Shown piece after piece: positions 1-64,000 of a DNA stretch of 64,000 nucleotides. The number at the start of each line of letters is the position of its first letter. Positions within the stretch are counted from its first letter, which is position 1. Origin of the DNA: Thiomonas sp. FB-6 (lineage in GTDB: Bacteria > Pseudomonadota > Gammaproteobacteria > Burkholderiales > Burkholderiaceae_C); the NCBI RefSeq assembly GCF_000377645.1, contig NZ_KB898486.1, positions 1-64,000 of the forward strand. Reading direction: 5' to 3'. The position numbers and the translations under genes were made by a program. The notes below the pieces were generated by a model, which was not told the DNA's origin, did no database searches, and saw only the letters and a list, made by a program, of their open reading frames with translations.

Positions 1-1
1 T

Positions 2-1192
<1,191 letters not shown>

Positions 1193-1286
1193 GATGAATG
1201 CTCCTGAAAACCGTGAGGGGTGAAACCTGCGACTCGAAAAACGGCGCGACCTGGAAAACGGATGCCGCGAATTCAAACCAGGAAGA

Positions 1287-1361
<75 letters not shown>

Positions 1362-1477
1362 ATGTTGCCGCCGGTTTGCGAGAACTTCGGGAGAACGCGC
1401 CGGGCGCGGCGGCCTGGACGGGCGGACAAGCTGCGGGCGAATCGACGAGACCGGGCAGGGCGTGGCGCGAGGGAGCA

Positions 1478-1551
<74 letters not shown>

Positions 1552-1770
1552 GACTGCAATCCGCTTGCGCGAACCGCGCCTGCCGGCGTGGCCTTGTCGT
1601 ATCGCTGCTGCCTGGCTGTCCCTTCCTTGCTGCCTGATCCCTGCTGCGTCCGCGGGCCGCCTGCCGCGCCTGTTGACCCGGCGCCGGGCGACCCCCCGAA
1701 ATCCTGCGAAAACCGTTCAATCCTTGCTGCTCCCCGAGCCGCCGCGGCGCGGCTTCTCGAGTCTCGATCC

Positions 1771-1856
1771 TGGTGGAGGAGGTTGGATTCGAACCAACGT
1801 AGGCGTAAGCCAACAGATTTACAGTCTGCCCCCTTTAGCCACTCGGGCACCCCTCC
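1771..1856 (-). tRNA. tRNA-Tyr (anticodon GTA)
   Basis: An 86-base tRNA with a long variable arm, as expected for the class II tRNA-Tyr. The acceptor arms are GGAGGGG and CCTCCTC (one G-T pair), the anticodon loop reads CTGTAAA with anticodon GTA, the T-arm has GGTTCGAATCC and CCA is encoded. It is the first gene of the tRNA-tuf unit. Confidence 0.95.
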
Positions 1857-1870
1857 GAGGCGAACCTAAA

Positions 1871-1899
1871 ATTCTCAAGGCGTTTCGCCGATTTGTCAA
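1871..1899 (-). promoter_or_regulatory. Sigma-70 promoter of the tRNA-Tyr/Gly/Thr-tuf unit
   Basis: On the minus strand a consensus -35 TTGACA (1894-1899) is followed after exactly 17 bases by GAGAAT (1871-1876), a 4/6 match to the -10 consensus. The predicted start, near 1864, is about 8 bases before tRNA-Tyr. The -35 box covers the stop codon of trpC (1896-1898), so the promoter is embedded in the end of the upstream gene. Confidence 0.7.
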
Positions 1900-2720
1900 C
1901 TCCCCTGCTGCGGCGCATCAGGGAAAGGCGCGCCGAACAGCTGTTCCAGCGCGGCGCCGGGGTCCTCGCGGCGCATGAAGGCCTCCCCCACCAGGAAGGC
2001 GTGCACGCCGCGGCCGCGCATGCGGGCCACGTCCGCCGCGGTGGAAATGCCGCTTTCGGTCACCACCACGCGCCCGGGGGGAATGCGAGGCAGCAGGTCC
2101 AGCGTGGTCTCCAGCCGGGTCTCGAAGCTGCGCAGGTCCCGGTTGTTGATGCCCACGAGGGGGGTGCGCAGGCGCAGGGCGCGCTCCAGTTCGGCGCCGT
2201 CATGCACCTCCACCAGCACGTCCAGGCCGAGGCGCAGCGCGCAGTCCTCGAGTTCGACCATGCGCGCATCGTCCAGCGCGGCGACGATCAGCAGCACGCA
2301 ATCGGCCCCCATCGCCGCGGCTTCGAAGACCTGGTAGGGGTCGACCAGGAAGTCCTTGCGCAGCACCGGCAGCGCGCAGGCGGCGCGGGCGGCGCGCAGG
2401 TACTCGGGCGAGCCCTGGAAGTACTCGCGGTCGGTGAGCACCGACAGGCAGGCCGCGCCGTGCGCGGCGTAGCTGGCGGCGATCTGTGCCGGGCGGAAGT
2501 CGGCGCGCAGCAGGCCCTTGGAGGGGCTGGCCTTCTTGACCTCGGCGATCACCGCGGGCCGCGCGGCGTCCACGCGCGCGCGCAGGGCGGCGGCGAAGCC
2601 GCGCGGAGCGTCGCCGCGCGCGCGTGCGCGGGCCTCCAGTTCGGCCAGCGGCAGCGCGCTGCGCGCGGCCTCGACTTCACGGGCCTTGGTGGCCAGGATG
2701 CGTTGCAGGATGTCGGTCAT
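1896..2720 (-). CDS. trpC: Indole-3-glycerol-phosphate synthase
   Basis: TrpC closes the indole ring in tryptophan synthesis, converting 1-(o-carboxyphenylamino)-1-deoxyribulose 5-phosphate to indole-3-glycerol phosphate in the cytoplasm. The 274-residue TIM-barrel protein starts [16 protein letters not shown]. It carries the catalytic-lysine segment [11 protein letters not shown] near residue 60, the [12 protein letters not shown] strand in mid-protein and the C-terminal phosphate-binding segment [10 protein letters not shown]. It is monofunctional, without the TrpF fusion seen in enteric bacteria. It lies 29 bases downstream of trpD on the same strand and is the last gene of trpGDC. Confidence 0.96.
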
Positions 2721-2749
2721 CGGCAGGGGGCGCGGCGGCGCGGCGGGTT

Positions 2750-3787
2750 TCAGGACAGGCCGGCGAGTTCACGCGTGCAGGCCACGAAGGTCTGCATGCT
2801 CGTGCGCGCCGCGCCGGTGGCCAGCGCCTTGCGCGCCAGCTCGACGCCTTCGGCCACGCTGGGCGCGACGTCGGCGGCGTACAGCGCGAAGCCGGCGTTG
2901 AGCAGCACCACGTCGCGCGCCGCACCGGGCTGGTCGTCCAGCACCTCGCGCATGCGCTGCACCGACTCGGCCGGCGACGACACCTGCAGCTCGCGCAGAT
3001 CGCACACCCGCATGCCGAAATCGGCGGGGTGCACCGAGTACTCGCGCACCTGCCCGTCGCGCAGCTCGCCCACCTGCGTGGGCGCGCACAGCGAGACCTC
3101 GTCGAGCCCGTCGGCGCCGTGCACCACCAGCACGTGGCGGCTGCCCAGGCGCTGCAGCACGCGCACCAGGATGCCCACCAGGTCGGGGTGGAACACCCCG
3201 AGCAGCTGGTTGGGAGCGCCTGCCGGGTTGGTCAGCGGTCCGAGGATGTTGAACAGCGTGCGCACCCCCAGTTCCTTGCGCACCGGCGCCGCATGCTTCA
3301 TCGCGCTGTGGTGGTTGGGGGCGAACATGAAGCCGATGCCGGTGCGCTGCAGGCACTGCGCCACCTGCTCGGGGCCCAGATCCAGCGCGCCGCCCAGCGC
3401 CTCGATGGCGTCGGCCGAGCCCGAAGAGGAGCTCACGCTGCGCCCGCCATGCTTGGCCACCCGGGCCCCGGCGGCGGCCGCCACGAACATGCTGGTGGTG
3501 GAAATGTTGAAGGTATGCGCGCTGTCGCCTCCGGTGCCGACGATGTCGACCAGGCGGTCGGTGTCGTGCAGCGGCACCTTGGTGGCGAACTCGCGCATGA
3601 CCATGGCGGCCGCGGTGATCTCGCCCACGGTCTCCTTTTTCACGCGCAGCCCGGTGATCAGCGCGGCGATCATGACCGGGGACATCTCGCCGGTCATGAT
3701 GCGGCGCATCAGCGCGAGCATCTCGTCGTGGAAGATCTCGCGGTGCTCGATGACGCGCACCAGCGCGTCCTGGTTGGCGATGGTCAT
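2750..3787 (-). CDS. trpD: Anthranilate phosphoribosyltransferase
   Basis: TrpD transfers the phosphoribosyl group of PRPP to anthranilate, the second step of tryptophan synthesis. The protein has 345 residues, the normal length for a monofunctional enzyme. The PRPP-binding loop GTGGDS lies at residues 84-89, followed by NIST and a KHGGRSVSS segment that lines the anthranilate tunnel. It is 15 bases downstream of trpG and 29 bases upstream of trpC, so the three genes form one transcriptional unit. Confidence 0.96.
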
Positions 3788-3802
3788 GGTCGGGCGCCTC
3801 TT

Positions 3803-4375
3803 TCAGCGATTGGGCATGTCGAGGAAGTTGCGCAGCAGGCGGTGGCCGTGCTCGCTCTCGATGGACTCGGGGTGGAATTGCACGCCCTCGATCGCGTGGT
3901 CGCGGTGGCGCACGCCCATGATCTCGCCGTCGGCCGTGCGGGCCGAGACCTCGAGGCAGCCGGGCAGGCTGGCCTCCTCGATGGCCAGCGAGTGGTAGCG
4001 CACCACGGTGTAGGGGCTGGGAAGGCCGGCGAACACGCCGCGCCCGTCGTGCTCGATGGGGCTGGTCTTGCCGTGCATGATGGTGCGCGCGCGCACCACG
4101 CGCCCGCCGAAGGCGGCCGCGATCGCCTGGTGGCCCAGGCACACGCCCAGGATGGGCAGGCGGCCGGCGAACGAGCGCAACACCTCCACGCTGATCCCGG
4201 CCTCGGCCGGCGAACAGGGGCCGGGGGAGATGACGATGCGTTCGGGGGCCAGGCGCTCGATGTCGGCCGTCGTGAGCTCGTCGTTGCGCACGGTGCGCAC
4301 GTCCTGGCCGAGTTCGCCCAGGTACTGCACCAGGTTGAAGGTGAAGCTGTCGTAATTGTCGATCATCAGCAGCAT
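3803..4375 (-). CDS. trpG: Anthranilate synthase glutamine amidotransferase subunit
   Basis: TrpG hydrolyses glutamine and passes ammonia to TrpE for anthranilate formation; it may also serve aminodeoxychorismate synthase (pabA role). The 190-residue class I amidotransferase starts [20 protein letters not shown]. The nucleophile is Cys79 in GVCLGHQ, and the His and Glu of the triad lie in VQFHPES near residue 170. TrpE is not encoded next to it. Instead a 5'-nucleotidase gene lies 212 bases upstream, so trpE must be elsewhere. Confidence 0.95.
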
Positions 4376-4443
4376 GGCGTGACACTCCGGAGTCTGCGCC
4401 GCGCGGGCCCGGCCGCGGGATCGCGGCCGGCACGCGCCGGGGG

Positions 4444-4462
4444 GCCGCCCGGTGCGGGCGGC
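4444..4462. other. GC-rich hairpin upstream of trpG
   Basis: A perfect 8-base inverted repeat, GCCGCCCG and CGGGCGGC with a 3-base loop, sits in the 212-base gap between the 5'-nucleotidase gene and trpG. No T-run follows on either strand, and no Trp-rich leader peptide is visible, so nothing supports a classical trp attenuator here. Confidence 0.35.
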
Positions 4463-4587
4463 AAGGCGGGGGAGGGGGATTCGTTCAGGCGGCTGGCTTG
4501 CGCCAGGGCCAGGCCTCCCCCACGGCGCTGCGCCACGCGGGCTGCGCGGGAGCGTGCGGGAGCGGGAGCCAAGCTTGCATGGGGGGA

Positions 4588-5547
4588 TTATCGCAACTTC
4601 CCGTCGCCGCCCTGGTCGTGCACCCCGGAGTGCACCCGGCCCGCAGGGACGTGGCGCGCCGCGGACTCGACGTGGCCGGTCTGGTCGTCGAAGAAGAAGT
4701 CGGGCTGGAATTCGCGCAGGAAGGGGCCCTTGTCCAGGCCGCCGAGGAACATGGCTTCGTCGATGGCGATGTTCCAGGCCATCAGGGTGCGCACCGCGCG
4801 TTCGTGCGCCGGCGAGCTGCGCGCGGTGACCAACGCGGTGCGCAGGCGCATCGAGGTGGCGCCGCTGCTGGCCGCGTGCTGCAGCCGGTGCAGCGCCTCC
4901 AGCAGCGGCTTGAAGGGGCCGGGAGGCAGCGGCAGCGCGGCCTTGCGGGTCTCGTGGCGGGTGAAGCCGGGCAGGCCCTCGCGCTGGTACACGCGCTCGG
5001 CCTCGTCGGAGAACAGCACGGCGTCGCCGTCGAAGGCGATGCGCACCTCGTTCGGGTACGCCTCGCCGGCGCGCACCGACTGCGGATACACCTGGGCGGC
5101 GGGGAAGCCGGCAGCCAGCGCGGCGCGCACGTCCTCGGTGTTGGCCGACAGGAACAGCCTGGCGCCCAATGCGTGCAGGTAGTGGTAGGGCGGGCGTCCG
5201 CGCGTGAACACCCCGCGTTCGATGGCCGTGGCGTGGTGCCGGGCCGAGCGGAACACCCGCAGCCCCGACACCGGATCGTTGCGCGACAGCAGCACCACCT
5301 CGACACGGTCGCGGTCGGTGTCGCTGGTGTTGAAGGCCAGCAGCTTGCGTACCAGTTGCAGCGCCACCCCGGGCGAGGCCGGCACGTCCAGTCGGTCGAG
5401 CTGCAGTTGCATGTAGGCGTTGTCGTCGGCCGTCTCGAATACGAGGTTTTCCTCCTCGAAGTCGAACAGCGCGCGCGAGGAGATCGCCACCACCAGTTTT
5501 TCCGGCGGTACGGGGACTTCGGCGGCGGGAGCTTCGGCTTGGCTCAT
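4588..5547 (-). CDS. 5'-nucleotidase (cytosolic NT5C1-like family)
   Basis: A 319-residue protein of the bacterial and animal cytosolic 5'-nucleotidase family, expected to remove phosphate from nucleoside monophosphates. Evidence is the N-terminal [16 protein letters not shown], the nucleotide-handling segment [11 protein letters not shown] and the HAD-like acidic motif [12 protein letters not shown] in mid-protein. The C-terminal [15 protein letters not shown] and FFFDDQ segments are typical of the family. No signal peptide is visible, so it is probably cytoplasmic. Its neighbours are trpG downstream and an exported phosphoesterase upstream. The shared strand with the latter hints at phosphate scavenging, but a strong hairpin separates the two genes. 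Confidence 0.85.
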
Positions 5548-5590
5548 GGCGGCACGGCAGGTTCGGACACTGCGCCGAGCTTACCTGAGC

Positions 5591-5626
5591 GGGCGCCCGT
5601 GCCCCGCCATGCGGGCACGGGCGCCC
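5591..5626. repeat. 14-bp perfect inverted repeat (hairpin)
   Basis: Arms at 5591-5604 and 5613-5626 are perfectly complementary over 14 GC-rich bases with an 8-base loop. It lies between the stop of the phosphoesterase gene and the start of the 5'-nucleotidase gene. No T-run follows on either strand, so it is not a standard intrinsic terminator; a role in mRNA stability or transcription attenuation is possible. Confidence 0.6.
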
Positions 5627-5672
5627 CGGGGGCCGCCGCGGGGCGCAAGCTCCCGCGGCGGGCGGCTCCTGC

Positions 5673-6944
5673 TCAGCGGCGATCGTGGTCGCGATCCTGA
5701 TCGCGATCGCGCGTGCCGGCGAACAGCGGGCTCATCACCGCCGTGCCCGCATCGCAGGCATGGTTCAGGCAGGGCAGGCCCATGCCGCCTTCCAGCGTGC
5801 GCAGCAGCGAGAAGTGGCTGTAGAAGGTGTTATCCACCACGCGCGGCGCGCGGTGGTTGTTGATCACCAGGGTCAGCACCTTGTTGGGCTCGTTGACGCC
5901 GTAGTCGTTCTCGTCCCAGGTGACGACGATGGCGTTGTGCCCGTGGCCCCAGGACGGCGAGGCCTGGATGGCCTGCACCAGCTTCCTGAGCATGGCGTCG
6001 CCGCGGTACATCAGGGCCGCGCCGGTGCAGTCGGCGCCGGCATTGCCGCGGCCGTGCTGGTCGTTGCACTGGTTGGGCGCGATGAAGGAGAAGTTGGGCA
6101 CCTGGCCGCTGCGCAGGTCGGCGTACAGGCCGCGCGGTCCGTCGAAGCCGACGATGTTCTCGTGCAGGGCCGGGCTTTCCTGGATGTCGCGGAAGTACGC
6201 GAAGGGGTCGTGCTTGGCCGCGTACAACTGCACCATCGAGCCGCCCGGAGTGGGCTGGCTCAGCAGCGAAGCGCTGTCGTTGCCGTTGACGAACACGCCG
6301 TCGCTGTAGTTGACGTTGTCGGCGCCGGCCAGCGGCAGGTCCTCCTGGTAGCTCTTCCAGGACTTGCCGGCCTGCATGAGCTGTTCGGCGATGGTCTTGC
6401 CCACGGTCGGGGCGGCGGCGAAGCCCACCTTGCCGTCCAGGTCCCAGGAGCCGGTGGCGGGGTTGCCGGGCACGCCCGAGCCTACCGGGTACACCTCGTT
6501 CACGTAATCGATGGCCGGGGTCTCGGCGTCCACGCCCGAGCCCTGGATGGGGCAGATCACCGTGGGCTGGCCCTGCGGCGCCGCGGCGTCGAGGTTGGGC
6601 ACGCCTGTGACGATGTTGGGCGAGCACGAGGCGCTGTGCCAGTCGGGCATGTTGTCGCTGCGCACGCCGAAGTTGGAGCCGCCGATCACCTCCAGGTAAT
6701 TGGTCAGGCTGGGGTGGCCCACGCCGTAGTAGTTGGTGGCGACGTTGGCGCTGCGGTAGAGCTGGTTGATGTACGGAACGTCGGGGTTGCCCACCTCGGC
6801 GCTCATGGGCTGGTTTTCCATCATGATCACCCAGACGTGGTCCAGGTGGGGGACGCCGGCGGGCACGGGGCCCTGGTCGGCCCGCGCGGCTGCGCAGGAC
6901 AGGAGGCTGGCGCCGACGAGCGCGGCAAGGATCTTGCGTTTCAT
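5673..6944 (-). CDS. Exported phosphoesterase (AcpA / phospholipase C family)
   Basis: A 423-residue member of the phosphoesterase family that includes acid phosphatase AcpA and non-haemolytic phospholipase C. The start is the ATG at 6942-6944 ([15 protein letters not shown]), with GAGGAC upstream and a signal peptide ending near AAARA. Family features are [11 protein letters not shown] close to the mature N-terminus, [29 protein letters not shown] and [10 protein letters not shown]. The C-terminus is a short Arg/Asp tail, [14 protein letters not shown]. It lies just downstream of the type II secretion cluster on the same strand and is a natural candidate substrate of that machine (inference). 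A Pho-box-like promoter precedes it. Confidence 0.85.
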
Positions 6945-7008
6945 GGTTGTCCTCGGGAAAAGTGGCCAAGCGGCGGCGCGAAGTTGCATCGGGTTGCGCC
7001 GGACACGA

Positions 7009-7042
7009 TTTGTAGGGTTTGCGCGCGACGCTTTGATGACAG
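7009..7042 (-). promoter_or_regulatory. Pho-box-like promoter of the phosphoesterase gene
   Basis: On the minus strand, 7042-7036 reads CTGTCAT, an exact PhoB half-site. It is followed by the 4-base spacer CAAA and a weak second half-site GCGTCGC (7031-7025). Ten bases further on is TACAAA (7014-7009), a 4/6 match to the -10 box. The 18-base box plus 10-base spacing matches the known geometry of PhoB-activated promoters, although the second half-site is poor. Confidence 0.45.
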
Positions 7043-7091
7043 CGCGCACGGCCCGTGCCACTCCCCCGTGTCCGCGGGGGTCCGGGAGGAC

Positions 7092-7670
7092 TCAGCCGGG
7101 ATGCCGTGCCGCGGCGCGCAGCGCGGCGGCCTCGGCGGCCGCCGAGTTCGCGCCGGACAGCACCGGGCGGCCTTCGGCCGGCCAGGCCTCGGCCGCCGGC
7201 GCGCCCGGCGGCGCTGCCGCGGGCTCGGCGCCGGGGCTGGTCTGCAGCACCTCGCGCGCGCCGTTGCGCAGCAGGACGGCCCGGCCGAAGCCGGTCTCCA
7301 CCAGGCGCACGCCCTGGGCCACCAGCGCGCCGGCGGGGTAGGCCTGGGGCGCCCCGCCGTCGATGCCGATGAGGGCCGCGCCGGCGTACTCCCCGCCGCC
7401 GATCACCCCCCACAGGCGAAACTGCGTGGAGGCCGCGGCCACATGGGGCGCCGGGTACAGGCGCGCGGCCTGCGAGGCCAGCGCGTCCCAGTCCGTCAGC
7501 GCGCGCGGCGGGGGCGGCGCGACCTGGACCTCGCGCCAGATGCGCAGGCCCCAGTGCACGGCCGCGGCCGCGCAGGCCGCGCTCAGGACCAAAGCGGCCA
7601 GGCCGGCGGCCAGGCGCGGGCCGTTCGGGCGCGTGTGCGGGGACAGGGAGGTCTCGGCCATGGGGCTCAC
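7092..7670 (-). CDS. gspC: Type II secretion protein GspC-like (second copy)
   Basis: A 192-residue inner-membrane protein with a short cytoplasmic N-terminus and one transmembrane helix near residues 20-40. The periplasmic homology region contains FRLWGVIGGG, ALIGIDGG and VRLVETGFGR, typical of GspC, which links the secretin to the inner-membrane platform. It lacks a PDZ domain and ends in an Ala/Pro-rich tail. The GTG start (7668-7670) overlaps the gspF stop codon by two bases (GTGA); an ATG three codons later is an alternative. The same core motif occurs in a second gspC at 18619-19233, so the cluster carries two paralogues. Confidence 0.8.
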   Translation of the reverse strand: MSPMAETSLSPHTRPNGPRLAAGLAALVLSAACAAAAVHWGLRIWREVQVAPPPPRALTDWDALASQAARLYPAPHVAAASTQFRLWGVIGGGEYAGAALIGIDGGAPQAYPAGALVAQGVRLVETGFGRAVLLRNGAREVLQTSPGAEPAAAPPGAPAAEAWPAEGRPVLSGANSAAAEAAALRAAARHPG

Positions 7671-8881
7671 TTCACCAGGTTGTTCATCTGGATGATGGGC
7701 AGCATCACCGCCAGCACGATGGTCATGACCATCAGGCCCATGCCCAGGATCAGCAGCGGCTCGAGGATGGTGACCAGCGTGAAGGCGCGGCGCTGCACCT
7801 CCTGCGCGTGTTGCGCGGCCGCGCGCTGCAGCATCTCGGGCAGCGTGCCCGTCTGCTCTCCCAGGCGGATGAAGGTGATGAGCACCGGGGGATAGCGCCG
7901 GTGCAGGCTCAGCGCCGAGGCCAGCGACGAGCCTTCGCGCACCAGCGCGAGGGCCTCCTGCGCATCGGCCTTGAGCACGGTGTTGGACACGGTGTCGATG
8001 GCCGCCTGCAGCGCGCGAAGGATGGGCACGCCGGCGCCGCTGAGAATCGCCAGCGTGGAGGCGAAGCGCGCGGTGTTGAGCCCTCGGATCAGGCGTCCGA
8101 GCTGGGGCACGCGCAGCAGCGCGGCGTGCACCGCCGCGCGCGGCCCCGGCACGCGCAGCACCTGGCGCAACAGCAGCGCGCCGGCGGCCAGCATCAGCGC
8201 GATCAGCCAGCCCCAGTGGCGGATGAAGCCGCTGAGCGCGATCAGCATGACGGTCAGCAGCGGCAGCTTCTGGTGCGCGCCCTGGAACACCCCGACCACC
8301 TGCGGCACCACGTAGGTCAGCAGCAGCGTGACCACGGCGATGGCCACCAGCACGACGATCACCGGGTAGGCCACCGCCTGCAGCAGCTTGGAGCGCAGCT
8401 GCTGGCTGCTCTCCAGGTAGTCGGCCAGGCTGCCCAGCACCGCGCCCAGGTCGCCGCTATCCTCGCCGGCAGAGACCAGCGCGCGGTACACCTCGGAGAA
8501 CTCGCGCGGGTGGCGCGACAGCGCCGCGCTCAGGCTGTGGCCGCCGCCCACCTCGCTCTTCACTGCCTGCAGCAGGTCGGCCACCTCGGCGCGGTCGGCG
8601 TCCTCGGCCAGCGCGCCCAGCGCGCGCTCGAGCGGCAGGCCCGAGACCAGCAGCCCGGAGATCTGGCGGGTCAGCAGCGCCAGTTCCTGCGCGTTCATGC
8701 GCCGGCGCGCGAAGCGCCGCGTGCCCTCCGGCGCGCCCTCGGCGGCGATGGCGTCGACCTGCAGCGGGATCAGGCCGCGCGAACGCAGCAGCGAGCGGGC
8801 GCCGCGCGCGCTGTCGGCTTCCAGCACCCCGCGATGTTCGGCGGCGGCCGCGTCCAGCGCGATGAAACGGTAGGCGGGCAT
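7667..8881 (-). CDS. gspF: Type II secretion inner-membrane platform protein GspF
   Basis: GspF is the polytopic platform protein that interacts with the GspE ATPase. The 404-residue product has the N-terminal extension MPAYRFIALDAAAAEHRGV, two tandem T2SSF domains (around residues 70-190 and 270-395) and three hydrophobic segments, including VIVVLVAIAVVTLLL and a C-terminal LILGMGLMVMTIVLAVMLP. It lies 16 bases after gspE and overlaps the GspC-like gene downstream. Confidence 0.95.
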   Translation of the reverse strand: MPAYRFIALDAAAAEHRGVLEADSARGARSLLRSRGLIPLQVDAIAAEGAPEGTRRFARRRMNAQELALLTRQISGLLVSGLPLERALGALAEDADRAEVADLLQAVKSEVGGGHSLSAALSRHPREFSEVYRALVSAGEDSGDLGAVLGSLADYLESSQQLRSKLLQAVAYPVIVVLVAIAVVTLLLTYVVPQVVGVFQGAHQKLPLLTVMLIALSGFIRHWGWLIALMLAAGALLLRQVLRVPGPRAAVHAALLRVPQLGRLIRGLNTARFASTLAILSGAGVPILRALQAAIDTVSNTVLKADAQEALALVREGSSLASALSLHRRYPPVLITFIRLGEQTGTLPEMLQRAAAQHAQEVQRRAFTLVTILEPLLILGMGLMVMTIVLAVMLPIIQMNNLVK

Positions 8882-8897
8882 GGCAGCGTGCTCCGGG

Positions 8898-10322
8898 CTA
8901 CTCGCGGGTCACGCGCATCAGCTCGGCCAGCGAGGTCTGGCCCGACTGCACCCAGCGCATGCCGTCCTCGCGCATGTTGCGCATGCCGGCGGCGGTGGCC
9001 AGCCGGCGCAACTCGGCTTCGGACGCGCCCTCGTGCACGGCCGCGCGCAGCGGGTCGTCGGCTTCCAGCAGCTCGAACACCCCGGTGCGGCCGCGGTAGC
9101 CGGTGTGGTTGCAGGCCGGGCAGCCGTCGGCGATGAACCCCGTGCCGTCGGGCGAGGGCTTGCGGCATTGCGGGCACAGCACGCGTACCAGGCGTTGCGC
9201 CAGCACCCCCAGCAGCGAGGAGGCGAGCAGGAAGGGCTCGACCCCCATGTCGATCAGGCGCGTGACGGCCGACGGGGAGTCGTTGGTGTGCAGCGTGGCC
9301 AGCACCAGGTGGCCGGTCAGCGAGGCCTGGATGGCGATCTGCGCCGTCTCGAAGTCGCGGATCTCGCCGATCATCACGATGTCCGGGTCCTGGCGCAGGA
9401 TGGCGCGCAGCGCGCGGGCGAAACTCAGCTCGATGCGCGGATTCACCTGGGTCTGCCCGATGCCCGGCAGGTCGTACTCGACCGGGTCCTCCACGGTCAT
9501 GATGTTGAGTTCGGCCGACTCCAGGCGCGACAGGGCGGAGTACAGCGTGGTGGTCTTGCCGCTGCCGGTCGGCCCGGTGACCAGCAGCAGGCCGTGCGGG
9601 TGGCGCACCAGCGCGTCGAAACGCTCGAGCATGGGGGCCGACATGCCCACCACGCGCAGGTCCAGGCGCGCCGCCGACTTGTCCAGCAGGCGCAGTACCG
9701 CGCGCTCGCCGTGGGCGCAGGGCAGCGTGGACACGCGCACGTCCAGCGCGCGCCCGCCGATGCGCAGGGAAATGCGCCCGTCCTGCGGCAGGCGCTTCTC
9801 GGCGATGTCGAGCTGGGCGAGGATCTTCACGCGGGAGATCATCGCCGCGTGCAGCGCCTTGTTCGGCCGCACCACGTCGTGCAGCGTGCCGTCGACCCGG
9901 AAGCGCACCACCGAGAAGGTCTCGAAGGGCTCGACGTGGATGTCGCTGGCGCCGTCGCGCGCGGCCTGCGTGAACAGGGCGTTGAGCATGCGGATGATCG
10001 GCGCGTCGTCGGCCGTCTCCAGCAGGTCCTCCACCGCCGGCAAGTCCTGCAGCAGGCGCGAAAGGTCGACGTCGCCCTCGACCTCGCTGACCACCTCGGC
10101 GGCGCTGCCGTCGCGCTGCGCGTAGGCGGCGCCGATGCGCTCGAGCAGTTCATCCTGCGCGATGCGCTGGACCTCGCGCACGCGGTGCTGGCGCTGTACC
10201 TCGGCCATGCCGGCGGCGCGCGTGGACTCGCTGATCCACAGCATCAGATCGTCGCCCTCGCGCTCGGCCAGCAGCGCCTGGTCGCGGCAGAAGGCGTAGG
10301 GCAGCGGGTAGCGTGCGGACAT
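8898..10322 (-). CDS. gspE: Type II secretion ATPase GspE
   Basis: Cytoplasmic AAA-type ATPase that powers pseudopilus assembly. The protein has 474 residues. The Walker A motif GPTGSGKTTT lies near residue 247. It is followed by the Asp box (VEDPVEY), a Walker B region (DPDIVMIGEIRD) and the His box (ATLHTNDS). A zinc-binding tetracysteine module with LCPQC and GCPAC lies near the C-terminus. The N1E region is at residues 1-130. Gene order and the 15-16-base spacing on either side place it in the L-M-N-D-E-F-C unit. Confidence 0.96.
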   Translation of the reverse strand: MSARYPLPYAFCRDQALLAEREGDDLMLWISESTRAAGMAEVQRQHRVREVQRIAQDELLERIGAAYAQRDGSAAEVVSEVEGDVDLSRLLQDLPAVEDLLETADDAPIIRMLNALFTQAARDGASDIHVEPFETFSVVRFRVDGTLHDVVRPNKALHAAMISRVKILAQLDIAEKRLPQDGRISLRIGGRALDVRVSTLPCAHGERAVLRLLDKSAARLDLRVVGMSAPMLERFDALVRHPHGLLLVTGPTGSGKTTTLYSALSRLESAELNIMTVEDPVEYDLPGIGQTQVNPRIELSFARALRAILRQDPDIVMIGEIRDFETAQIAIQASLTGHLVLATLHTNDSPSAVTRLIDMGVEPFLLASSLLGVLAQRLVRVLCPQCRKPSPDGTGFIADGCPACNHTGYRGRTGVFELLEADDPLRAAVHEGASEAELRRLATAAGMRNMREDGMRWVQSGQTSLAELMRVTRE

Positions 10323-10337
10323 CGCCGGCTCCGGGGC

Positions 10338-12716
10338 TCAGGGCCTGGCCGCGGGTGCCGCCGCCGGCGCCGGCACGGGGGCGGGGGCGGGCGCCGGGGC
10401 TGGCGGCTGCGCCGGGCCGAGGTCGGGCAGGATCGGGCCGGGCATCAACGGCAGCGCGAAGGAGGGGGGCAACTGCGCGCCGCGTTCGACGGACTGCATG
10501 CTGGTGTAGTCGCCTCGCGACAGGCCTTCGGCCTGGTCCGGCTTGCGCACGATCACCGGGCGCAGGAACACCATCAGGTCGGTTTTCACGGCCTGGTGCG
10601 ACTTGCCGCCGAACAGCAGGCCCAGCACCGGGATGTCGCCGAGGCCCGGCACCTTGCTGTCGTTGGCGCTGACCTGGTTCTGCATCAGGCCGCCCAGCAC
10701 GATGGTCTGGCCGTTGTTGACCAGCACCGTGGTCTGCAGCGAGCGGGTGTTGGTGATGAAGGTGCCCGCCTGCGCCTGCTGGGCGGTGGGCGCCACGACG
10801 GTCGAGTTCTCGGTGTACACGTCGAGCTTGAGCACGTTGCCCGCGGTGATCTGGGGCCGGATCTTCAGGATCAGGCCGACGTCCTGCCGGCTGTAGGTGG
10901 TGAAGGGATTGCTGACCGCGCTGGTGTTGCCGGTGCTCGTGTACGAGCCAGTGGCGAAGGGCAGGTTCTGGCCCACCACGATGCGTGCCGTCTCGTTGTC
11001 CAGGGTCATCAGGTTGGGCTGGGACAGGATGTTGGCGTCGACGTTGGACTGCAGGAAATTGGCCAGCAGGCCCAGGGTCGTGATCCCGGCGATGGAGTGC
11101 AGGATGCCGATGTTCAGCCCCTGCTCCGGAGCGACCGCGCCCGAGCTCAGCGCGGTTCCGCCGTTGCCGCTGGCGATCGCCGTCTGCAGCGCGATGATGT
11201 TGCTTCGGGAGGCGTTGGCTGCGTTGCTGTAGTTGGTGCCGCCGAACACCGCGTTGTTGCCGCTGCCGCTGCCGGCGGCGCTTTGCCACTGCACGCCCAG
11301 TTGCGCGAGCTTGTTGGCGCTGACCTCGACGATCAGGGCCTGCACGTAAACCTCCGCGCGCGCGACGTCGAGCTTGGCGATCACGGACTTGAGCTGGCGG
11401 TACACCGGCGGGGGCGCGTTGATGATCAGCGCGTTCATCGACACGTCGGCGTAGACCGAGCCGCCCTGGGGTAGCGCGACGGTCTGGTCGTCGGGGGTCG
11501 GCGTGAACTGCGGCTCGTTGCCCGAGCCGATCCCCGAGCCGCTGCCGCCGCTGCTGCCCTGGCCCAGGCCGCCCGACATGGAGCCGCCGTAGGAGGAACT
11601 GGTGGTTCCGGAGGATGCGCCCCCGGCCGCGCCGGTCAGGCTGCGGTTCGCCGCCTGCTGCAGGGAGCCGGCTCCCGTGGACCCGTCCGCGTTGTAGTTC
11701 GACAGCGCGCCTTGCAGCACCTTGGCCAGCGAGGCAGCCGAAGCGTTGTGCAGGTAGACCACGTGGATGTCGTCGCCGTCGTCGTCGGCGGGGCGGTCGA
11801 GCTTGTGGATCATCTGCTCGATCTGCATCAGCTGCACGCCGTTGCTGGCGCGCACGATCAGCGAATTGCTGCTGGTGTCGGGCAGCACCACGGCACGCAT
11901 GCCCGTGGAACTCGCGATGGCGCCGACGTTCTGCACCGGCGCGCGCACCGCCGCGCCGCGCGAGTTGTCCGAGGCGCCTTGCAGCGAGATCAGCTTGTCC
12001 AGCGTGGAGGCGAGTTCGGAGGCCACCGCGTAGCGCAGCGGCACCACGTCCACCTCGCTGCCGGTGGGGATGTCGAGGCCGGCGATGATGCGCGCCAGGC
12101 GCCGCAGGTTGTCCGCGTAGTCGGTGATCACCAGCGCGTTGCTGCCCGGGTCCACGTTGATGGTGTTGTTCGGCGAGATCAGCGGGCGCAGCACCGGCAG
12201 CAGGTTGCTGGCGGCCTGGTTGCGCAGCTCGAAGACCTGCGTGACCACCTGGTCGCCGCGTCCGGGAATGTGCGCGGACGTGTTGCCCACGCCCACCGGC
12301 GTGGTCTGCAGGCGCGCATCGGCCTCGGGCACCACCTTGAACACGCCCTCGTGCTCGACCACCGCGTAGCCGGCCAGGCGCAGCTGGGTGAGCAGGGCCA
12401 GGTAGACCTGCTGGGGCGGCACGGGGGTCTTGAATTGCAGCGAGATGCGGCCCTTCACGCGCGGATCCACGATGAAGTTGCGCCCGGTGGCGGCGGCCAC
12501 GGCCTGCACCGCGCTGGAGATCTCGGCGTTGACCAGGTCGATGGTCATGGGCGGCCGGGCGTCGGCCTGCTGCGCGTGGCGCTCGACCGTGCGCGGCGCA
12601 GCGCCGGCGGGGGCCAGCGGGGCCAGGCCCAGGGCCGTGCAAAGCAGCCATGCCGTGGCATCGCGGCCGCGGAGGAGCGCCGGACGAATCATCCTGGGAA
12701 TGAAGTTTGCGCTCAT
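10338..12716 (-). CDS. gspD: Type II secretion secretin GspD
   Basis: Outer-membrane secretin forming the exit channel. The chosen start is the ATG at 12714-12716 (MSANFIPRMIRPALL), giving 792 residues with AGGGGG upstream. A signal peptide ends near GAAP, followed by the N0 domain (IDLVNAEISSAVQAV), three N1-N3 repeats and the secretin core near residues 490-720, which contains VPGLGDIPVLGLLF. A Gly/Ser-rich insert near residues 350-390 is rich in SGGSGSG. The last 40 or so residues are a Pro/Ala repeat, probably a flexible or pilotin-facing tail. Confidence 0.95.
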   Translation of the reverse strand: MSANFIPRMIRPALLRGRDATAWLLCTALGLAPLAPAGAAPRTVERHAQQADARPPMTIDLVNAEISSAVQAVAAATGRNFIVDPRVKGRISLQFKTPVPPQQVYLALLTQLRLAGYAVVEHEGVFKVVPEADARLQTTPVGVGNTSAHIPGRGDQVVTQVFELRNQAASNLLPVLRPLISPNNTINVDPGSNALVITDYADNLRRLARIIAGLDIPTGSEVDVVPLRYAVASELASTLDKLISLQGASDNSRGAAVRAPVQNVGAIASSTGMRAVVLPDTSSNSLIVRASNGVQLMQIEQMIHKLDRPADDDGDDIHVVYLHNASAASLAKVLQGALSNYNADGSTGAGSLQQAANRSLTGAAGGASSGTTSSSYGGSMSGGLGQGSSGGSGSGIGSGNEPQFTPTPDDQTVALPQGGSVYADVSMNALIINAPPPVYRQLKSVIAKLDVARAEVYVQALIVEVSANKLAQLGVQWQSAAGSGSGNNAVFGGTNYSNAANASRSNIIALQTAIASGNGGTALSSGAVAPEQGLNIGILHSIAGITTLGLLANFLQSNVDANILSQPNLMTLDNETARIVVGQNLPFATGSYTSTGNTSAVSNPFTTYSRQDVGLILKIRPQITAGNVLKLDVYTENSTVVAPTAQQAQAGTFITNTRSLQTTVLVNNGQTIVLGGLMQNQVSANDSKVPGLGDIPVLGLLFGGKSHQAVKTDLMVFLRPVIVRKPDQAEGLSRGDYTSMQSVERGAQLPPSFALPLMPGPILPDLGPAQPPAPAPAPAPVPAPAAAPAARP

Positions 12717-12751
12717 GGAAATGGGTCCCCCTGGTTCACCGCTCAATGCGT

Positions 12752-13534
12752 TCACAATCCGATGCGTACATGGTCGCCCTCGCGCCGGCCCAGCAGGCCG
12801 AGCAGCGTGGCCAGCGCCTGCTCCCGGCCCGGCGCCGCGCGCGCGGTTCCCGAAAACTGCATGCGCTGGCCGTTCCAGACACCGTCGCCGGCGAGGATCA
12901 GCGAGCCTGACAGCGTGCTCAAGGCCACGCCGGCGGTGCCGCCGCGGCCGTCGACCTCGACGCGGTAGCTGCCCAGCGGCGACAGCGTGCTCAGGCGCGA
13001 GCTCATGTCCATCGCATCCGCGCGCAGCCGGCCCTGCAGATCCAGGCGCCCGGCCGCCGAGCGCAGGCGCAGCTGCTGCAGGCGCAGGTGCACGAGGCCT
13101 TGCGGGGCGAGCGTGTTCCACGGAGTTCCCAGGCCCTCCAGCAAGGAGGCGGGGAAGGCGGCCAGCCACGGGCCGCCCTGCTGCTCCAGGCTCCAGCCGC
13201 CGAAGCCCGGCTCCAGCCGCGCGCGCAAGGCATCCGCGGCCAGCGGCGGCCAGCTCAGGCGCAGGTCGACCGCTCCCGCCCACAGCCGGCCGAAGCCGAG
13301 CTTCCAGGACAGCAGGCCGGGCAGGGTGCTGGCATCGCGCCCCTGTGGCCCGGCGCTCAGCACCACCAGTGCCCGGCCGTCGTGCCAGGAGCCCTGGGCA
13401 TTGCTGAGCAGCACGTGGCGCCCCGAGGCGCGCGCCACGGCGGAGGCCACCCAGCTCGCCGGGGCGTGGGCGAGCAGCGCCCAGACGCAGCCCAGCAGCA
13501 CTGCCGCGGCATAGGGCCAGCGCCGGGATGTCAT
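12752..13534 (-). CDS. gspN: Type II secretion protein GspN
   Basis: A 260-residue T2SSN-family protein. The start is the ATG at 13532-13534 (MTSRRWPYAAAVLLGCV), giving one N-terminal membrane helix. The rest is a beta-rich periplasmic domain with SWKLGFGRLWAGAVDLRL and a C-terminal SGTARAAPGREQALATLLGLLG, where NGQRMQFSG is a family hallmark. GspN is accessory and its function is unclear. It begins 4 bases after the gspM stop and ends 35 bases before gspD. Confidence 0.85.
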   Translation of the reverse strand: MTSRRWPYAAAVLLGCVWALLAHAPASWVASAVARASGRHVLLSNAQGSWHDGRALVVLSAGPQGRDASTLPGLLSWKLGFGRLWAGAVDLRLSWPPLAADALRARLEPGFGGWSLEQQGGPWLAAFPASLLEGLGTPWNTLAPQGLVHLRLQQLRLRSAAGRLDLQGRLRADAMDMSSRLSTLSPLGSYRVEVDGRGGTAGVALSTLSGSLILAGDGVWNGQRMQFSGTARAAPGREQALATLLGLLGRREGDHVRIGL

Positions 13535-13538
13535 GGCT

Positions 13539-14126
13539 CTAGCCTCCCTGGGCGCCGGCCGGCGCCTGTTCGGGAGCATCCTGCGCCGCATCGCCGGACT
13601 GCACCTGTTGCGCGAGCAGTTCGAGGCTGCCCGACAGGCTGCTGCCGCCGGCATCGAGCTTGAGCCGGGCCGATGCGACCCGGGCGGCCCATTGCTGGCG
13701 GGCGGTGCGCGCGAACTCGGCCAGTTCGCTGGCCGGAAGGTGCTGCAGCTGCAGGCTCACGCTGCCCGGCAAGGACGCGGCCTGGGCCTGCGCTCCGTGC
13801 GCGCGCAGCCAGCGCGTGGCTGCGGCGCCGAGATCGCCCTCCTGCGCGCGAACCGCTGGCTGCGCGGCCAGGCGCGAGAGTTCCTCGGCCTGGCTGCGCG
13901 CCAGCGCGAGCTGCGCCTGCAAGTGGGCGATGCGTTGCGGCGCCTGGGCCTCGGTGCGCAGCGCCGGGCGCAGCAGCACCAGCCAGGCCAGCGCCAGCGC
14001 CACGAGGCCGGCGGCGGCCAGCACGAGGCGGCGCTCGCGCAGGGACATCGTGCGCCAGCGCAGCAGCAGGCTGGCGTTCAGCGTGGCAAGCGGTGCGGGC
14101 GCGCCGCGACGGGGGGACAGGGCCAT
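13539..14126 (-). CDS. gspM: Type II secretion protein GspM
   Basis: A 195-residue bitopic inner-membrane protein of the assembly platform. A cytoplasmic N-terminus with WRTMSLRERRLV precedes a single membrane helix near residues 37-54 and a periplasmic coiled coil, followed by a ferredoxin-like domain. GspM stabilises GspL and helps bring GspE to the membrane. It lies 19 bases after gspL. Identification rests mainly on topology and position, because GspM sequences diverge strongly. Confidence 0.8.
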   Translation of the reverse strand: MALSPRRGAPAPLATLNASLLLRWRTMSLRERRLVLAAAGLVALALAWLVLLRPALRTEAQAPQRIAHLQAQLALARSQAEELSRLAAQPAVRAQEGDLGAAATRWLRAHGAQAQAASLPGSVSLQLQHLPASELAEFARTARQQWAARVASARLKLDAGGSSLSGSLELLAQQVQSGDAAQDAPEQAPAGAQGG

Positions 14127-14145
14127 GGCCGGGGTCGCCTGGGAG

Positions 14146-15309
14146 TCAGTCGGATGCGGTGACGACCAGCGAAGCGCCGTCGACCTTGCAATCGAGGCCC
14201 TGCTCCTGGCAGCGCCGCGACGCGGCGGCGGCCTGCCCGGAGGGCAGGCGCAGGCTCAGGCTGCCGGGGCTGAAGTCCAGCGCCAGCGGACGCGTGCCCG
14301 CGAGCAACTGCGCGGCGCGGCCCATCAGCACCTCCAGGCCGTCGCTGGTCGCCGCGCCGCTGCGCAGGCGCGCCTGGTCCAGGGCGCGGCGCATCTGCAC
14401 CCCCGGGTCGAGCACGGCAGGCGCTCCCGGCAGCGCCTGTGCCACGGTGGTCTGCAGGCGCGACTCCAAGGTCGTCTGCTGCCGGCGAAGCTGCGCGGCG
14501 TGCAGGTTCAGCCCGATGAGTTCGAGTGCCGCCAGCGTGCCGGCGAGCCAGGCCACGCGGCGCCACGCCGGCGTGGCCGCCTGCTCGCGCAGCAGGTTCC
14601 ACAGGCGCTGCGCGGCGGCGCGCGGTGCGAGGTCGAACTGGCGCAGATCCCATGCCGAGTCGGCCGCCCGCGCCAGCCAGCGCGCGTGGTCGCAGGGCTG
14701 CTGGGCGACGGCCTCGCCGAACCAGCGCGTGGCCAGGCCTTCCAGGCCCGGCTCCACCAGGATGCCCAGCGGAAGCTGGGGGCAGGCCGCGGCGGCCTCC
14801 TCGCGCGCGAGGTGCAGCCAGCCTGCCTCGCCGGCGGCATCGCGCCACAACAGGCGCACGCGGGATTCGTCCAGCTGCTGCAGGCAGGCCCAGCCCGGAT
14901 CCAGCAGCGCGGGCTCGGGCACGACCCGGCCGACCTCGCAGCCGGCCTGTTCCAGGCGTTGCAGGGATTGGCGCAGGGCTTCACGTTCGCAGCAGGCGGC
15001 CCAGCGCAGGCTGCCGTCCGGCTCGCGCGGCGCGGCCGCCAGGTGCTGCAGCGTGACGTCGCCGAGCAGGCGGTCCTCGAGCGCGCCGGCCAGCGCCGCC
15101 TGCAGGCGCGCCGCCGGCATCGCCGGCAACTGCAGGCCCAGCAACGTGAGCTGTTCGGCCGGCCACACGCCGACCGCGAGGCCGGCCTTGGGCAACAGAG
15201 CCGGCTGCGCCTCGCCATGTTCGCCCGCGGACCCGGAGGCGTCGACGCGCACGTAGGGCACGGCGCCGGCACGGTTGCCGACGGGAAGGCGGAGCACGAG
15301 GCGGATCAT
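14146..15309 (-). CDS. gspL: Type II secretion protein GspL
   Basis: Bitopic platform protein that recruits GspE through its cytoplasmic actin-like domain. The ATG at 15307-15309 gives 387 residues; an upstream TTG in the same frame is less likely. Residues 1-240 form the cytoplasmic domain. A membrane helix follows near 260-280 (WLAGTLAALELIGL), then a periplasmic ferredoxin-like domain. It heads the L-M-N-D-E-F-C block and is separated from gspK by a 155-base gap holding tandem 11-bp repeats, so it may have its own promoter. Confidence 0.85.
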   Translation of the reverse strand: MIRLVLRLPVGNRAGAVPYVRVDASGSAGEHGEAQPALLPKAGLAVGVWPAEQLTLLGLQLPAMPAARLQAALAGALEDRLLGDVTLQHLAAAPREPDGSLRWAACCEREALRQSLQRLEQAGCEVGRVVPEPALLDPGWACLQQLDESRVRLLWRDAAGEAGWLHLAREEAAAACPQLPLGILVEPGLEGLATRWFGEAVAQQPCDHARWLARAADSAWDLRQFDLAPRAAAQRLWNLLREQAATPAWRRVAWLAGTLAALELIGLNLHAAQLRRQQTTLESRLQTTVAQALPGAPAVLDPGVQMRRALDQARLRSGAATSDGLEVLMGRAAQLLAGTRPLALDFSPGSLSLRLPSGQAAAASRRCQEQGLDCKVDGASLVVTASD

Positions 15310-15392
15310 GCGCGAGGATTGTAAGGAGCGCCCCAGGGGTATCCGCAGCTTTCCCAAGCGCGGGCAGGGGATTGACGCAACAAAAGCTGAGC

Positions 15393-15414
15393 CTTCATGA
15401 AATCTTCATGAAAT
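15393..15414. repeat. Two exact tandem 11-bp repeats (Pho-box-like)
   Basis: The sequence CTTCATGAAAT occurs twice in direct succession (15393-15403 and 15404-15414) in the AT-richer gap between gspK and gspL. The inner TTCATGAA is itself palindromic, so the repeat reads similarly on both strands. An 11-bp tandem periodicity with a TCAT core is the signature of PhoB boxes, though the usual CTG start of the half-site is missing. Confidence 0.5.
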
Positions 15415-15464
15415 TCGTCTGGGCGAGCAGGGTTCCGGAGCATGATGGGGGGTTCAAGGGCCGT

Positions 15465-16406
15465 TCAGGAGCGCGGATCGGCCAGCCACGGCGCGACCCG
15501 CTGCATGCGCAGCACCATGCTCAGTGTGCCCACGCGCTGGATCAGCGCGCGTTCGGCATATTCAAAGTCCCCGATGCGCACGCGGGCGATGGCGTCGAAA
15601 TAGCTGCTGGTCATCGCCACCAGCGCGTAGTTGACCCCGCCGGGCAGCGCGTCCGGGCCCAGCGCGGCCTTCATCGCGTTGTAGTCGGCGAAATGGCCGT
15701 GGCTGCGCGCCTCGACCAGGCGGGCGGCCTGCTCGTTGCCGATGTCGAGCACCGCCGCGAGCAGCGGGGCGCTGGCGGTATTGGCGTTGACCGGCGTGGT
15801 GGTGGGCAGCACCGTCACGTAGGGAGCCAGGCGCGGCAGCGCGGCGGCGACGCCCGGCGACACCCGGGCCAGGTCCTGCAGTTCGCGGATGGGCAGTGCG
15901 CCCGAGCTCGGAATCTGGGACTGGGCCATCGCCTGCGCGATCTGCAGGGCCAGCGCCGGCGACAGCCCGAGTCCGGAGCACAGACGCTGCAGGGTCTCGA
16001 CCGCGCTGGGCCAGGGTTTGCCGAACTGCACCAGGTCGTTCAGGTTGAAGCGGCTTTGCGCGTCCTCGATGCGGCCCTCCAGCCATACGCGCCCCAGCGA
16101 GCTGCCTTGGCCGGCGGCCAGGAAGCTGCCCAGATCGGCCTCCGCCAGCGGCACGGCCCAGGGCTGGTCCAACGCCACCACCGGCGAGTTGCGCGCCGCT
16201 TCGTTGAGAATCAGGCGCGCCCAGTCCACCGCGCCGCGCAGCAGCCAGCGCGCCTGCTCGCTTTCGCGCGCGGCCTGCTCGCGCTGGATCGCGCCCCATT
16301 CGCGCCACAGCATGCCCGAGACCATCACGGCGCTGAGCGCGGCCAGCAGCAGCGCGGTGATCAGCGCGGCGCCGCGCTGGCGGGCCGGTCGGCGGGGCCG
16401 GTTCAT
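15465..16406 (-). CDS. gspK: Type II secretion minor pseudopilin GspK
   Basis: The 313-residue product is the large, tip-located minor pseudopilin. It begins MNRPRRPARQRGAALITALLLAALSAVMV, a prepilin signal lacking the conserved Glu5, as is normal for GspK. The rest is the alpha-helical T2SSK domain with FNLNDLV and VNANTAS motifs. Its ATG overlaps the gspJ stop (ATGA). It closes the G-H-I-J-K block. Confidence 0.93.
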   Translation of the reverse strand: MNRPRRPARQRGAALITALLLAALSAVMVSGMLWREWGAIQREQAARESEQARWLLRGAVDWARLILNEAARNSPVVALDQPWAVPLAEADLGSFLAAGQGSSLGRVWLEGRIEDAQSRFNLNDLVQFGKPWPSAVETLQRLCSGLGLSPALALQIAQAMAQSQIPSSGALPIRELQDLARVSPGVAAALPRLAPYVTVLPTTTPVNANTASAPLLAAVLDIGNEQAARLVEARSHGHFADYNAMKAALGPDALPGGVNYALVAMTSSYFDAIARVRIGDFEYAERALIQRVGTLSMVLRMQRVAPWLADPRS

Positions 16407-17122
16407 CCCCGGTTCTCCAGCAGGAATTCACGTTCGATCACGCCCCGCAGCTGCGGCGCCGCCAGGTCCAGGCCCAGGCGCAGCCCGCCGGGGGTGCGCA
16501 GTAGCGCCTGCAGCGGATTGCTGGCGCCGCTGTCGCCGTCGGCCGCGGTGTAGGGATTGACCCAGGCCCCCGACTGGCCCTGCAAGCCGTTGCCGGCGTA
16601 GCGGTACACCAGCACGTGCATCGCCCGCACGTCGTCGAGCAGCGTGACGGCGCCGCCGCTGGGCTCGCGCATGGCCTGCACCAGTCCGGCGCGCGCCAGC
16701 TGCGGCGGGCTCGCCCAGCGCAGCAGGCGCCCGTCGCGCAGGCCCCAGCGCACGACCATCAGCGCGGCCGACAGCGGCGACGGCGCCTGCGGCGATGCGC
16801 GCAGGTCCGATCCCAGCGCCACGCCCACGCGGCGCACGATCAACAGGTCGCCGTTGCCGGCCAGGCTGACCGCGGGCAGCGACGGGCCGCCGTCGCTGGC
16901 CTGTGCCAGGTCGTCGTTCATCTGCTGCAGGCTCAGCTGCAGCTGGGTGCCGGCGCGCATGCGCTGGTCGGCGTCGTCGCGGGAGCGCGCGACGCTGTCG
17001 AGCCCGCGCCAGCCCAGTCCGGCGACGATGGCCATGATGAAGGCGGCCACCAGCATTTCCAGCAGCGTGAAGCCGCGTTGGCGTCCGGCGCGCGCGCGCC
17101 GCGGGCTCGTGGGGGCTCGCAT
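16403..17122 (-). CDS. gspJ: Type II secretion minor pseudopilin GspJ
   Basis: A 239-residue minor pseudopilin. The start is the ATG at 17120-17122 (MRAPTSPRRARAGRQRG). The prepilin peptidase site RG/FTLLEMLVA is followed by the N-terminal helix and a T2SSJ domain. The start overlaps the gspI stop by one base (TGATG) and the end overlaps gspK by four bases, indicating tight translational coupling. Confidence 0.93.
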   Translation of the reverse strand: MRAPTSPRRARAGRQRGFTLLEMLVAAFIMAIVAGLGWRGLDSVARSRDDADQRMRAGTQLQLSLQQMNDDLAQASDGGPSLPAVSLAGNGDLLIVRRVGVALGSDLRASPQAPSPLSAALMVVRWGLRDGRLLRWASPPQLARAGLVQAMREPSGGAVTLLDDVRAMHVLVYRYAGNGLQGQSGAWVNPYTAADGDSGASNPLQALLRTPGGLRLGLDLAAPQLRGVIEREFLLENRG

Positions 17123-17532
17123 CAGGGATTCCACAGGATGGCCACCAGCTTCCACGCGGCCCAGCCCGAGGCGTCGATCACGCTGAGGTCGACGCGCCGG
17201 AAATTCGGGTTGGGCGTGGGCCGCACGTCGGCGCGCACGGTGAAGGAACGGTCCGCCTGGGTGCAGGCCTGCACGTGCACGCCGGTGCCCACGAAACTCT
17301 GGCGCAGGCGCTGCTCCACCAGGTAGTTCTGGGCGCACTGCTGGGCCAGCACCGACTCCCGGTAGCGTTCGGCATCGTCCTGCAACCCGCCGCCGGCGCG
17401 CAGCGCGGCCAGCAGTGCCAGCGAAACCACCACCAGGGCCACCAGTACTTCCAGCAGCGTGAAACCCGCGCCTGCGCGCAGCGGCGGGCCTGCGGGCGGG
17501 GTGGGGGGAGGGGACGGCGGGGGGGCGGTCAC
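17122..17532 (-). CDS. gspI: Type II secretion minor pseudopilin GspI
   Basis: The 136-residue product has a Pro-rich leader (PPPSPPPTPPAG) and the pseudopilin motif GAG/FTLLEVLVALVVVS, then a small T2SSI domain with two Cys residues (QQCAQN and QACTQ) that could pair. It lies 11 bases after gspH and overlaps gspJ. Confidence 0.92.
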   Translation of the reverse strand: MTAPPPSPPPTPPAGPPLRAGAGFTLLEVLVALVVVSLALLAALRAGGGLQDDAERYRESVLAQQCAQNYLVEQRLRQSFVGTGVHVQACTQADRSFTVRADVRPTPNPNFRRVDLSVIDASGWAAWKLVAILWNP

Positions 17533-17543
17533 GGTGGCGGTGC

Positions 17544-18125
17544 TCAGCGCTGTTCGCGGACCTCGAAGGCCTGCGCGCCGTCGCTGCTCACGCTCAGGCG
17601 CAGGCTGCCGGTATCCAGCTCCACGCGCATGGGCTGCGACACCGGCTCGGCCCCGAACACCAGCCAGCCCGGCGCCGCGCCCAGCGCGCCCCCGCCGCCC
17701 AGCACGCGCACGCGCACGTGACCCGCGTACCAGATGGAGCCGGGCATGCGCGGGATGGCGCCTGCCGGGGGCGCCGCATCCAGCCAGCCCCAGGCGCGCG
17801 GACCCAGCGGGGCCTGGCCCAGCGGCACCCAGCCGCGGGCCGACGGCCGCAGGAATTCGTAGCCCTTGGGGCCCGCTGCCCAGGCCACCGGCATGGACAG
17901 CGCCGCGGCCTGCTCCCGTGCGGTGTCGAACAGCGCGGCCAGGCGCTGCGCCTCGGTGCGCGCCAGTTCGTCGTTGCCCCCGGGCAGCGCCAGCACGGCC
18001 AGGGACGTCAGCAGGGCCATGATGAACACCGCCGCCAGGATTTCCAGCAGCGTGAAGCCCCCGCAGGCGCGCGCGGCGCGGCGGCGCGGGCTACTGCCAG
18101 CTGCCGATGTCGGCATTCGAGCCAT
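17544..18125 (-). CDS. gspH: Type II secretion minor pseudopilin GspH
   Basis: A 193-residue minor pseudopilin with the cleavage site [18 protein letters not shown] and a GspH-type C-terminal domain. The first ATG (18123-18125) lies 35 bases inside the end of gspG in another frame; an ATG three codons later would shorten the overlap only slightly. Confidence 0.9.
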
Positions 18126-18546
18126 CGCCGCCCGGTTTGCCGTCGGCCCCGTAGCTGAAGACGTCGACCGGACCCTTCACGCCGGGGTTCAGGTATTCGT
18201 AGGGCCGTCCCCAGGGGTCGTTCGGGAGTTTTTCCAGGTAGGGCTTCCAGTTGCCCGGGATGGGGGGCGTCGAGGGCTTGGCCACCAGCGCCGGCAGGCC
18301 CTGTTCCTGCGAGGGGTAGAAGCCGTTGTCCAGCTTATAGAGCTTTAACGCCTGCATGATGGTGCCGATATCGGTTTTTGCCGCGGTGACCCGGGCTTCG
18401 TCGGTCCGACCGATGATGTTGGGCACGATCAGGGCGGCCAGCACGCCCATGATGACCAGCACGACCATCAATTCGATGAGCGTGAAACCGCGTGCGCGGC
18501 AGGGCTTGTTCGAGGGAAAGGGCGCGGCTTGCATGCTCTGGCTCAT
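18091..18546 (-). CDS. gspG: Type II secretion major pseudopilin GspG
   Basis: The 151-residue product is the major pseudopilin. After a 20-residue leader ([20 protein letters not shown]), the cleavage motif [10 protein letters not shown] and the transmembrane helix follow. The globular domain carries [14 protein letters not shown], the conserved region associated with calcium binding, and ends SNADIGSWQ. The start is the ATG at 18544-18546; a second in-frame ATG four codons on would also work, and neither has a clear Shine-Dalgarno. It diverges from a gspC gene across a 72-base gap. Confidence 0.94.
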
Positions 18547-18618
18547 GGAGAAGGGAACTTCGTGCCAGGCGCGCCGGAAACCGGTGCAGCACATGGTCGA
18601 GCCCATAATACGAGGCCC

Positions 18619-19233
18619 ATGCGACTCTTCTCCCATCACCCCAGGCGGGTCATTGACCTGGCGCGTACCCGCCCCGACGGCGGCGCTTTCGGCCGCCGCT
18701 CCAGCCGGCTGGCCGGGCTGTTGTCGCTGCTGCTGGCCTTCGCCTGCGCGGAGCTGGGAACGCAGTACCTGCTGCGCCTGCTGGCCCGGCCGCTGGAACT
18801 GCCCGCGCATGCGCTGGCGGGTGGCGCGGGTCGCGTGGGGGCGCTGGCCGAGCAGGCTCCCCGGCTCTACGGTGCGGCGCCGCAGCAGGCGCCGGCGCCC
18901 CGGCGTTTTCGCCTGTTCGGAGTGATCGGCGGAGGCGAGCACGCCGGCGCGGCCCTGATCGGCGTGGACGGCCGGCCCGCGGCCGTCTACCCGGTGGGCT
19001 CGGAGATCGAGCCGGGCGTGCGCCTGGTGTCGACCGCCTTCGGGCGCGTGCAGATCGAGCGCCAGGGGCGGCGCAGCGAACTCGAGAGCGAGCCGCCGCG
19101 CGACGTGGCGCCCACTTTCGCGCCGCCGGGCCCGGGCGCCGCGATCCTGGCGCCCGGCATGCCGCAGCGCCCCTTGTTCGAGGCACAGCCATCGCCTGAG
19201 GGCGAGCCGGCGCAGCAGACCCCCCGGCCTTGA
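18619..19233 (+). CDS. gspC: Type II secretion protein GspC-like (first copy)
   Basis: A 204-residue bitopic protein encoded divergently from gspG. It has one membrane helix near residues 32-50 and the GspC homology region with [17 protein letters not shown] and [11 protein letters not shown]. There is no PDZ domain. The start is the ATG at 18619-18621 with CGAGG just upstream. The core closely resembles that of the second GspC at the far end of the cluster, so the two are paralogues. Divergent placement suggests separate expression from the main operon. Confidence 0.82.
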
Positions 19234-19269
19234 AGGCGGCGCGCCCGCGCGGCCCGGCCCTGGGGGCGT

Positions 19270-20811
19270 TCAGAGGAACAGGCGCACCGCGGGGTTGGCG
19301 GTTTCCTCGACGTGCGAGTAGCCCAGTGCGTCGAGGAATTCCGCGAAGCGCTTGCGGTCGGAAGGCGGAACCTGGATGCCCACCAGCACGCGGCCGCTGT
19401 CGCCGCCCTGGTTGCGGTAGTGGAACAGGCTGATGTTCCAGTCGGGCTTGAGCCGGTCCAGAAAGCGCATCAGGGCGCCGGGGCGTTCGGGGAACTCGAA
19501 GCGCAGGATGCGTTCGTGCAGCGGCACCGATTCGTCGGCGTGCGGCGCGCGCCCGCCGGCCAGGTGGCGTACGTGCTGCTTGGCGAGTTCGTCGTCGCTG
19601 AGGTCCAGCGTGGAGAAGCCGGCGCGTTCCAGGTGGCTGGCGATGCGCCGCGCGTCGTCGCGACTGCTGATGGCGATGCCCACGAACACCTGCGCGCGTT
19701 CGGCGTCGCCGAGGCGGTAGTTGAACTCGGTGACCGCGCGCTGGCCGATGAGCTCGCACAACTTGCGGAAACTCCCCGGCTGCTCGGGAATGCTCACCGC
19801 GAACAGGGCCTCGCGGGCCTCGCCGACCTCGGCCCGCTCGGCGACGAAGCGCAGGCGGTCGAAGTTCATGTTGGCGCCGCAGGTGATGGCCACCAGGGTC
19901 TGCGCCTTGAGCTTGTGCTCGGCGGCGTAGGCCTTGAGCGCGGCCACCGCCATCGCCCCCGAGGGTTCGAGCACGCTGCGGGTGTCCTCGAACACGTCCT
20001 TGATGGCCGCGCATACGGCGTCGGTGTCGACCACCACGTAGTCGTCGACCAGTTCGCGGGCGATGCGGAAGGTCTCCTCGCCCACACGCTTGACCGCGGT
20101 GCCGTCGGCGAACAGGCCCACCTCGGCCAGTTCGATGCGGCGCCCGGCGCGCACGCTGCGCAGCATGGCGTCGGAGTCGGGGGTCTGCACCCCGATCACC
20201 CGCACTTCGGGGCGCACCGCCTTGACGTAGGAGGCCACGCCGGAGATGAGTCCGCCGCCGCCGACGGCGCAGAACACGGCGTGGATGGGGCCCGGATGCT
20301 GGCGCAGCACTTCCATGCCGATGGTGCCCTGGCCGGCGATCACGTCGGGGTCGTCGAACGGGTGCACGAAACTCAGTCCGCGCTCGGTCTGCAGTTGGGC
20401 GGCGTGCGCGGCTGCGTCGCTGTAGCTCTCGCCCTCCAGCACGATCTCCACCGAGCCGGCGCCGAAGGAACGCACCGCGTCGATCTTCACCTTCGGGGTG
20501 GTCGAGGGCATCACGATCACGGCGCGGCAGCCCAGCTTGCGCGCGGCCAGCGCGACGCCCTGCGCGTGGTTGCCGGCGGAGGCGCAGATCACGCCGCGCT
20601 TGCGCTCGTCCTCGCTCAGGCGCGACATCTTGTTGTAGGCGCCGCGCAGCTTGAAGCTGAACACCGGTTGCTGGTCCTCGCGCTTGAGCAGCACGGTGTT
20701 GTGCAGGCGCCGGCTGAGGTTGTGGGCCGGGTCCAGCGGCGTCTCGTGCGCGACGTCGTAGACGTTCGCGGTCAGGATGCGCTGGAGGTAGTCGATGGGC
20801 TTGCGGGTCAC
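19270..20811 (-). CDS. ilvA: Threonine ammonia-lyase, biosynthetic
   Basis: Pyridoxal-phosphate enzyme converting threonine to 2-oxobutanoate, the first committed step of isoleucine synthesis. The PLP lysine is in FSFKLRGAY near residue 54, the glycine loop is VGGGGLISG in mid-protein, and two C-terminal ACT-like domains give feedback control. The GTG at 20809-20811 is preferred, giving 513 residues, close to the E. coli enzyme length. A longer frame would run through an intrinsic terminator at 20882-20911. No strong Shine-Dalgarno is seen. Confidence 0.93.
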   Translation of the reverse strand: MTRKPIDYLQRILTANVYDVAHETPLDPAHNLSRRLHNTVLLKREDQQPVFSFKLRGAYNKMSRLSEDERKRGVICASAGNHAQGVALAARKLGCRAVIVMPSTTPKVKIDAVRSFGAGSVEIVLEGESYSDAAAHAAQLQTERGLSFVHPFDDPDVIAGQGTIGMEVLRQHPGPIHAVFCAVGGGGLISGVASYVKAVRPEVRVIGVQTPDSDAMLRSVRAGRRIELAEVGLFADGTAVKRVGEETFRIARELVDDYVVVDTDAVCAAIKDVFEDTRSVLEPSGAMAVAALKAYAAEHKLKAQTLVAITCGANMNFDRLRFVAERAEVGEAREALFAVSIPEQPGSFRKLCELIGQRAVTEFNYRLGDAERAQVFVGIAISSRDDARRIASHLERAGFSTLDLSDDELAKQHVRHLAGGRAPHADESVPLHERILRFEFPERPGALMRFLDRLKPDWNISLFHYRNQGGDSGRVLVGIQVPPSDRKRFAEFLDALGYSHVEETANPAVRLFL

Positions 20812-20881
20812 GTGGGGGGCCTGGGCGGGCAAAGACCCCAGTTTATCCAAGGCCGCACGCCGGTCCCCGCGCGCGCGGGAC

Positions 20882-20911
20882 AAAAAAAACCCAGGCTTGG
20901 GGCCTGGGTTT
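20882..20911 (-). terminator. Intrinsic terminator of the candidate sRNA, upstream of ilvA
   Basis: The minus strand has a 7-bp GC-rich stem (CCCAGGC/GCCTGGG) with a 5-base loop, extended by three A-T pairs and followed by eight T residues. This is a textbook intrinsic terminator. It lies 70 bases before the ilvA start, so it ends transcription before ilvA rather than after it. Confidence 0.85.
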
Positions 20912-20971
20912 GAATCCACCTATGGAGGAGGGTGGAGGAGACAAGAGGCGTCGACCAGACATCGTCGACAT
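20882..20971 (-). ncRNA. Candidate small RNA with anti-Shine-Dalgarno loop
   Basis: A roughly 90-base transcript is predicted between a good promoter and a strong terminator. It would fold into three hairpins. The first is 5' GTCGAC/GTCGAC with an 8-base loop. The second is TCCACC/GGTGGA with the loop CTCCTCCATA. The third is the terminator. Two CTCCTCC copies, complementary to ribosome-binding sites, are single-stranded or in the loop, a design known from trans-acting proteobacterial sRNAs. No protein frame fits. The alternative is an attenuator in the ilvA leader. Confidence 0.6.
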
Positions 20972-20977
20972 GCATTC

Positions 20978-21006
20978 ATCTTAGGACAAACCCGAGGTTT
21001 TGGCAA
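20978..21006 (-). promoter_or_regulatory. Sigma-70 promoter of the candidate sRNA
   Basis: On the minus strand TTGCCA (21001-21006) and TAAGAT (20978-20983) are separated by exactly 17 bases. An imperfect dyad with arms CCCGAG and CTCGGG (20991-21017) spans the -35 box and could be an operator. A 12-bp palindrome, GCATTCGAATGC, lies at 21037-21048, about 70 bases upstream of the predicted start. Confidence 0.6.
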
Positions 21007-21194
21007 AACCCCTCGGGCTCTGAGGTTAAATTCCGTGCATTCGAATGCGCTGATGTACGGCCTGGGTTGCGCGCTCTCCCGGGTGGGGGCTGCAAAGGCG
21101 GCGCGGCGCTGTTGCGGGTACGCAACTGCACGCGGGCGCCTGACGCACAATAGGGCCTGGAGGCCGCGACCGCGCGGCATGGGAGAGCCAAGGA

Positions 21195-21641
21195 ATGGAA
21201 TGCACGGTGCGCTGGACCAAGCCGCTGGATGGTGAGGGCATGGCCTTCGTCGCCACCACCGGCAGCGGGCACATGATCACCATGGACGGGGCCCCGGCTT
21301 CGCGCGAGGGCGAGCCGGGCGGGCATGACCTGGCGCCGCGCCCGATGGAAACGGTGCTGGCCGGAACCGGCGGATGCACGGCCTACGACGTGGTCTACAT
21401 CCTGCGCAAGGGCCGTCAGGACGTGCGGGACTGCAGCGTCCAGCTGCGCGCGGAGCGCGCGGACAGCGACCCGAAGGTGTTCACCGCGATCCACATGCAC
21501 TTCGTGGTCAGCGGGCGCGGGCTGGACCCGGCCAAGGTGGAGCGCGCCATCGTGCTGTCCCACGAGAAGTACTGTTCGGCCAGCGCCATGCTGGCGAGGA
21601 CCGCGGCCATCACCACCAGTTTCGAGATCGTCGAGGGCTGA
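21195..21641 (+). CDS. OsmC-like family protein
   Basis: A 148-residue OsmC/YhfA-type protein, a family of thiol-dependent hydroperoxide-detoxifying proteins. The two family cysteines are Cys61 in GTGGCTAYD and the one in HEKYCSASAML near residue 127. The conserved PMETVLAG segment precedes the first. Start ATG 21195 is preceded closely by AAGG. It is convergent with coq7. Its substrate cannot be told from sequence; the YhfA branch is of unknown role. Confidence 0.88.
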   Translation: MECTVRWTKPLDGEGMAFVATTGSGHMITMDGAPASREGEPGGHDLAPRPMETVLAGTGGCTAYDVVYILRKGRQDVRDCSVQLRAERADSDPKVFTAIHMHFVVSGRGLDPAKVERAIVLSHEKYCSASAMLARTAAITTSFEIVEG

Positions 21642-21680
21642 GCCCCGCTGGGGCGGGGGAGCGGCCCGCGCGCGGGCCGC

Positions 21681-22394
21681 TCAGATCCAGTGCGCGGTGC
21701 CGGTCATGACCCGCGCCGCCGCGCGCATGCCCCAGCGCACCGGAGCGGGCAGCGGCACGCCGCCGAGTTTTTCCGCGGCCGTCGCATGGGCCACCTCGTC
21801 GCCGCGCATCTGCTCGACCACGGCGCGCGAGGCCAGGTCCGCCTGCGGCAGGAGTTGCAGGTGCGAGGCCAGGTGCTGCTCGACCTGGTTCTCGGTCTCG
21901 ACCACGAAACCCAGGCTGAGCTTCTCTCCGAACGTGCCGGCCACCATGCCCAGGCCCAGGGCTCCGGCGTACCACAGCGGGTCCAGCAGGCTGGGCCGGG
22001 AATCGAGTTCGCGCAGGCGTTCGCGGCACCAGGCCAGGTGGTCGCATTCGTCGCGCGCGGCCTGCGTGAAATGCGCGTGCAGCGCGGGGTCGCGCGCCAC
22101 CAGGGCCTGGCCCTGGTATAGCGCCTGCGCGCAGATCTCGCCCACGTGATTGACCCGCATCAGGCGCCCGGAGAGTTCGCGCTCCGCGTCTTCCAGCGCG
22201 CGGGGGCCGGCGCCCCGCGGAGCCTCGGGCGTCGGCCGCGATGCATGCAGGCCTCCGGCCAGGGTCTTCAGGGCGTTGTCGGCCAGAGCCAGCAGGCGGT
22301 CCTGCAGCGAAGCGCGGGCGCGGGTGTCGGAGCCCGGGCGCGGAAAACGGGTGGTCATGGCGTGCGTGGAAACCTGGGAATCGGACGACTTCAT
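21681..22394 (-). CDS. coq7: Ubiquinone hydroxylase Coq7 (DMQ monooxygenase)
   Basis: Di-iron enzyme hydroxylating 2-polyprenyl-3-methyl-6-methoxy-1,4-benzoquinone, a late step of ubiquinone synthesis that replaces UbiF in many beta- and gammaproteobacteria. The two ExxH-type ligand sets are seen in MRVNHVGEICAQALYQ and DECDHLAWC in the first half, and in VETENQVEQHL and GDEVAHA in the second. The 237-residue form starts at the ATG 22392-22394 with AGGGA upstream. An ATG 12 codons on (22358) gives a length closer to homologues. Confidence 0.93.
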   Translation of the reverse strand: MKSSDSQVSTHAMTTRFPRPGSDTRARASLQDRLLALADNALKTLAGGLHASRPTPEAPRGAGPRALEDAERELSGRLMRVNHVGEICAQALYQGQALVARDPALHAHFTQAARDECDHLAWCRERLRELDSRPSLLDPLWYAGALGLGMVAGTFGEKLSLGFVVETENQVEQHLASHLQLLPQADLASRAVVEQMRGDEVAHATAAEKLGGVPLPAPVRWGMRAAARVMTGTAHWI

Positions 22395-22454
22395 TGTCGC
22401 GCATCCCTGCCGTGCGGGCTCGTGCCCCGGTCAGGCCGCTACGCGCGGCAGGCG

Positions 22455-22480
22455 AAAAAAAACCGCCCGAAGGCGGTTTT
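22455..22480 (-). terminator. Intrinsic terminator of the porin gene
   Basis: The minus strand shows AACCGCC and GGCGGTT arms with a 4-base loop, flanked by extra A-T pairs and followed by a run of eight T. It lies about 55 bases after the porin stop codon. A related GCCGCCC/GGCGGC element sits just beside it at 22489-22504. Confidence 0.85.
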
Positions 22481-22534
22481 CCGGAACCGGCCGCCCGAAG
22501 GCGGCGCGATTCCAACTCGTTCGACTTGCGTCGA

Positions 22535-23614
22535 TCAGAACTGGTGGCGGATGCCGAAGCCCAGGCCCGACGACGAGCCGCCGGCGGTCGGCGCGAAGCC
22601 GCCGTCGGTCGAGTCGCCCACCGCGTAGGTCGCGACGGAGTCGTTGCTGATGTGCGCGTAGGACGCGTACAGGTTGGTCTGCTTGGACAGCGAGTAGGTG
22701 TAACCCACGGCGTACTGCTTGGCGCCAGCGTTGTTGACGCTGTCGTTCTTCAGGTGGGTGTACGACGCCAGGATGCTGCCCGGGCCAACCGGCACGGTCA
22801 CACCCAGCATGTAGGCCTTCAGGTTGTCCTTGCCGGTCGCGGCGGTGTCAGGCTTGTTGTCGGAGTAGTAACCCACGACCTTGGCCACGCCGAAGTTGTA
22901 GCTGCCGCTCAGCTCGGTGTCCTTGACGTAGGCGTTGCCGCTCGCGTCGTTGACACGGAGGAAGCTCAGGGTCACGCCGATCGGGCCGTTGGCGTAGCCA
23001 GCTTGCAGGTTGTACCCGCCGGTGGTCTTGTACTGCTCGGCGGTGCTCAGGTACTGCATGCCGGCGCCGAACATGTACTGGCCGGCGATGGTGAAGCCGC
23101 TCAGGTTGGGCGACGTGTAGCCGATGACCTGGCTGGCACGTGCCGGAACGCCCACGGTACCCATGTTCGAGATCGAACCGGTCAGGCCGTAGCCGAACGG
23201 ATCGATGTTGGCTTGGTCACCGAAGCTCAGGGTGTACTGACGGCCGGCCTGGACGGTACCGAAGTCACCCTTCAGCCCGACCCACGCCTGACGGCCCATG
23301 AAGCCGGGGCCGCCGGGGCCGCCGGTGCAGTAGGCCGACGAACCAGCGGCGCCGGTGTTGCCGTTGGCGCAGAAGCCGGTTTCGACGTCGAAAATGGTCG
23401 ACAGGCCGCCGCCCAGGTCTTCGGTGCCCTTCACGCCGATGCGCGAGCCGGACTGAACGCCGGAGCTCAGCTGCGTGACGTTGCCGTCGGCGCCGCCGGT
23501 GAAGTGGGTCACGCCCAGGTCGATCAGGCCGTACAGCTGCACGTTGCTGCCGTCAGCCAGAGCGGCACCGGAGAAAGCGCCGAACACAGCCAGCGCGATC
23601 AGGGATTTTTTCAT
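22535..23614 (-). CDS. Gram-negative outer-membrane porin (OmpC-like, beta class)
   Basis: A 359-residue trimeric-type general porin. The start is the ATG at 23612-23614 (MKKSLIALAVFGAFSGAALA) with TGGAGA upstream and a clear signal peptide cut after ALA. The mature protein opens DGSNVQLYGLIDLGV, contains the KGTEDLGGG constriction-side motif and ends in GFGIRHQF, with the terminal Phe needed for barrel insertion. Surface-loop Gly-rich inserts contain two cysteines (FCANG and YCTGG), uncommon for this family. Confidence 0.94.
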   Translation of the reverse strand: MKKSLIALAVFGAFSGAALADGSNVQLYGLIDLGVTHFTGGADGNVTQLSSGVQSGSRIGVKGTEDLGGGLSTIFDVETGFCANGNTGAAGSSAYCTGGPGGPGFMGRQAWVGLKGDFGTVQAGRQYTLSFGDQANIDPFGYGLTGSISNMGTVGVPARASQVIGYTSPNLSGFTIAGQYMFGAGMQYLSTAEQYKTTGGYNLQAGYANGPIGVTLSFLRVNDASGNAYVKDTELSGSYNFGVAKVVGYYSDNKPDTAATGKDNLKAYMLGVTVPVGPGSILASYTHLKNDSVNNAGAKQYAVGYTYSLSKQTNLYASYAHISNDSVATYAVGDSTDGGFAPTAGGSSSGLGFGIRHQF

Positions 23615-23844
23615 CGTGAAAATCTCCAGAGTTGTGATCCTCGCGGATCGTTTTGGTGCTGGGCCCGATCCCGCGAGGGTCGGACCGCTGCTTTGTCCGG
23701 CCCTCAGGAAAGCGGGGACGATCAATGCCAGACAGGGACAATCCTAAGCGCAGAGTCGCGGCAAACCCTTCCAGAACCCGGGCGCGGCGCCCCAACTGTT
23801 GTGCATGGACAACAGCGTCGGGAGGCCCCCGGCGGGCCTTGCGT

Positions 23845-25272
23845 CTAGGCGCGGGGCAGGGAGCGCACGATCACCTGGGCCAGCGCGACGAAGCTCTGGA
23901 AGCTCTCGAACTGCTCGTTTCCCAGCGGCCGGCCCGAGGCCTGCCGGTCGGCGTAGAACAGCCCGAGCAATTGTCCGTCGACCACGAAAGGGGCGACGAA
24001 GGCCTGCGCGGTGCCGGCGGCGCGCAGCAGGCCGGGAGGCTCCCCGGCTTCGCCCCTGCACCAGATCGGTGCACTCAGGTTCCAGCGGGATTCGACCTCG
24101 GGGCTCCAGTCCCAGTGCAGCGTCTCCCGCAGCGCGGCGGCGTCCACGCCGATGGCGATGCGCGCCGTCAGGCGGTTGCGCGAGGGGTTGAGCAGGCACA
24201 GCGCGGCGCGGTCCAGCCCGACGGCGCGGTGCAGACCTTCGACGCAGGTCTCCAGCAGCAGCGGCAATTCCTTGCGCGAGCGAGCGGCCTGGCTCATCTC
24301 GGTGAGCACGCGCAACTGCGCCTGCGGGTCCGCCTCGGGGAAGGGCTCGGGTGCCGGCTCGGGCGGCGCCTCGGCCGCGGCGGCGCTGGCGGGAATGCTG
24401 GCCGCGGCGTCGTGCGCGCCCAGCGCGCGGGCCAGATCCAGGGCCTCGCGGGCGTTGTCCCGCAGGCGCGACAGGGTGTCGGCCTCGCTCTGGCCGAGCA
24501 GCTGGCCGATGGCGTGCACGGCCTCGCGTACCGCGGGCCCCGCCCATCCTCCGCCCGGCGCGGCGCCGCCGCCGGCGGCCTGGCCCAGGCGCCGCGCCAG
24601 CGCCACCTCGCGGCTGTCGCGCAGCAGCGCTTCCAGGTTCCAGGCGCGCATCAGCTCGCGGCCGAAGGCGCGCAGCGTGGTGCCCAGCACGGCGGCCTCG
24701 GCCTGCTCGGCGGGCTGGCCCTCGCGCAGCGCCGCGTCCAGGTTTTGCGCATGGGCGCCACCGAAGCACCAGAAGGCCAGCTCGCCGATGCTGCCCAGCA
24801 GGGCCTCGACGAACAACTGCTCGGCGGACTCGCGCGAGGCGCGCAGGCGCAGTCCGATGTCGCGCGCCTGCACGGCCGCGTGCAGCGCGCGGCCCAGCGC
24901 ATGCTGCACGCGCTGGGTCTGGCGCGCGCCGCCGGCCATGGCTTCCACCGTCAGGGCGGACACGCACAGCGAGCGGATCGGGTTGAGCCCCAGTACCACC
25001 ACGGCACGGCTGATGGTGACCACGCGGGCATGCCCGCCCAGGCCCAGGTGGGCCGCATTGGCGGCGCGCAGCACGCGCGAGGTCAGCGCGGGGTCGCGCA
25101 GCACGATGCCGGCGATGCGCTGCCCGGAGGCGCTGGCGTCCTCGGTCGCCTGGAACAGTTCGCGCAAGGTGAGCCCGAAGGAGGGCAGGTCGCGCTCGGC
25201 GATGCGCCGCGCCAGTTCGGCGAAGCTGGCGGCGCCGGCCTGCGCGGCGCCAGGGGCGAGGGAAGGGTTCAT
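23845..25272 (-). CDS. HDOD-GAF domain signalling protein
   Basis: A 475-residue cytoplasmic protein. Residues 15-275 form an HDOD domain, with LPSFGLTLRELFQ, LRDPALTSRVLRAANA and a central AVVVLGLNPIRSL. A Pro/Ala/Glu linker near 290-320 leads to a GAF domain at 325-470 (ALCLLNPSRNRLTARIAIG, APFVVDGQLLGLFYADR). HDOD proteins act in signalling, often with chemotaxis or cyclic-di-GMP circuits. The start is the ATG at 25270-25272. It diverges from cheR across a 99-base gap, which suggests a regulatory link with chemotaxis. Confidence 0.85.
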   Translation of the reverse strand: MNPSLAPGAAQAGAASFAELARRIAERDLPSFGLTLRELFQATEDASASGQRIAGIVLRDPALTSRVLRAANAAHLGLGGHARVVTISRAVVVLGLNPIRSLCVSALTVEAMAGGARQTQRVQHALGRALHAAVQARDIGLRLRASRESAEQLFVEALLGSIGELAFWCFGGAHAQNLDAALREGQPAEQAEAAVLGTTLRAFGRELMRAWNLEALLRDSREVALARRLGQAAGGGAAPGGGWAGPAVREAVHAIGQLLGQSEADTLSRLRDNAREALDLARALGAHDAAASIPASAAAAEAPPEPAPEPFPEADPQAQLRVLTEMSQAARSRKELPLLLETCVEGLHRAVGLDRAALCLLNPSRNRLTARIAIGVDAAALRETLHWDWSPEVESRWNLSAPIWCRGEAGEPPGLLRAAGTAQAFVAPFVVDGQLLGLFYADRQASGRPLGNEQFESFQSFVALAQVIVRSLPRA

Positions 25273-25371
25273 CGGCGAAGGCGGCGAGAGCTCACAGGCA
25301 TAGCGCCGGATGCTAGTCTCTCGCTCAGGACGCGGCGGCATTTCGCCCGCGCCAACCTCATTTGCTCCAGC

Positions 25372-26172
25372 ATGCAAGCGCTCACCGACCAGGAATTGCA
25401 GGGATTCAGCAAGCTCATGTTCGAGGCCGCGGGCATCTCGCTGCCCATGTCCAAGAAGGCGCTGGTGAGCAGCCGGCTGGGCCGGCGCCTGCAGATCCTG
25501 GGTCACGACAGCTTCGCGCAATACCTGGACCATCTGCGGCGCGACGCCGAGGAGCGCCAGCGCGCGGTGGACCTGCTGACCACCAACGAAACCTATTTCT
25601 TCCGCGAGCCCCAGCATTTCAGCTTCCTGTCCGACCGCATCCTGCCGGCGGCCGATCCCTCACGCCCGTTCCGTGTGTGGAGCGCGGCCTGCTCCAGCGG
25701 CGAGGAGCCCTACAGCGTCGCGATGGTGCTGGCCGAGCGCATGGCCTCGCGGCCCTGGGACATCGTCGCCTCCGATATCAGCACGCGGGTGCTGCAGCAG
25801 GCGCGCGCCGGCGTGTACCCGATGGAGCGCGCGCAGCGCATTCCCCAGGCCTACCTGAAGGCCTACTGCCTGCGCGGGGTCGGGGCGCAGGAGGGCAAGC
25901 TCGCGGTGCAGGCCCCGCTGCGCGAGCGCGTGCGTTTCGAGTGCATCAACCTCAACGGCAGCTGGCCGGACATGGGGGCCTTCGACCTGATCTGGCTGCG
26001 CAACGTCATGATCTATTTCGATGCGCCGACCAAGCGCTCGCTGGTGGCGCGCCTGGCGCAGGCGCTGCGCCCCGGCGGCTATCTGTTCGTCGGCCATTCC
26101 GAAAGCCTCAGCGGGCTGGACAGCGACCTGCAGCCGGTGCAGCCGGCGATCTACCGACGCGCCTCGCGATGA
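25372..26172 (+). CDS. cheR: Chemotaxis protein methyltransferase CheR
   Basis: CheR methylates glutamates of chemoreceptors with SAM. The 266-residue product has the N-terminal helical domain (residues 1-75, LTDQELQGFSKLM) and the SAM-binding fold with RVWSAACSSGEEPYS and LIWLRNVMIYF. The ATG at 25372 is used. The stop overlaps the cheD start (ATGA), so cheR-cheD-cheB are translationally coupled. No cheA, cheW or cheY is in the window. Confidence 0.95.
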   Translation: MQALTDQELQGFSKLMFEAAGISLPMSKKALVSSRLGRRLQILGHDSFAQYLDHLRRDAEERQRAVDLLTTNETYFFREPQHFSFLSDRILPAADPSRPFRVWSAACSSGEEPYSVAMVLAERMASRPWDIVASDISTRVLQQARAGVYPMERAQRIPQAYLKAYCLRGVGAQEGKLAVQAPLRERVRFECINLNGSWPDMGAFDLIWLRNVMIYFDAPTKRSLVARLAQALRPGGYLFVGHSESLSGLDSDLQPVQPAIYRRASR

Positions 26173-26780
26173 ACCCGCCACGCACGACTCCGGGCGCTGC
26201 CTCGCCCGCCCTCGGCGTCGCCGGCGCGCCGGGCGCCGCCGCGGCGGACGCGCCCGGCGAGGTCTATCTGCAGCCGGGAGACTGGCATTTCGGCTCCGGG
26301 CACACGCGCGTGCGCACTCTGCTGGGGTCCTGCGTGGCCATTGCCGTGTGGCATCCGGGGCTGCGCGTGGGCGGCCTGTGCCATTTCATGCTGCCGACCC
26401 GCAACGCCTACGCCCGCCACGGACATCCGCCCCACGGCCACGGCGGCCACGGCGCGCACCTCGACGGGCGCTACGCCGACGAGGCCATGTATCTGTTCCT
26501 GCGCAGCATGCACGCCGCCGGCGCGAAGCCGCAGGAGTTCGACGCCAAGCTGTTCGGCGGCGGTCGCATGTTCGGCGGCGAGGGCGCTGCGGGTGACGTG
26601 CCCTATCGCAACGTCGTCGCCGCGCGCTCGCTGGTGCAGCAGCACGGCATGCGCCTGCGTGCCGAGCACCTGGGCGGACAGGGACACCGCAACCTGGTGT
26701 TCGAATTGTGGAACGGCGACGCCTACCTGCGTTTCTGGGGGCAGGGTGCCGAGCAGAACCCGATGGAGATCCGAGGATGA
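26169..26780 (+). CDS. cheD: Chemoreceptor glutamine deamidase CheD
   Basis: CheD deamidates receptor glutamines to methylatable glutamates. The 203-residue protein has the catalytic cysteine Cys55 in [11 protein letters not shown] and His72 in LCHFMLP, followed by the KLFGGG motif. The N-terminal 30 residues are Ala/Pro-rich and a His/Gly stretch ([12 protein letters not shown]) interrupts the core. It is coupled to cheR upstream and cheB downstream by ATGA overlaps. Confidence 0.95.
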
Positions 26781-27892
26781 GTCCTGCCCCTGGTGGAGCC
26801 GGCGCGGCCGTGCGCGTGTTCATCGTCGACGACTCGGCCGTCGTGCGTCAGGTGCTGCAGGCCGTGCTGGCGCGCGACCCCGGCATCCAGGTCGTGGGCG
26901 TGGCGCCCGACCCGCTGTTCGCGCTGCAGCGCATGCAGCGCGAGGGCTGGCCCGACGTGCTGATCCTGGACGTGGAGATGCCCCGCATGGACGGCATCAC
27001 CTTCCTGCGCAAGATCATGCAGGAACACCCGCTGCCGGTGATCATCTGCTCCACGCTGACCGAGAAGGGCGCGCAGCTCACGCTGGACGCGCTGGCGGCC
27101 GGCGCCTTCAGCGTGCTCACCAAGCCCCGGGTCGGGCTGAAGGATTTCCTGGTGGAGAGCACGGCCGAGTTCGGGCAGACCATCCGCGCCGCGGCGCGCG
27201 CCAACACCTCCCATCTGGCGCATTCGGCGCGCTCGGCGCGGCCGGCCGCGCCGAGCGCGCCGGCGCCCTCCGCGACCGCGCAGGCGGCGCCGGGCGCTTC
27301 CCTGCTGGCGCTGCACGAAAGCACGGAAAAGATCATCGCCATGGGCATGTCCACCGGCGGCACCACGGCGCTGGAGCGGGTGCTGGTGGAGCTGCCGGCC
27401 ACGCTGCCGGCCATCGCGGTGGTGCAGCACATGCCGGAGAAGTTCACGGCGGCCTTCGCCGAGCGCCTGGACCGGCTGTGCGCGCTGCAGGTGCGCGAGG
27501 CCCGCGACGGCGAGCGGCTGCTACCCGGCACCGTACTCATCGCCCCGGGCGGGCGCCACCTGCAGGTGCGGCGCAGCGGCGCCCAGTACCACGCAGAGGT
27601 GCGCGACGGCCCGCCGGTCAACCGTCACCGACCCTCGGTGGACGTGCTGTTCCGTTCGGTCGCGCAGTGCGCCGGGCGCAACGCGCTGGGCATCCTGATG
27701 ACCGGCATGGGCGACGACGGGGCGCGCGGGCTGGTGCAGATGCGCGAGGCTGGAGCCCGCACCATCGCCCAGGACGAAGCCAGCAGCGTGGTGTTCGGCA
27801 TGCCGCGCGAGGCCATCCGCATGGGCGGGGCCGAGCGGGTGCTGGGGCTGACCGAGATCCCCGGCGCGATGGTGGAGTACGCCAGGCGCTGA
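26777..27892 (+). CDS. cheB: Chemotaxis response regulator methylesterase CheB
   Basis: CheB removes methyl groups from receptors when phosphorylated. Of 371 residues, 12-130 form the receiver domain with phospho-acceptor Asp65 in [12 protein letters not shown]. An Ala/Pro linker follows at 150-175. The methylesterase domain has Ser192 (MSTGGTT), His218 (VVQHMPEKF) and the catalytic Asp in [10 protein letters not shown] near 313. It is the last gene of the cheRDB unit and is convergent with the Fur-family gene. Confidence 0.96.
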
Positions 27893-27938
27893 ACAGCGCT
27901 TGTGTTCCCCCGGGGAAACGGCCTGATTGCAGCCGGCT

Positions 27939-28367
27939 TCAGGGTGCCGGGCGCCGCGGCCCGGCGCGGCCGCGTGCCGCGCCCGCCTGCTCGCGGCACG
28001 CGGGGCACAGGCCGTCGAGCACGACGCGATGCTCCAGGATGGTCCAGCCGCTGGCGCGTTCGGCGGCGCGCAGTTCGTCGTCGTGCAGCACGCAGTCCAG
28101 CGCGGCCAGCGCGTGGCAGCGCACGCAGCGCACATGGTCGTGGTGCTTGCCGGCGAGTTCGTATTGCGTGGCGCCGTCGCCCAGGGGCACCCGCTCCAGG
28201 CTGTGCTCGCCCAGCAGGCGCTCGACCGCGCGATAAACGGTGGAGAAGTCGGCCTGTTGCCCGGCCTCCTGCAGGCCGCTGGCGATCTGTTCCATGGTCC
28301 AGGCATGACGGCTGCCCTGGCGCAGGAGTTCGAGCACCTGGTCGGGAACGCGGGCGGGACGGGCCAT
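27939..28367 (-). CDS. Fur-family metalloregulator
   Basis: A 142-residue ferric-uptake-regulator-family repressor. The winged helix spans residues 1-80 with the recognition segment FSTVYRAVERL. The dimerisation half carries HHDHVRC and two CxxC pairs (CVRC and CPAC) that bind the structural zinc. Which metal it senses (Fe, Zn, peroxide/Mn) cannot be decided; the divergence from canonical Fur sequences suggests Zur- or PerR-like. Its neighbours are chemotaxis genes, which give no clue. Confidence 0.85.
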   Translation of the reverse strand: MARPARVPDQVLELLRQGSRHAWTMEQIASGLQEAGQQADFSTVYRAVERLLGEHSLERVPLGDGATQYELAGKHHDHVRCVRCHALAALDCVLHDDELRAAERASGWTILEHRVVLDGLCPACREQAGAARGRAGPRRPAP

Positions 28368-28439
28368 GAGGGGCTGCGCAACGGGGTGGCGGCGAAAGGG
28401 CGGCCGCGCGGCGCGGGCGGCCGGGCGGGGACTGCGCGG

Positions 28440-28466
28440 CCGGACGGCGCGGCCTGCACCGTCCGG
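28440..28466. other. Hairpin downstream of the chemoreceptor gene
   Basis: Perfect 8-base arms CCGGACGG and CCGTCCGG with an 11-base loop lie 40 bases after the chemoreceptor stop codon and before the Fur-family gene. No T-run follows. Confidence 0.35.
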
Positions 28467-28506
28467 AGCCTCATCGTAGCGAAGGCCGCGGGCGCGCGTT
28501 CCTTGC

Positions 28507-30087
28507 TCAGGTGCGGAACCGCGCTACCGTGAGCTGCAGCGCGCTGGCCTGTGCGCTCATCTGCTCGGCGGTGGCCGCGAGCTGTTCGGAGGCCGAGGCG
28601 TTCTGCTGGGTGACCGAGGAAAGCTGCGCCACCGCCTGGTTGATCTGCTGGATGCCGGTGGATTGCTCCTCGCTGGCGGCGTGGATCTCCCGCACCAGCT
28701 CGGAGGTACGGGTGATCGCCGGCACGACCTGCTCGAGCAGGTCGCCGGCGGATTCGGCCTGGCCCACCGAGGAGCTGGCGAGTTCGCCGATCTCCTTGGC
28801 CGCTGCCTGGCTCTTCTCCGCCAGCTTGCGCACCTCGGCGGCCACCACCGCGAAGCCCTTGCCGTGGTCGCCGGCGCGGGCGGCCTCGATGGCGGCGTTC
28901 AGCGCCAGCATGTTGGTCTGGTAGGCGATGTCGTCGATCACCGATACGCGTTCGGCGATGCGCTGCATGGCCGAGACCGTGGCGCGCACGGCGCTGCCGC
29001 CCTGGCCGGCCTGATCGGCGGCCTGGCGTGCCATGGTGTCGGTCAGGCTCGCGTTGTCGGAATTCCGGCGGATGGAGGCGCTGGCCTGCTCCAGCGTGGC
29101 CGAGGTCTGTTCCACCGAGGCCGCCTGCTCGGAGGTGGCCTGCGACAGGCTCTGCGACGTGGAGGACACCTGTTGCGAGGACGAGCCGATCTCGGCGGCG
29201 GCGTCGCGGATCTGCGCGATGGCTTCGCCGAAGCGCCCCACCATGGCCTGCGCCGAACGCATGATGCGTCCGATCTCGTCCCCCGACGATTGCCCGAAGC
29301 GCACCGTCAGGTCGCCGCCCTCCAGGCGCGAGAAGGTCGCCAGGGCCGTCGACAGTCCGCGGTTGGCGCGCCGCACCACCAGCGTGGCCGACACCAGCAG
29401 GATGAACACGGCGATGCCCGAGACCACCAGCCCTCGCAGGCTGCGCGACCAGGAGGCGGCATCGATGTCGTCGATGTACGCGCCGGTCGACACCAGCAGG
29501 TGCCAGGGCGCGAAGGCGCGCACGTAGGTGAGCTTGGGGAATTTGCGCGTGGTCACGCCTCCGCCGGGCCTGGGCTTGGGGAAGGCGTATTGCACGAAGC
29601 CGCCGTCGGCTCCGCGGGCGGCCAGCACGAAGGCCGTGTAGTGGTTGAACTTGCCGCCGGTTTCGTGCAGCGCGCCGCCGATCTGCTGGTAGGAGGTGGC
29701 GTCGTCGTTCTTCGGCGAGTCGAGCGGCTTGCCGTCCATTTTCGGCACGGTCGCGTGCATGACCATGGTCGGCACCGGATAGGCGTCGGTGGTGACGATG
29801 AAGTAGCCGCTCTTGCCGTAGCGCATCTCGCGCAGCGCGGCCATGGCCTGGGCCTGGGCCGCCGCTTCGTTCATCTTGCCGGCGGTCGCCTGCGCCTGGA
29901 AGTAGCGCAGCGTGCCCAGCGCCGTCTCGGTGGCGTCGCGCAGCATGGCCTGGCGTTCGGTCAGGATCGACTGGTGCACCGCGCTGACGCTCTGCCAGGC
30001 CATCGTGACCATGCCCACGACGGTCACGACGATCAGCGCGACGAGGCTGCCGCGCAGGTCCAGGGAAAAGCGCTGTGGGCGCGACAT
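28507..30087 (-). CDS. Methyl-accepting chemotaxis protein with single Cache sensor
   Basis: A 526-residue inner-membrane chemoreceptor. The ATG at 30085-30087 ([14 protein letters not shown]) has GGAGA upstream. TM1 lies at residues 15-33. A periplasmic sCache-type domain covers about 35-200 ([29 protein letters not shown]). TM2 lies near 205-225, then a HAMP domain and a signalling coiled coil with the conserved hairpin tip [19 protein letters not shown]. No C-terminal CheR-docking pentapeptide is present. Such Cache domains often sense small carboxylates, and the gene diverges from the oxalate operon. Confidence 0.93.
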
Positions 30088-30120
30088 GGGGGTCTCCGTG
30101 TGTCGGGATGTTGTCGCCCC

Positions 30121-30149
30121 AGGATAGGCAAGCTCCGCGCCGCACACAA
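30121..30149 (-). promoter_or_regulatory. Possible promoter of the chemoreceptor gene
   Basis: On the minus strand TTGTGT (30144-30149) and TATCCT (30121-30126) are 17 bases apart, 34 bases before the start codon. The -10 is a 4/6 match and the -35 is weak. No clear flagellar sigma-28 promoter was found. Confidence 0.3.
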
Positions 30150-30263
30150 TCGGTAGGCCCCGCCGTGGGCGCGGCGTGACTTCGGGCGCATTGCGGGCAA
30201 ACCCCTAATCCCTTCGGCGGGCGGATCCGGGAAAGCACCTACGCCATTCGAGGGTCAAAGCCC

Positions 30264-30292
30264 TTGATGTACTCTGATATATCACATATGGT
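30264..30292 (+). promoter_or_regulatory. Sigma-70 promoter of the oxalate operon
   Basis: TTGATG (30264-30269) and TATGGT (30287-30292) have a 17-base spacer. The -10 region lies within TATATCACATATGGTGTG, which contains a CATATG core also found in the large palindrome behind the GntR gene. The transcript would have a leader of about 70 bases before oxc. Confidence 0.5.
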
Positions 30293-30368
30293 GTGTCGTA
30301 TTGAGTTGGCGTTCGCATGCGCCGCGACACAAACACGAGATTCGATCCTTCACGTTCAGGAGACGTTC

Positions 30369-32120
30369 ATGGCATCTGCAGTGGTGGCGCAGCGGGCCCA
30401 GGAGCCCGCGGAACAGGCGGGGGCGCAGGCCCCGGAGGCAGTGATCGACGGTTTCCACCTGGTGCTCGAGGCGCTGAAGCTCAACGGCATCGACACCATC
30501 TATGCCTTGCCGGGCATTCCCATCACCGACCTCACGCGCATGGCCCAGGGCGAGGGCCTGCGGGTCATTTCCTTCCGGCACGAGCAGCATGCCGGCAACG
30601 CGGCGGCGGCAGCGGGCTTCCTGACCAGGAAGCCCGGGATCTGCCTGACGGTGTCGGCCCCGGGCTTCCTGAACGGCCTGACCGCGCTGGCCAACGCCAC
30701 CACCAACTGTTTCCCGATGATCCTGATCAGCGGCTCCTCGGAACGCGAGGTCGTGGACCTGCAGCAGGGCGACTACGAGGAGATGGACCAGCTGGCCATC
30801 GCCAAGCCTCTGTGCAAGGCGGCCTACCGTGTGCTGCACGCGCAGGACATCGGCATCGGCGTGGCGCGCGCGGTGCGCTCGGCGCTGTCGGGGCGGCCCG
30901 GCGGCGTGTACCTGGATCTGCCGGCCAAGCTGTTTGCGCAGACCATGGATGCCGAGGCGGGGCGCCGCTCGCTGGTCAAGGTGGTGGATCCAGCGCCGGC
31001 CCAGCGTCCGGCGCTCGAGGCCGTGCAGCGCGCGCTGGACGTGCTGCGTTCGGCCAAGCGCCCGCTGGTGATCCTGGGCAAGGGGGCCGCCTACGCGCAG
31101 GCCGACGCGGACATCCGCGCGCTGATCGAGAAGACCGGCATGCCCTACCTGCCGATGTCCATGGCCAAGGGGCTGCTGCCGGACAACCATGCGCAGTCGG
31201 CCGCGGCGGCTCGCTCCTACGTGCTGCAGGAGGCCGACGTGGTGCTGCTGGTGGGCGCGCGCCTGAACTGGCTGCTGTCCCACGGCAAGGGCAAGACCTG
31301 GGGCGGCACGCCCAAGCAGTTCGTGCAGATCGACATCTCTCCCACGGAGATGGACAGCAACGTGGCCATCGGCGCGCCGCTGGTGGGCGACGTCGCCTCC
31401 TGCGTGCAGGCCCTGCTCGAGGGCGTGGACGCGAAATGGGCGCCGCCGCCGGCCGAATGGCTGCGCGCGATCGCCGAGCGGCGGGACAAGAACCTGGCGA
31501 AGATGGCCGCCACGCTGGCCGCCAACCCGGTGCCGATGAACTTCCACAGCGCGCTGGGCGTGGTGCGCAACATCGTGCGCGAGCGCCCGGACATCTACCT
31601 GGTCAACGAGGGCGCCAACACGCTGGACTTCGCGCGCAGCATCGTCGACATGTACCAGCCGCGCAAGCGCCTGGACGTGGGCACCTGGGGGATCATGGGC
31701 ATCGGCATGGGCTTCGCGGTCGCCGCCGCCGTGACCACGGGCAAGCCGGTGATCGCCGTCGAGGGCGACAGCGCCTTCGGCTTCAGCGGCATGGAGATCG
31801 AGACCATCTGCCGCTACGAGCTGCCCGTATGCGTGGTGGTGTTCAACAACAACGGCGTGTACCGGGGCACCGACAAGAACCTGGGCGGGGGCAAGGACGT
31901 GGCGCCCACCGTGTTCGTCAAGGGCGCGCGCTACGACAAGATGATCGAGGCCTTCGGCGGCGTCGGGGTGCACGCGACCACTCCGGCCGAGCTCGAGCAG
32001 GGCATCCGCCAGGCGCTGGCCTCGGGACGGCCCACGCTGATCAACGCGGTGATCGACGAGAACGCGGGCACCGAGAGCGGGCGCATCACCAGCCTGAACC
32101 CCGCCGCGGCGAAGAAATAG
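30369..32120 (+). CDS. oxc: Oxalyl-CoA decarboxylase
   Basis: Thiamine-diphosphate enzyme converting oxalyl-CoA to formyl-CoA and CO2 in oxalate breakdown. The 583-residue protein begins at the ATG 30369 behind CAGGAGACG. The catalytic Glu72 lies in [15 protein letters not shown], and the ThDP/Mg motif is [11 protein letters not shown] with FNNNGVYRG. The N-terminal 25 residues are an Ala/Gln/Glu-rich extension relative to the E. coli and Oxalobacter enzymes. It is the first gene of a five-gene operon with both formyl-CoA transferases and the antiporter. Confidence 0.95.
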
Positions 32121-32206
32121 CGCGACCGAGCAGACCGACCGGGCCGGCCGCCCTGGCGCCGGCACGAGTCCCTTCCTTCCAAAAAGACCTCTTCAGGAGC
32201 AGAGCC

Positions 32207-33481
32207 ATGTCCGGGAACCTTCCTCTCCAGGGAATCAAGATCATCGACTTCACCCACGTGCAGGCGGGGCCGGCCTGCACCCAGATGCTGGCGTGGTTCG
32301 GGGCCAGCGTCACCAAGGTGGAGCGCCCCGGCGCGGGCGACGTCACGCGCAGCCAGTTGCGCGACATGCCCGACGCGGATGCCTTGTACTTCACCATGCT
32401 CAACAGCAACAAGCGATCGCTGACCCTCAACACCAAGGCGCCCGAGGGGAAGAAGATCCTGGAGGAGATGATTCGTGACTCCGACGTGATGGTGGAGAAC
32501 TTCGGGCCCGGCGCGCTCGACCGCATGGGCTTCAGCTGGGAGCGCATCCAGGAACTCAACCCGAGGATGATCCTGGCCTCCGTCAAGGGCTTCAGCGAAG
32601 GCCACCACTACGAGGACCTGAAGGTCTACGAGAACGTGGCGCAATGCGCGGGCGGCGCGGCCTCCACCACCGGCTGGTGGAAGGGGGAGAACTCCGCACC
32701 CACGATCTCGGCCGCGGCGCTGGGCGACTCGAACACCGGCATGCACCTGGCCATCGGCATCCTCACCGCGATCATCGGTCGCCAGCAGACCGGCAAGGGC
32801 CAGAAGGTGGCGGTGTCGATGCAGGACGCCGTGCTCAACCTGTGCCGCGTGAAGATGCGCGACCAGCAGCGCCTGGAGCGCGTGGGCTATCTGGAGGAGT
32901 ACCCCCAGTACCCGCACGAGATGGACGCCTTCAAGAGCCGCGTCACCCCGCGCGGCGGCAACGCCGGCGGCGGCGGCCAGCCGGGCTGGATCCTCAAGTG
33001 CAAGGGCTGGGAGACCGACCCCAACGCCTACATCTACTTCACCGTGCAGGGCCACGCCTGGGAGCCGATCTGCGACGCCATCGGCAAGCCGGAGTGGAAG
33101 ACCGATCCGGCCTACACCACGCCCAAGGCGCGCCAGCCGCACATCGAGGAGATCTTCGCCACCATCGAGGACTTCATCAAGGACAAGACCAAGTTCGAGG
33201 CGGTGGACATGTTCCGCAAGCACGACATCCCCTGCTCGCCGGTGCTGTCGATGTATGAATTGCTGCGCGATGAATCCCTGCGCAAGAGCGGCTCCATCGT
33301 CGAGGTGCCGCACAAGGTGCGTGGCAGCTACTGGACCATCGGCAGCCCGATCAAGTTCTCCGAGCTCAAGCCCGAGGTCACGGCCTCGCCGTTGCTGGGC
33401 GAGCACACGGACGAGATCCTGGGCGAGATGGGCTACTCGCAGGACCAGATTGCCGAGCTGCACAAGGGCGGGGTAGTCTGA
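32207..33481 (+). CDS. frc: Formyl-CoA:oxalate CoA-transferase (copy 1)
   Basis: Class III CoA-transferase passing CoA from formyl-CoA to oxalate. The 424-residue product starts at ATG 32207 with AGGAG upstream. The nucleophilic Asp174 is in GDSNTGMH, and the glycine loop [16 protein letters not shown] that shields the intermediate lies at residues 254-269. Both match the Oxalobacter enzyme closely. It is 86 bases after oxc. A long hairpin at 33490-33514 follows the gene. Confidence 0.95.
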
Positions 33482-33489
33482 ACGGCCAA

Positions 33490-33514
33490 GGCCCCGTCCG
33501 CCGAGGACGGGGCC
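33490..33514. other. 10-bp perfect hairpin between frc copy 1 and the PAS gene
   Basis: Arms GGCCCCGTCC and GGACGGGGCC with a 5-base loop begin 8 bases after the frc stop codon. There is no T-run. It could set mRNA stability and segment expression between the first two and the last three genes of the operon. Confidence 0.55.
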
Positions 33515-33535
33515 GCGACAAACACGGGTGGCACG

Positions 33536-33979
33536 ATGAATCCGGACATCGATTTCAGCAGGCTGGTCGCCGACGCGGCCGACGCCATCATGATCTGCGA
33601 CGCGCAGGGGGCGATCCAGTACTGGAACGCGGCGGCCGAACGCATCTTCGGTTTCAATGCGGCCGACACGATGGGGCGCTCGCTGGACATGATCATCCCC
33701 GAGCGCCAGCGCGGGCGCCATTGGCAGGGCTACCACCAGACCATGGCCACCGGCATCACCAAGTACGGAGCCGACCTGCTGCGCGTGCCGGCGCTGCACA
33801 AGGATGGCCGCACCCTGTCCATCGCCTTCACCGTGTCCCTGCTCAAGGGGCCGGACGGCGGCGTGCAGGGCATCGCGGCCATCGTGCGCGACGAGACCGC
33901 GCGCTTCGCCGAGGACCGCAAGCTGCGCGCCCGCCTGGTGGAGCTCGAGCAGCGCCTGGCCGGAGCCTCGCAATCATGA
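33536..33979 (+). CDS. Stand-alone PAS domain protein in the oxalate operon
   Basis: A 147-residue soluble protein consisting of one PAS domain, with the segments [37 protein letters not shown] and [12 protein letters not shown], and a C-terminal helix [14 protein letters not shown] that may form a coiled coil. There is no output domain. It starts at ATG 33536 and its stop overlaps the next CoA-transferase start (ATGA). PAS domains sense redox, light, gas or small ligands. A partner or ligand cannot be named; a role in sensing or allosteric control of oxalate metabolism is inferred from position only. Confidence 0.88.
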
Positions 33980-35226
33980 ACGCCCAGGCGCTCGCCGGGG
34001 TGCGCGTGCTGGACTTCACGCACGTGCAGTCGGGCCCCACCTGCACGCAGCTGCTGGCCTGGTTCGGCGCGGACGTGATCAAGGTGGAGCGGCCCGGCGC
34101 CGGCGACGCCACGCGCGGCCAGTTGCGCGACCTGCCCGGCGCGGACAGCCTGTACTTCACGATGCTCAACCACAACAAGCGCTCCCTCACCCTGGACGCC
34201 AAGAAGCCCGAGGGCAAGGCGGCGCTGGAGCGCCTGATCCGGGGTTGCGACGTGCTGGTGGAGAACTTCGCCCCGGGGGTGCTCGACCGCATGGGCCTGA
34301 GCTGGGAGCGGGTGCACGAGCTCAATCCGCGCATGATCCTGGCCTCGGTCAAGGGTTTCGGCCCCGGACGCTACGAGCAATGCAAGGTCTACGAGAACGT
34401 CGCCCAATGCGCCGGCGGCAGCGCCTCGACCACGGGCTTCGACGACGGGCCCCCGATGATCAGCGGCGCGCAGATCGGTGACAGCGGCACGGGGCTGCAC
34501 CTGGCGCTGGGCATCGTGGCGGCGCTGTACCAGCGCACGCATTCCGGGCGGGGCCAGAAGGTGCTGGCGCCGATGCAGGATGCGGTGCTCAACCTGTGCC
34601 GCGTCAAGCTGCGCGACCAGCAGCGCCTGCAGCGCACCGGCACCATGCACGAGTACCCGCAGTACCCCGACGGAAACTTCGGCGACGCGGTTCCGCGCGC
34701 CGGCAACGCCAGCGGCGGCGGGCAGCCGGGCTCGATCCTCAAGTGCAAGGGCTGGGAGCGCGACCCGAATGCCTACATCTATTTCATCACCCAGGCGGCC
34801 GCGTGGCCGGCCATCTGCCGGGTGATCGGCGAGGCGGGCTGGATCGAGGACGAGGCCTATGCCACCCCCGCCGCGCGCCTGCTGCACCTGAAGCCGATTT
34901 TCGAACGCATCGAGCGCTGGACCATGACCAAGACCAAGTTCGAGGCCATGGAAATCCTCAACCAGTACGACATTCCCTGCGGCCCGGTGCTGTCGATGAA
35001 GGAACTCGCGGAGGATCCGGCGCTGCGCGCCAGTGGCACCGTGGTGGAAGTGGAGCATCCGGTGCGGGGCAGCTATCTCACCGTGGGCAATCCGATCAAG
35101 CTTTCGGACAGCCCGACCGAGGTCCGCCGCTCGCCGCTGCTGGGCGAGCACACGGAACAGGTGCTGGCCGAGTTCGGCTTCGCACCCGAGGAAATCGCCT
35201 GCCTGCGGGCAGCGCAGGCGGTCTGA
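33976..35226 (+). CDS. Formyl-CoA:oxalate CoA-transferase-like protein (copy 2)
   Basis: A 416-residue class III CoA-transferase paralogue of the upstream gene. The catalytic Asp169 (GDSGTGLH) is kept. The loop reads [16 protein letters not shown] near residue 246, with Ser replacing the Trp of copy 1 and one Gly fewer. It may use another CoA donor, such as acetyl- or succinyl-CoA, as in the YfdE-type enzymes, or act as a back-up Frc. It is translationally coupled to the PAS gene. Confidence 0.88.
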
Positions 35227-35269
35227 AGAAGGCCGCAATTCGCGGCGCATGAAACCAGGAGACAAGGTC

Positions 35270-36604
35270 ATGGCTCAATCAGGTTCGGACGGGCTGCAAG
35301 CCCAGCGGGAACCTGGGTTCTTCGGCAACCGATGGACCCAGTTGGTATTGGCGATTCTTTGCATGGGCCTCGTGGCCAACCTGCAGTACGCGTGGACTCT
35401 GTTCGTCACGCCGATGCATCTGAAGCACCAGTGGAGCGTGGCCGACATCCAGGTGGCCTTCTCCATCTTCGTGCTGACCGAGACCTGGCTGGTTCCGCTG
35501 GAAGGCTGGCTCGTCGACCGCTTCGGCCCGCAGCCGGTGGTGTCCTTCGGCGCCGTGTGCGTGGGCCTGGCCTGGGTGCTGGACTCCTACGCCAATTCCC
35601 TGTCGACCCTGTACTTCGCCGCGGTGGTCGCCGGCCTGGGCGTGGGCTGCGTGTACGGCACCAGTGTCGGCATGGCCCTGAAGTGGTTTCCGGATCGCCG
35701 CGGCCTGGCCGCGGGCCTGGCGGCCGCGGGCTTCGGTGCCGGTGCCGCGGTGACCGTGGTGCCCATCGCCCACATGATCCACGCCAACGGCTACGAGCAT
35801 GCCTTCTTCTTCTTCGGCATCCTGCAGGGCGCGGCCATCCTCGTGCTGTCGCTGATGATGCTGCGCCCCCGTCCGCCCGTGGGCTTCGCGCTGCCGAAGG
35901 CCGCGGTGGCCGCCAAGCGCGATTCCACGCCGGGCCAGATGGTGCGCACCCCCGTGTTCTGGCTCATGTACCTGTGCTTCGTCGCGGTGGCCGCCGGCGG
36001 GCTGATCACGACCGCCCAGATCGGGCCCATCGCGCATCAGTTCAACCTGGCCAAGATGCCCATGACCCTGTTCGGGCTGACGCTGCCGCTGCTGACCATG
36101 ACCCTGACCATCGACAACCTGGCCAACGGCTTCACGCGTCCGCTCACCGGCTTCATCTCCGACAGGCTCGGGCGCGAGAACACCATGCTGGTGATCTTCT
36201 GCGGGGAAGGCGTGGCCATGCTCGGGCTGCGCGCCTTCGGGCACAACCCGGTGGCCTTCATGATCTTCGCGCCGCTGATCTTCCTGTGCTGGGGCGAGAT
36301 CTTCTCGATCTTCCCGGCGCTGTGCGGGGACACCTTTGGTTCGAAGTACGCCACCACCAATGCCGGTGTGCTCTACACCGCGAAGGGCACGGGTTCCCTG
36401 CTGGTGCCGCTGGCCAGCGTGCTGGCCGCCACCGCGGGATGGGGCTCGGTGTTCGGCGTGGCTGCCGTGGCCTCCATCGCCGCCGGGCTGCTGGCCCGCT
36501 TCGTGCTGGCGCCGATGCGGCGTCAGTGGGTGTTGGAGCAGGCGGCGATCAGCGCCAAGTCGGCCGGTTTCGAGGACCTGCAGGTGCAGGCCTCCGGCAA
36601 GTAG
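35270..36604 (+). CDS. MFS oxalate:formate antiporter
   Basis: A 444-residue, 12-helix major facilitator of the OxlT (oxalate:formate exchange) family. The start is ATG 35270 (MAQSGSDGLQAQREPGF) with AGGAGACAAGG in front; an ATG eight codons earlier lacks spacing. Family features are NLQYAWTLFV in helix 1, DRFGPQPVV in the first cytoplasmic loop, and the FISDRLGRENTM loop in the C-terminal half. It imports oxalate and exports formate, completing the pathway encoded upstream. Confidence 0.92.
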   Translation: MAQSGSDGLQAQREPGFFGNRWTQLVLAILCMGLVANLQYAWTLFVTPMHLKHQWSVADIQVAFSIFVLTETWLVPLEGWLVDRFGPQPVVSFGAVCVGLAWVLDSYANSLSTLYFAAVVAGLGVGCVYGTSVGMALKWFPDRRGLAAGLAAAGFGAGAAVTVVPIAHMIHANGYEHAFFFFGILQGAAILVLSLMMLRPRPPVGFALPKAAVAAKRDSTPGQMVRTPVFWLMYLCFVAVAAGGLITTAQIGPIAHQFNLAKMPMTLFGLTLPLLTMTLTIDNLANGFTRPLTGFISDRLGRENTMLVIFCGEGVAMLGLRAFGHNPVAFMIFAPLIFLCWGEIFSIFPALCGDTFGSKYATTNAGVLYTAKGTGSLLVPLASVLAATAGWGSVFGVAAVASIAAGLLARFVLAPMRRQWVLEQAAISAKSAGFEDLQVQASGK

Positions 36605-36622
36605 ACGGCCGACGCTGCGTTT

Positions 36623-36649
36623 CGCGGCCGGGCACGGTGCCCGGCCGCG
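36623..36649. repeat. 27-bp GC-rich palindrome after the antiporter gene
   Basis: Perfect 13-base arms (36623-36635 and 36637-36649) around a single central base begin 18 bases after the stop codon. A T-run is only found 20 bases further on (36669-36675), so termination here would not be of the simple intrinsic type. Confidence 0.5.
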
Positions 36650-36680
36650 GAATTCGACATCGATCAATGTTTTTTGTATT

Positions 36681-36725
36681 TTGAACAACACATACGTTGA
36701 ACAATGCTGCGGTGCAGCGTACACT
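36681..36725 (+). promoter_or_regulatory. Promoter with direct repeats upstream of the small ORF and gntR gene
   Basis: The second of two TTGAACAA direct repeats (36681-36688 and 36697-36704, 16 bases apart) supplies a -35 box, TTGAAC. TACACT at 36720-36725 follows after 17 bases as a -10. Repeated elements two helical half-turns apart could bind a regulator, possibly the GntR protein itself. Confidence 0.45.
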
Positions 36726-36774
36726 GAGGGCCTCGGTCGGGGGATCCGCTCCGGCCGTGTCTTCAGGAGTACAC

Positions 36775-36951
36775 ATGAGTGCAAGCACCCTGCTCGGATG
36801 GGCTCTCGAGCTGATCGCTGCCGGTTCGGTCGCCACCTTCCTGATCGCGGACAGCCTTCCCGTGATCGCCGATGACGCCGCGTCCAGCCCGACGCAGGAG
36901 CACGGGCCCGACAGCCGCCAGCTCGGCGGCTCCACGCACCTCAGCACCTGA
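36775..36951 (+). CDS. Small membrane peptide, unknown function
   Basis: A 58-residue open frame starting at ATG 36775 with a strong CAGGAG seven bases upstream. Residues 5-27 (TLLGWALELIAAGSVATFL) can form one transmembrane helix; the tail is polar and ends GGSTHLST. It lies 21 bases before the GntR regulator and shares its promoter. No family was recognised. The good ribosome-binding site and position argue that it is a real gene. Confidence 0.6.
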   Translation: MSASTLLGWALELIAAGSVATFLIADSLPVIADDAASSPTQEHGPDSRQLGGSTHLST

Positions 36952-36972
36952 GGCCTACAGGCCGGGAGACCG

Positions 36973-37692
36973 ATGTCAGCGACCACGACAGCCGAGGCCA
37001 GGGCCGGCGCCTGGGCTCCGGTACTGCAGCCGATCAACGCGGGGGTGAGCCTGCGCGACCAGGCCTACGCCACGCTGCGCCAGGCCATCGCCAACGCGGA
37101 CATCTACCAGAGCCGCGAGGAGATCCGCCTGGACGAGCGCGTGCTCAGCGAGGCGCTGGGCGTCAGCCGCACGCCCATCCGCGAGGCCATGACCCTGCTG
37201 GAGCAGGAGGGCTTCCTGCGCATGGTGCCGCGCCGCGGCATCTACATCGTGCGCAAGACCAAGCGCGAGATCGTGGAGATGATCCAGATGTGGGCCGCGC
37301 TGGAAAGCATGGCCGCGCGCCTGGCCACCCAGGTGGCCAGCGACGAGGACATCGCCGCGCTGCGTCACATGTTCGACAACTTCCGCGACGCCACGCCCGC
37401 GGAGCACATCGACGAATACTCGGACGCGAACATCGCCTTCCACCAGGGCATCGTCGACCTGTCCAAGTCGCGGATCATCGGCGACACCATCAAGAACATC
37501 TTCATCCACGTGCGGGCGATCCGCCGCATGACCATTTCCCAGGACGACCGCGCCGAGCGCTCCATCGAGGACCACCTGCGCATCATCGAGGCGCTGGAAC
37601 GCCGCGACACCGAATCGGCCGAACGCCTGGTGCGCGAGCACTCGCTGGGCCTGGCCAGGTACGTCGAGGCGCACGGCGACTTCCTGGATTGA
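36973..37692 (+). CDS. GntR-family regulator, FCD subfamily
   Basis: A 239-residue FadR-type repressor or activator. The winged helix lies at residues 25-95 with RLDERVLSEALGVSRTPIREAMTLLEQEGF, here named by its ends only. The FCD ligand domain spans 105-230 with metal-binding candidates DANIAFHQ and EDHLRIIEALE. It lies between the oxalate operon and the ABC-transporter operon, both read in the same direction, and could control either. A 25-bp perfect palindrome directly behind it is a candidate operator. Confidence 0.9.
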   Translation: MSATTTAEARAGAWAPVLQPINAGVSLRDQAYATLRQAIANADIYQSREEIRLDERVLSEALGVSRTPIREAMTLLEQEGFLRMVPRRGIYIVRKTKREIVEMIQMWAALESMAARLATQVASDEDIAALRHMFDNFRDATPAEHIDEYSDANIAFHQGIVDLSKSRIIGDTIKNIFIHVRAIRRMTISQDDRAERSIEDHLRIIEALERRDTESAERLVREHSLGLARYVEAHGDFLD

Positions 37693-37723
37693 GCGCCGGC
37701 CCGGCGGCCTGCGCCGCCGGGAG

Positions 37724-37748
37724 TCTCCATATGCGTCGCATATGGAGA
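37724..37748. repeat. 25-bp perfect palindrome, candidate operator or terminator hairpin
   Basis: Arms of 12 bases (37724-37735 and 37737-37748) around one central base, with core CATATGCG and CGCATATG. It sits 31 bases after the GntR stop and 18 bases before a -35-like TTGACT of the ABC operon. No T-run follows, which favours a protein-binding site over an intrinsic terminator. Confidence 0.6.
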
Positions 37749-37765
37749 AGCCGAGCTCCAGATAT

Positions 37766-37795
37766 TTGACTTCAGGTCGAGCGGGAACGTACCTT
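37766..37795 (+). promoter_or_regulatory. Possible promoter of the ABC-transporter operon
   Basis: TTGACT (37766-37771) is a 5/6 match to the -35 consensus. TACCTT (37790-37795) follows after 18 bases as a weak -10. The start codon of the binding-protein gene is 38 bases downstream, behind AGGAGAC. Confidence 0.4.
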
Positions 37796-37832
37796 TGCCG
37801 CTCCGACAAGACCGATATCAGGAGACTCCGGC

Positions 37833-38663
37833 ATGAAGTTCTGGAAAGCCCTCGCGGCGGCCTGCCTGGCCGGCGCCGCAGTCCTCGGCGCCGCCGGCGC
37901 GTGCGCCGCCTCTCCCGAAACGCCTTCGCCCGACACCCTGTCGCCCGGGGTGCTGCGCGTGGCCTACCGTGCCGACGACAAGCCGGTGTCCTTCCTGCGC
38001 GACGGCAAGCCCGCCGGCCTGCTCGTGGACCTGATGAACGACATCGGGCGGCGCATGGGCCTGCGGGTCGAGTATGTCTCCACCAGTTTCGCGGCCATGC
38101 TGCCCTCGGTGCGCAATCACCAGTACGACACGGCGGCCTTCGGCGTGCTGGTGACACCGGCCCGCCGCAAGGTGGTGGACTTCACCACGGCCATCGGCTA
38201 CGGCCAGGCGCGCCTGGTCAGCCGCGCGAGCGAAGCCCTGGCCACGGTGCAGAGCGCCTCGGGCAAGACCATCGCCGTGACCATCGGCAGCGCACTGATC
38301 CCGCAGCTCGCGCGCATCGCCCCGCACGTGGTGATCCGGCAGTTCCCCAACATCGCGGCCAGCGTCGATGCGTTGCTGGCCGGCCAGGTCGACGGCCTGT
38401 TCACCGGCGAGGCGGCCGCCGCCCACGTGATCGCGCAACACCACGGCCTGGTCGCCTCGCAGACCGTGGAGAGCGGCATGAACGCCTTCCCGGTGGCCAA
38501 GGATCGTCCGGCCCTGCTGGCGGCGATGAACCAGGCGCTGGCCGGGAGCATGCGCGACGGGACCTTCACGCGCCTGTTCCTGCGCTGGAACCCGCCTTCG
38601 GTGACGATTCCTGCCCGCCTGTACGCCGACTACCCCGGCATGCCCCACCCGGCGGCCCATTGA
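37833..38663 (+). CDS. ABC transporter substrate-binding protein (polar amino acid type)
   Basis: A 276-residue periplasmic family-3 binding protein. The signal peptide MKFWKALAAACLAGAAVLGAAGACA is cut near residue 25. The mature part has LRVAYRADDKPVSFL, GLLVDLMNDIGRRMGL and the AVTIGSAL hinge strand. Family 3 proteins usually bind amino acids, opines or related acids; the ligand cannot be named. The canonical acidic-site residue pattern is not obvious. It is the first gene of an operon with permease, ATPase and a lyase. Confidence 0.88.
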   Translation: MKFWKALAAACLAGAAVLGAAGACAASPETPSPDTLSPGVLRVAYRADDKPVSFLRDGKPAGLLVDLMNDIGRRMGLRVEYVSTSFAAMLPSVRNHQYDTAAFGVLVTPARRKVVDFTTAIGYGQARLVSRASEALATVQSASGKTIAVTIGSALIPQLARIAPHVVIRQFPNIAASVDALLAGQVDGLFTGEAAAAHVIAQHHGLVASQTVESGMNAFPVAKDRPALLAAMNQALAGSMRDGTFTRLFLRWNPPSVTIPARLYADYPGMPHPAAH

Positions 38664-38676
38664 GCCGGGGACCGGA

Positions 38677-39405
38677 ATGCTCGCCGGACTGCACCGGATC
38701 GCGGACACCTTCTTCGATCCGACCCTGATTCTGCGGGTCCTGCCCACGCTGTTGCGGGTGGGCCTGCCCAACACGCTCGAGCTGTCGGTGTTCGCCAGCG
38801 CCATCGGCATCCTGCTGGGCCTGCTGGTGGCCGCGGGCCTGCTGTCGGGGCGCCGCCCGGTGCGAGCGCCCTGCCGCGTCTACGTCGACGTGCTGCGCGG
38901 CCTGCCGCACATCCTCACCGTGTACCTGATCGGGCAGGGCCTGCCGCTGGCCGGGCTGAGCGTCTTCGGCAACGACACCTACGGCTACGCGGCGCTGGCC
39001 ATCGGCCTGATCGAGAGCGCCTATTTCGCCGAGATCTTCCGCGCCGGTTTCCAGAGTGTCGAGCGCGGGCAGATCGAGGCGGCGCGGGCCACCGGCATGA
39101 GCCGGCTGCAGACCATGCTGCACATCGTGATCCCGCAGGGTGCGCGGCGTGTGCTGCCGCCGCTGACGGGCCAGTTCATCCTCGTGGTCAAGGCCACGTC
39201 CCTGGTCTATCTGCTGGGGCTGACAGCCTCCCAACGTGAAATGTTCGCCATTGCCCAGGACAGCGCCACCAACAACGCCAACCTGTCGCCGCTCACCGCG
39301 GCAGGCCTGGTCTATCTCGCGCTCACCATCCCCACCAGCTATGCCGTCAACGCCTGGGACCGCCGCCTGCGCGGCGCGCGTGGCGGGCGGGCCGACGTCG
39401 AATGA
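38677..39405 (+). CDS. ABC transporter permease (HisM/GlnP type)
   Basis: The 242-residue membrane protein has about five helices. The EAA loop is in EAARATGMSRLQTMLHIVIPQ and the amino-acid-permease signature is in VVKATSLVYLLGL near residue 170. Only one permease gene is present, so the channel is probably a homodimer. It begins 13 bases after the binding-protein gene. Confidence 0.88.
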   Translation: MLAGLHRIADTFFDPTLILRVLPTLLRVGLPNTLELSVFASAIGILLGLLVAAGLLSGRRPVRAPCRVYVDVLRGLPHILTVYLIGQGLPLAGLSVFGNDTYGYAALAIGLIESAYFAEIFRAGFQSVERGQIEAARATGMSRLQTMLHIVIPQGARRVLPPLTGQFILVVKATSLVYLLGLTASQREMFAIAQDSATNNANLSPLTAAGLVYLALTIPTSYAVNAWDRRLRGARGGRADVE

Positions 39406-39415
39406 GCCGGCCGCC

Positions 39416-40168
39416 ATGCTCCTGAATCCCTCCCGGCAGGCCGTACGCGTGCGCTACGCGGGCCTGCGCAAGTCCTATGGCGCGGTCGAGGTGCTGCGTG
39501 GCGTCGAGCTCGACGTGGCGCCCGGCACCACCACCTGCATCGTGGGCCCTTCGGGCTCCGGCAAGTCCACGCTGCTGCGTTGCGCCAACCTGATGGAGCG
39601 TCCCGACGGCGGCAGCGTGCACATCGGCGACCTCGAGATCACCGCGCCCGGCGTGGACATCGACGCGGTGCGCGCGCGCGTGGGCATGGTGTTCCAGCAT
39701 TTCCACCTGTTCTCCCACCTGGACGTGCTGGGCAACGTCAGCCTGGCGCTGCGCAAGGTGCTCGCGCTGCCGCGCGAGCAGGCCGAGGCGCGGGCGCTGG
39801 AGCAGTTGCGCGCGGTCGGCCTGCAGGGCCTGGAGCGGCGCCGGCCGGCGGACCTGTCCGGCGGGCAGCAGCAACGCGTGGCCATCGCGCGTTCCCTGGC
39901 CATGCAACCCCAGGTGATGCTGTTCGACGAGGCCACCTCGGCCCTCGACCCCGAACTCGTCAAGGGCGTGCTGGCGCTGATGCGCGAATTCGCGCACGGC
40001 GGCATGACCATGCTGGTGGTCACGCACGAGATGCGCTTCGCGCGCGAGGTGGCCAACCAGGTGGTGTTCGTCGACCGCGGACAGGTGCTGGAGAACGCCC
40101 CCGCCGACGCCTTTTTCGATGCGCCGAGCCATCCCCGGCTGCGCGAATTCCTCGACCAGATCCTCTGA
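39416..40168 (+). CDS. ABC transporter ATP-binding protein (HisP/GlnQ type)
   Basis: A 250-residue ATPase with Walker A GPSGSGKST near residue 43, the Q-loop in VFQHFHLFSHL, signature LSGGQQQRVAIARSL near 144, Walker B VMLFDEATSALDPEL and the switch His in VVTHEMRFA. It lies 10 bases after the permease. It energises the import system of this operon. Confidence 0.93.
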   Translation: MLLNPSRQAVRVRYAGLRKSYGAVEVLRGVELDVAPGTTTCIVGPSGSGKSTLLRCANLMERPDGGSVHIGDLEITAPGVDIDAVRARVGMVFQHFHLFSHLDVLGNVSLALRKVLALPREQAEARALEQLRAVGLQGLERRRPADLSGGQQQRVAIARSLAMQPQVMLFDEATSALDPELVKGVLALMREFAHGGMTMLVVTHEMRFAREVANQVVFVDRGQVLENAPADAFFDAPSHPRLREFLDQIL

Positions 40169-40181
40169 GCCCGTCCCGACC

Positions 40182-41549
40182 ATGAGCCACGCGAGCCGCG
40201 TCCGTCCGTCCCCGTCCGAGATCTCGGAACTGTTCGCCCAGCGCAGCCAGTGGCAGGCCTGGCTGGACGTCGAGGCCGCGCTTGCGCGCACCCAGGCCGA
40301 GCTCGGCATGATCCCGGCCGCGGCCGCCGAGGAGATCGCGCGCAAGGCCAGCTTCGGGCACGTGGATGAAGCGGAGCTGGCGCAGGACATCGCGCGCACC
40401 CGTGCCCCGGTGGTTTCGCTGGTACGCGCGCTGGCCCAGGCCTGCGAGGGCGAGGCGGGCGGCTTCGTGCATTGGGGCGCCACCACGCAGAATGTCATGC
40501 AGACCGCGCGCGCGGTGTTGATGCGGCGCTCGCACGAGGCCTTCATGGGCGTGTTCGCCGACGTGCTGGAGCGCCTCGCCGCCATGGCCGAGGTCGGTGC
40601 GGACATGCTGGCCGTGGGGCGCACCAATTTCCGCCAGGGCCTGCCGATCACCTTCGGCTGGAAGGCGGCGGCGTGGATCGAGGAGATGCTGCGCCACCGC
40701 AGCCGCTTCGAGGGGGCGCGCGAGCGCGTGTTCGCCGCCCAGTGGGGCGGCGCGCTGGGGGCGATGCACGCCAGCGGCGAACTGGGGCCCGAACTCAACC
40801 GGCGCCTGGCGGCGCGCCTGGGGCTGGGCTGCATGGAGGTTCCGTCGCGCGCAGGGCTGGACTACCTGGCCGAGTACTTCCTGCTGCTGGGCCTGTTCAG
40901 CGCCAGCTGCTCGAAGATCGCGCGCGAGCTCTACACCCTGATGGCCGACGAGATCGGCGAGGTCTACGAGCAGCAGGGCGAGGAGGTGGTGGGTTCGAGC
41001 ACCATGCCCAACAAGATCAATCCGAAGTCCGCCGCGCTGGCCCTTTCGCTCGCCGCGCGCGTGCGCTCCTGCGTGCCGCTGGCGCTGGAGGCGATGCAGC
41101 CCACGCATGAAGGCGACGGGGCCAACAACCAGATGCTGCACGCCCTGATCGACCAGACCTGCCCGCTGGCCTACCAGATGATCTGTGCCTTCGACGAACT
41201 GCTCGAGTGCCTGCGCCTGGTGCCAGAGGCCATGCGCAGGAACGTGGACATCTCCGGCCAGGCGATGGCCGCGGAGAACGCGATGATGGCGCTGGCGCCC
41301 GTGCTCGGGCGCACACGCGCCTATGCCCGCGTGAAACATGCGATCCACGAGGCCGGAGAAGGCCCCGGGGGCCTTGCCGAGGCCTTGCTGCGCGACAACG
41401 AGGTGCGCGAGGCCATCGACGAGACGGCGCTGCGCCATGCGCTGGATCCTGCCTCCTACACGGGGCGCAGCCGCGAGATGTCCCTGGCCATGGCGCGTGC
41501 GGCGCGCGACGCCGCGACGCGCCTGCGCGAGGCGCCGGCGGCGCCCTGA
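40182..41549 (+). CDS. Adenylosuccinate lyase/fumarase-superfamily lyase
   Basis: The 455-residue product carries the superfamily signature GSSTMPNKINP near residue 273, with the HWGATTQN segment (residue 100 region) and THEGDGANNQ. These place it in the PurB/PcaB/3-carboxymuconate-cycloisomerase branch. Such enzymes release fumarate from an N- or C-linked succinyl group, or isomerise lactones. Housekeeping PurB usually lies elsewhere. Linkage to an amino-acid-type ABC importer suggests it cleaves an imported succinyl-amino compound (inference). It starts 13 bases after the ATPase gene. Confidence 0.82.
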   Translation: MSHASRVRPSPSEISELFAQRSQWQAWLDVEAALARTQAELGMIPAAAAEEIARKASFGHVDEAELAQDIARTRAPVVSLVRALAQACEGEAGGFVHWGATTQNVMQTARAVLMRRSHEAFMGVFADVLERLAAMAEVGADMLAVGRTNFRQGLPITFGWKAAAWIEEMLRHRSRFEGARERVFAAQWGGALGAMHASGELGPELNRRLAARLGLGCMEVPSRAGLDYLAEYFLLLGLFSASCSKIARELYTLMADEIGEVYEQQGEEVVGSSTMPNKINPKSAALALSLAARVRSCVPLALEAMQPTHEGDGANNQMLHALIDQTCPLAYQMICAFDELLECLRLVPEAMRRNVDISGQAMAAENAMMALAPVLGRTRAYARVKHAIHEAGEGPGGLAEALLRDNEVREAIDETALRHALDPASYTGRSREMSLAMARAARDAATRLREAPAAP

Positions 41550-41568
41550 GCGGCGCCGCGCGGCCTGC

Positions 41569-41610
41569 TTGACGCACATCAGGGACGCTGCCGCCGCATC
41601 TCTCCATACT
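41569..41610 (+). promoter_or_regulatory. FNR/ANR-type activated promoter of the hsp20 gene
   Basis: TTGACGCACATCAG (41569-41582) differs from the FNR/ANR consensus TTGAC-N4-ATCAA by its last base. CATACT (41605-41610) is a 4/6 -10 box. If the start is 7 bases after the -10, near 41617, the site centre lies at -41.5, the exact class II activation geometry. The leader to the ATG would be about 146 bases. Confidence 0.6.
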
Positions 41611-41762
41611 GGCCGTGGTCTGGCCGACAGGACGTGCCGCCCTCGACGCGCCCCGCATGGGGCGGCGCTCGAAGCAGGCGCGCACCGCGTCGGCCCCTCG
41701 CGGCCGTGCACGGGGTGGCCGGCGAGAAGCGCTTGTACTCCCCCCGCGAAGGAGAACACATC

Positions 41763-42224
41763 ATGGCGATGGTTCCATGGGATCCCTGGCACGAAATCGA
41801 GGACATGTTCGATCGCTACACACGCGCAGTCGGGTTGTCGCGCGTGGGCAATTGGGGGCGCCGCGCGCTGGGCACGGAGCCGGCCGCGGCGGCTGACTGG
41901 GCCCCGCGCGTGGACATCTCGGAGACTCCCGCCGCCTTCGTGATCAAGGCCGAGATTCCCGAGGTGAAGAAGGATGACGTGAAGATCACCATCGACGCCG
42001 GCATGGTGACGATCTCCGGCGAGCGGCGCCAGGAGACCGAGCAGAAGGACACGAAGTACCACCGCGTGGAGCGCTACTACGGCAGTTTCAGCCGCAGCTT
42101 CTCCCTGCCTGGCAACGTGGACGAACAGGCCGCCAAGGCCGAGTTCAAGGAAGGCGTGCTCAGCCTGAGCATTCCCAAGGCCGCCGAGGCCAGGCCGAAG
42201 GTGCTCGAGGTCAAGGTGCAGTAG
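41763..42224 (+). CDS. Small heat shock protein, Hsp20/alpha-crystallin family
   Basis: ATP-independent holdase chaperone of 153 residues. The N-terminal arm (1-45) opens MAMVPWDPWHEIEDMFDRY. The alpha-crystallin domain at 46-140 contains DISETPAAFVIKAEIP, and the tail carries the LSLSIPKA motif near the C-terminus. AAGGAG precedes the ATG. Upstream sits an FNR/ANR-like site, so low oxygen rather than heat may be the main signal. Confidence 0.94.
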   Translation: MAMVPWDPWHEIEDMFDRYTRAVGLSRVGNWGRRALGTEPAAAADWAPRVDISETPAAFVIKAEIPEVKKDDVKITIDAGMVTISGERRQETEQKDTKYHRVERYYGSFSRSFSLPGNVDEQAAKAEFKEGVLSLSIPKAAEARPKVLEVKVQ

Positions 42225-42240
42225 CCGCCGCGGCGGCCGC

Positions 42241-42258
42241 GGGGGGGGGCGGGCGGGC
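42241..42258 (+). repeat. G9 homopolymer and G-quadruplex-prone tract
   Basis: Nine G residues (42241-42249) are followed by C-GGG-C-GGG, 29 bases upstream of the diguanylate cyclase start. The tract could slip during replication or form a quadruplex in DNA or mRNA. It is preceded by the palindrome CCGCCGCGGCGG (42226-42237). Confidence 0.5.
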
Positions 42259-42286
42259 GCATGGAGCGGGAACGTATGATCCCCGC

Positions 42287-43066
42287 ATGGCCGCCCCGTC
42301 CCGTTCGTCCCCGGTCGACCGCTTCGGCCTGCACGCGGCGCTGCGGCGTTTCGGCCTGTGGCCGATGGTGCTGGCACTGACCGCCTTGTCGGTGGGGGCC
42401 TCGGCCGCCATCGTCGCCGTGGTGACCTGCTGGGGCTTCGGCAGCGGCATGACGCCGCATGCGTGGGCCGTCACGCTGCTGGCGCCGGCGCTGATCGCGC
42501 CGCCGCCGAGCGCGCTCACCCTGCATCTGGTGCAGCGCCTGGATCGCCTGCAGGAAATGCTCAGCGAGGTGATCCACGTCGACGAGCTGACCGCGCTGCG
42601 CAACCGGCGTTATTTCATGCAGGCCTTGCAGCGCGAGGTCGAGCGCGCGCGGCGCGACGGCAGCCGCTTCGCATTGGCCCTGGTCGACGTCGACAATTTC
42701 AAGGACATCAACGACGGCTACGGCCATCCCGCCGGCGACATGGTGCTGCGGCACATTGCCGATGCCTGCCGCCAGGCCGTGCGCGAGACCGACGTGGCCG
42801 CGCGCATCGGCGGCGAGGAATTCGCTTTCCTCTTTCCCGATGGCTCGCCGGAGCAGGCGCGCGAGCTCGGCGCGCGCCTGCTGGCCGGCGTGCGCGCGCT
42901 GGACCTGCGCCCGCAAGGCGTGCGCCAGCGGCTTTCGGTCAGCGTGGGCCTCGCGCTCATGCAGGGCGCCGAGGCCGAGCTGGCCCAGGCCTTGCGCCTG
43001 GCCGACCAGGCGCTGTACGCGGCGAAGGCCGCCGGCAAGGACCGGCTGGAGATGGCGCCGGCCTGA
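42287..43066 (+). CDS. Diguanylate cyclase (membrane-anchored GGDEF protein)
   Basis: The 259-residue protein makes cyclic di-GMP. Two membrane helices lie at residues 22-45 and 55-75, followed by a short helix (LHLVQRLDRLQEMLSEV) and the GGDEF domain at 95-255. The active-site motif is GGEEF in ARIGGEEFAFLF. An RETD inhibitory site stands five residues before it, so product inhibition is expected. There is no separate sensor domain. The start lacks a clear Shine-Dalgarno and a G9 tract lies just upstream. Confidence 0.92.
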   Translation: MAAPSRSSPVDRFGLHAALRRFGLWPMVLALTALSVGASAAIVAVVTCWGFGSGMTPHAWAVTLLAPALIAPPPSALTLHLVQRLDRLQEMLSEVIHVDELTALRNRRYFMQALQREVERARRDGSRFALALVDVDNFKDINDGYGHPAGDMVLRHIADACRQAVRETDVAARIGGEEFAFLFPDGSPEQARELGARLLAGVRALDLRPQGVRQRLSVSVGLALMQGAEAELAQALRLADQALYAAKAAGKDRLEMAPA

Positions 43067-43099
43067 ATCCCTGCCCGGCGCCGGCGCGTCGGCGAGGGT

Positions 43100-44113
43100 T
43101 CAGAAGCCCTCGATGGCGATTTTCCCGATGTTGCTGCCCGACTCGGTCATGGCGTGGGCCTGGCGCAGCGTGGCGGCGTCGATGGGCGACAGGCGCGTGT
43201 GCAGCGTGCTCAGCAACTTGCCCGCATCCACCAGGCGGCTGACCTCGTCGAGCAGCCGGCCCTGTTCGTCGATGTCGGGCGTGGCGAACATGCTGCGGGT
43301 GTACATGAACTCCCAGTGGGTCGACACGCTCTTGCGCTTGAAAGGCGAGATGTCGAGTTGCTGGGGGTCGTCGATCAGCGCGAAGCGCCCCTGCGGCGCG
43401 ATCAGCGCGGCCACGTCGGCCAGATGTCGGTGGGTCTGCGTGGTCGAGAACACGAAGGAGGGCTGGCCGAGTTGCAGGGCCTGCAGCTGCGGCGCCAGCG
43501 CCTCGCCGTGGTCGACCACGTGGTGCGCGCCCATGCGCCGCACCCAGTCGCGGGTCTGCGGGCGCGAGGCCGTGGCGATGACCGTGAGATCGGTGAGCTG
43601 GCGCGCCAGCTGGATGGCGATGGAGCCCACGCCGCCCGCGCCGCCGATGACCAGCAGCGCCCTGGCGCCGCCGGGTACCGCGCGGCGCACGTCCAGGCGG
43701 TCGAACAGCGCCTCCCACGCGGTGATGGCCGTCAGCGGGAGTGCGGCCGCCTGTGCGAAATCCAGCGAGCCGGGCATGTGTCCCACGATGCGCTCGTCGA
43801 CGGCCTGGAGCTCGGCGTTGCTGCCCTGGCGTGTGAGGTCTCCCGCGTAGAACACCTTGTCGCCGACGCGGAAGTTGCGCACCGCCTCGCCAACCGCCTC
43901 CACGGTGCCGGCGGCATCCCAGCCCAGCACCTTCCACTCGCCCGCGGGCGGCGCGGTGTTCCTGCGCACCTTGGTGTCGACCGGGTTGACCGACACGGCC
44001 CGCACGCGCACCAGCAGGTCGCGCGGCCCGGGGCGCGGGTCGTCCAGCGTGACGTCGCTGAGGGAATCGGCGGCATCCAGGGGGCCGGGCTGGCGGTAGG
44101 CAATGGCTCGCAT
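43100..44113 (-). CDS. Zinc-independent quinone oxidoreductase-like dehydrogenase (MDR family)
   Basis: A 337-residue medium-chain dehydrogenase/reductase of the zinc-binding-alcohol-dehydrogenase/quinone-reductase group. The catalytic-domain segment VRAVSVNPVDTKVR lies near residue 45 and the NADPH site GGAGGVGSIAIQLAR near 150. Catalytic zinc ligands are absent, as in quinone oxidoreductases. The start is the ATG at 44111-44113 with AAGGAC upstream. The substrate is unknown. It diverges from the OprB porin gene. Confidence 0.85.
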   Translation of the reverse strand: MRAIAYRQPGPLDAADSLSDVTLDDPRPGPRDLLVRVRAVSVNPVDTKVRRNTAPPAGEWKVLGWDAAGTVEAVGEAVRNFRVGDKVFYAGDLTRQGSNAELQAVDERIVGHMPGSLDFAQAAALPLTAITAWEALFDRLDVRRAVPGGARALLVIGGAGGVGSIAIQLARQLTDLTVIATASRPQTRDWVRRMGAHHVVDHGEALAPQLQALQLGQPSFVFSTTQTHRHLADVAALIAPQGRFALIDDPQQLDISPFKRKSVSTHWEFMYTRSMFATPDIDEQGRLLDEVSRLVDAGKLLSTLHTRLSPIDAATLRQAHAMTESGSNIGKIAIEGF

Positions 44114-44323
44114 CGCAATGTCCTTTCGGGGCTTCGTGGGGAGCAGGGGAGCATAGCGAGGCGCCGCGCACCGTGCAGGCCCCGCGACGGCCACGGCGAA
44201 ATGGCTTTACGAATACGAACCATTCCCAGTACGATTTGTCGCGAACCCGGCCCCACGCCGGGAGTCCGGGCCCAGCCGCGGCGGGGCGGAGCACTTTTGC
44301 CGACAATGGATAGGGGAGAACGC

Positions 44324-45460
44324 ATGGATCGAACAGCAGGCTCGAAACACCACGTGCACCGGCACCGGGCCCGCGCCATGGCCGCATGGTCCCTGGCCCT
44401 CGCGGTGGGGGCAGCCGCCGCGGCCGCCGCGCCGGCATCGGCCGCCGCGATGGCCGATGCTCCGCCGGCTTCGCCGGTCAACTGGACCTTTTCGCTGGAT
44501 TCGGAAATCGTCGACAACCTCGGCGGGGGCATCGCGCCGGGCAGCGTGGGCGACACGCTCGCGCGGCTGGGCTTCGTGCTCGACGGCGGCGCGGTGGGCC
44601 TGGCGCAGGGCTCGCGCATCAAGGCCACGCTGCAACGCACGCAAAGCGGCCAGCCCTCGGCCACGCGCATCGGCGATGCGCAAAGCGTGACCAACATCGA
44701 GGCGCCTTCGCGCAGCCGCGTGTACGAACTGTGGTACGGGCAGCCCGCCGGCCGGAACTGGGAGCTGCGCGCGGGCCTGATCGCCGCCGACGCGCATTTC
44801 GACGTGCTCGACAGCGCCGGCCTGCTGCTCAACGGCAGCTTCGGCGCCGAGCCGATCTGGTCCGGCAACACGGTGGCGCCGATCTTTCCCGTCTCGGGCA
44901 TCGGGGCCATGGCCACCTGGCACTCCGGCGCCTGGACCAGCCGCAGCGGGGTGTTCCAGGCCGATCCGCAGGATCGCTCGAGCGCGTTTCGCCGCGGGCA
45001 GGCCTGGATGGAGGAGGGCAGCTACCACGGCAGCGGAACCTACAAGCTCGGTGCCTGGAGCTACCGCCCCGACGGGAGCGCCGATGCGCAGCTGCCGCGG
45101 GCGAACTGGGGCACCTATTTCAGCGCGGATCAGCCGCTCAAGGGCGGCGACAACCCGCCCAGCGCCTTCCTGCGCGCGGGCTGGAGCCCCCGGGGGGTGG
45201 GCGCCGTGGACTACGACCTGGAGGCCGGGTTCCTGGTGCCGGGGCCGCTGCCCGGGCGCGCGCAGGACCAGTTCAGCCTGGGCCTGGCGCGCGCGCGTTT
45301 CCGCGGCCTGGGAACAGAGACCACCTACGAAGCGACCTACCAGATCGCGCTGGCGCCGCACCTGGCGCTGCAGCCCGACCTGCAGTACGTGGTGCACCCG
45401 GGCGGCATCCTGCCGTCGGCGCTGGTCGCCAGCCTGCGCCTGCATGTCGGCTTCGAATAG
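44324..45460 (+). CDS. OprB-family carbohydrate porin
   Basis: A 378-residue outer-membrane barrel of the carbohydrate-selective porin family. The ATG at 44324 follows AGGGGAGAA; an in-frame ATG six codons earlier is possible. A signal peptide ends in an Ala-rich stretch near residue 42. Family motifs are LRAGLIAADAHFDVLDSAGLL, here named by its ends, IGAMATWHSGAWT and SADQPL. It ends in HVGFE rather than Phe, unusual for a barrel terminus. Confidence 0.85.
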   Translation: MDRTAGSKHHVHRHRARAMAAWSLALAVGAAAAAAAPASAAAMADAPPASPVNWTFSLDSEIVDNLGGGIAPGSVGDTLARLGFVLDGGAVGLAQGSRIKATLQRTQSGQPSATRIGDAQSVTNIEAPSRSRVYELWYGQPAGRNWELRAGLIAADAHFDVLDSAGLLLNGSFGAEPIWSGNTVAPIFPVSGIGAMATWHSGAWTSRSGVFQADPQDRSSAFRRGQAWMEEGSYHGSGTYKLGAWSYRPDGSADAQLPRANWGTYFSADQPLKGGDNPPSAFLRAGWSPRGVGAVDYDLEAGFLVPGPLPGRAQDQFSLGLARARFRGLGTETTYEATYQIALAPHLALQPDLQYVVHPGGILPSALVASLRLHVGFE

Positions 45461-45506
45461 GAGGCAGCCGTGGTCAGTCATGGCCGAGGCCGCTCGCGCG
45501 GATTAC

Positions 45507-45519
45507 GCAAATCATTTGC
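45507..45519. promoter_or_regulatory. Small palindrome upstream of the metal-binding protein gene
   Basis: GCAAAT-C-ATTTGC is a perfect 6-base inverted repeat 66 bases before the start codon, in one of the few AT-rich patches of the region. It could be a binding site for a Fur/Zur-type repressor, but it does not match a known Zur box fully. Confidence 0.3.
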
Positions 45520-45584
45520 AGAATGGCCCCGACTCGCCTACGCTGCGGCTTCGTGTCCTTCGCGCCGCCCGGCTGCTCCCGTCC

Positions 45585-46472
45585 ATGCGTCTCCCGTTCC
45601 TTGCCATCGCCGCAGCCGTCGTTTCGTGGGCGCTGGCGCCCGCCGCCGCCGCGGCTTCGCCGGTTTCCATCGTTGCCGCCGAGAGCACCTACGGCGTGAT
45701 CGCGCAGGCCGTCGGCGGACCGCAGGTGCAGGTGCGCAGCATCATCCGCAACCCCGACGTCGACCCGCACGAGTTCGAGGCCTCGCCGCGCACGGCGCGC
45801 GAAGTCGCGGCCGCATCGATCGTGGTGATGAACGGGCTGGGCTACGACGCGTGGATGAGCCGCATGCTGGCGGCCAATCCCTCCGGCGCGCGCCAGGTGA
45901 TCGTGGCCGCGGACCTGCAGCCTGCGCGCGTGATGCCGGACGGCAACCCGCATCTGTTCTACGACACCCGCGTGGCCGAGGCCGTGGCCGCGCGCCTCGA
46001 GACCCTGCTGGCGCAGCGCGACCCGGCGCATGCCGCCGACTACGCCGCCCGGCTGCGCGCCTTTCGCGCGAGCCTGGCGCAGGTCGACGCGCGGGTGGCG
46101 CAGCTGCGCCTGCGCCATGCGGGGCTGCGGGTCACGGCCACCGAGCCGGTGTACGGTTACATGCTGCGCGCGCTGGGCTGGACCAGCCTGGGCAACACCT
46201 TCCAGTTCAACGTGATGAACGGCACCGAGCCGGCTCCGGCGGTGGTCGCGCGCTACGAGGACGACCTGCGCCGAGGCCGCGTGGCGCTGCTGTTCTACAA
46301 CCGCCAGGTCAGCAGCCCGCTGGCGCTGCGCATGCAGCAGGTGGCCGCATCGGCGGGGATCCCCGTCGTGGGAGTCGACGAGTTCGTGCGGCCCGGCGTG
46401 GGCTACGCGCAGTGGCTGCTGGCCGGCCTGGACGCGGCCGATGGCGCGCTGCGCGCGCGGCCGGCGCGCTGA
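45585..46472 (+). CDS. ZnuA-like metal-binding lipoprotein/periplasmic protein
   Basis: A 295-residue cluster A-I (ZnuA/TroA) metal-binding protein. The ATG at 45585 gives MRLPFLAIAAAVVSWALA, a signal peptide cut near AAAA. Metal-ligand regions are His in DPHEFE, His in GNPHLF and the acidic residues in TEPVYGYML and VDEF. It lacks the long His-rich loop of enterobacterial ZnuA. No ZnuB or ZnuC gene is adjacent, so it is an orphan binding protein in this window. Confidence 0.82.
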   Translation: MRLPFLAIAAAVVSWALAPAAAAASPVSIVAAESTYGVIAQAVGGPQVQVRSIIRNPDVDPHEFEASPRTAREVAAASIVVMNGLGYDAWMSRMLAANPSGARQVIVAADLQPARVMPDGNPHLFYDTRVAEAVAARLETLLAQRDPAHAADYAARLRAFRASLAQVDARVAQLRLRHAGLRVTATEPVYGYMLRALGWTSLGNTFQFNVMNGTEPAPAVVARYEDDLRRGRVALLFYNRQVSSPLALRMQQVAASAGIPVVGVDEFVRPGVGYAQWLLAGLDAADGALRARPAR

Positions 46473-46476
46473 AAGC

Positions 46477-47370
46477 TCAGGCCTGCGTGCCGGCGCCGCG
46501 CGCCATATCGACGAAGGCGCGCAGGTAGGCGGTGGCCTCGTCGGCCTTGCGATAGCCCAGGAAGATCTGCTTGGCCACTCCGCGGGGACCCATGCGCACG
46601 GGCACCACGTCGAAGCGGCTTGCATACTCCTGCACCAGCCAGCGCGGCAGCGAGGCCACGCCGCGCCCGCTGGCGACCATCTGCAGCATGATGTCGGTGG
46701 TCTCGAGGGTCTTGTGGCGCCGCGGCGCAATGCCCGCGGGGCTCAGGAACAGGCTGTACACGTCCAGGCGCTCGATGCCCACGGGGTAGCTGAGCAGTAC
46801 CTCGTCGCCGAGCTGCTCGGGGCGCACCCAGGCCTGCCCCGCGAAAGGGTGGCCCGCAGCGACCACCAGCACCTGCTCGTAGTCGAACACCGGCTCGAAG
46901 CGCAACCCGGCCTTGCGCAGCGGGTCCGGGGTGACCAGCAGGTCGATCTCGTGGTCGAACAGCGCTCCGATGCCGCCGAACTGGAATTTCTGCTTCACGT
47001 CGACGTCGACGTCGGGCCATTGCGCCAGATAGGGCGACACCACCTTGAGCAGCCACTGGTAGCAGGGATGGCATTCCATGCCGACGCGCAGGCTGCCGCG
47101 CTCGCCCTGCGCGAACTGTTCCAGGCGCTGCTCGGCCAGTTGCAGTTGGGGCAGCACGCGCCCGGCCAGCGCCAGCAGATGGTCTCCCGCCTGCGTGAAG
47201 CGAAGGCTGCGGCCCTCGCGGATCCAGATGTCGGTGCCGGCCTGGGCTTCCAGGCGCGCCACCGAATGGCTCAGCGCCGAGGGCGTCAGGCACAAGGCCT
47301 CGGCGGCGGCGGTCAGGGAACCCAGGCGGGCCACTTCCTGCACGATGGCCAGATGGATGCGCTCGATCAT
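46477..47370 (-). CDS. metR: LysR-family transcriptional regulator MetR
   Basis: A 297-residue LysR regulator that activates methionine genes with homocysteine as coeffector. The N-terminal helix-turn-helix is in GSLTAAAEALCLTPSALSHSVA, the effector domain has CHPCYQWLL and IDLLVTPDP, both typical of MetR. It diverges from metE, the classical MetR target, across 110 bases containing a MetR-type site. Confidence 0.93.
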   Translation of the reverse strand: MIERIHLAIVQEVARLGSLTAAAEALCLTPSALSHSVARLEAQAGTDIWIREGRSLRFTQAGDHLLALAGRVLPQLQLAEQRLEQFAQGERGSLRVGMECHPCYQWLLKVVSPYLAQWPDVDVDVKQKFQFGGIGALFDHEIDLLVTPDPLRKAGLRFEPVFDYEQVLVVAAGHPFAGQAWVRPEQLGDEVLLSYPVGIERLDVYSLFLSPAGIAPRRHKTLETTDIMLQMVASGRGVASLPRWLVQEYASRFDVVPVRMGPRGVAKQIFLGYRKADEATAYLRAFVDMARGAGTQA

Positions 47371-47384
47371 GGTGCCGGCCTCAG

Positions 47385-47399
47385 TTGACCAAAATTCAA
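47385..47399. promoter_or_regulatory. MetR-type operator between metR and metE
   Basis: TTGACCAAAATTCAA is a near-palindrome containing TGAC-N5-TTCA, one base off the MetR consensus TGAA-N5-TTCA. It lies 15 bases from the metR start and 82 bases from the metE start. A second, poorer half-site TGAATTTCC lies at about 47429. Confidence 0.55.
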
Positions 47400-47480
47400 C
47401 AAACTGTGAGAAATGACCATTTTACGTCATGAATTTCCCTTCCTAAGATGGCCGTTTCGACATCCAGGAGACCTTGGGCG

Positions 47481-49775
47481 ATGGTCACCACGCACAACCT
47501 CGGCTACCCGCGCATCGGCAAGCGCCGGGAACTCAAATTCGCGCTCGAGTCCTATTGGAAGGGACAGCTTGGCGCCGACGAACTCGAGGCGCAGGCAGCC
47601 GCGCTGCGCCGGCAGCACTGGGACGAGCAGGGCGGGCTGGACCTGGTGCCGGTGGGGGATTTCTCGCTCTACGACCACGTGCTGGACACGAGTTTCATGC
47701 TGGGCCACGTTCCCGAACGCGCGCGCGGCCCGGGCGGCGATGCGCTGGACGCCTACTTCCGGGTCGCGCGTGGGCGCCCCGCCCAGGACCGCGACGGTCC
47801 CGCCGCCTGCTGCGCCGGCGTGGCCGCGGCGGAGATGACCAAGTGGTTCGACACCAACTACCACTACATGGTGCCGGAGTTCCACGCGGGCACCTGCTTC
47901 GAACTCGATGCCTCGCGGCTTCTCGCGCAGCTGGAGGAGGCGCGCCAGGCGGGCGTGCGCGCCAAGCCGGTGCTGCTCGGCCCGGTGAGCTACCTGGCGC
48001 TGGGCAAGTCCAAGGACGGCTCGGACCGACTGGGCCTGCTGCCGCGCCTGCTTCCGGTGTACGCGCGGCTGCTGCAGGCCCTGGCCGGGCAAGGCGTGTC
48101 GTGGGTGCAGATCGACGAGCCCATCCTGGCCACCGAGCTCGACATGGACTGGCAACAGGCCTTCAACGTGGCCTACCGCCAGTTGCGCGTGCCGGGGATC
48201 CGCATCCTGCTGGCGAGCTATTTCGGGCCCCTGCTGGACAACCGCTACCTGGCGGCGAACCTGCCCGTGGACGGGCTGCACGTCGACACCACCCGCGGGC
48301 TGGACGACCTCGCGCCGCTGCTCAACCTGCTGCCCGCGCACAAGGTGCTTTCGCTGGGGGTGATCAGCGGCCGCAACGTCTGGAAAAGCGACCTGGGCGC
48401 CTTGCTGGATTGGCTGGAGCCGCTGGCCGCGCGCCTCGGCGATCGCCTGTGGCTGGCCCCGTCATGCTCGCTGCTGCACGTGCCCATGGACCTGGAGAGC
48501 GAGACCGCCCTCGACCCCGAGATCCGCTCGTGGCTGGCCTTCGCGCGCCAGAAGCTGGACGAGTTGCAACTGCTGGCGCGGGCGCTGAACCAGGGGCGCG
48601 AGGCCGTGCGCGATGCGCTGCTGGCCAACCGCGAGGCCCTGGCCTGCCGCCGCGCGTCGGCCCGCGTGCACCGGCCCGAGGTGCGCGCGGCGCTCGACGC
48701 GGTGACGCCGCAGATGGGGCGCAGGCGCAGCGTGCACGCGCTGCGCGCCGCACGCCAGGCGGAACTGCTGCGCTTGCCGGCTTTCCCCACCACCACCATC
48801 GGCTCCTTCCCCCAGACCGCGCAGATCCGGCACGCACGCGCCGAGTACAAGGCGGGGCGCCTGGATGCCGAGGCCTACCGTGCGGCCATGCGGGCGGAGA
48901 TCGAGCGCTGCGTGCGCGAGCAGGAGGCGCTGGGGCTGGACGTGCTGGTGCACGGCGAGGCCGAGCGCAACGACATGGTGGAGTACTTCGGGGAACAGCT
49001 GGAGGGCTACGCCTTCAGCCGCAACGGCTGGGTGCAGTCCTACGGCTCGCGCTGCGTGAAACCCCCGATCCTGTTCGGGGACATCCGGCGCACGCGGCCG
49101 ATGACCGTGGAATGGACCCGCTTCGCCGCCTCGCTGACCGCCAGGCCCATGAAGGGCATGCTCACCGGCCCGGTGACCATGCTGAACTGGTCCTTCGTGC
49201 GCGACGACCAGCCGCGCGCGCGCACTTGCATGCAACTGGCGCTGGCCATTCGCGACGAGGTGCTGGATCTGCAGGACGCCGGCGTGCGGGTGATCCAGAT
49301 CGACGAGGCCGCGTTGCGCGAAGGCTTGCCGCTGCGCCGCTCGCAGTGGGAGCCGTACCTGGCCTGGGCGGTGGAGAGCTTTCGCATCGCCGCCAACGGC
49401 GTGGCCGACGATACGCAGATCCACACCCACATGTGCTATTCGGAGTTCCACGACATCCTCGGCGCCATCGCCGACATGGACGCCGACGTCATCACCATCG
49501 AGACCTCGCGCTCGGACATGGAGCTGCTCGACGCCTTCGATCGCTTCGACTACCCGAACCAGATCGGCCCCGGGGTGTACGACATCCACTCGCCGAACAT
49601 CCCGACCCCCGAGCAGATCGTGCAGCTCATGCGCAAGGCCGCGCAGCGCATCCCGGCCGAGCGCCTGTGGGTGAACCCGGACTGCGGGCTCAAGACCCGT
49701 CAGTGGTCGGAGGTGCTGCCGGCGCTGTCCAACATGGTCGCGGCGGCGCGCAGCCTGCGCGGCATCAAGGCCTGA
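47481..49775 (+). CDS. metE: Cobalamin-independent methionine synthase
   Basis: MetE transfers a methyl group from 5-methyltetrahydropteroyltriglutamate to homocysteine. The product has 764 residues from the ATG at 47481 ([21 protein letters not shown]), with AGGAG upstream; an ATG 11 codons earlier lacks support. The N-terminal domain opens with the folate-site motif NLGYPRIG. The C-terminal catalytic domain starts near [12 protein letters not shown] and has zinc ligands in HMCYSEF, in the glutamate of TIETSRS and in NPDCGLKTR. Confidence 0.96.
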
Positions 49776-50670
49776 CGGCCTCGTCGAGGGGTACCCGGAC
49801 GATCTGCGAGATGTCGCTGTCGCCCAGGCCCTGCTCGACGGCACGGCTCAACCAGCGGCGCAGCAGCGAGGCCAGAGGAAGATGCAGCGCGTGCTCGGCG
49901 GCGAAGGACTCCACGGCGCCGAGGTCCTTGAGCATGATGCGGATGGTGCCCCCGGCTTCGGCCGGAGCCTCGAGCATGCGGGGCATCAGGGTCTGCAACA
50001 GCACCGAGTCGGCCCAGCCGCCCTGCAGGGCCGATGGAACGCGCGCGGCGTCGACGCCGCCGCCGCGCGCCAGGCGCACGGCCTCGGCCAGGCCGGCGAT
50101 GGTGCTCATCACGATGGTCTGGTTCACCAGCTTGGCGGTCTGCCCGGCTCCGCTGTCGCCCATGCGCGTGACCCGGGCCGCGTAGGCGCCCAGGAGAACG
50201 CGCAGGGATTCGATGGTCCGTGCGTCGCCGCCGGCCATCACCGCCAGCGTGCCGGCACTCGCGCCGCCGGTGCCGCCCGACACCGGCGCGTCGATCCAGT
50301 GGCCGCCGGTGCGTTCGTGCCACCGCGCGGCCAGGGCCCGCGCCGTGCGCGGCTCCAGCGTGGAGTGGTCCACCACCACCGGTGCGTGCCCGGCACCCAG
50401 CGCCAGGCCCTGCGCGCCGAAGGCCACGGCCTCCACGGCCTGCGCGTCGGCCAGGCACAGCAGCACCACGTCGCAGGCGCGCGCCAGCTCCGCGGGGTGG
50501 GCGCAGGCCGTCGCGCGTCCCACGGGCAGGCCCGACAGCAGTTCGGGCGCCACGCCGGAGCGATTCCACACACGCAGTTCGACGCCTGCGTCGAGCAGGC
50601 GCCGCGCCATCGGGCGGCCCATCCTGCCCAGGCCGCAAAAGCCCACGCCCCGCGGCGCCGCGGCACTCAT
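49765..50670 (-). CDS. 3-hydroxyisobutyrate dehydrogenase-family oxidoreductase
   Basis: A 301-residue beta-hydroxyacid dehydrogenase. The Rossmann motif [10 protein letters not shown] lies at residues 12-21, the substrate motif is DAPVSGG near 125, and the catalytic lysine is in GQTAKLVNQ near 175. Family members oxidise 3-hydroxyisobutyrate, tartronate semialdehyde or similar acids. Its ATG overlaps the stop of the dehydratase gene (ATGA). It ends 11 bases inside the end of convergent metE. Confidence 0.88.
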
Positions 50671-52424
50671 GCCTCGTCTGCCGGCAAGGCCTGCTCGTAG
50701 GGCCAGGCGACGGCGCCCGAATGGGTGACGGCGCCCAGGCGCGCCGGGCGCACCAGCGCGGCGTACTTCTCCAGCACGCCCGCAAGCCGCCTGGGGCGCG
50801 GTGCCGGAGCCTCGGCGCGGCGCCGCGCGAGTTCCTGCTCCGCCAGTTCCACCTGCAGCAGTCCGGCACGCGCGTCGATGTGGATGCGGTCGCCGTCGCG
50901 CAGCAGGGCGATGGGCCCGGCGTCGGCCGCCTCGGGGCCGACGTAGCCGATGCACATGCCGCGGGTGGCGCCGGAGAAGCGGCCGTCGGTGAGCAGCGCG
51001 ACCTTCTCGCCCATGCCCTGGCCGTAGATGGCCGCGGTGACGCTGAGCATCTCGCGCATGCCCGGGCCGCCCTTGGGGCCCTCGTTGCGGATCACCAGCA
51101 CCTCGCCCTCGCGATAGTCGCGCGCGGCGACCACCGCCATGCAGTCCTCCTCGCACTCGAAAATCCGCGCGACGCCGCGGAAGCTCAGCGAGCGCAGGCC
51201 GGCGGTCTTGAGGCAGGCGCCGTCGGGAGCCAGGTTGCCGCGCAACACCACCAGGCCGGCGTCCGGCGACAGCGGGGCGTCGCAGGCGCGCACCACCCGG
51301 CCGTCGGGGCCGGCGAAGCGCCGCAGCGCCTGCTCCAGGGGCTCGCCCCCGAGCGTGGGCACGTCACCGTGCAGGTGGCCGCCGGCCAGCAGCGCGTTGA
51401 GCACCGCCGGTACCCCTCCCGCGTGGTGCAGGTCCTGTGCCAGATAGCGTCCGCCGGGTTGCAGGTCGCCGATCAGCGGGGTGCGCGCGAACACGCGCTG
51501 CACGTGATCCAGCGTGAACTCGATGCCCGCCTCGTGCGCGATGGCCGGGATGTGCAGCGCGGCATTCGTGGAGCCGCCGGTGGCGGCCACCGCGGCGCAG
51601 GCGTTCTCCAGGCTCTTGACGCTGACCAGCTGGCGCGGCAGCGGCCCGCCGGCCTCGAGCATGCGCATGACGGTCTCGCCGGCGCGGCGCGCAATGGCGA
51701 TGCGCTCGCTGTACACCGCCGGCACCATGGCCGAACCCAGCGGTGCGAGCCCGAGGGCCTCGGCCACCATGGCCATGGTGTTGGCGGTGAACTGCCCCGG
51801 ACAGGAGCCGGCGGTGGGCGTGCAGTTGCGCTCCAGCGCGTCGAGCTGCGCGCGTGTCATGTCGCCGCGCTGCGTGGTGCCGACGGCCTCGATGGCGCTG
51901 AGGATCGTGGCCTGGCGCCGCGGGCCCGGCGCATCGCCGCCGGGCAGTGCGCCCGGCGCGGTGCCCGGCAGCATGGCGCCGCCGAACAGGAACACGCCGG
52001 GCACGTCGACCCGCACCATGCCCATGAGAATGCCCGGCAGGGTCTTGTCGCAGCCGGCGATGCCCACCAGCGCGTCATAGCCGTGGGCGCGCACGAACAA
52101 TTCCACGCTGTCGGCCACGACCTCGCGCGACACCAGGCTCATGCGCATGCCGGCGTGGTTCATCGAGGTGCCGTCCGATACCGAGACCGCCGATCCCCGG
52201 ATGGGCACGCCGCCGCCGGCGGCCACGCCCAGGCGCACGTTGTCCGAAACCTGGTTCAGGGACATCGAGCACGGGGTGTTCTCGCCGTGGGTGTCGACGA
52301 TGGCCACGAAGGGCTTGCGCATGGCCTCGTCGTCCAGGCCGGTGGCGCGCAGGAAGGCGCGGTGCGGGGTGCGGGTGAGCCCGTCGGTGACGGCGCGCGA
52401 GCGATGCTTGTGGAGCCTGCTCAT
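50667..52424 (-). CDS. IlvD/Edd-family dehydratase
   Basis: A 585-residue iron-sulfur dehydratase. Cluster-ligand cysteines lie in [21 protein letters not shown] and [13 protein letters not shown]. These enzymes dehydrate dihydroxy acids (valine/isoleucine pathway) or sugar acids. The C-terminal [10 protein letters not shown] is present. Being in a catabolic operon with two SDRs, a hydroxyacid dehydrogenase and an aldehyde dehydrogenase favours a sugar-acid or dihydroxy-acid dehydratase rather than biosynthetic IlvD, but the substrate is open. The ATG overlaps the SDR stop by ATGA. Confidence 0.9.
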
Positions 52425-53233
52425 GTCGAGGAATCTCCTGGGCTGGGTTCGGCCAGCAGCAAACCGTTCTCGGCGCACAGCACCTGGCCGGTGAGGGCCG
52501 GCGCCTGGGTCGCCAGGAACCATGCGATCTCGGCCACCTCGGCCGGGCGGGAAACGCGCCGCAGCGCGGCCTGGCGGGTCATGCGCTCGAGCACCCCGGC
52601 GTAGCTGCGCGGGTCCAGGCAGCGCTGCAACAGGCCGTCGTCCACCATGCCGGGGGCGACCGCGTTCACCCGCACGCGCGGCGCCAGCGAACGCGCCAGC
52701 GACAGGGTCATGGTGTTGACCGCGCCCTTGGAGGCGGCGTAGGCCAGCGACGATCCGGTGCCGTTGAGCCCCGCCAGCGAGGACACGTTGACCACGCTGC
52801 TGCTGGCCTCGGGCGAGGCGCTGCGCTCCAGCAGGGGGGCGGCGGCGCGGGTCATCTGGAACAGGCCGATGGCGTTGACGCCGTACACGCGCTCGAACTC
52901 GGCGGCGTCGATCGACTCCAGCGCGCGGTGGGGAATCACCCGCGTGGTGCCCGCGCAATTGACCAGGCTGTCCAGCCGGCCCCAGCGCGCTTCGGCCGTC
53001 GCCACGGCGGCACGGCAGGCTGCGTCGTCGCGCACGTCGGCCTCGAAGACCAGCGTGCCGGCGCCGGCCTCACGGCAACGCGCCTCGACCCCCAGCGCGG
53101 CTTCGCGGGTGTCGGCGCCGAAATGGCCGATGGCCACCGACCAGCCGCCCTGCGCGAAGCGCAGGGCAGTGGCCGCGCCGATGCCGGTGGCCGCGCCCGT
53201 GATCATGCAAACGGGCTGCTTGCTTCGTGTCAT
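52421..53233 (-). CDS. Short-chain dehydrogenase/reductase
   Basis: A 270-residue classical SDR. The cofactor motif GAATGIGAA lies at residues 13-21, NCAG near 92, and the catalytic Ser and YAASK tetrad near 148-170. The acidic residue after strand 2 is absent (FGAD), so NADP(H) use is possible. Weak CAGGAA precedes the start. The closing segment is degenerate compared with the usual family end. The gene is coupled to the dehydratase downstream. Confidence 0.9.
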
Positions 53234-53327
53234 GCAGGTGGTTCCTGAGCGGGTGATGGGAGCATTCTCCGCGAAACCCCTGCATGCAAGCGCACGATGG
53301 CGGGCCCGCGCCCGCGCCCGGGGGCGA

Positions 53328-54779
53328 TCAGAATGGATAGTGGCGGGTGCCGGTCTGCAGCGTGACCCAGCGCAGCTCGGTGAAGGCGTCGATGCCGGCC
53401 TTGCCGCCGAAACGGCCCCAGCCGCTGTCCTTGACCCCGCCGAAGGGCATCTGCGCCTCGTCGTGCACGGTGGGCCCGTTGACGTGGCAGATGCCCGACT
53501 GGATGCGTTGGGCCACGGCCAGCGCGCGCGCGGCGTCGCGCCCGAACACCGCCGCCGACAGGCCGTAGGCGTTGTCGTTGGCGCAGGCCACGGCGGCCTC
53601 CACGCCCTGCACGCGCACGATGGGCTTGACCGGGCCGAAGGATTCCTCGCGGTAGATGGCCATGTCGGGGGTGACGTGGTCCAGCAGCGTGGCCGGCATC
53701 AGCGTGGAGTCGGCCTTGCCGCCGCACAGCAGCCTGGCGCCCTTGGCCAGTGCGTCGTCGATCAGCGCGTTGCAACGCTGCACGGTGCTCATGTCCACCA
53801 CCGAGCCCAGCACCACCGGGCCCTTGCGCGGATCGCCCAGCGGCAGCGCCGAGGCCTTGGCCGCCAGGCGCGCCGCGAACTCGTCGGCCACCGAGGCGTC
53901 GACGATGATGCGCTCGGTGGACATGCAGATCTGCCCGGAGTTGGCGAAGGCGCCGAAGGCGGCGCCGTTGACGGCGGCGTCCAGGTCGGCGTCGTCCAGC
54001 ACCACCAGCGGCGCCTTGCCGCCGAGCTCCAGCACCGAGGGCTTGAGATGGCGCGCGCACATCTCGGCGATGATGCGCCCGACGCGCGTGGAGCCGGTGA
54101 AGTTCACGCGGCGCACGGCAGGGTGGGCGATCATGGCCTCCACCACCGCGGCCGCGTCGGCCGGGGCGTTGGTGACGAAGTTGACCACGCCGGCGGGCAG
54201 CCCGGCGTCGACCAGCGCCTCCACGATCAGGCCGTGCGTGGCCGGGCACAGTTCGGAGCCCTTGAGCACCACGGTGTTGCCGCAGGCCAGCGGCACGGCC
54301 AGCGCGCGCACGCCCAGGATGATCGGAGCGTTCCACGGCGCCATGCCCAGCACCACGCCGGCGGGCTGGCGCATGGCCATGGCCACGCTGCCGGGCACGT
54401 CGGAGGGGATCACTTCGCCGGAGATCTGGGTGGTCAGCGCGGCGGCCTCCAGCAGCATGCCGGCGGCCAGGTGCACGTTGAAGCCGGCCCACAGCCCGGA
54501 TCCGCCCGTCTCCGAGGCCACGGCGGCCGCGAAGGCTTCTCCCTTGGCCTCCAGCGCGTGCGCGGCCTTGATCAGCAGCGCGCGGCGTGCGTTCGGTCCC
54601 AGCGCGGACCAGGCGGGAAAGGCCGCCGCGGCGGCGTCGACCGCGGCACGCGCGTCCTCGGGGGTGGCGGCCGGCGCGGTCGTGGCCACGCTGCCGTCCA
54701 GGGGATTGCGGCGCACGAAGGTGGCGCCACCGGCGGCCGCGCGGCGCTCGCCGCCGATCAACAGGGAAATCGTGGTCAT
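53328..54779 (-). CDS. vdh: Aldehyde dehydrogenase, vanillin/salicylaldehyde dehydrogenase group
   Basis: A 483-residue NAD-dependent aldehyde dehydrogenase. The catalytic Glu is in VLELGGKAPL near 256 and the nucleophile Cys in NSGQICMSTER near 290. The start MTTISLLIGGERRAA, the GFNVHLAAGMLLEAA stretch and the C-terminal LRWVTLQTGTRHYPF recall Pseudomonas vanillin dehydrogenase as I remember it. It probably oxidises an aromatic or aliphatic aldehyde made by the SDR upstream. GGAGA precedes the start. Confidence 0.85.
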   Translation of the reverse strand: MTTISLLIGGERRAAAGGATFVRRNPLDGSVATTAPAATPEDARAAVDAAAAAFPAWSALGPNARRALLIKAAHALEAKGEAFAAAVASETGGSGLWAGFNVHLAAGMLLEAAALTTQISGEVIPSDVPGSVAMAMRQPAGVVLGMAPWNAPIILGVRALAVPLACGNTVVLKGSELCPATHGLIVEALVDAGLPAGVVNFVTNAPADAAAVVEAMIAHPAVRRVNFTGSTRVGRIIAEMCARHLKPSVLELGGKAPLVVLDDADLDAAVNGAAFGAFANSGQICMSTERIIVDASVADEFAARLAAKASALPLGDPRKGPVVLGSVVDMSTVQRCNALIDDALAKGARLLCGGKADSTLMPATLLDHVTPDMAIYREESFGPVKPIVRVQGVEAAVACANDNAYGLSAAVFGRDAARALAVAQRIQSGICHVNGPTVHDEAQMPFGGVKDSGWGRFGGKAGIDAFTELRWVTLQTGTRHYPF

Positions 54780-54793
54780 GGGAGTCTCCAGGT

Positions 54794-55573
54794 TCAGAAG
54801 CCGTGCATCTGGCACAGCACGTTCGAATACATGCCGCCGTCCACCGGTACGTTGGTGCCGCGGATCCAGGCCGAGTCGTCGGACAGCAGGAAGGCGACCA
54901 CCGGCGCGATGTCGCCGGGGCGCCCGGGGCGGTCCATGGTGCGCATGTCCTCCTCGGCACGGGCGCCGAGGGTCTCGATGAAATCCTTCAGGATGGGGGT
55001 GTCCACCGGCCCCGGGCTGACCGCGTTCATGCGGATGCCGCGCTCGCGCCAGGTCCAGCGGTTGCGCAGGGTCCACACGATCAGCGCCTCCTTGGAGAAG
55101 AAGTAGCTGCGCGCGCCCTCGATGCCGTGGTCTTCGCAGAAGGCGCCGACGCCGGCGAAATCGAGCTGCTCGCTGGCATCGATGGCCGGCTTCGCCTCGG
55201 GCTGGGACCAGCCCAGTCCGGCCAGCGAGGCCAGGTTGACGATGGATGCGCCGTCGGCCAGCTTGGGCACCAGGCGCTGCGTGAGGTATTTCAGGCCGAC
55301 CAGGTTGACCGTGAGCACCTGCGCCGCGGGGCGGGTCGGCGGCAGTCCGGCGATGTTCGCCAGCCCGTGCACGCCCGCGGGCAGCGCCGCCACCAGGGCG
55401 TCGATGGAAGCCGGGTCCGAAAGATCGGCCTGCAGGAAGCGGCCGACCTCGCGCGGCGGACGGTGAATGTCCACCGACAGGACCTCGGCGCCGCGCTCGG
55501 CGAGCAGCGCCGCGGTGGCCGCGCCGATGCCCGACGCGGCACCGGTGACCACGATGGTCTTTCCCTTGAGCAT
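54794..55573 (-). CDS. SDR, coniferyl-alcohol dehydrogenase/3-alpha-HSD-like
   Basis: A 259-residue divergent SDR. GAASGIGAA lies at residues 11-19, the catalytic tyrosine and lysine are in ARSYFFSKEAL, and the C-terminus has SPGPVDTPILKDF and NVPVDGGMYSNV. This pattern, with an unusually short middle region, matches coniferyl alcohol dehydrogenase (CalA) and Comamonas 3-alpha-hydroxysteroid dehydrogenase. It is the first gene of the sigma-54-controlled operon, 14 bases upstream of the aldehyde dehydrogenase. GAGGAGA precedes the ATG at 55571-55573. Confidence 0.82.
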   Translation of the reverse strand: MLKGKTIVVTGAASGIGAATAALLAERGAEVLSVDIHRPPREVGRFLQADLSDPASIDALVAALPAGVHGLANIAGLPPTRPAAQVLTVNLVGLKYLTQRLVPKLADGASIVNLASLAGLGWSQPEAKPAIDASEQLDFAGVGAFCEDHGIEGARSYFFSKEALIVWTLRNRWTWRERGIRMNAVSPGPVDTPILKDFIETLGARAEEDMRTMDRPGRPGDIAPVVAFLLSDDSAWIRGTNVPVDGGMYSNVLCQMHGF

Positions 55574-55636
55574 GTGTTGTCTCCTCGAATGGTTCGCCCG
55601 CGCGCTCGCTCGGCGCGGTCGGGCGCGAAGGCTTCC

Positions 55637-55651
55637 GCAAAGGGCGTGCCA
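55637..55651 (-). promoter_or_regulatory. Sigma-54 (-24/-12) promoter of the alcohol/aldehyde operon
   Basis: The minus strand reads TGGCACGCCCTTTGC, a full match to TGGCAC-N5-TTGC. GG (-24) and GC (-12) have the required spacing. The predicted start lies near 55625, about 50 bases before the SDR start codon. It faces away from the gene of a sigma-54-dependent activator. Confidence 0.8.
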
Positions 55652-55736
55652 GCGGCCGCCCGCGGCACGCGGTCCAGGCGAATCAAGGGCTTGGATCCTC
55701 CCCATCCGGGTATACCCAGGGAGTGGTTCCGAGATC

Positions 55737-55758
55737 TTGATCAAAAATGCATGATCCA
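55737..55758. promoter_or_regulatory. Candidate upstream activator sequence for the XylR/DmpR-type regulator
   Basis: TTGATCA (55737-55743) and TGATCCA (55752-55758) form an inverted repeat with a 6/7 match and an 8-base spacer. Its centre lies about 120 bases upstream of the predicted sigma-54 start, the usual range for enhancer sites. It resembles the TTGATC half-sites of DmpR/XylR UAS elements. Confidence 0.55.
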
Positions 55759-57506
55759 TGTTGAACCAGGCCATCCCCATGCCCCGTAGCGTTGCCAAAG
55801 GAGTCAGCCTGGCCGAACTGCAGCGGCGTTCGTCGCGCAGCAGCCTGGACATCGACGAAGGCGCCACGCCCACCCTGCGCGATCTGGCCGAGGCGCTGAG
55901 CTTCTCGCCCGACGACGGGCGCATCTGGCTGGGCGACCAGCGCATGGTGTTGTGGCGTTCGTCCACCTTCGGCTCGCTGCGCGCCGAACTGATCGCGCGC
56001 CTGGGCCAGGAGCAGGCGCGTTCGCTGCTGACCCGCGTGGGCTACGCCGCCGGCGCGCGCGACGCCGAGCTGGTGCGCCGCACCTGGCCCGGCAGCGACC
56101 CGGTGAACGCCTTTCACGCCGGGCCGCAGATGCACAAGCTCGGGGGCATCGTGCGCCCCGAAGCCATCGCCTTCGAGTTCGACATCGCGCGCGGCACCTT
56201 CCATGCCGACTTCTGGTGGCACGATTCGAGCGAGGACGACGAGCACATCGCCGCCTTCGGCATCGGCACCGAGCCGGCGTGCTGGATGCAGATCGGCTAC
56301 GCCAGCGGCTATGCCAGCGCCTTCATGGGCAAGTTCATCGTGTACCGCGAGATCGAGTGCCGGGCCACCGGAGCCAGCGCCTGCCGCCTGGTGGGCCGTC
56401 CGGCCGAGGAATGGGAGGACCCCGAACTCGACCAGCACTACTTCGCTCCCGGGCTGTCGGCCGCGGGCATCCGCCGCAGCCTGGCGGCGCCGTCGCTCGC
56501 GCCAGGCGTCTCGCCGGCGCGGCAGGCGGCGGCAGGGCCGTGCGCCGAGGAGTCCGCGCTGGTGGGCATCTCCTCGAGTTTCAGCGCCGCGCGGCACCTG
56601 ATCGAGCGCGTCGCGCCCACGCCCGCGACCGTGCTGTTCAGCGGCCCCTCGGGCGCCGGCAAGGAACTCTTCGCGCAGACCCTGCATGCCATCAGCCCCC
56701 GCGCGGCGGCGCCCTTCGTGGCGGTGAACTGCGCGGCGATTCCCGACACGCTGATCGAGACCGAGCTGTTCGGCGTGGAAAAGGGCGCGTTCACCGGCGC
56801 CAGCAGTTCGCGCGCCGGGCGCTTCGAGCGCGCGCAGGGAGGCACCCTGTTCCTGGACGAGATCGCCTCGCTGAGCTTTTTCGCGCAGGGCAAGCTGCTG
56901 CGCGCGCTGCAGGAGCGGCGCATCGAGCGGGTGGGGGGCAGCCGCGAGATCGCGGTCGACGTGCGCGTGGTGGCCGCCACCAACGTCGACTTGCGCGCGC
57001 AGGTGCGCGCCGGACGCTTCCGCGAGGATCTGTTCTTCCGGCTCAACGTGTTTCCCATCGCGCTGCCGCCGCTGAAGGAGCGCCGCGACGACATCCCGCT
57101 GCTCATGGAGGCCTTCCTGCGGCGCTACGGCGAGCAGTACGGGCGGCGCGTGGCCGGCTTCACGCCGCGTGCCGTGCAGGCGCTGCTGCAGTACGACTTC
57201 CCCGGCAACGTGCGCGAACTGCAGAACCTGATCGAGCGCGGCGTGATCATGGCGGGCCCGGACGAACCCATCGACGTGGTGCACCTGTTCCGCGGCGGCG
57301 AGATCGAGGCGCCGCAGGGGCTGTCGCCGGGGGTCGACGGGCGCCTGACCGAGCACGGTGCGCGAGCGGGCGGCGCCGGGCACCCGGCCGACGCCTACCG
57401 CGAGGCGCTGGTGGCGGCCCGCTACAACGTGTCGGCGGCGGCGCGCGAGCTCGGCCTGACGCGCGCGCAGCTGGTCTACCGGCTCAAGCGCCTGGGCGTG
57501 TCCTGA
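55758..57506 (+). CDS. Sigma-54-dependent activator, XylR/DmpR (V4R) type
   Basis: A 582-residue enhancer-binding protein. Residues 35-145 form a XylR_N sensor domain, 145-215 a V4R domain (GIGTEPACWMQIGYASGYASAFMG, named by its ends) and 265-500 the AAA+ domain, with Walker A GPSGAGKE near 296, GAFTGA near 344 and the FLDEIASL Walker B. A Fis-type helix-turn-helix ends the protein (NVSAAARELGLTRAQLVYRLKR). Such proteins respond to aromatic compounds. The first ATG overlaps the UAS; an ATG seven codons on (55779) is plausible. Confidence 0.92.
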   Translation: MLNQAIPMPRSVAKGVSLAELQRRSSRSSLDIDEGATPTLRDLAEALSFSPDDGRIWLGDQRMVLWRSSTFGSLRAELIARLGQEQARSLLTRVGYAAGARDAELVRRTWPGSDPVNAFHAGPQMHKLGGIVRPEAIAFEFDIARGTFHADFWWHDSSEDDEHIAAFGIGTEPACWMQIGYASGYASAFMGKFIVYREIECRATGASACRLVGRPAEEWEDPELDQHYFAPGLSAAGIRRSLAAPSLAPGVSPARQAAAGPCAEESALVGISSSFSAARHLIERVAPTPATVLFSGPSGAGKELFAQTLHAISPRAAAPFVAVNCAAIPDTLIETELFGVEKGAFTGASSSRAGRFERAQGGTLFLDEIASLSFFAQGKLLRALQERRIERVGGSREIAVDVRVVAATNVDLRAQVRAGRFREDLFFRLNVFPIALPPLKERRDDIPLLMEAFLRRYGEQYGRRVAGFTPRAVQALLQYDFPGNVRELQNLIERGVIMAGPDEPIDVVHLFRGGEIEAPQGLSPGVDGRLTEHGARAGGAGHPADAYREALVAARYNVSAAARELGLTRAQLVYRLKRLGVS

Positions 57507-57534
57507 GTGCCCGCCGGGCCGGCTGGTGCCTTGA

Positions 57535-57960
57535 TCAGCCTGCCGCCAACTGTTGGCGGATGCGCTGCGCGATGGCCCGCAGCTTGTCCGGGTCCCCCTG
57601 CTCGCGCGCGTGCATGCGCAGCTCCGATCCCTTCCAGCGGGGAATGACGTGGAAGTGCACGTGGGGCACCGTCTGCCCGGCCGCGGCGCCGTTGAACTGG
57701 CCGACGAAGACCCCGTCGGGCTCCAGGGTCTCGCGTACCGCCACCGCCAGGCGCTGGGTCATGCGGATGGCCGCGACCAGCGCCGCGTCCGGCAGATCGA
57801 AGATCTGCTCGGCGGGCGCCTTGGGGATGACCAGCACGTGGCCGTCGGCCTGGGGCATGATGTCCATGATGGCCAGCGCGCCGTCGTCCTCGGCAAGCTG
57901 GATGCTGGGCAGTTCGCCGCGCAGGATGCGGGCGAAGGGATTGTTGGCGTCGTAGGCCAT
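57535..57960 (-). CDS. HIT-family hydrolase (histidine triad)
   Basis: The 141-residue protein carries the histidine triad at residues 100-104 in PHVHFHVIPRW, with the NNPFARILRGELP N-terminus common to HinT/Fhit-like hydrolases. Such enzymes hydrolyse nucleoside phosphoramidates or AMP conjugates. The ATG at 57958-57960 has GGAG upstream. It is divergent from the arsR-type gene. Confidence 0.9.
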   Translation of the reverse strand: MAYDANNPFARILRGELPSIQLAEDDGALAIMDIMPQADGHVLVIPKAPAEQIFDLPDAALVAAIRMTQRLAVAVRETLEPDGVFVGQFNGAAAGQTVPHVHFHVIPRWKGSELRMHAREQGDPDKLRAIAQRIRQQLAAG

Positions 57961-58054
57961 GGCGTGCTCCGGCTGGGGTTTGCGCAGGATGCTAGCGCCA
58001 CTGCCGCGCCTGCAGAGCCCGCGGGCGCGATTGACGGTTTCCGGTGGGTTGTGG

Positions 58055-58082
58055 TCACATATGAACACCTGTTCACATGTGA
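58055..58082. promoter_or_regulatory. 12-2-12-type operator upstream of the arsR/CDF/EamA genes
   Basis: Arms TCACATATGAACA (58055-58067) and TGTTCACATGTGA (58070-58082) are complementary at 12 of 13 positions around two central bases. This is the long dyad typical of zinc- and cobalt-sensing ArsR/SmtB-family repressors. It lies 12 bases before the GTG start, so the repressor would block transcription or translation initiation. Confidence 0.78.
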
Positions 58083-58094
58083 AAGATCGCTCCC

Positions 58095-58397
58095 GTGCAA
58101 CCCGACACCCTGCTGCCGCAACTCGCGGACCTGTTCCGCCTGCTGGGGGACAACACCCGCCTGCGCATCGTGACCGCCTGCCTGCAGGGGCCGGTGGCGG
58201 TGGGCGACATCGCCTCCGGCCTGGAACTCGCGCCCACGCTGGTGAGCCACCACCTGCGACTGCTGCGTGCCGCGCGCCTGGTGAAGTCCGAGCGCCAGGG
58301 CAAGCATGTGCTGTATTCCACCGCCGACCAGCATGTGGCGCGCATGCTCGGCGACATGCTCGAACACATCGCCGAGCCCTCGGGAGAACTCGAATGA
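58095..58397 (+). CDS. ArsR/SmtB-family metal-sensing repressor
   Basis: A 100-residue winged-helix repressor starting at GTG 58095; the nearby ATG is followed at once by a stop codon. The recognition helix is in LAPTLVSHHLRLLRAARL. Metal-site residues in the last helix are Asp78, His80, His91 and Glu94, the alpha-5 site of zinc sensors such as CzrA with Glu replacing the last His. The stop overlaps the CDF transporter start (ATGA), so it probably autoregulates a metal-efflux operon. Confidence 0.9.
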   Translation: MQPDTLLPQLADLFRLLGDNTRLRIVTACLQGPVAVGDIASGLELAPTLVSHHLRLLRAARLVKSERQGKHVLYSTADQHVARMLGDMLEHIAEPSGELE

Positions 58398-59368
58398 GCG
58401 TGCGCGATTCCCGGCACGAGGATCACGATCACGATCACGATCACGATCATGGGCACGGACACGGCGCCCATCACCATCATCACGGAGACCCGCTGAGCCA
58501 GGCTTCGGCCTTCCGCATGGCCATCGCGCTCAACGTCCTGCTGGTGCTCATCCAGTTCGGCTTCGGTTTCGTCGCCAACTCCACCGCGCTGATGGCCGAC
58601 GCCGGGCACAACCTGTCGGACGTGCTCGGACTGGTGCTCGCGCTGGTGGCCGCCGTGCTGGGGCGGCGCGCGCCGAAGGGGCGCTACACCTACGGCCTGC
58701 GCAGCAGTTCCATCCTGGCCGCACTGACCAACGCCGTGCTGCTGTTGCTGGCCTCCGGTGCCATCGCCTGGGAGGCCGTGCAGCGCATGTTCGCGCCGCC
58801 GCCGGTGGCCGGGCTCACGGTGACCCTGGTCGCGGCGGCAGGCATCGTTGTCAACGGGCTGTCCGCCTGGCTGCTGCTGCGCGGGCAGAAGTCCGACCTG
58901 AACGTGCGCGGGGCCTACCTGCACATGCTGTCGGACGCCGCCGTCTCGCTGGGCGTGGTGCTGGCCGGGCTGGCGATCATGGCCACGGGCTGGAACTGGC
59001 TGGATCCGCTGGTCAGCGTGGTCATCGTGGCCCTGATCGTGGCGGGCACCTGGGGCCTGCTGCGCGAGGCGCTGGAGCTGATCCTGTCGGCCGTTCCCGC
59101 GGGCATCGACGCCGGCGAGGTCGCCGAATTCCTGCGCGGGCGACCCGGGGTGAGCGACGTGCACGACCTGCACATCTGGGGCATGAGCACCACCGAGAAC
59201 GCGCTGACGGCCCACCTGGTGGTGCCCGGCGGCTATCCCGGCGACGAGGTGCTGGACGCCATTTCCGGGGAACTGCGCTCGCGCTTCGGCATCGGCCACA
59301 GCACGCTGCAGGTCGAGCAGGGCACGACCTGCCACGCCTGCGCGCTGCAGCCGGCGCACGGAGCCTGA
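58394..59368 (+). CDS. Cation diffusion facilitator (CzcD/ZitB type)
   Basis: A 324-residue Zn2+/H+ or Cd2+/Co2+/H+ antiporter of the CDF family. A His/Asp-rich N-terminus (residues 8-30, with DHDHDHDHD and a run of five His) precedes six helices. The site-A pairs are His72/Asp76 in GHNLSDVLG and His177/Asp181 in LHMLSDAAV. A C-terminal cytoplasmic domain follows. It is coupled to the ArsR regulator. Two Cys near the C-terminus (TTCHAC) may add a metal site. Confidence 0.93.
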   Translation: MSVRDSRHEDHDHDHDHDHGHGHGAHHHHHGDPLSQASAFRMAIALNVLLVLIQFGFGFVANSTALMADAGHNLSDVLGLVLALVAAVLGRRAPKGRYTYGLRSSSILAALTNAVLLLLASGAIAWEAVQRMFAPPPVAGLTVTLVAAAGIVVNGLSAWLLLRGQKSDLNVRGAYLHMLSDAAVSLGVVLAGLAIMATGWNWLDPLVSVVIVALIVAGTWGLLREALELILSAVPAGIDAGEVAEFLRGRPGVSDVHDLHIWGMSTTENALTAHLVVPGGYPGDEVLDAISGELRSRFGIGHSTLQVEQGTTCHACALQPAHGA

Positions 59369-59400
59369 GCCGCGGCATGGCTTGCGCAGGGGGCGCAGGA

Positions 59401-60465
59401 ATGGCAGGCATCCGCGAGTGGGCGCGTCCGGGGGTGCTTTCGGCGCTGGGCGCGGCGCTGCTGTTCGGCGCGGGCACGCCGCTGGCCAAGCGCCTGCTGC
59501 AGGGCACCGACCCGTGGGTGCTGGCAGGCCTGCTGTACCTGGGCGCCGGTCTCGGCCTGGGAGGCTGGCGCCTGCTCAGGCGCGCGCCGCGGGTGCGCCT
59601 GGCCCGCGCCGAAGGCCTTTGGTTCGCAGCCGCCGTGGGCTTCGGCGGCGTGCTCGGGCCGGTGCTGCTGATGCTTGGCCTGCGCGGCATGCCGGCTTCG
59701 GGGGCGGCGCTGCTGCTCAACGCGGAGAGCGTGTTCACCGCGCTGCTCGCCTGGTTCGTGTTCCGCGAGAACTTCGACCGCCGCATCGCGCTGGGCATGC
59801 TGGCCATCGTGGCCGGCGCCGTGCTGCTCGGCGGTACCGCCGCCGGCGCCGCGGCCCACTGGAGCCCGCGCCAACTGGCGCCGGCCGCGCTGGTGCTGGG
59901 CGCCTGCCTGGCCTGGGGCATCGACAACAACCTCACGCGCAAGGTGTCGCTGGCCGACGCCACCTGGGTGGCCAGCGTCAAGGGCCTGGCCGCCGGAAGC
60001 GTGAACCTGGCGCTGGCCCTGGGCACGGGCGCGGCATTGCCCGGCCTGCGCCTGGCGGCGGCCGCGATGGTGGTGGGGCTGGTGGCCTACGGCGTCAGTC
60101 TGTCGCTGTTCGTGGTCGCGCTGCGCCACCTGGGTTCCGCCCGCACGGGAGCCTACTTCTCGGTGGCGCCGTTTTTCGGTGCGCTGCTCGCGCTGCTGAT
60201 GGGCGATGCGTTGAGCCTGCCCCTGGCGGGCGCGGCCGTCCTCATGGGCGTGGGGGTGTGGCTGCACCTCAGCGAGCGCCACGAGCATGCGCACACGCAC
60301 GAGCCGCTGGAGCACGAGCACGAGCATGTGCACGACGAGCATCACCAGCACGAGCACGAGCAGCCGGTGGCGCCCGGCGTGCGGCACACGCACCGGCACC
60401 GGCACGCGGAGCTGACCCACCGCCACGCCCACGTGCCGGACACGCACCACCGGCACGAGCACTGA
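59401..60465 (+). CDS. EamA/DMT transporter with His-rich C-terminal tail
   Basis: A 354-residue drug/metabolite-transporter protein with ten predicted helices in two EamA repeats (residues 14-140 and 155-285). After LMGVGVWLHLSERHEH the last 60 residues form a tail with about 23 His, plus Glu, Asp and Arg. Such a tail is not part of the family. It starts 32 bases after the CDF stop; the ATG 59401 is preferred to one 8 codons earlier. The metal-binding tail and the operon make it a candidate metal exporter or chaperone-coupled transporter. Confidence 0.82.
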   Translation: MAGIREWARPGVLSALGAALLFGAGTPLAKRLLQGTDPWVLAGLLYLGAGLGLGGWRLLRRAPRVRLARAEGLWFAAAVGFGGVLGPVLLMLGLRGMPASGAALLLNAESVFTALLAWFVFRENFDRRIALGMLAIVAGAVLLGGTAAGAAAHWSPRQLAPAALVLGACLAWGIDNNLTRKVSLADATWVASVKGLAAGSVNLALALGTGAALPGLRLAAAAMVVGLVAYGVSLSLFVVALRHLGSARTGAYFSVAPFFGALLALLMGDALSLPLAGAAVLMGVGVWLHLSERHEHAHTHEPLEHEHEHVHDEHHQHEHEQPVAPGVRHTHRHRHAELTHRHAHVPDTHHRHEH

Positions 60466-60509
60466 GCCGCTGGCAGGCCGGACAACCACGAGAAGAACAG
60501 GAGGCATCA

Positions 60510-61364
60510 ATGATGCTGCAGGATCGGGTGGCGATGGTCACCGGGGCGGGAGCGGGCCTGGGGCGCTGCCATGCGCTGGCGCTGGCCGGGCAGGGCGCGC
60601 GGGTGCTGGTCAATGACGTCGACGCGCAGCAGGCGGCGGCGGTGGCGGCCGAGATCCGGGCCGCCGGAGGCAGCGCGCTGCCGGCGGCGGCTTCGGTCAC
60701 CGACGCGGCGGCGGTGCAGGCGATGGTGGAGCAGGCGCTGGCCGCATGGGGGCGCATCGACATCCTGGTGAACAACGCCGGGATCCTGCGCGACAAGACC
60801 TTCGCCAAGATGAGCATCGACGAGTTCCGCCAGGTGCTCGACGTGCACTTGATGGGCTCGGTCATCTGCACCAAGGCGGTGTGGGACCCCATGCGCGAGC
60901 GCCAGTACGGACGCGTCGTCATGACCACCTCGTCGTCGGGGCTCTACGGCAATTTCGGCCAGGCCAACTACGGCGCGGCCAAGATGGCCCTGGTGGGACT
61001 GATGCAGACCCTCGCGATCGAAGGGGACAAGTACGGGATCCGCGTGAATTGCCTGGCGCCGACGGCGGCGACGCAGATGACGGGGGGCGTGCTCCCGCCC
61101 GAGGCCTTGCAGCGCCTGGCCCCCGAACTGGTCAGCCCCGGACTGGTCGCGCTGGTCGGGCCCGATGCCCCCACCCGAGCGATTCTCTGCACCGGCGGCG
61201 GGCATTTCGCGAGCGCGCACGTGACCCTCACGCGCGGAGTGCGCATCGACGGTGGCGACGATGCGGCGCAGCGTGTCGCCGGGGCCTGGGAGGCCATCGA
61301 CGACCGCCGCGATGAACTCGTTCCCGCCTACGGATTCACCCAGGTCGAGCGCGAACTTCGCTGA
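60510..61364 (+). CDS. SDR, MFE-2/17-beta-HSD4-like hydroxyacyl dehydrogenase
   Basis: A 284-residue SDR with GAGAGLG at residues 12-18, NNAG near 87, catalytic YGAAK near 156 and the RVNCLAPTAATQMTG segment. Its length and the C-terminal RGVRIDGGDDAAQRVAGAWEAID, here named by its ends, recall the (3R)-hydroxyacyl-CoA dehydrogenase domain of peroxisomal multifunctional enzyme 2. CAGGAGG precedes the ATG. It lies 44 bases after the EamA gene and may not share its role. Confidence 0.85.
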   Translation: MMLQDRVAMVTGAGAGLGRCHALALAGQGARVLVNDVDAQQAAAVAAEIRAAGGSALPAAASVTDAAAVQAMVEQALAAWGRIDILVNNAGILRDKTFAKMSIDEFRQVLDVHLMGSVICTKAVWDPMRERQYGRVVMTTSSSGLYGNFGQANYGAAKMALVGLMQTLAIEGDKYGIRVNCLAPTAATQMTGGVLPPEALQRLAPELVSPGLVALVGPDAPTRAILCTGGGHFASAHVTLTRGVRIDGGDDAAQRVAGAWEAIDDRRDELVPAYGFTQVERELR

Positions 61365-61665
61365 CGCCATGCCGGATGGCCTGTCGCTCGACGACGACAG
61401 GCGCAAGGCCGCGAATTTGCTTCGATTGAAGTCCATCGGGGCCGCGTGCCGTCGTTCCGGGGCGACGCTATCGGCCCCTGCGGCGCCTGTCGCGCCGCCG
61501 CGGCGCCGCGCCCGGCGCGGGCACGGTCGCTAAACCCTTGATGTAGTGGGGAATTTGCGTCCGGGCACGGGCATTGCAAGACAGAACTCGGGACCCGATC
61601 TCCGGATCCCGCGGCCGCCGAAGGCGCAGCCGCACTCTGCATCAACCCAAGAGAGGAGTTTTGTC
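61365..61665. other. Intergenic stretch of 301 bases before the small exported peptide
   Basis: No gene is supported here. It holds a perfect 8-bp hairpin, GCCTGTCG and CGACAGGC (61379-61402), close behind the SDR stop and without a T-run, and a GC-rich stretch near 61480-61520. An AT-richer patch around 61530-61560 may carry the peptide promoter, but no clear -35/-10 pair was identified. Confidence 0.5.
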
Positions 61666-61809
61666 ATGACCGCTTCCCGCAAGATCGCCCGTGTGATCCT
61701 GGCTGTCGCCACCGTGACGGCTCTCGCCAGCCCGATGATCGCGAACGCGGCGATGTACCACCACAAGGCCGCCAGCTCGGCCCAGAACTCGAACGCGCCG
61801 AAGCAGTAA
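61666..61809 (+). CDS. Small exported peptide, unknown function
   Basis: The 47-residue product starts at ATG 61666 behind a strong GAGGAG. A Lys/Arg N-terminus, a hydrophobic core (VILAVATVTALASPMIA) and an ANA/A-like cleavage site give a signal peptide. The mature peptide would be about 20 residues with AMYHHKAASSAQN and KQ at the end, including a His pair. No family was recognised. It has its own intrinsic terminator, so it is a monocistronic unit. Confidence 0.65.
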   Translation: MTASRKIARVILAVATVTALASPMIANAAMYHHKAASSAQNSNAPKQ

Positions 61810-61830
61810 TCGTCGGCCCGGTTCGACCGA

Positions 61831-61904
61831 GGCCGGAGCGGTCGCGCTCCGAGGGCCCGCGCGCTGCGCGCAGGGTTCCCCGGGCGACCGGTCCGGCCTT
61901 TTTT
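61831..61904 (+). terminator. Intrinsic terminator of the small peptide gene
   Basis: Arms GGCCGGA (61831-61837) and TCCGGCC (61892-61898), extended by GGTCGC (61840-61845) and GCGACC (61884-61889) with a 2x2 internal loop, are followed by six T. The long loop can fold internally. Another fold could pair the GC-rich loop bases. Confidence 0.6.
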
Positions 61905-61946
61905 GCAGGGCCCCCGCGGCCGCGGAGCCTGCCCTGCGCACACCGT

Positions 61947-62777
61947 CTACACCGCCTCGAACACCGCCATCAGCACGCCCACGCGCCCTTCCAGCAGGTT
62001 GCGGGCGTGGTTGCCGGCCTGCGCCGGGAAGTCCGGCCCCATCACCACGCCGAGCCCCGGCGCGGAAGGCCTCGGCGCCGAGGCAGCGGCGGCCTTGAGC
62101 TGCGCCGCCCAGTCCCTGGCTGTCTGCGTATCGTCGCGCCAGGCCCGTACACGCAGCCCGGCGGCCTCGACGGCGTCGCGGGTGGCCTGGGCGTCGAGCA
62201 GGAAACTGTCCTTCGCATCGCGTGCCCACGGGGCGGGGTAGAGGGGCTCGCCCTCGCCGCGCACCACGTCGTAGGTGGCGAAGCGTCCGCCCGGCGCCAG
62301 CACACGGCGGATCTCCCGGTACAGCCGCTCGCGATCGGCGATGTTCATGGCCACGTGCTGCAGCAACACCACGTCGAAGCTGGCGTCGGCGAAGTCCATC
62401 GCCAGCGCGCTGCCGCAATGGAATTGCACGCGTTCCTGCTGGCCCGTGCGCAGGCTCAGGTAGCGGGCGGCCTCGACGAAGCCCTCGCTGAGGTCGAGCC
62501 CCGTGACCCGACAGCCGCGGCTGTCGGCGATGAGCCGCGCCGGCCCTCCGATGCCGCAGCCCAGATCCAGCACCCGGTCGGCGGGCCCGATGGCGGCCAG
62601 CTCCGCCAGTTCGGCGGTGGCGGCATGCCCACGGGTATGGAACTGGTCCATCGCGCCGAGCTCGCGGGGCGTCAGCGGGCGGTCTTCCGGGCCCAGCGTG
62701 GCCAGCGCGGCGCGGATGCGCTGAAGCACCCCGGTGGCTGCATAGTGTTCGCGAACGCCGTTCAAGTTCTGCGACAT
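61947..62777 (-). CDS. SAM-dependent class I methyltransferase
   Basis: A 276-residue methyltransferase. Motif I is VLDLGCGIGG near 70, followed by VTGLDLSEGF and the post-I acidic residues, and motif IV region DVVLLQHVAMNI. The N-terminal 40 residues (REHYAATGVLQRIRAAL) resemble the sarcosine/dimethylglycine and UbiE-like groups. The start is the ATG at 62775-62777 with GGGAGA. Substrate unknown. It is convergent with the small peptide gene. Confidence 0.85.
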   Translation of the reverse strand: MSQNLNGVREHYAATGVLQRIRAALATLGPEDRPLTPRELGAMDQFHTRGHAATAELAELAAIGPADRVLDLGCGIGGPARLIADSRGCRVTGLDLSEGFVEAARYLSLRTGQQERVQFHCGSALAMDFADASFDVVLLQHVAMNIADRERLYREIRRVLAPGGRFATYDVVRGEGEPLYPAPWARDAKDSFLLDAQATRDAVEAAGLRVRAWRDDTQTARDWAAQLKAAAASAPRPSAPGLGVVMGPDFPAQAGNHARNLLEGRVGVLMAVFEAV

Positions 62778-62954
62778 CGCCGTCTCCCGTCGCCAGGCCG
62801 CTGCCCGAGGATCCAAGCCTACGCCTGAAGCGGCTCGCCGTGGCATTCCAGGTAGTCGCGCGAGGCATACAGCCCCACCTCGCGGCGCCCGGGCAGGCCG
62901 GGGCGCGCGATCGGGCGCGCCCTACACTGGCTCGTTACCACGGAGACCAGGATC

Positions 62955-63596
62955 ATGACCAGTCGCGAACTCGTGTTCTATACCCATCCCCAATCTCGCG
63001 GCAGGATCGTGCGCTGGATGCTCGAGGAGATCGGGGTGCCGTACCGGACGGAGTTGCTCGTGTACGGCGCCTCGATGAAGGCCCCCGAATACCTGGCCGT
63101 GAACCCCCTGGGAAAGGTGCCGGCCTTGCGCCATGGGGACCTGGTGGTCACGGAAGTCGCCGCCATCTGTGCCTACCTGGCCGACGCCTTCGCGTCGAAG
63201 GGGTTCGCGCCTCCCTGCGATTCGCCGCTGCGCGGCGCCTACTACCGCTGGTTGTTCTTCGCGGCCGGGCCCCTGGAGGCCGCGGTGTCCAACCGCGCGC
63301 TGGGATTCGTGGTGCCGCCCGAGCGCAAGGGCATGATGGGCTACGGCAGCTACGAGGAAGCGCTGGATGTCGTGGAGGGCGCGGTGGCCGCCCGCGCTCC
63401 GTACCTGCTGGGCGAGCGCTTCGGCGCGGCCGACGTGGTCGTCGGCTCGCACCTGGCTTTCGGCATGCGTTTCGGCACCATCGAGAAGCGCCCGGCCTTC
63501 GAAGCCTATGTCTCGCTGCTCGAACAGCGTCCCGCCCGGCGGCGAGGGCTCGAGCTGGATGACGCCGCGGCCGCGGCGAGCGCGCCGCACGCCTGA
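62955..63596 (+). CDS. Glutathione S-transferase
   Basis: A 213-residue cytosolic GST. The thioredoxin-like domain covers residues 1-80 with FYTHPQSRGRIVRWMLEEI (Ser/Arg near residue 14-16 as the catalytic face) and the GSH-binding NPLGKVPAL and VTEVAAICAYLAD. The helical C-terminal domain follows. GGAGACC precedes the ATG. It is divergent from the methyltransferase gene and convergent with a truncated LysR gene. Endogenous substrate unknown. Confidence 0.92.
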   Translation: MTSRELVFYTHPQSRGRIVRWMLEEIGVPYRTELLVYGASMKAPEYLAVNPLGKVPALRHGDLVVTEVAAICAYLADAFASKGFAPPCDSPLRGAYYRWLFFAAGPLEAAVSNRALGFVVPPERKGMMGYGSYEEALDVVEGAVAARAPYLLGERFGAADVVVGSHLAFGMRFGTIEKRPAFEAYVSLLEQRPARRRGLELDDAAAAASAPHA

Positions 63597-64000
63597 GAGC
63601 GGGAAGGGCGCCTCACGACTGCGGTTTGCCGCGCCGAGTCCGCGCCGGCGGTCGCGAGTTCGAGCACGGCGTCGCTGTCGTTGGCCACCAGCGGCGCGGC
63701 CGGCATGATCGCGACACGCCGGCCGTGAATGACGAAGCCCCAGGGCGCCATCGAGCCGTCGGCGAAGCGCAACTGGATGCAGCGGTGCCCTTGCAGATCG
63801 CCGTGCTGGAGCGGGATCCCGTTGCGTGCCAGATAGTCGGGGCTGGCCACCAGCACCAGCGGAAGTCTGCAGACGTGGCGTGCCACGAAGCCGGCGTCGG
63901 TCACCGAGCCGCCGCGGATCGCGATGTCGATGCCGTCGGCGACGATGTCCACCGGCGTGTTGTCCAGTTCGACCTCGAGGCTCAGCCGGGGGAAGCGATT
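63506..64000 (-). pseudogene. Truncated LysR-family regulator, 3' end degraded (5' end beyond window)
   Basis: The minus strand encodes a LysR effector-binding domain running in from beyond 64000: PRLSLEVELD, VDIVADGIDIAIRGG, LVASPDYLARNG, HRCIQLRF and APLVANDSDAVLELATAGA. After that the usual continuation (GAG-x-RLPDFLV and about 70 residues) is absent. The frame instead reads low-complexity Ser/Arg/Ala sequence into the GST gene on the other strand. The remaining 3' part is therefore missing, probably by deletion at the GST junction. Confidence 0.65.

Follow-up and report, generated by a model that had tools for sequence, protein, structure and literature searches.

The window, that is, the whole 64,000-nucleotide stretch of Thiomonas sp. 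FB-6 DNA that was analysed, carries on its minus strand a predicted sRNA gene of about 92-93 nt (20880..20972, with the 5′ end placed from the −10 box). Downstream on the same strand lies ilvA, which encodes threonine dehydratase from a GTG start (19270..20811; Pfam PALP and Thr_dehydrat_C), and upstream are a divergent osmC-like gene on the plus strand (21195..21641; Pfam OsmC) and coq7 on the minus strand (21681..22394; Pfam COQ7). Ahead of the RNA, a promoter-like site can be recognized on the minus strand, made up of a −35-like TTGCCA (21006-21001; TTTGCC or TTTGCG in most of the near subclade), a 17-base spacer and a −10-like TAAGAT (20983-20978; TAAGAT, TAACAT, TAATAT or TAGGAT in near relatives). 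With 9 of 12 consensus positions matched it is a middling promoter, and it is the sole such site in the interval 20000-22000 (shuffled sequences gave 0.0, s.d. 0.1).

The predicted 93-nt RNA folds into three hairpins with an energy of −35 kcal/mol (z −4.53), and none of 200 shuffled sequences was equally stable. The first, a 5′ hairpin formed by GTCGAC/GTCGAC (20950..20969, minus strand), varies in sequence. It is followed by site 1, TGTCTCCTCC (20934..20943, minus strand), which is the complement of GGAGGAGACA, has a single-stranded 5′ part and contains the first copy of CTCCTCC (20940-20934). The second copy (site 2, 20930-20924) forms the loop of the middle hairpin TCCACC/GGTGGA (20915..20936, minus strand; 20936-20931 paired with 20920-20915). 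The third hairpin is an intrinsic terminator (20882..20911, minus strand) with a stem of 10 pairs at 20911-20887 and a run of eight T at 20889-20882. The original prediction had called this promoter, the three-hairpin fold, the terminator and both CTCCTCC copies, all of which were borne out here. It had also pointed to a dyad overlapping the −35 element. This dyad is present as CCCGAGG/CCTCGGG (21017-21011 with 20997-20991), but among 27 aligned loci of the genus CCCGAG lies upstream of CTCGGG in just one. Since that one is the window's own genome, the dyad is probably not a conserved operator, and this candidate was dropped.

An Rfam scan of the window assigned 20881-20943 (minus strand) to RF02278, the Betaproteobacteria toxic sRNA family, with a covariance-model score of 66.6 bits against a gathering score of 50. 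The expected family features are all there: UGUCUCCUCC at the 5′ side, a hairpin with a CU-rich loop, and a second hairpin that is an intrinsic terminator with a U tail. Judged by its sequence, the window RNA is therefore the Thiomonas-group member of an already named family. The kind of sRNA had been read correctly beforehand, but it had been missed that the family is a named one, for which transcripts and some functional data have been published from Burkholderia and Bordetella. The word 'toxic' in its name is said to come from Kimelman et al. 2012. In the same window, anti-hemB (RF02837, 28.5 vs 49.5 bits) and SorX (16.1 vs 46.6) did not reach their cut-offs, and the scan reported neither PrrF nor mmgR at E ≤ 1.

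The window's copy is the single RF02278 match in its own genome. When 60 relatives were searched, 50 matched at E ≤ 0.001 and 42 scored above the cut-off, with a match in all 27 other genomes of the genus and in 14 of 24 genomes of the order outside the family. A 26-base core is matched exactly in 23 stretches of the public collection, including Leptothrix, Sphaerotilus and Methylibium. One Burkholderiales genome (G042, loci L042-L048) has nine matches to the RNA family, one of which (L045) sits at the osmC/rplM place. Four genomes of the genus (L060, L062, L064 and L067) carry a second, weaker RF02278-like candidate of 30-33 bits with TGTCTCCTCCAG, and these candidates have their upstream region in common; no such second candidate was found in the window's own genome.

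Conservation was followed in an alignment of 27 genus loci, from which G018 (two cut contigs) was left out. Identity, averaged over blocks of 10 bases, is 0.92-1.00 across 20943-20904, falls to 0.78 in the terminator loop (20903-20894) and returns to 0.95 at the start of the T run (20893-20884), as compared with 0.12-0.66 in the flanking spacer (21193-21014) and 0.61-0.85 in the promoter part. The comparison with the spacer that had been proposed as a check thus favours the RNA, and in relatives the 5′ site, the CU-rich loop and the terminator are all conserved. The full CTCCTCC loop occurs in 22 of 29 genus copies (CCCTCCT in the other 7), and GTCTCCTC is invariant in the Burkholderiales alignment, whose 36 rows were selected without the weak matches.

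The proposed covariance check likewise turned out positive, since the three-hairpin fold shows compensatory changes. It was made with 22 pairs in 26 rows, 25 from the genus and one from another genus. In the 5′ hairpin, 4 of 6 pairs are changed on both sides, so that pairing is kept despite differing sequence. For the 22 pairs together, changes on both sides were counted in 30 cells, as against 9.1 in shuffled alignments (0 of 500 with as many) and 4 to 14 when the structure was slid along the alignment. The covariation value is 0.163 versus 0.106 in shuffles (0 of 500 as high); because these shuffles ignore relatedness, the covariation is strong, yet the figures are not to be read as a probability. 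The six pairs of TCCACC/GGTGGA are all kept, gaps aside, and being without variation they are uninformative in these rows; across Burkholderiales this middle stem does vary (for example TCCAA/TTTGGA in G042) with the fold retained.

The gene neighbourhood differs between lineages. The gene downstream of the RNA is ilvA in 28 of 28 genomes of the genus and in all 13 other family genomes with a matching locus that were examined; in two additional genomes of the family, model R1 found no match. Wherever the contig reaches far enough, in the genus and in the rest of the family, osmC lies upstream (1.6 kb off in G026). Outside the family, 7 of the 14 matching order genomes contain a copy that is preceded by osmC and followed by rplM-rpsI (L027, L029, L031, L045, L050, L055 and L056). 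The latter genes also follow the RNA in 4 of the 6 additional order genomes that R1 recovered (L200, L204, L205 and L206); L195 and L207 are without this arrangement, and at the remaining copies in the order none of the five marker genes is arranged as described. In the window's own genome, rplM lies on another contig, away from the RNA. Thus the RNA stays while its downstream gene changes between families, from ilvA within this one to rplM outside it.

We have also searched 274 genomes of the class with RF02278 at E ≤ 0.001. Matches were found in 83, including the window's own genome and two others from its family; the other 80, which lie outside the order, all scored below the gathering score. 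In 30 of 38 of these that were inspected (mostly the better-scoring ones; L094-L133 without L114 and L115), rplM lies downstream on the same strand at a distance of 90-348 bases, the exceptions being L102, L105, L112, L118, L125, L126, L128 and L130. Moreover, coq7 or osmC is upstream in 11 of the 38, tRNA-Gln(CTG) is within the fetched stretch in 25, and many share the core ACTCCTCCATCCTCCTTTGGTGG. Two loci, L103 and L118, have two copies apiece. The rplM-linked copies were aligned as 30 rows from 29 loci (L103 contributing two copies, and L097 dropped as near-identical to L096), again without the weak matches. In this alignment each of the 8 terminator-stem pairs shows changes on both sides, and 97.3% of the cells of the first stem are paired. 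A model built from these gammaproteobacterial rows alone, all outside the order, recovers the window locus at 48.4 bits and matches 39 of 299 sampled genomes of the phylum. At the look-alike places of the 20 loci scanned, no Rfam family rose above its gathering score.

Low scores call for care. Of 10 loci with R1 scores of 36.7 bits or less that were scanned against Rfam, 8 proved to be other sRNAs (5 PrrF, 2 mmgR and 1 SorX) and 2 belonged to no family. Because such weak hits are largely other sRNAs, low R1 scores need context to be trusted, and weak hits without rplM or the core sequence were excluded from the homologue counts. The same caution is due to RF02278 hits near 30 bits such as L112. 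At that locus (G322, a gammaproteobacterium, about 2001-2359) three weak matches (TGTCTCCCCCC...) stand in tandem with a spacing of about 150 bases, perhaps representing another RNA. The words rplM and gammaproteobacteria are absent from the available text of PMC11722255 and PMC5688073, and no RNA of the RF02278 kind at rplM was found in the open-access literature. The sub-threshold homologues directly upstream of rplM outside the order, as predicted here, were therefore not found in the searchable literature and are apparently new. Their matching place beside ribosomal-protein genes suggests that the family goes back further and extends more widely than its name implies.

Such an arrangement could also mean that, in the rplM-type lineages, the element serves the L13/S9 operon as an autoregulatory leader and that the Thiomonas copy is a relic left after rplM moved away. 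The downstream rplM on the same strand, seen in the 30 gammaproteobacterial loci as well as in 11 from Burkholderiales outside the family, would fit this, as would the structured autoregulatory 5′ leader described for E. coli rplM (PMC10931766). Nevertheless, a terminator stands between the RNA and rplM, and a promoter-like site occurs in that interval in 7 of the 11 Burkholderiales loci (upstream of the RNA, the same scan gave such a site in just 3 of 11). The corresponding gammaproteobacterial counts are 14 of 30 between RNA and rplM and 21 of 30 upstream of the RNA, both without a chance control. Paralogues exist away from rplM, and a core identity of 0.92-1.00 is hardly expected of a relic. 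We thus regard an L13/S9 leader as unlikely.

Even less likely is a transcription attenuator in the ilvA leader, in which the hairpins and terminator would act as a sensor for a metabolite, charged tRNA or protein, with read-through giving the ilvA mRNA. The shared strand, the terminator about 70 bases ahead of the ilvA start and the constant presence of ilvA next to the RNA within the family are what speak for it. A leader would imply an ilvA without a promoter of its own and an element always tied to ilvA. Between the terminator and ilvA, however, there is a −10-like box (TAAACT at 20840..20845, minus strand, in the window) in 27 of 27 aligned genus loci, as TANAAT in 20 and as TAAACT in 7, the latter form having been added once the alignment had been seen; and in other families rplM follows the same RNA. 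The attenuator is further opposed by paralogues elsewhere, such as the nine copies in G042, by the most conserved part being largely unpaired and complementary to Shine-Dalgarno sequences, and by the Burkholderia homologues, described as separate short transcripts in PMC4603805 and PMC5688073. A functionless chance terminator with CU-rich sequence is scarcely credible in view of the conservation, covariation and synteny.

The claim that the element would be a free-standing, trans-acting anti-Shine-Dalgarno sRNA rather than an ilvA leader is thus supported at the sequence level by the RF02278 match, the conservation, the compensatory changes, the −10-like box before ilvA and the rplM found downstream elsewhere. 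In our joint explanation, 20972-20880 (minus strand) very likely encodes a free-standing RF02278 sRNA of about 92 nt with its own promoter-like site and terminator, which would block Shine-Dalgarno regions and damp uptake. The promoter-like site and the intrinsic terminator would give a transcript of about 92 nt. If it behaves like ncS27 and S17, this transcript may undergo processing upstream of UGUCUCC. The single-stranded UGUCUCC(UCC) (UGUCUCCUCC) and the CUCCUCC loop would then pair with GGAG(GAG)ACA Shine-Dalgarno regions right before start codons. From the conservation and the published work on relatives, such pairing would be expected to block ribosome entry, and the RNA would probably damp nutrient uptake and carbon use when cell growth slows.

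Candidate targets were sought through complementarity. The pattern GGAGGAGACA occurs 8 times in the window's own genome and its reversed pattern not at all. One site is the complement within the sRNA gene itself, two are identical copies without a long ORF, and five are at the starts of genes, namely those of an MFS carrier, two Peripla_BP_6 proteins, a FadL-type protein and a weak DsrE-like match. Within the window, GGAGGAGACA with at most one mismatch is no more frequent than chance (4 vs 2.93); an MFS-family gene at 35270, with the start context AGGAGACAAGGTCATG, is a predicted target there. The shorter GGAGACA lies 2-7 bases ahead of ATG at 63 places in the genome, as against 4 for its reverse. 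Among the first 30 of these places, an ORF of at least 80 residues begins at 28, and 16 of these 28 encode uptake proteins by Pfam and our own sorting.

For control starts, uptake proteins were found at 1 of 20 scanned with GGAGCCA (an 86-aa ORF, L276, was left unscanned) and at 1 of 17 with GGAGCAC, giving a Fisher p of 1.8e-4 for the uptake enrichment against the first control and 7.8e-6 against both. Counting an ABC ATPase (L277) as uptake makes the GGAGCCA control 2 of 20 and p 9.7e-4. GGAGCAC is a poor control because its matches are mostly inside genes, and both control patterns include false starts (55 vs 27 reversed and 44 vs 13). GGAGACA may also be just what uptake genes of this lineage usually have at their starts, and for these reasons the target enrichment is suggestive only. 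For the most part, the predicted targets encode solute-binding proteins, MFS carriers, porins and enzymes of carbon catabolism. A damping effect of the RNA on nutrient uptake and carbon use is thus probable, and the enrichment at uptake-gene starts fits such a brake, though in a suggestive way only.

A possible regulatory input was seen upstream of the RNA. The palindrome YTKNTGCRNYGCANMAR is that used for PhaR in Ralstonia eutropha, according to PMC12849132. When at least 12 of its 14 defined positions were required within 110 bases upstream, with 300 permutations of the motif as a control, PhaR-like motifs were found in 13 of 28 genus loci (permuted mean 0.29, largest 7), 7 of 10 other family loci (0.09, largest 2) and 6 of 7 rplM-type Burkholderiales loci (0.06, largest 1). 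The counts at other Burkholderiales copies (2 of 9) and at gammaproteobacterial sites (3 of 42) are also reached by permuted motifs (2 and 3). In each of the 13 genus loci with the motif, the palindrome is centred at −55 to −59 relative to the RNA core, as against −11 to −102 elsewhere. Because this position is constant in the genus loci and scattered elsewhere, the operator reading is best for the genus. Genus loci with the palindrome over the promoter (for example GTTTTGCAACGCAGCAG) are L007, L010, L013, L020-L023, L026, L028, L034-L036 and L039. The window's subclade has no PhaR-like palindrome, a GGGTTTGTNCTAANAT-like stretch being common there instead, and a PhaR operator in the window's own promoter was rejected, with a best match of just 8 of 14 positions.

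A TTGCNNNGCA-type site was also found upstream of 27 of 30 phasin loci (the site at L149 is not PhaR-like; the position is uncertain at four phasin loci because these are cut), and the PhaR gene was found in 51 of 60 genomes, the window's own included. No paper uniting PhaR, sRNA, Burkholderiales and polyhydroxybutyrate was found in the open-access literature. The PhaR-like palindrome predicted at about half of the genus copies and at many family copies was thus not found in the searchable literature and is apparently new. In the available part of PMC5688073 (Table 2), the Burkholderia members ncS03, ncS05 and ncS27 are up 8.0-, 6.9- and 4.3-fold in glucose medium, a rise that the candidate PhaR input could explain.

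Taken together, we find it reasonably likely, from comparative sequence analysis, that RF02278 forms a single branch of an anti-Shine-Dalgarno sRNA gene already present before Burkholderiales and the other Gammaproteobacteria (in the GTDB sense) separated. Its ancestral place would be between coq7/osmC and rplM-rpsI, where many species outside the order would have kept an uncatalogued orthologue. In the Thiomonas family, ilvA would have come to lie where rplM stood while the sRNA stayed, and a PhaR-type palindrome in the promoter region of many Burkholderiales would tie the uptake brake to polyhydroxybutyrate storage. Taken by itself, the window RNA is an ordinary representative of a known family. 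What appears to be new is modest and comparative, namely the locus history, with a likely ancestral locus by the L13/S9 ribosomal operon, the gammaproteobacterial candidate orthologues well beyond Betaproteobacteria, and the candidate PhaR transcriptional input, to which the comparison adds the covarying 5′ hairpin in the genus.

Among known systems, anti-hemB (RF02837), SorX (RF02784), PrrF (RF00444) and mmgR (suhB, RF00519) are sRNAs that also combine a CUCC-containing end part with a terminator, and they surfaced in the searches as weak look-alikes only. Another relevant system is S17 of Bordetella pertussis, described in the available part of PMC11722255 as coq7-adjacent and likened there to RF02278 members, to which its 5′ segment is very similar. 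S17L is about 190 nt and yields S17S through RNase E processing, as compared with the roughly 92 nt predicted for the window RNA, and the higher level of S17 in virulence mode is a Bordetella feature. The same source reports that S17S directly represses one target and that its single-stranded sites find matches in 70 candidate genes, with 32 genes or operons related to transporters. Other RF02278 members stop the growth of E. coli when cloned (PMC4603805), and S17S is not toxic in E. coli (PMC11722255). There is also a close likeness to the double-hairpin RNAs ncS03, ncS05, ncS27 and ncS62 of Burkholderia cenocepacia, which share with the window RNA the covariance model, UGUCUCCUCC, the CU-rich loop and the terminator. 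Published transcripts of the Burkholderia members are about 57-92 nt long, and ncS27, like the window RNA, is about 92 nt with an extra 5′ part, as given in PMC4603805; NcS27 was also studied by Sass et al. 2019, as summarised in PMC10987360. The 5′ hairpin of the window RNA, unlike the core, lies outside the Rfam RF02278 model, and the window's genome has one copy as against the three to five in Burkholderia reported in PMC5688073.
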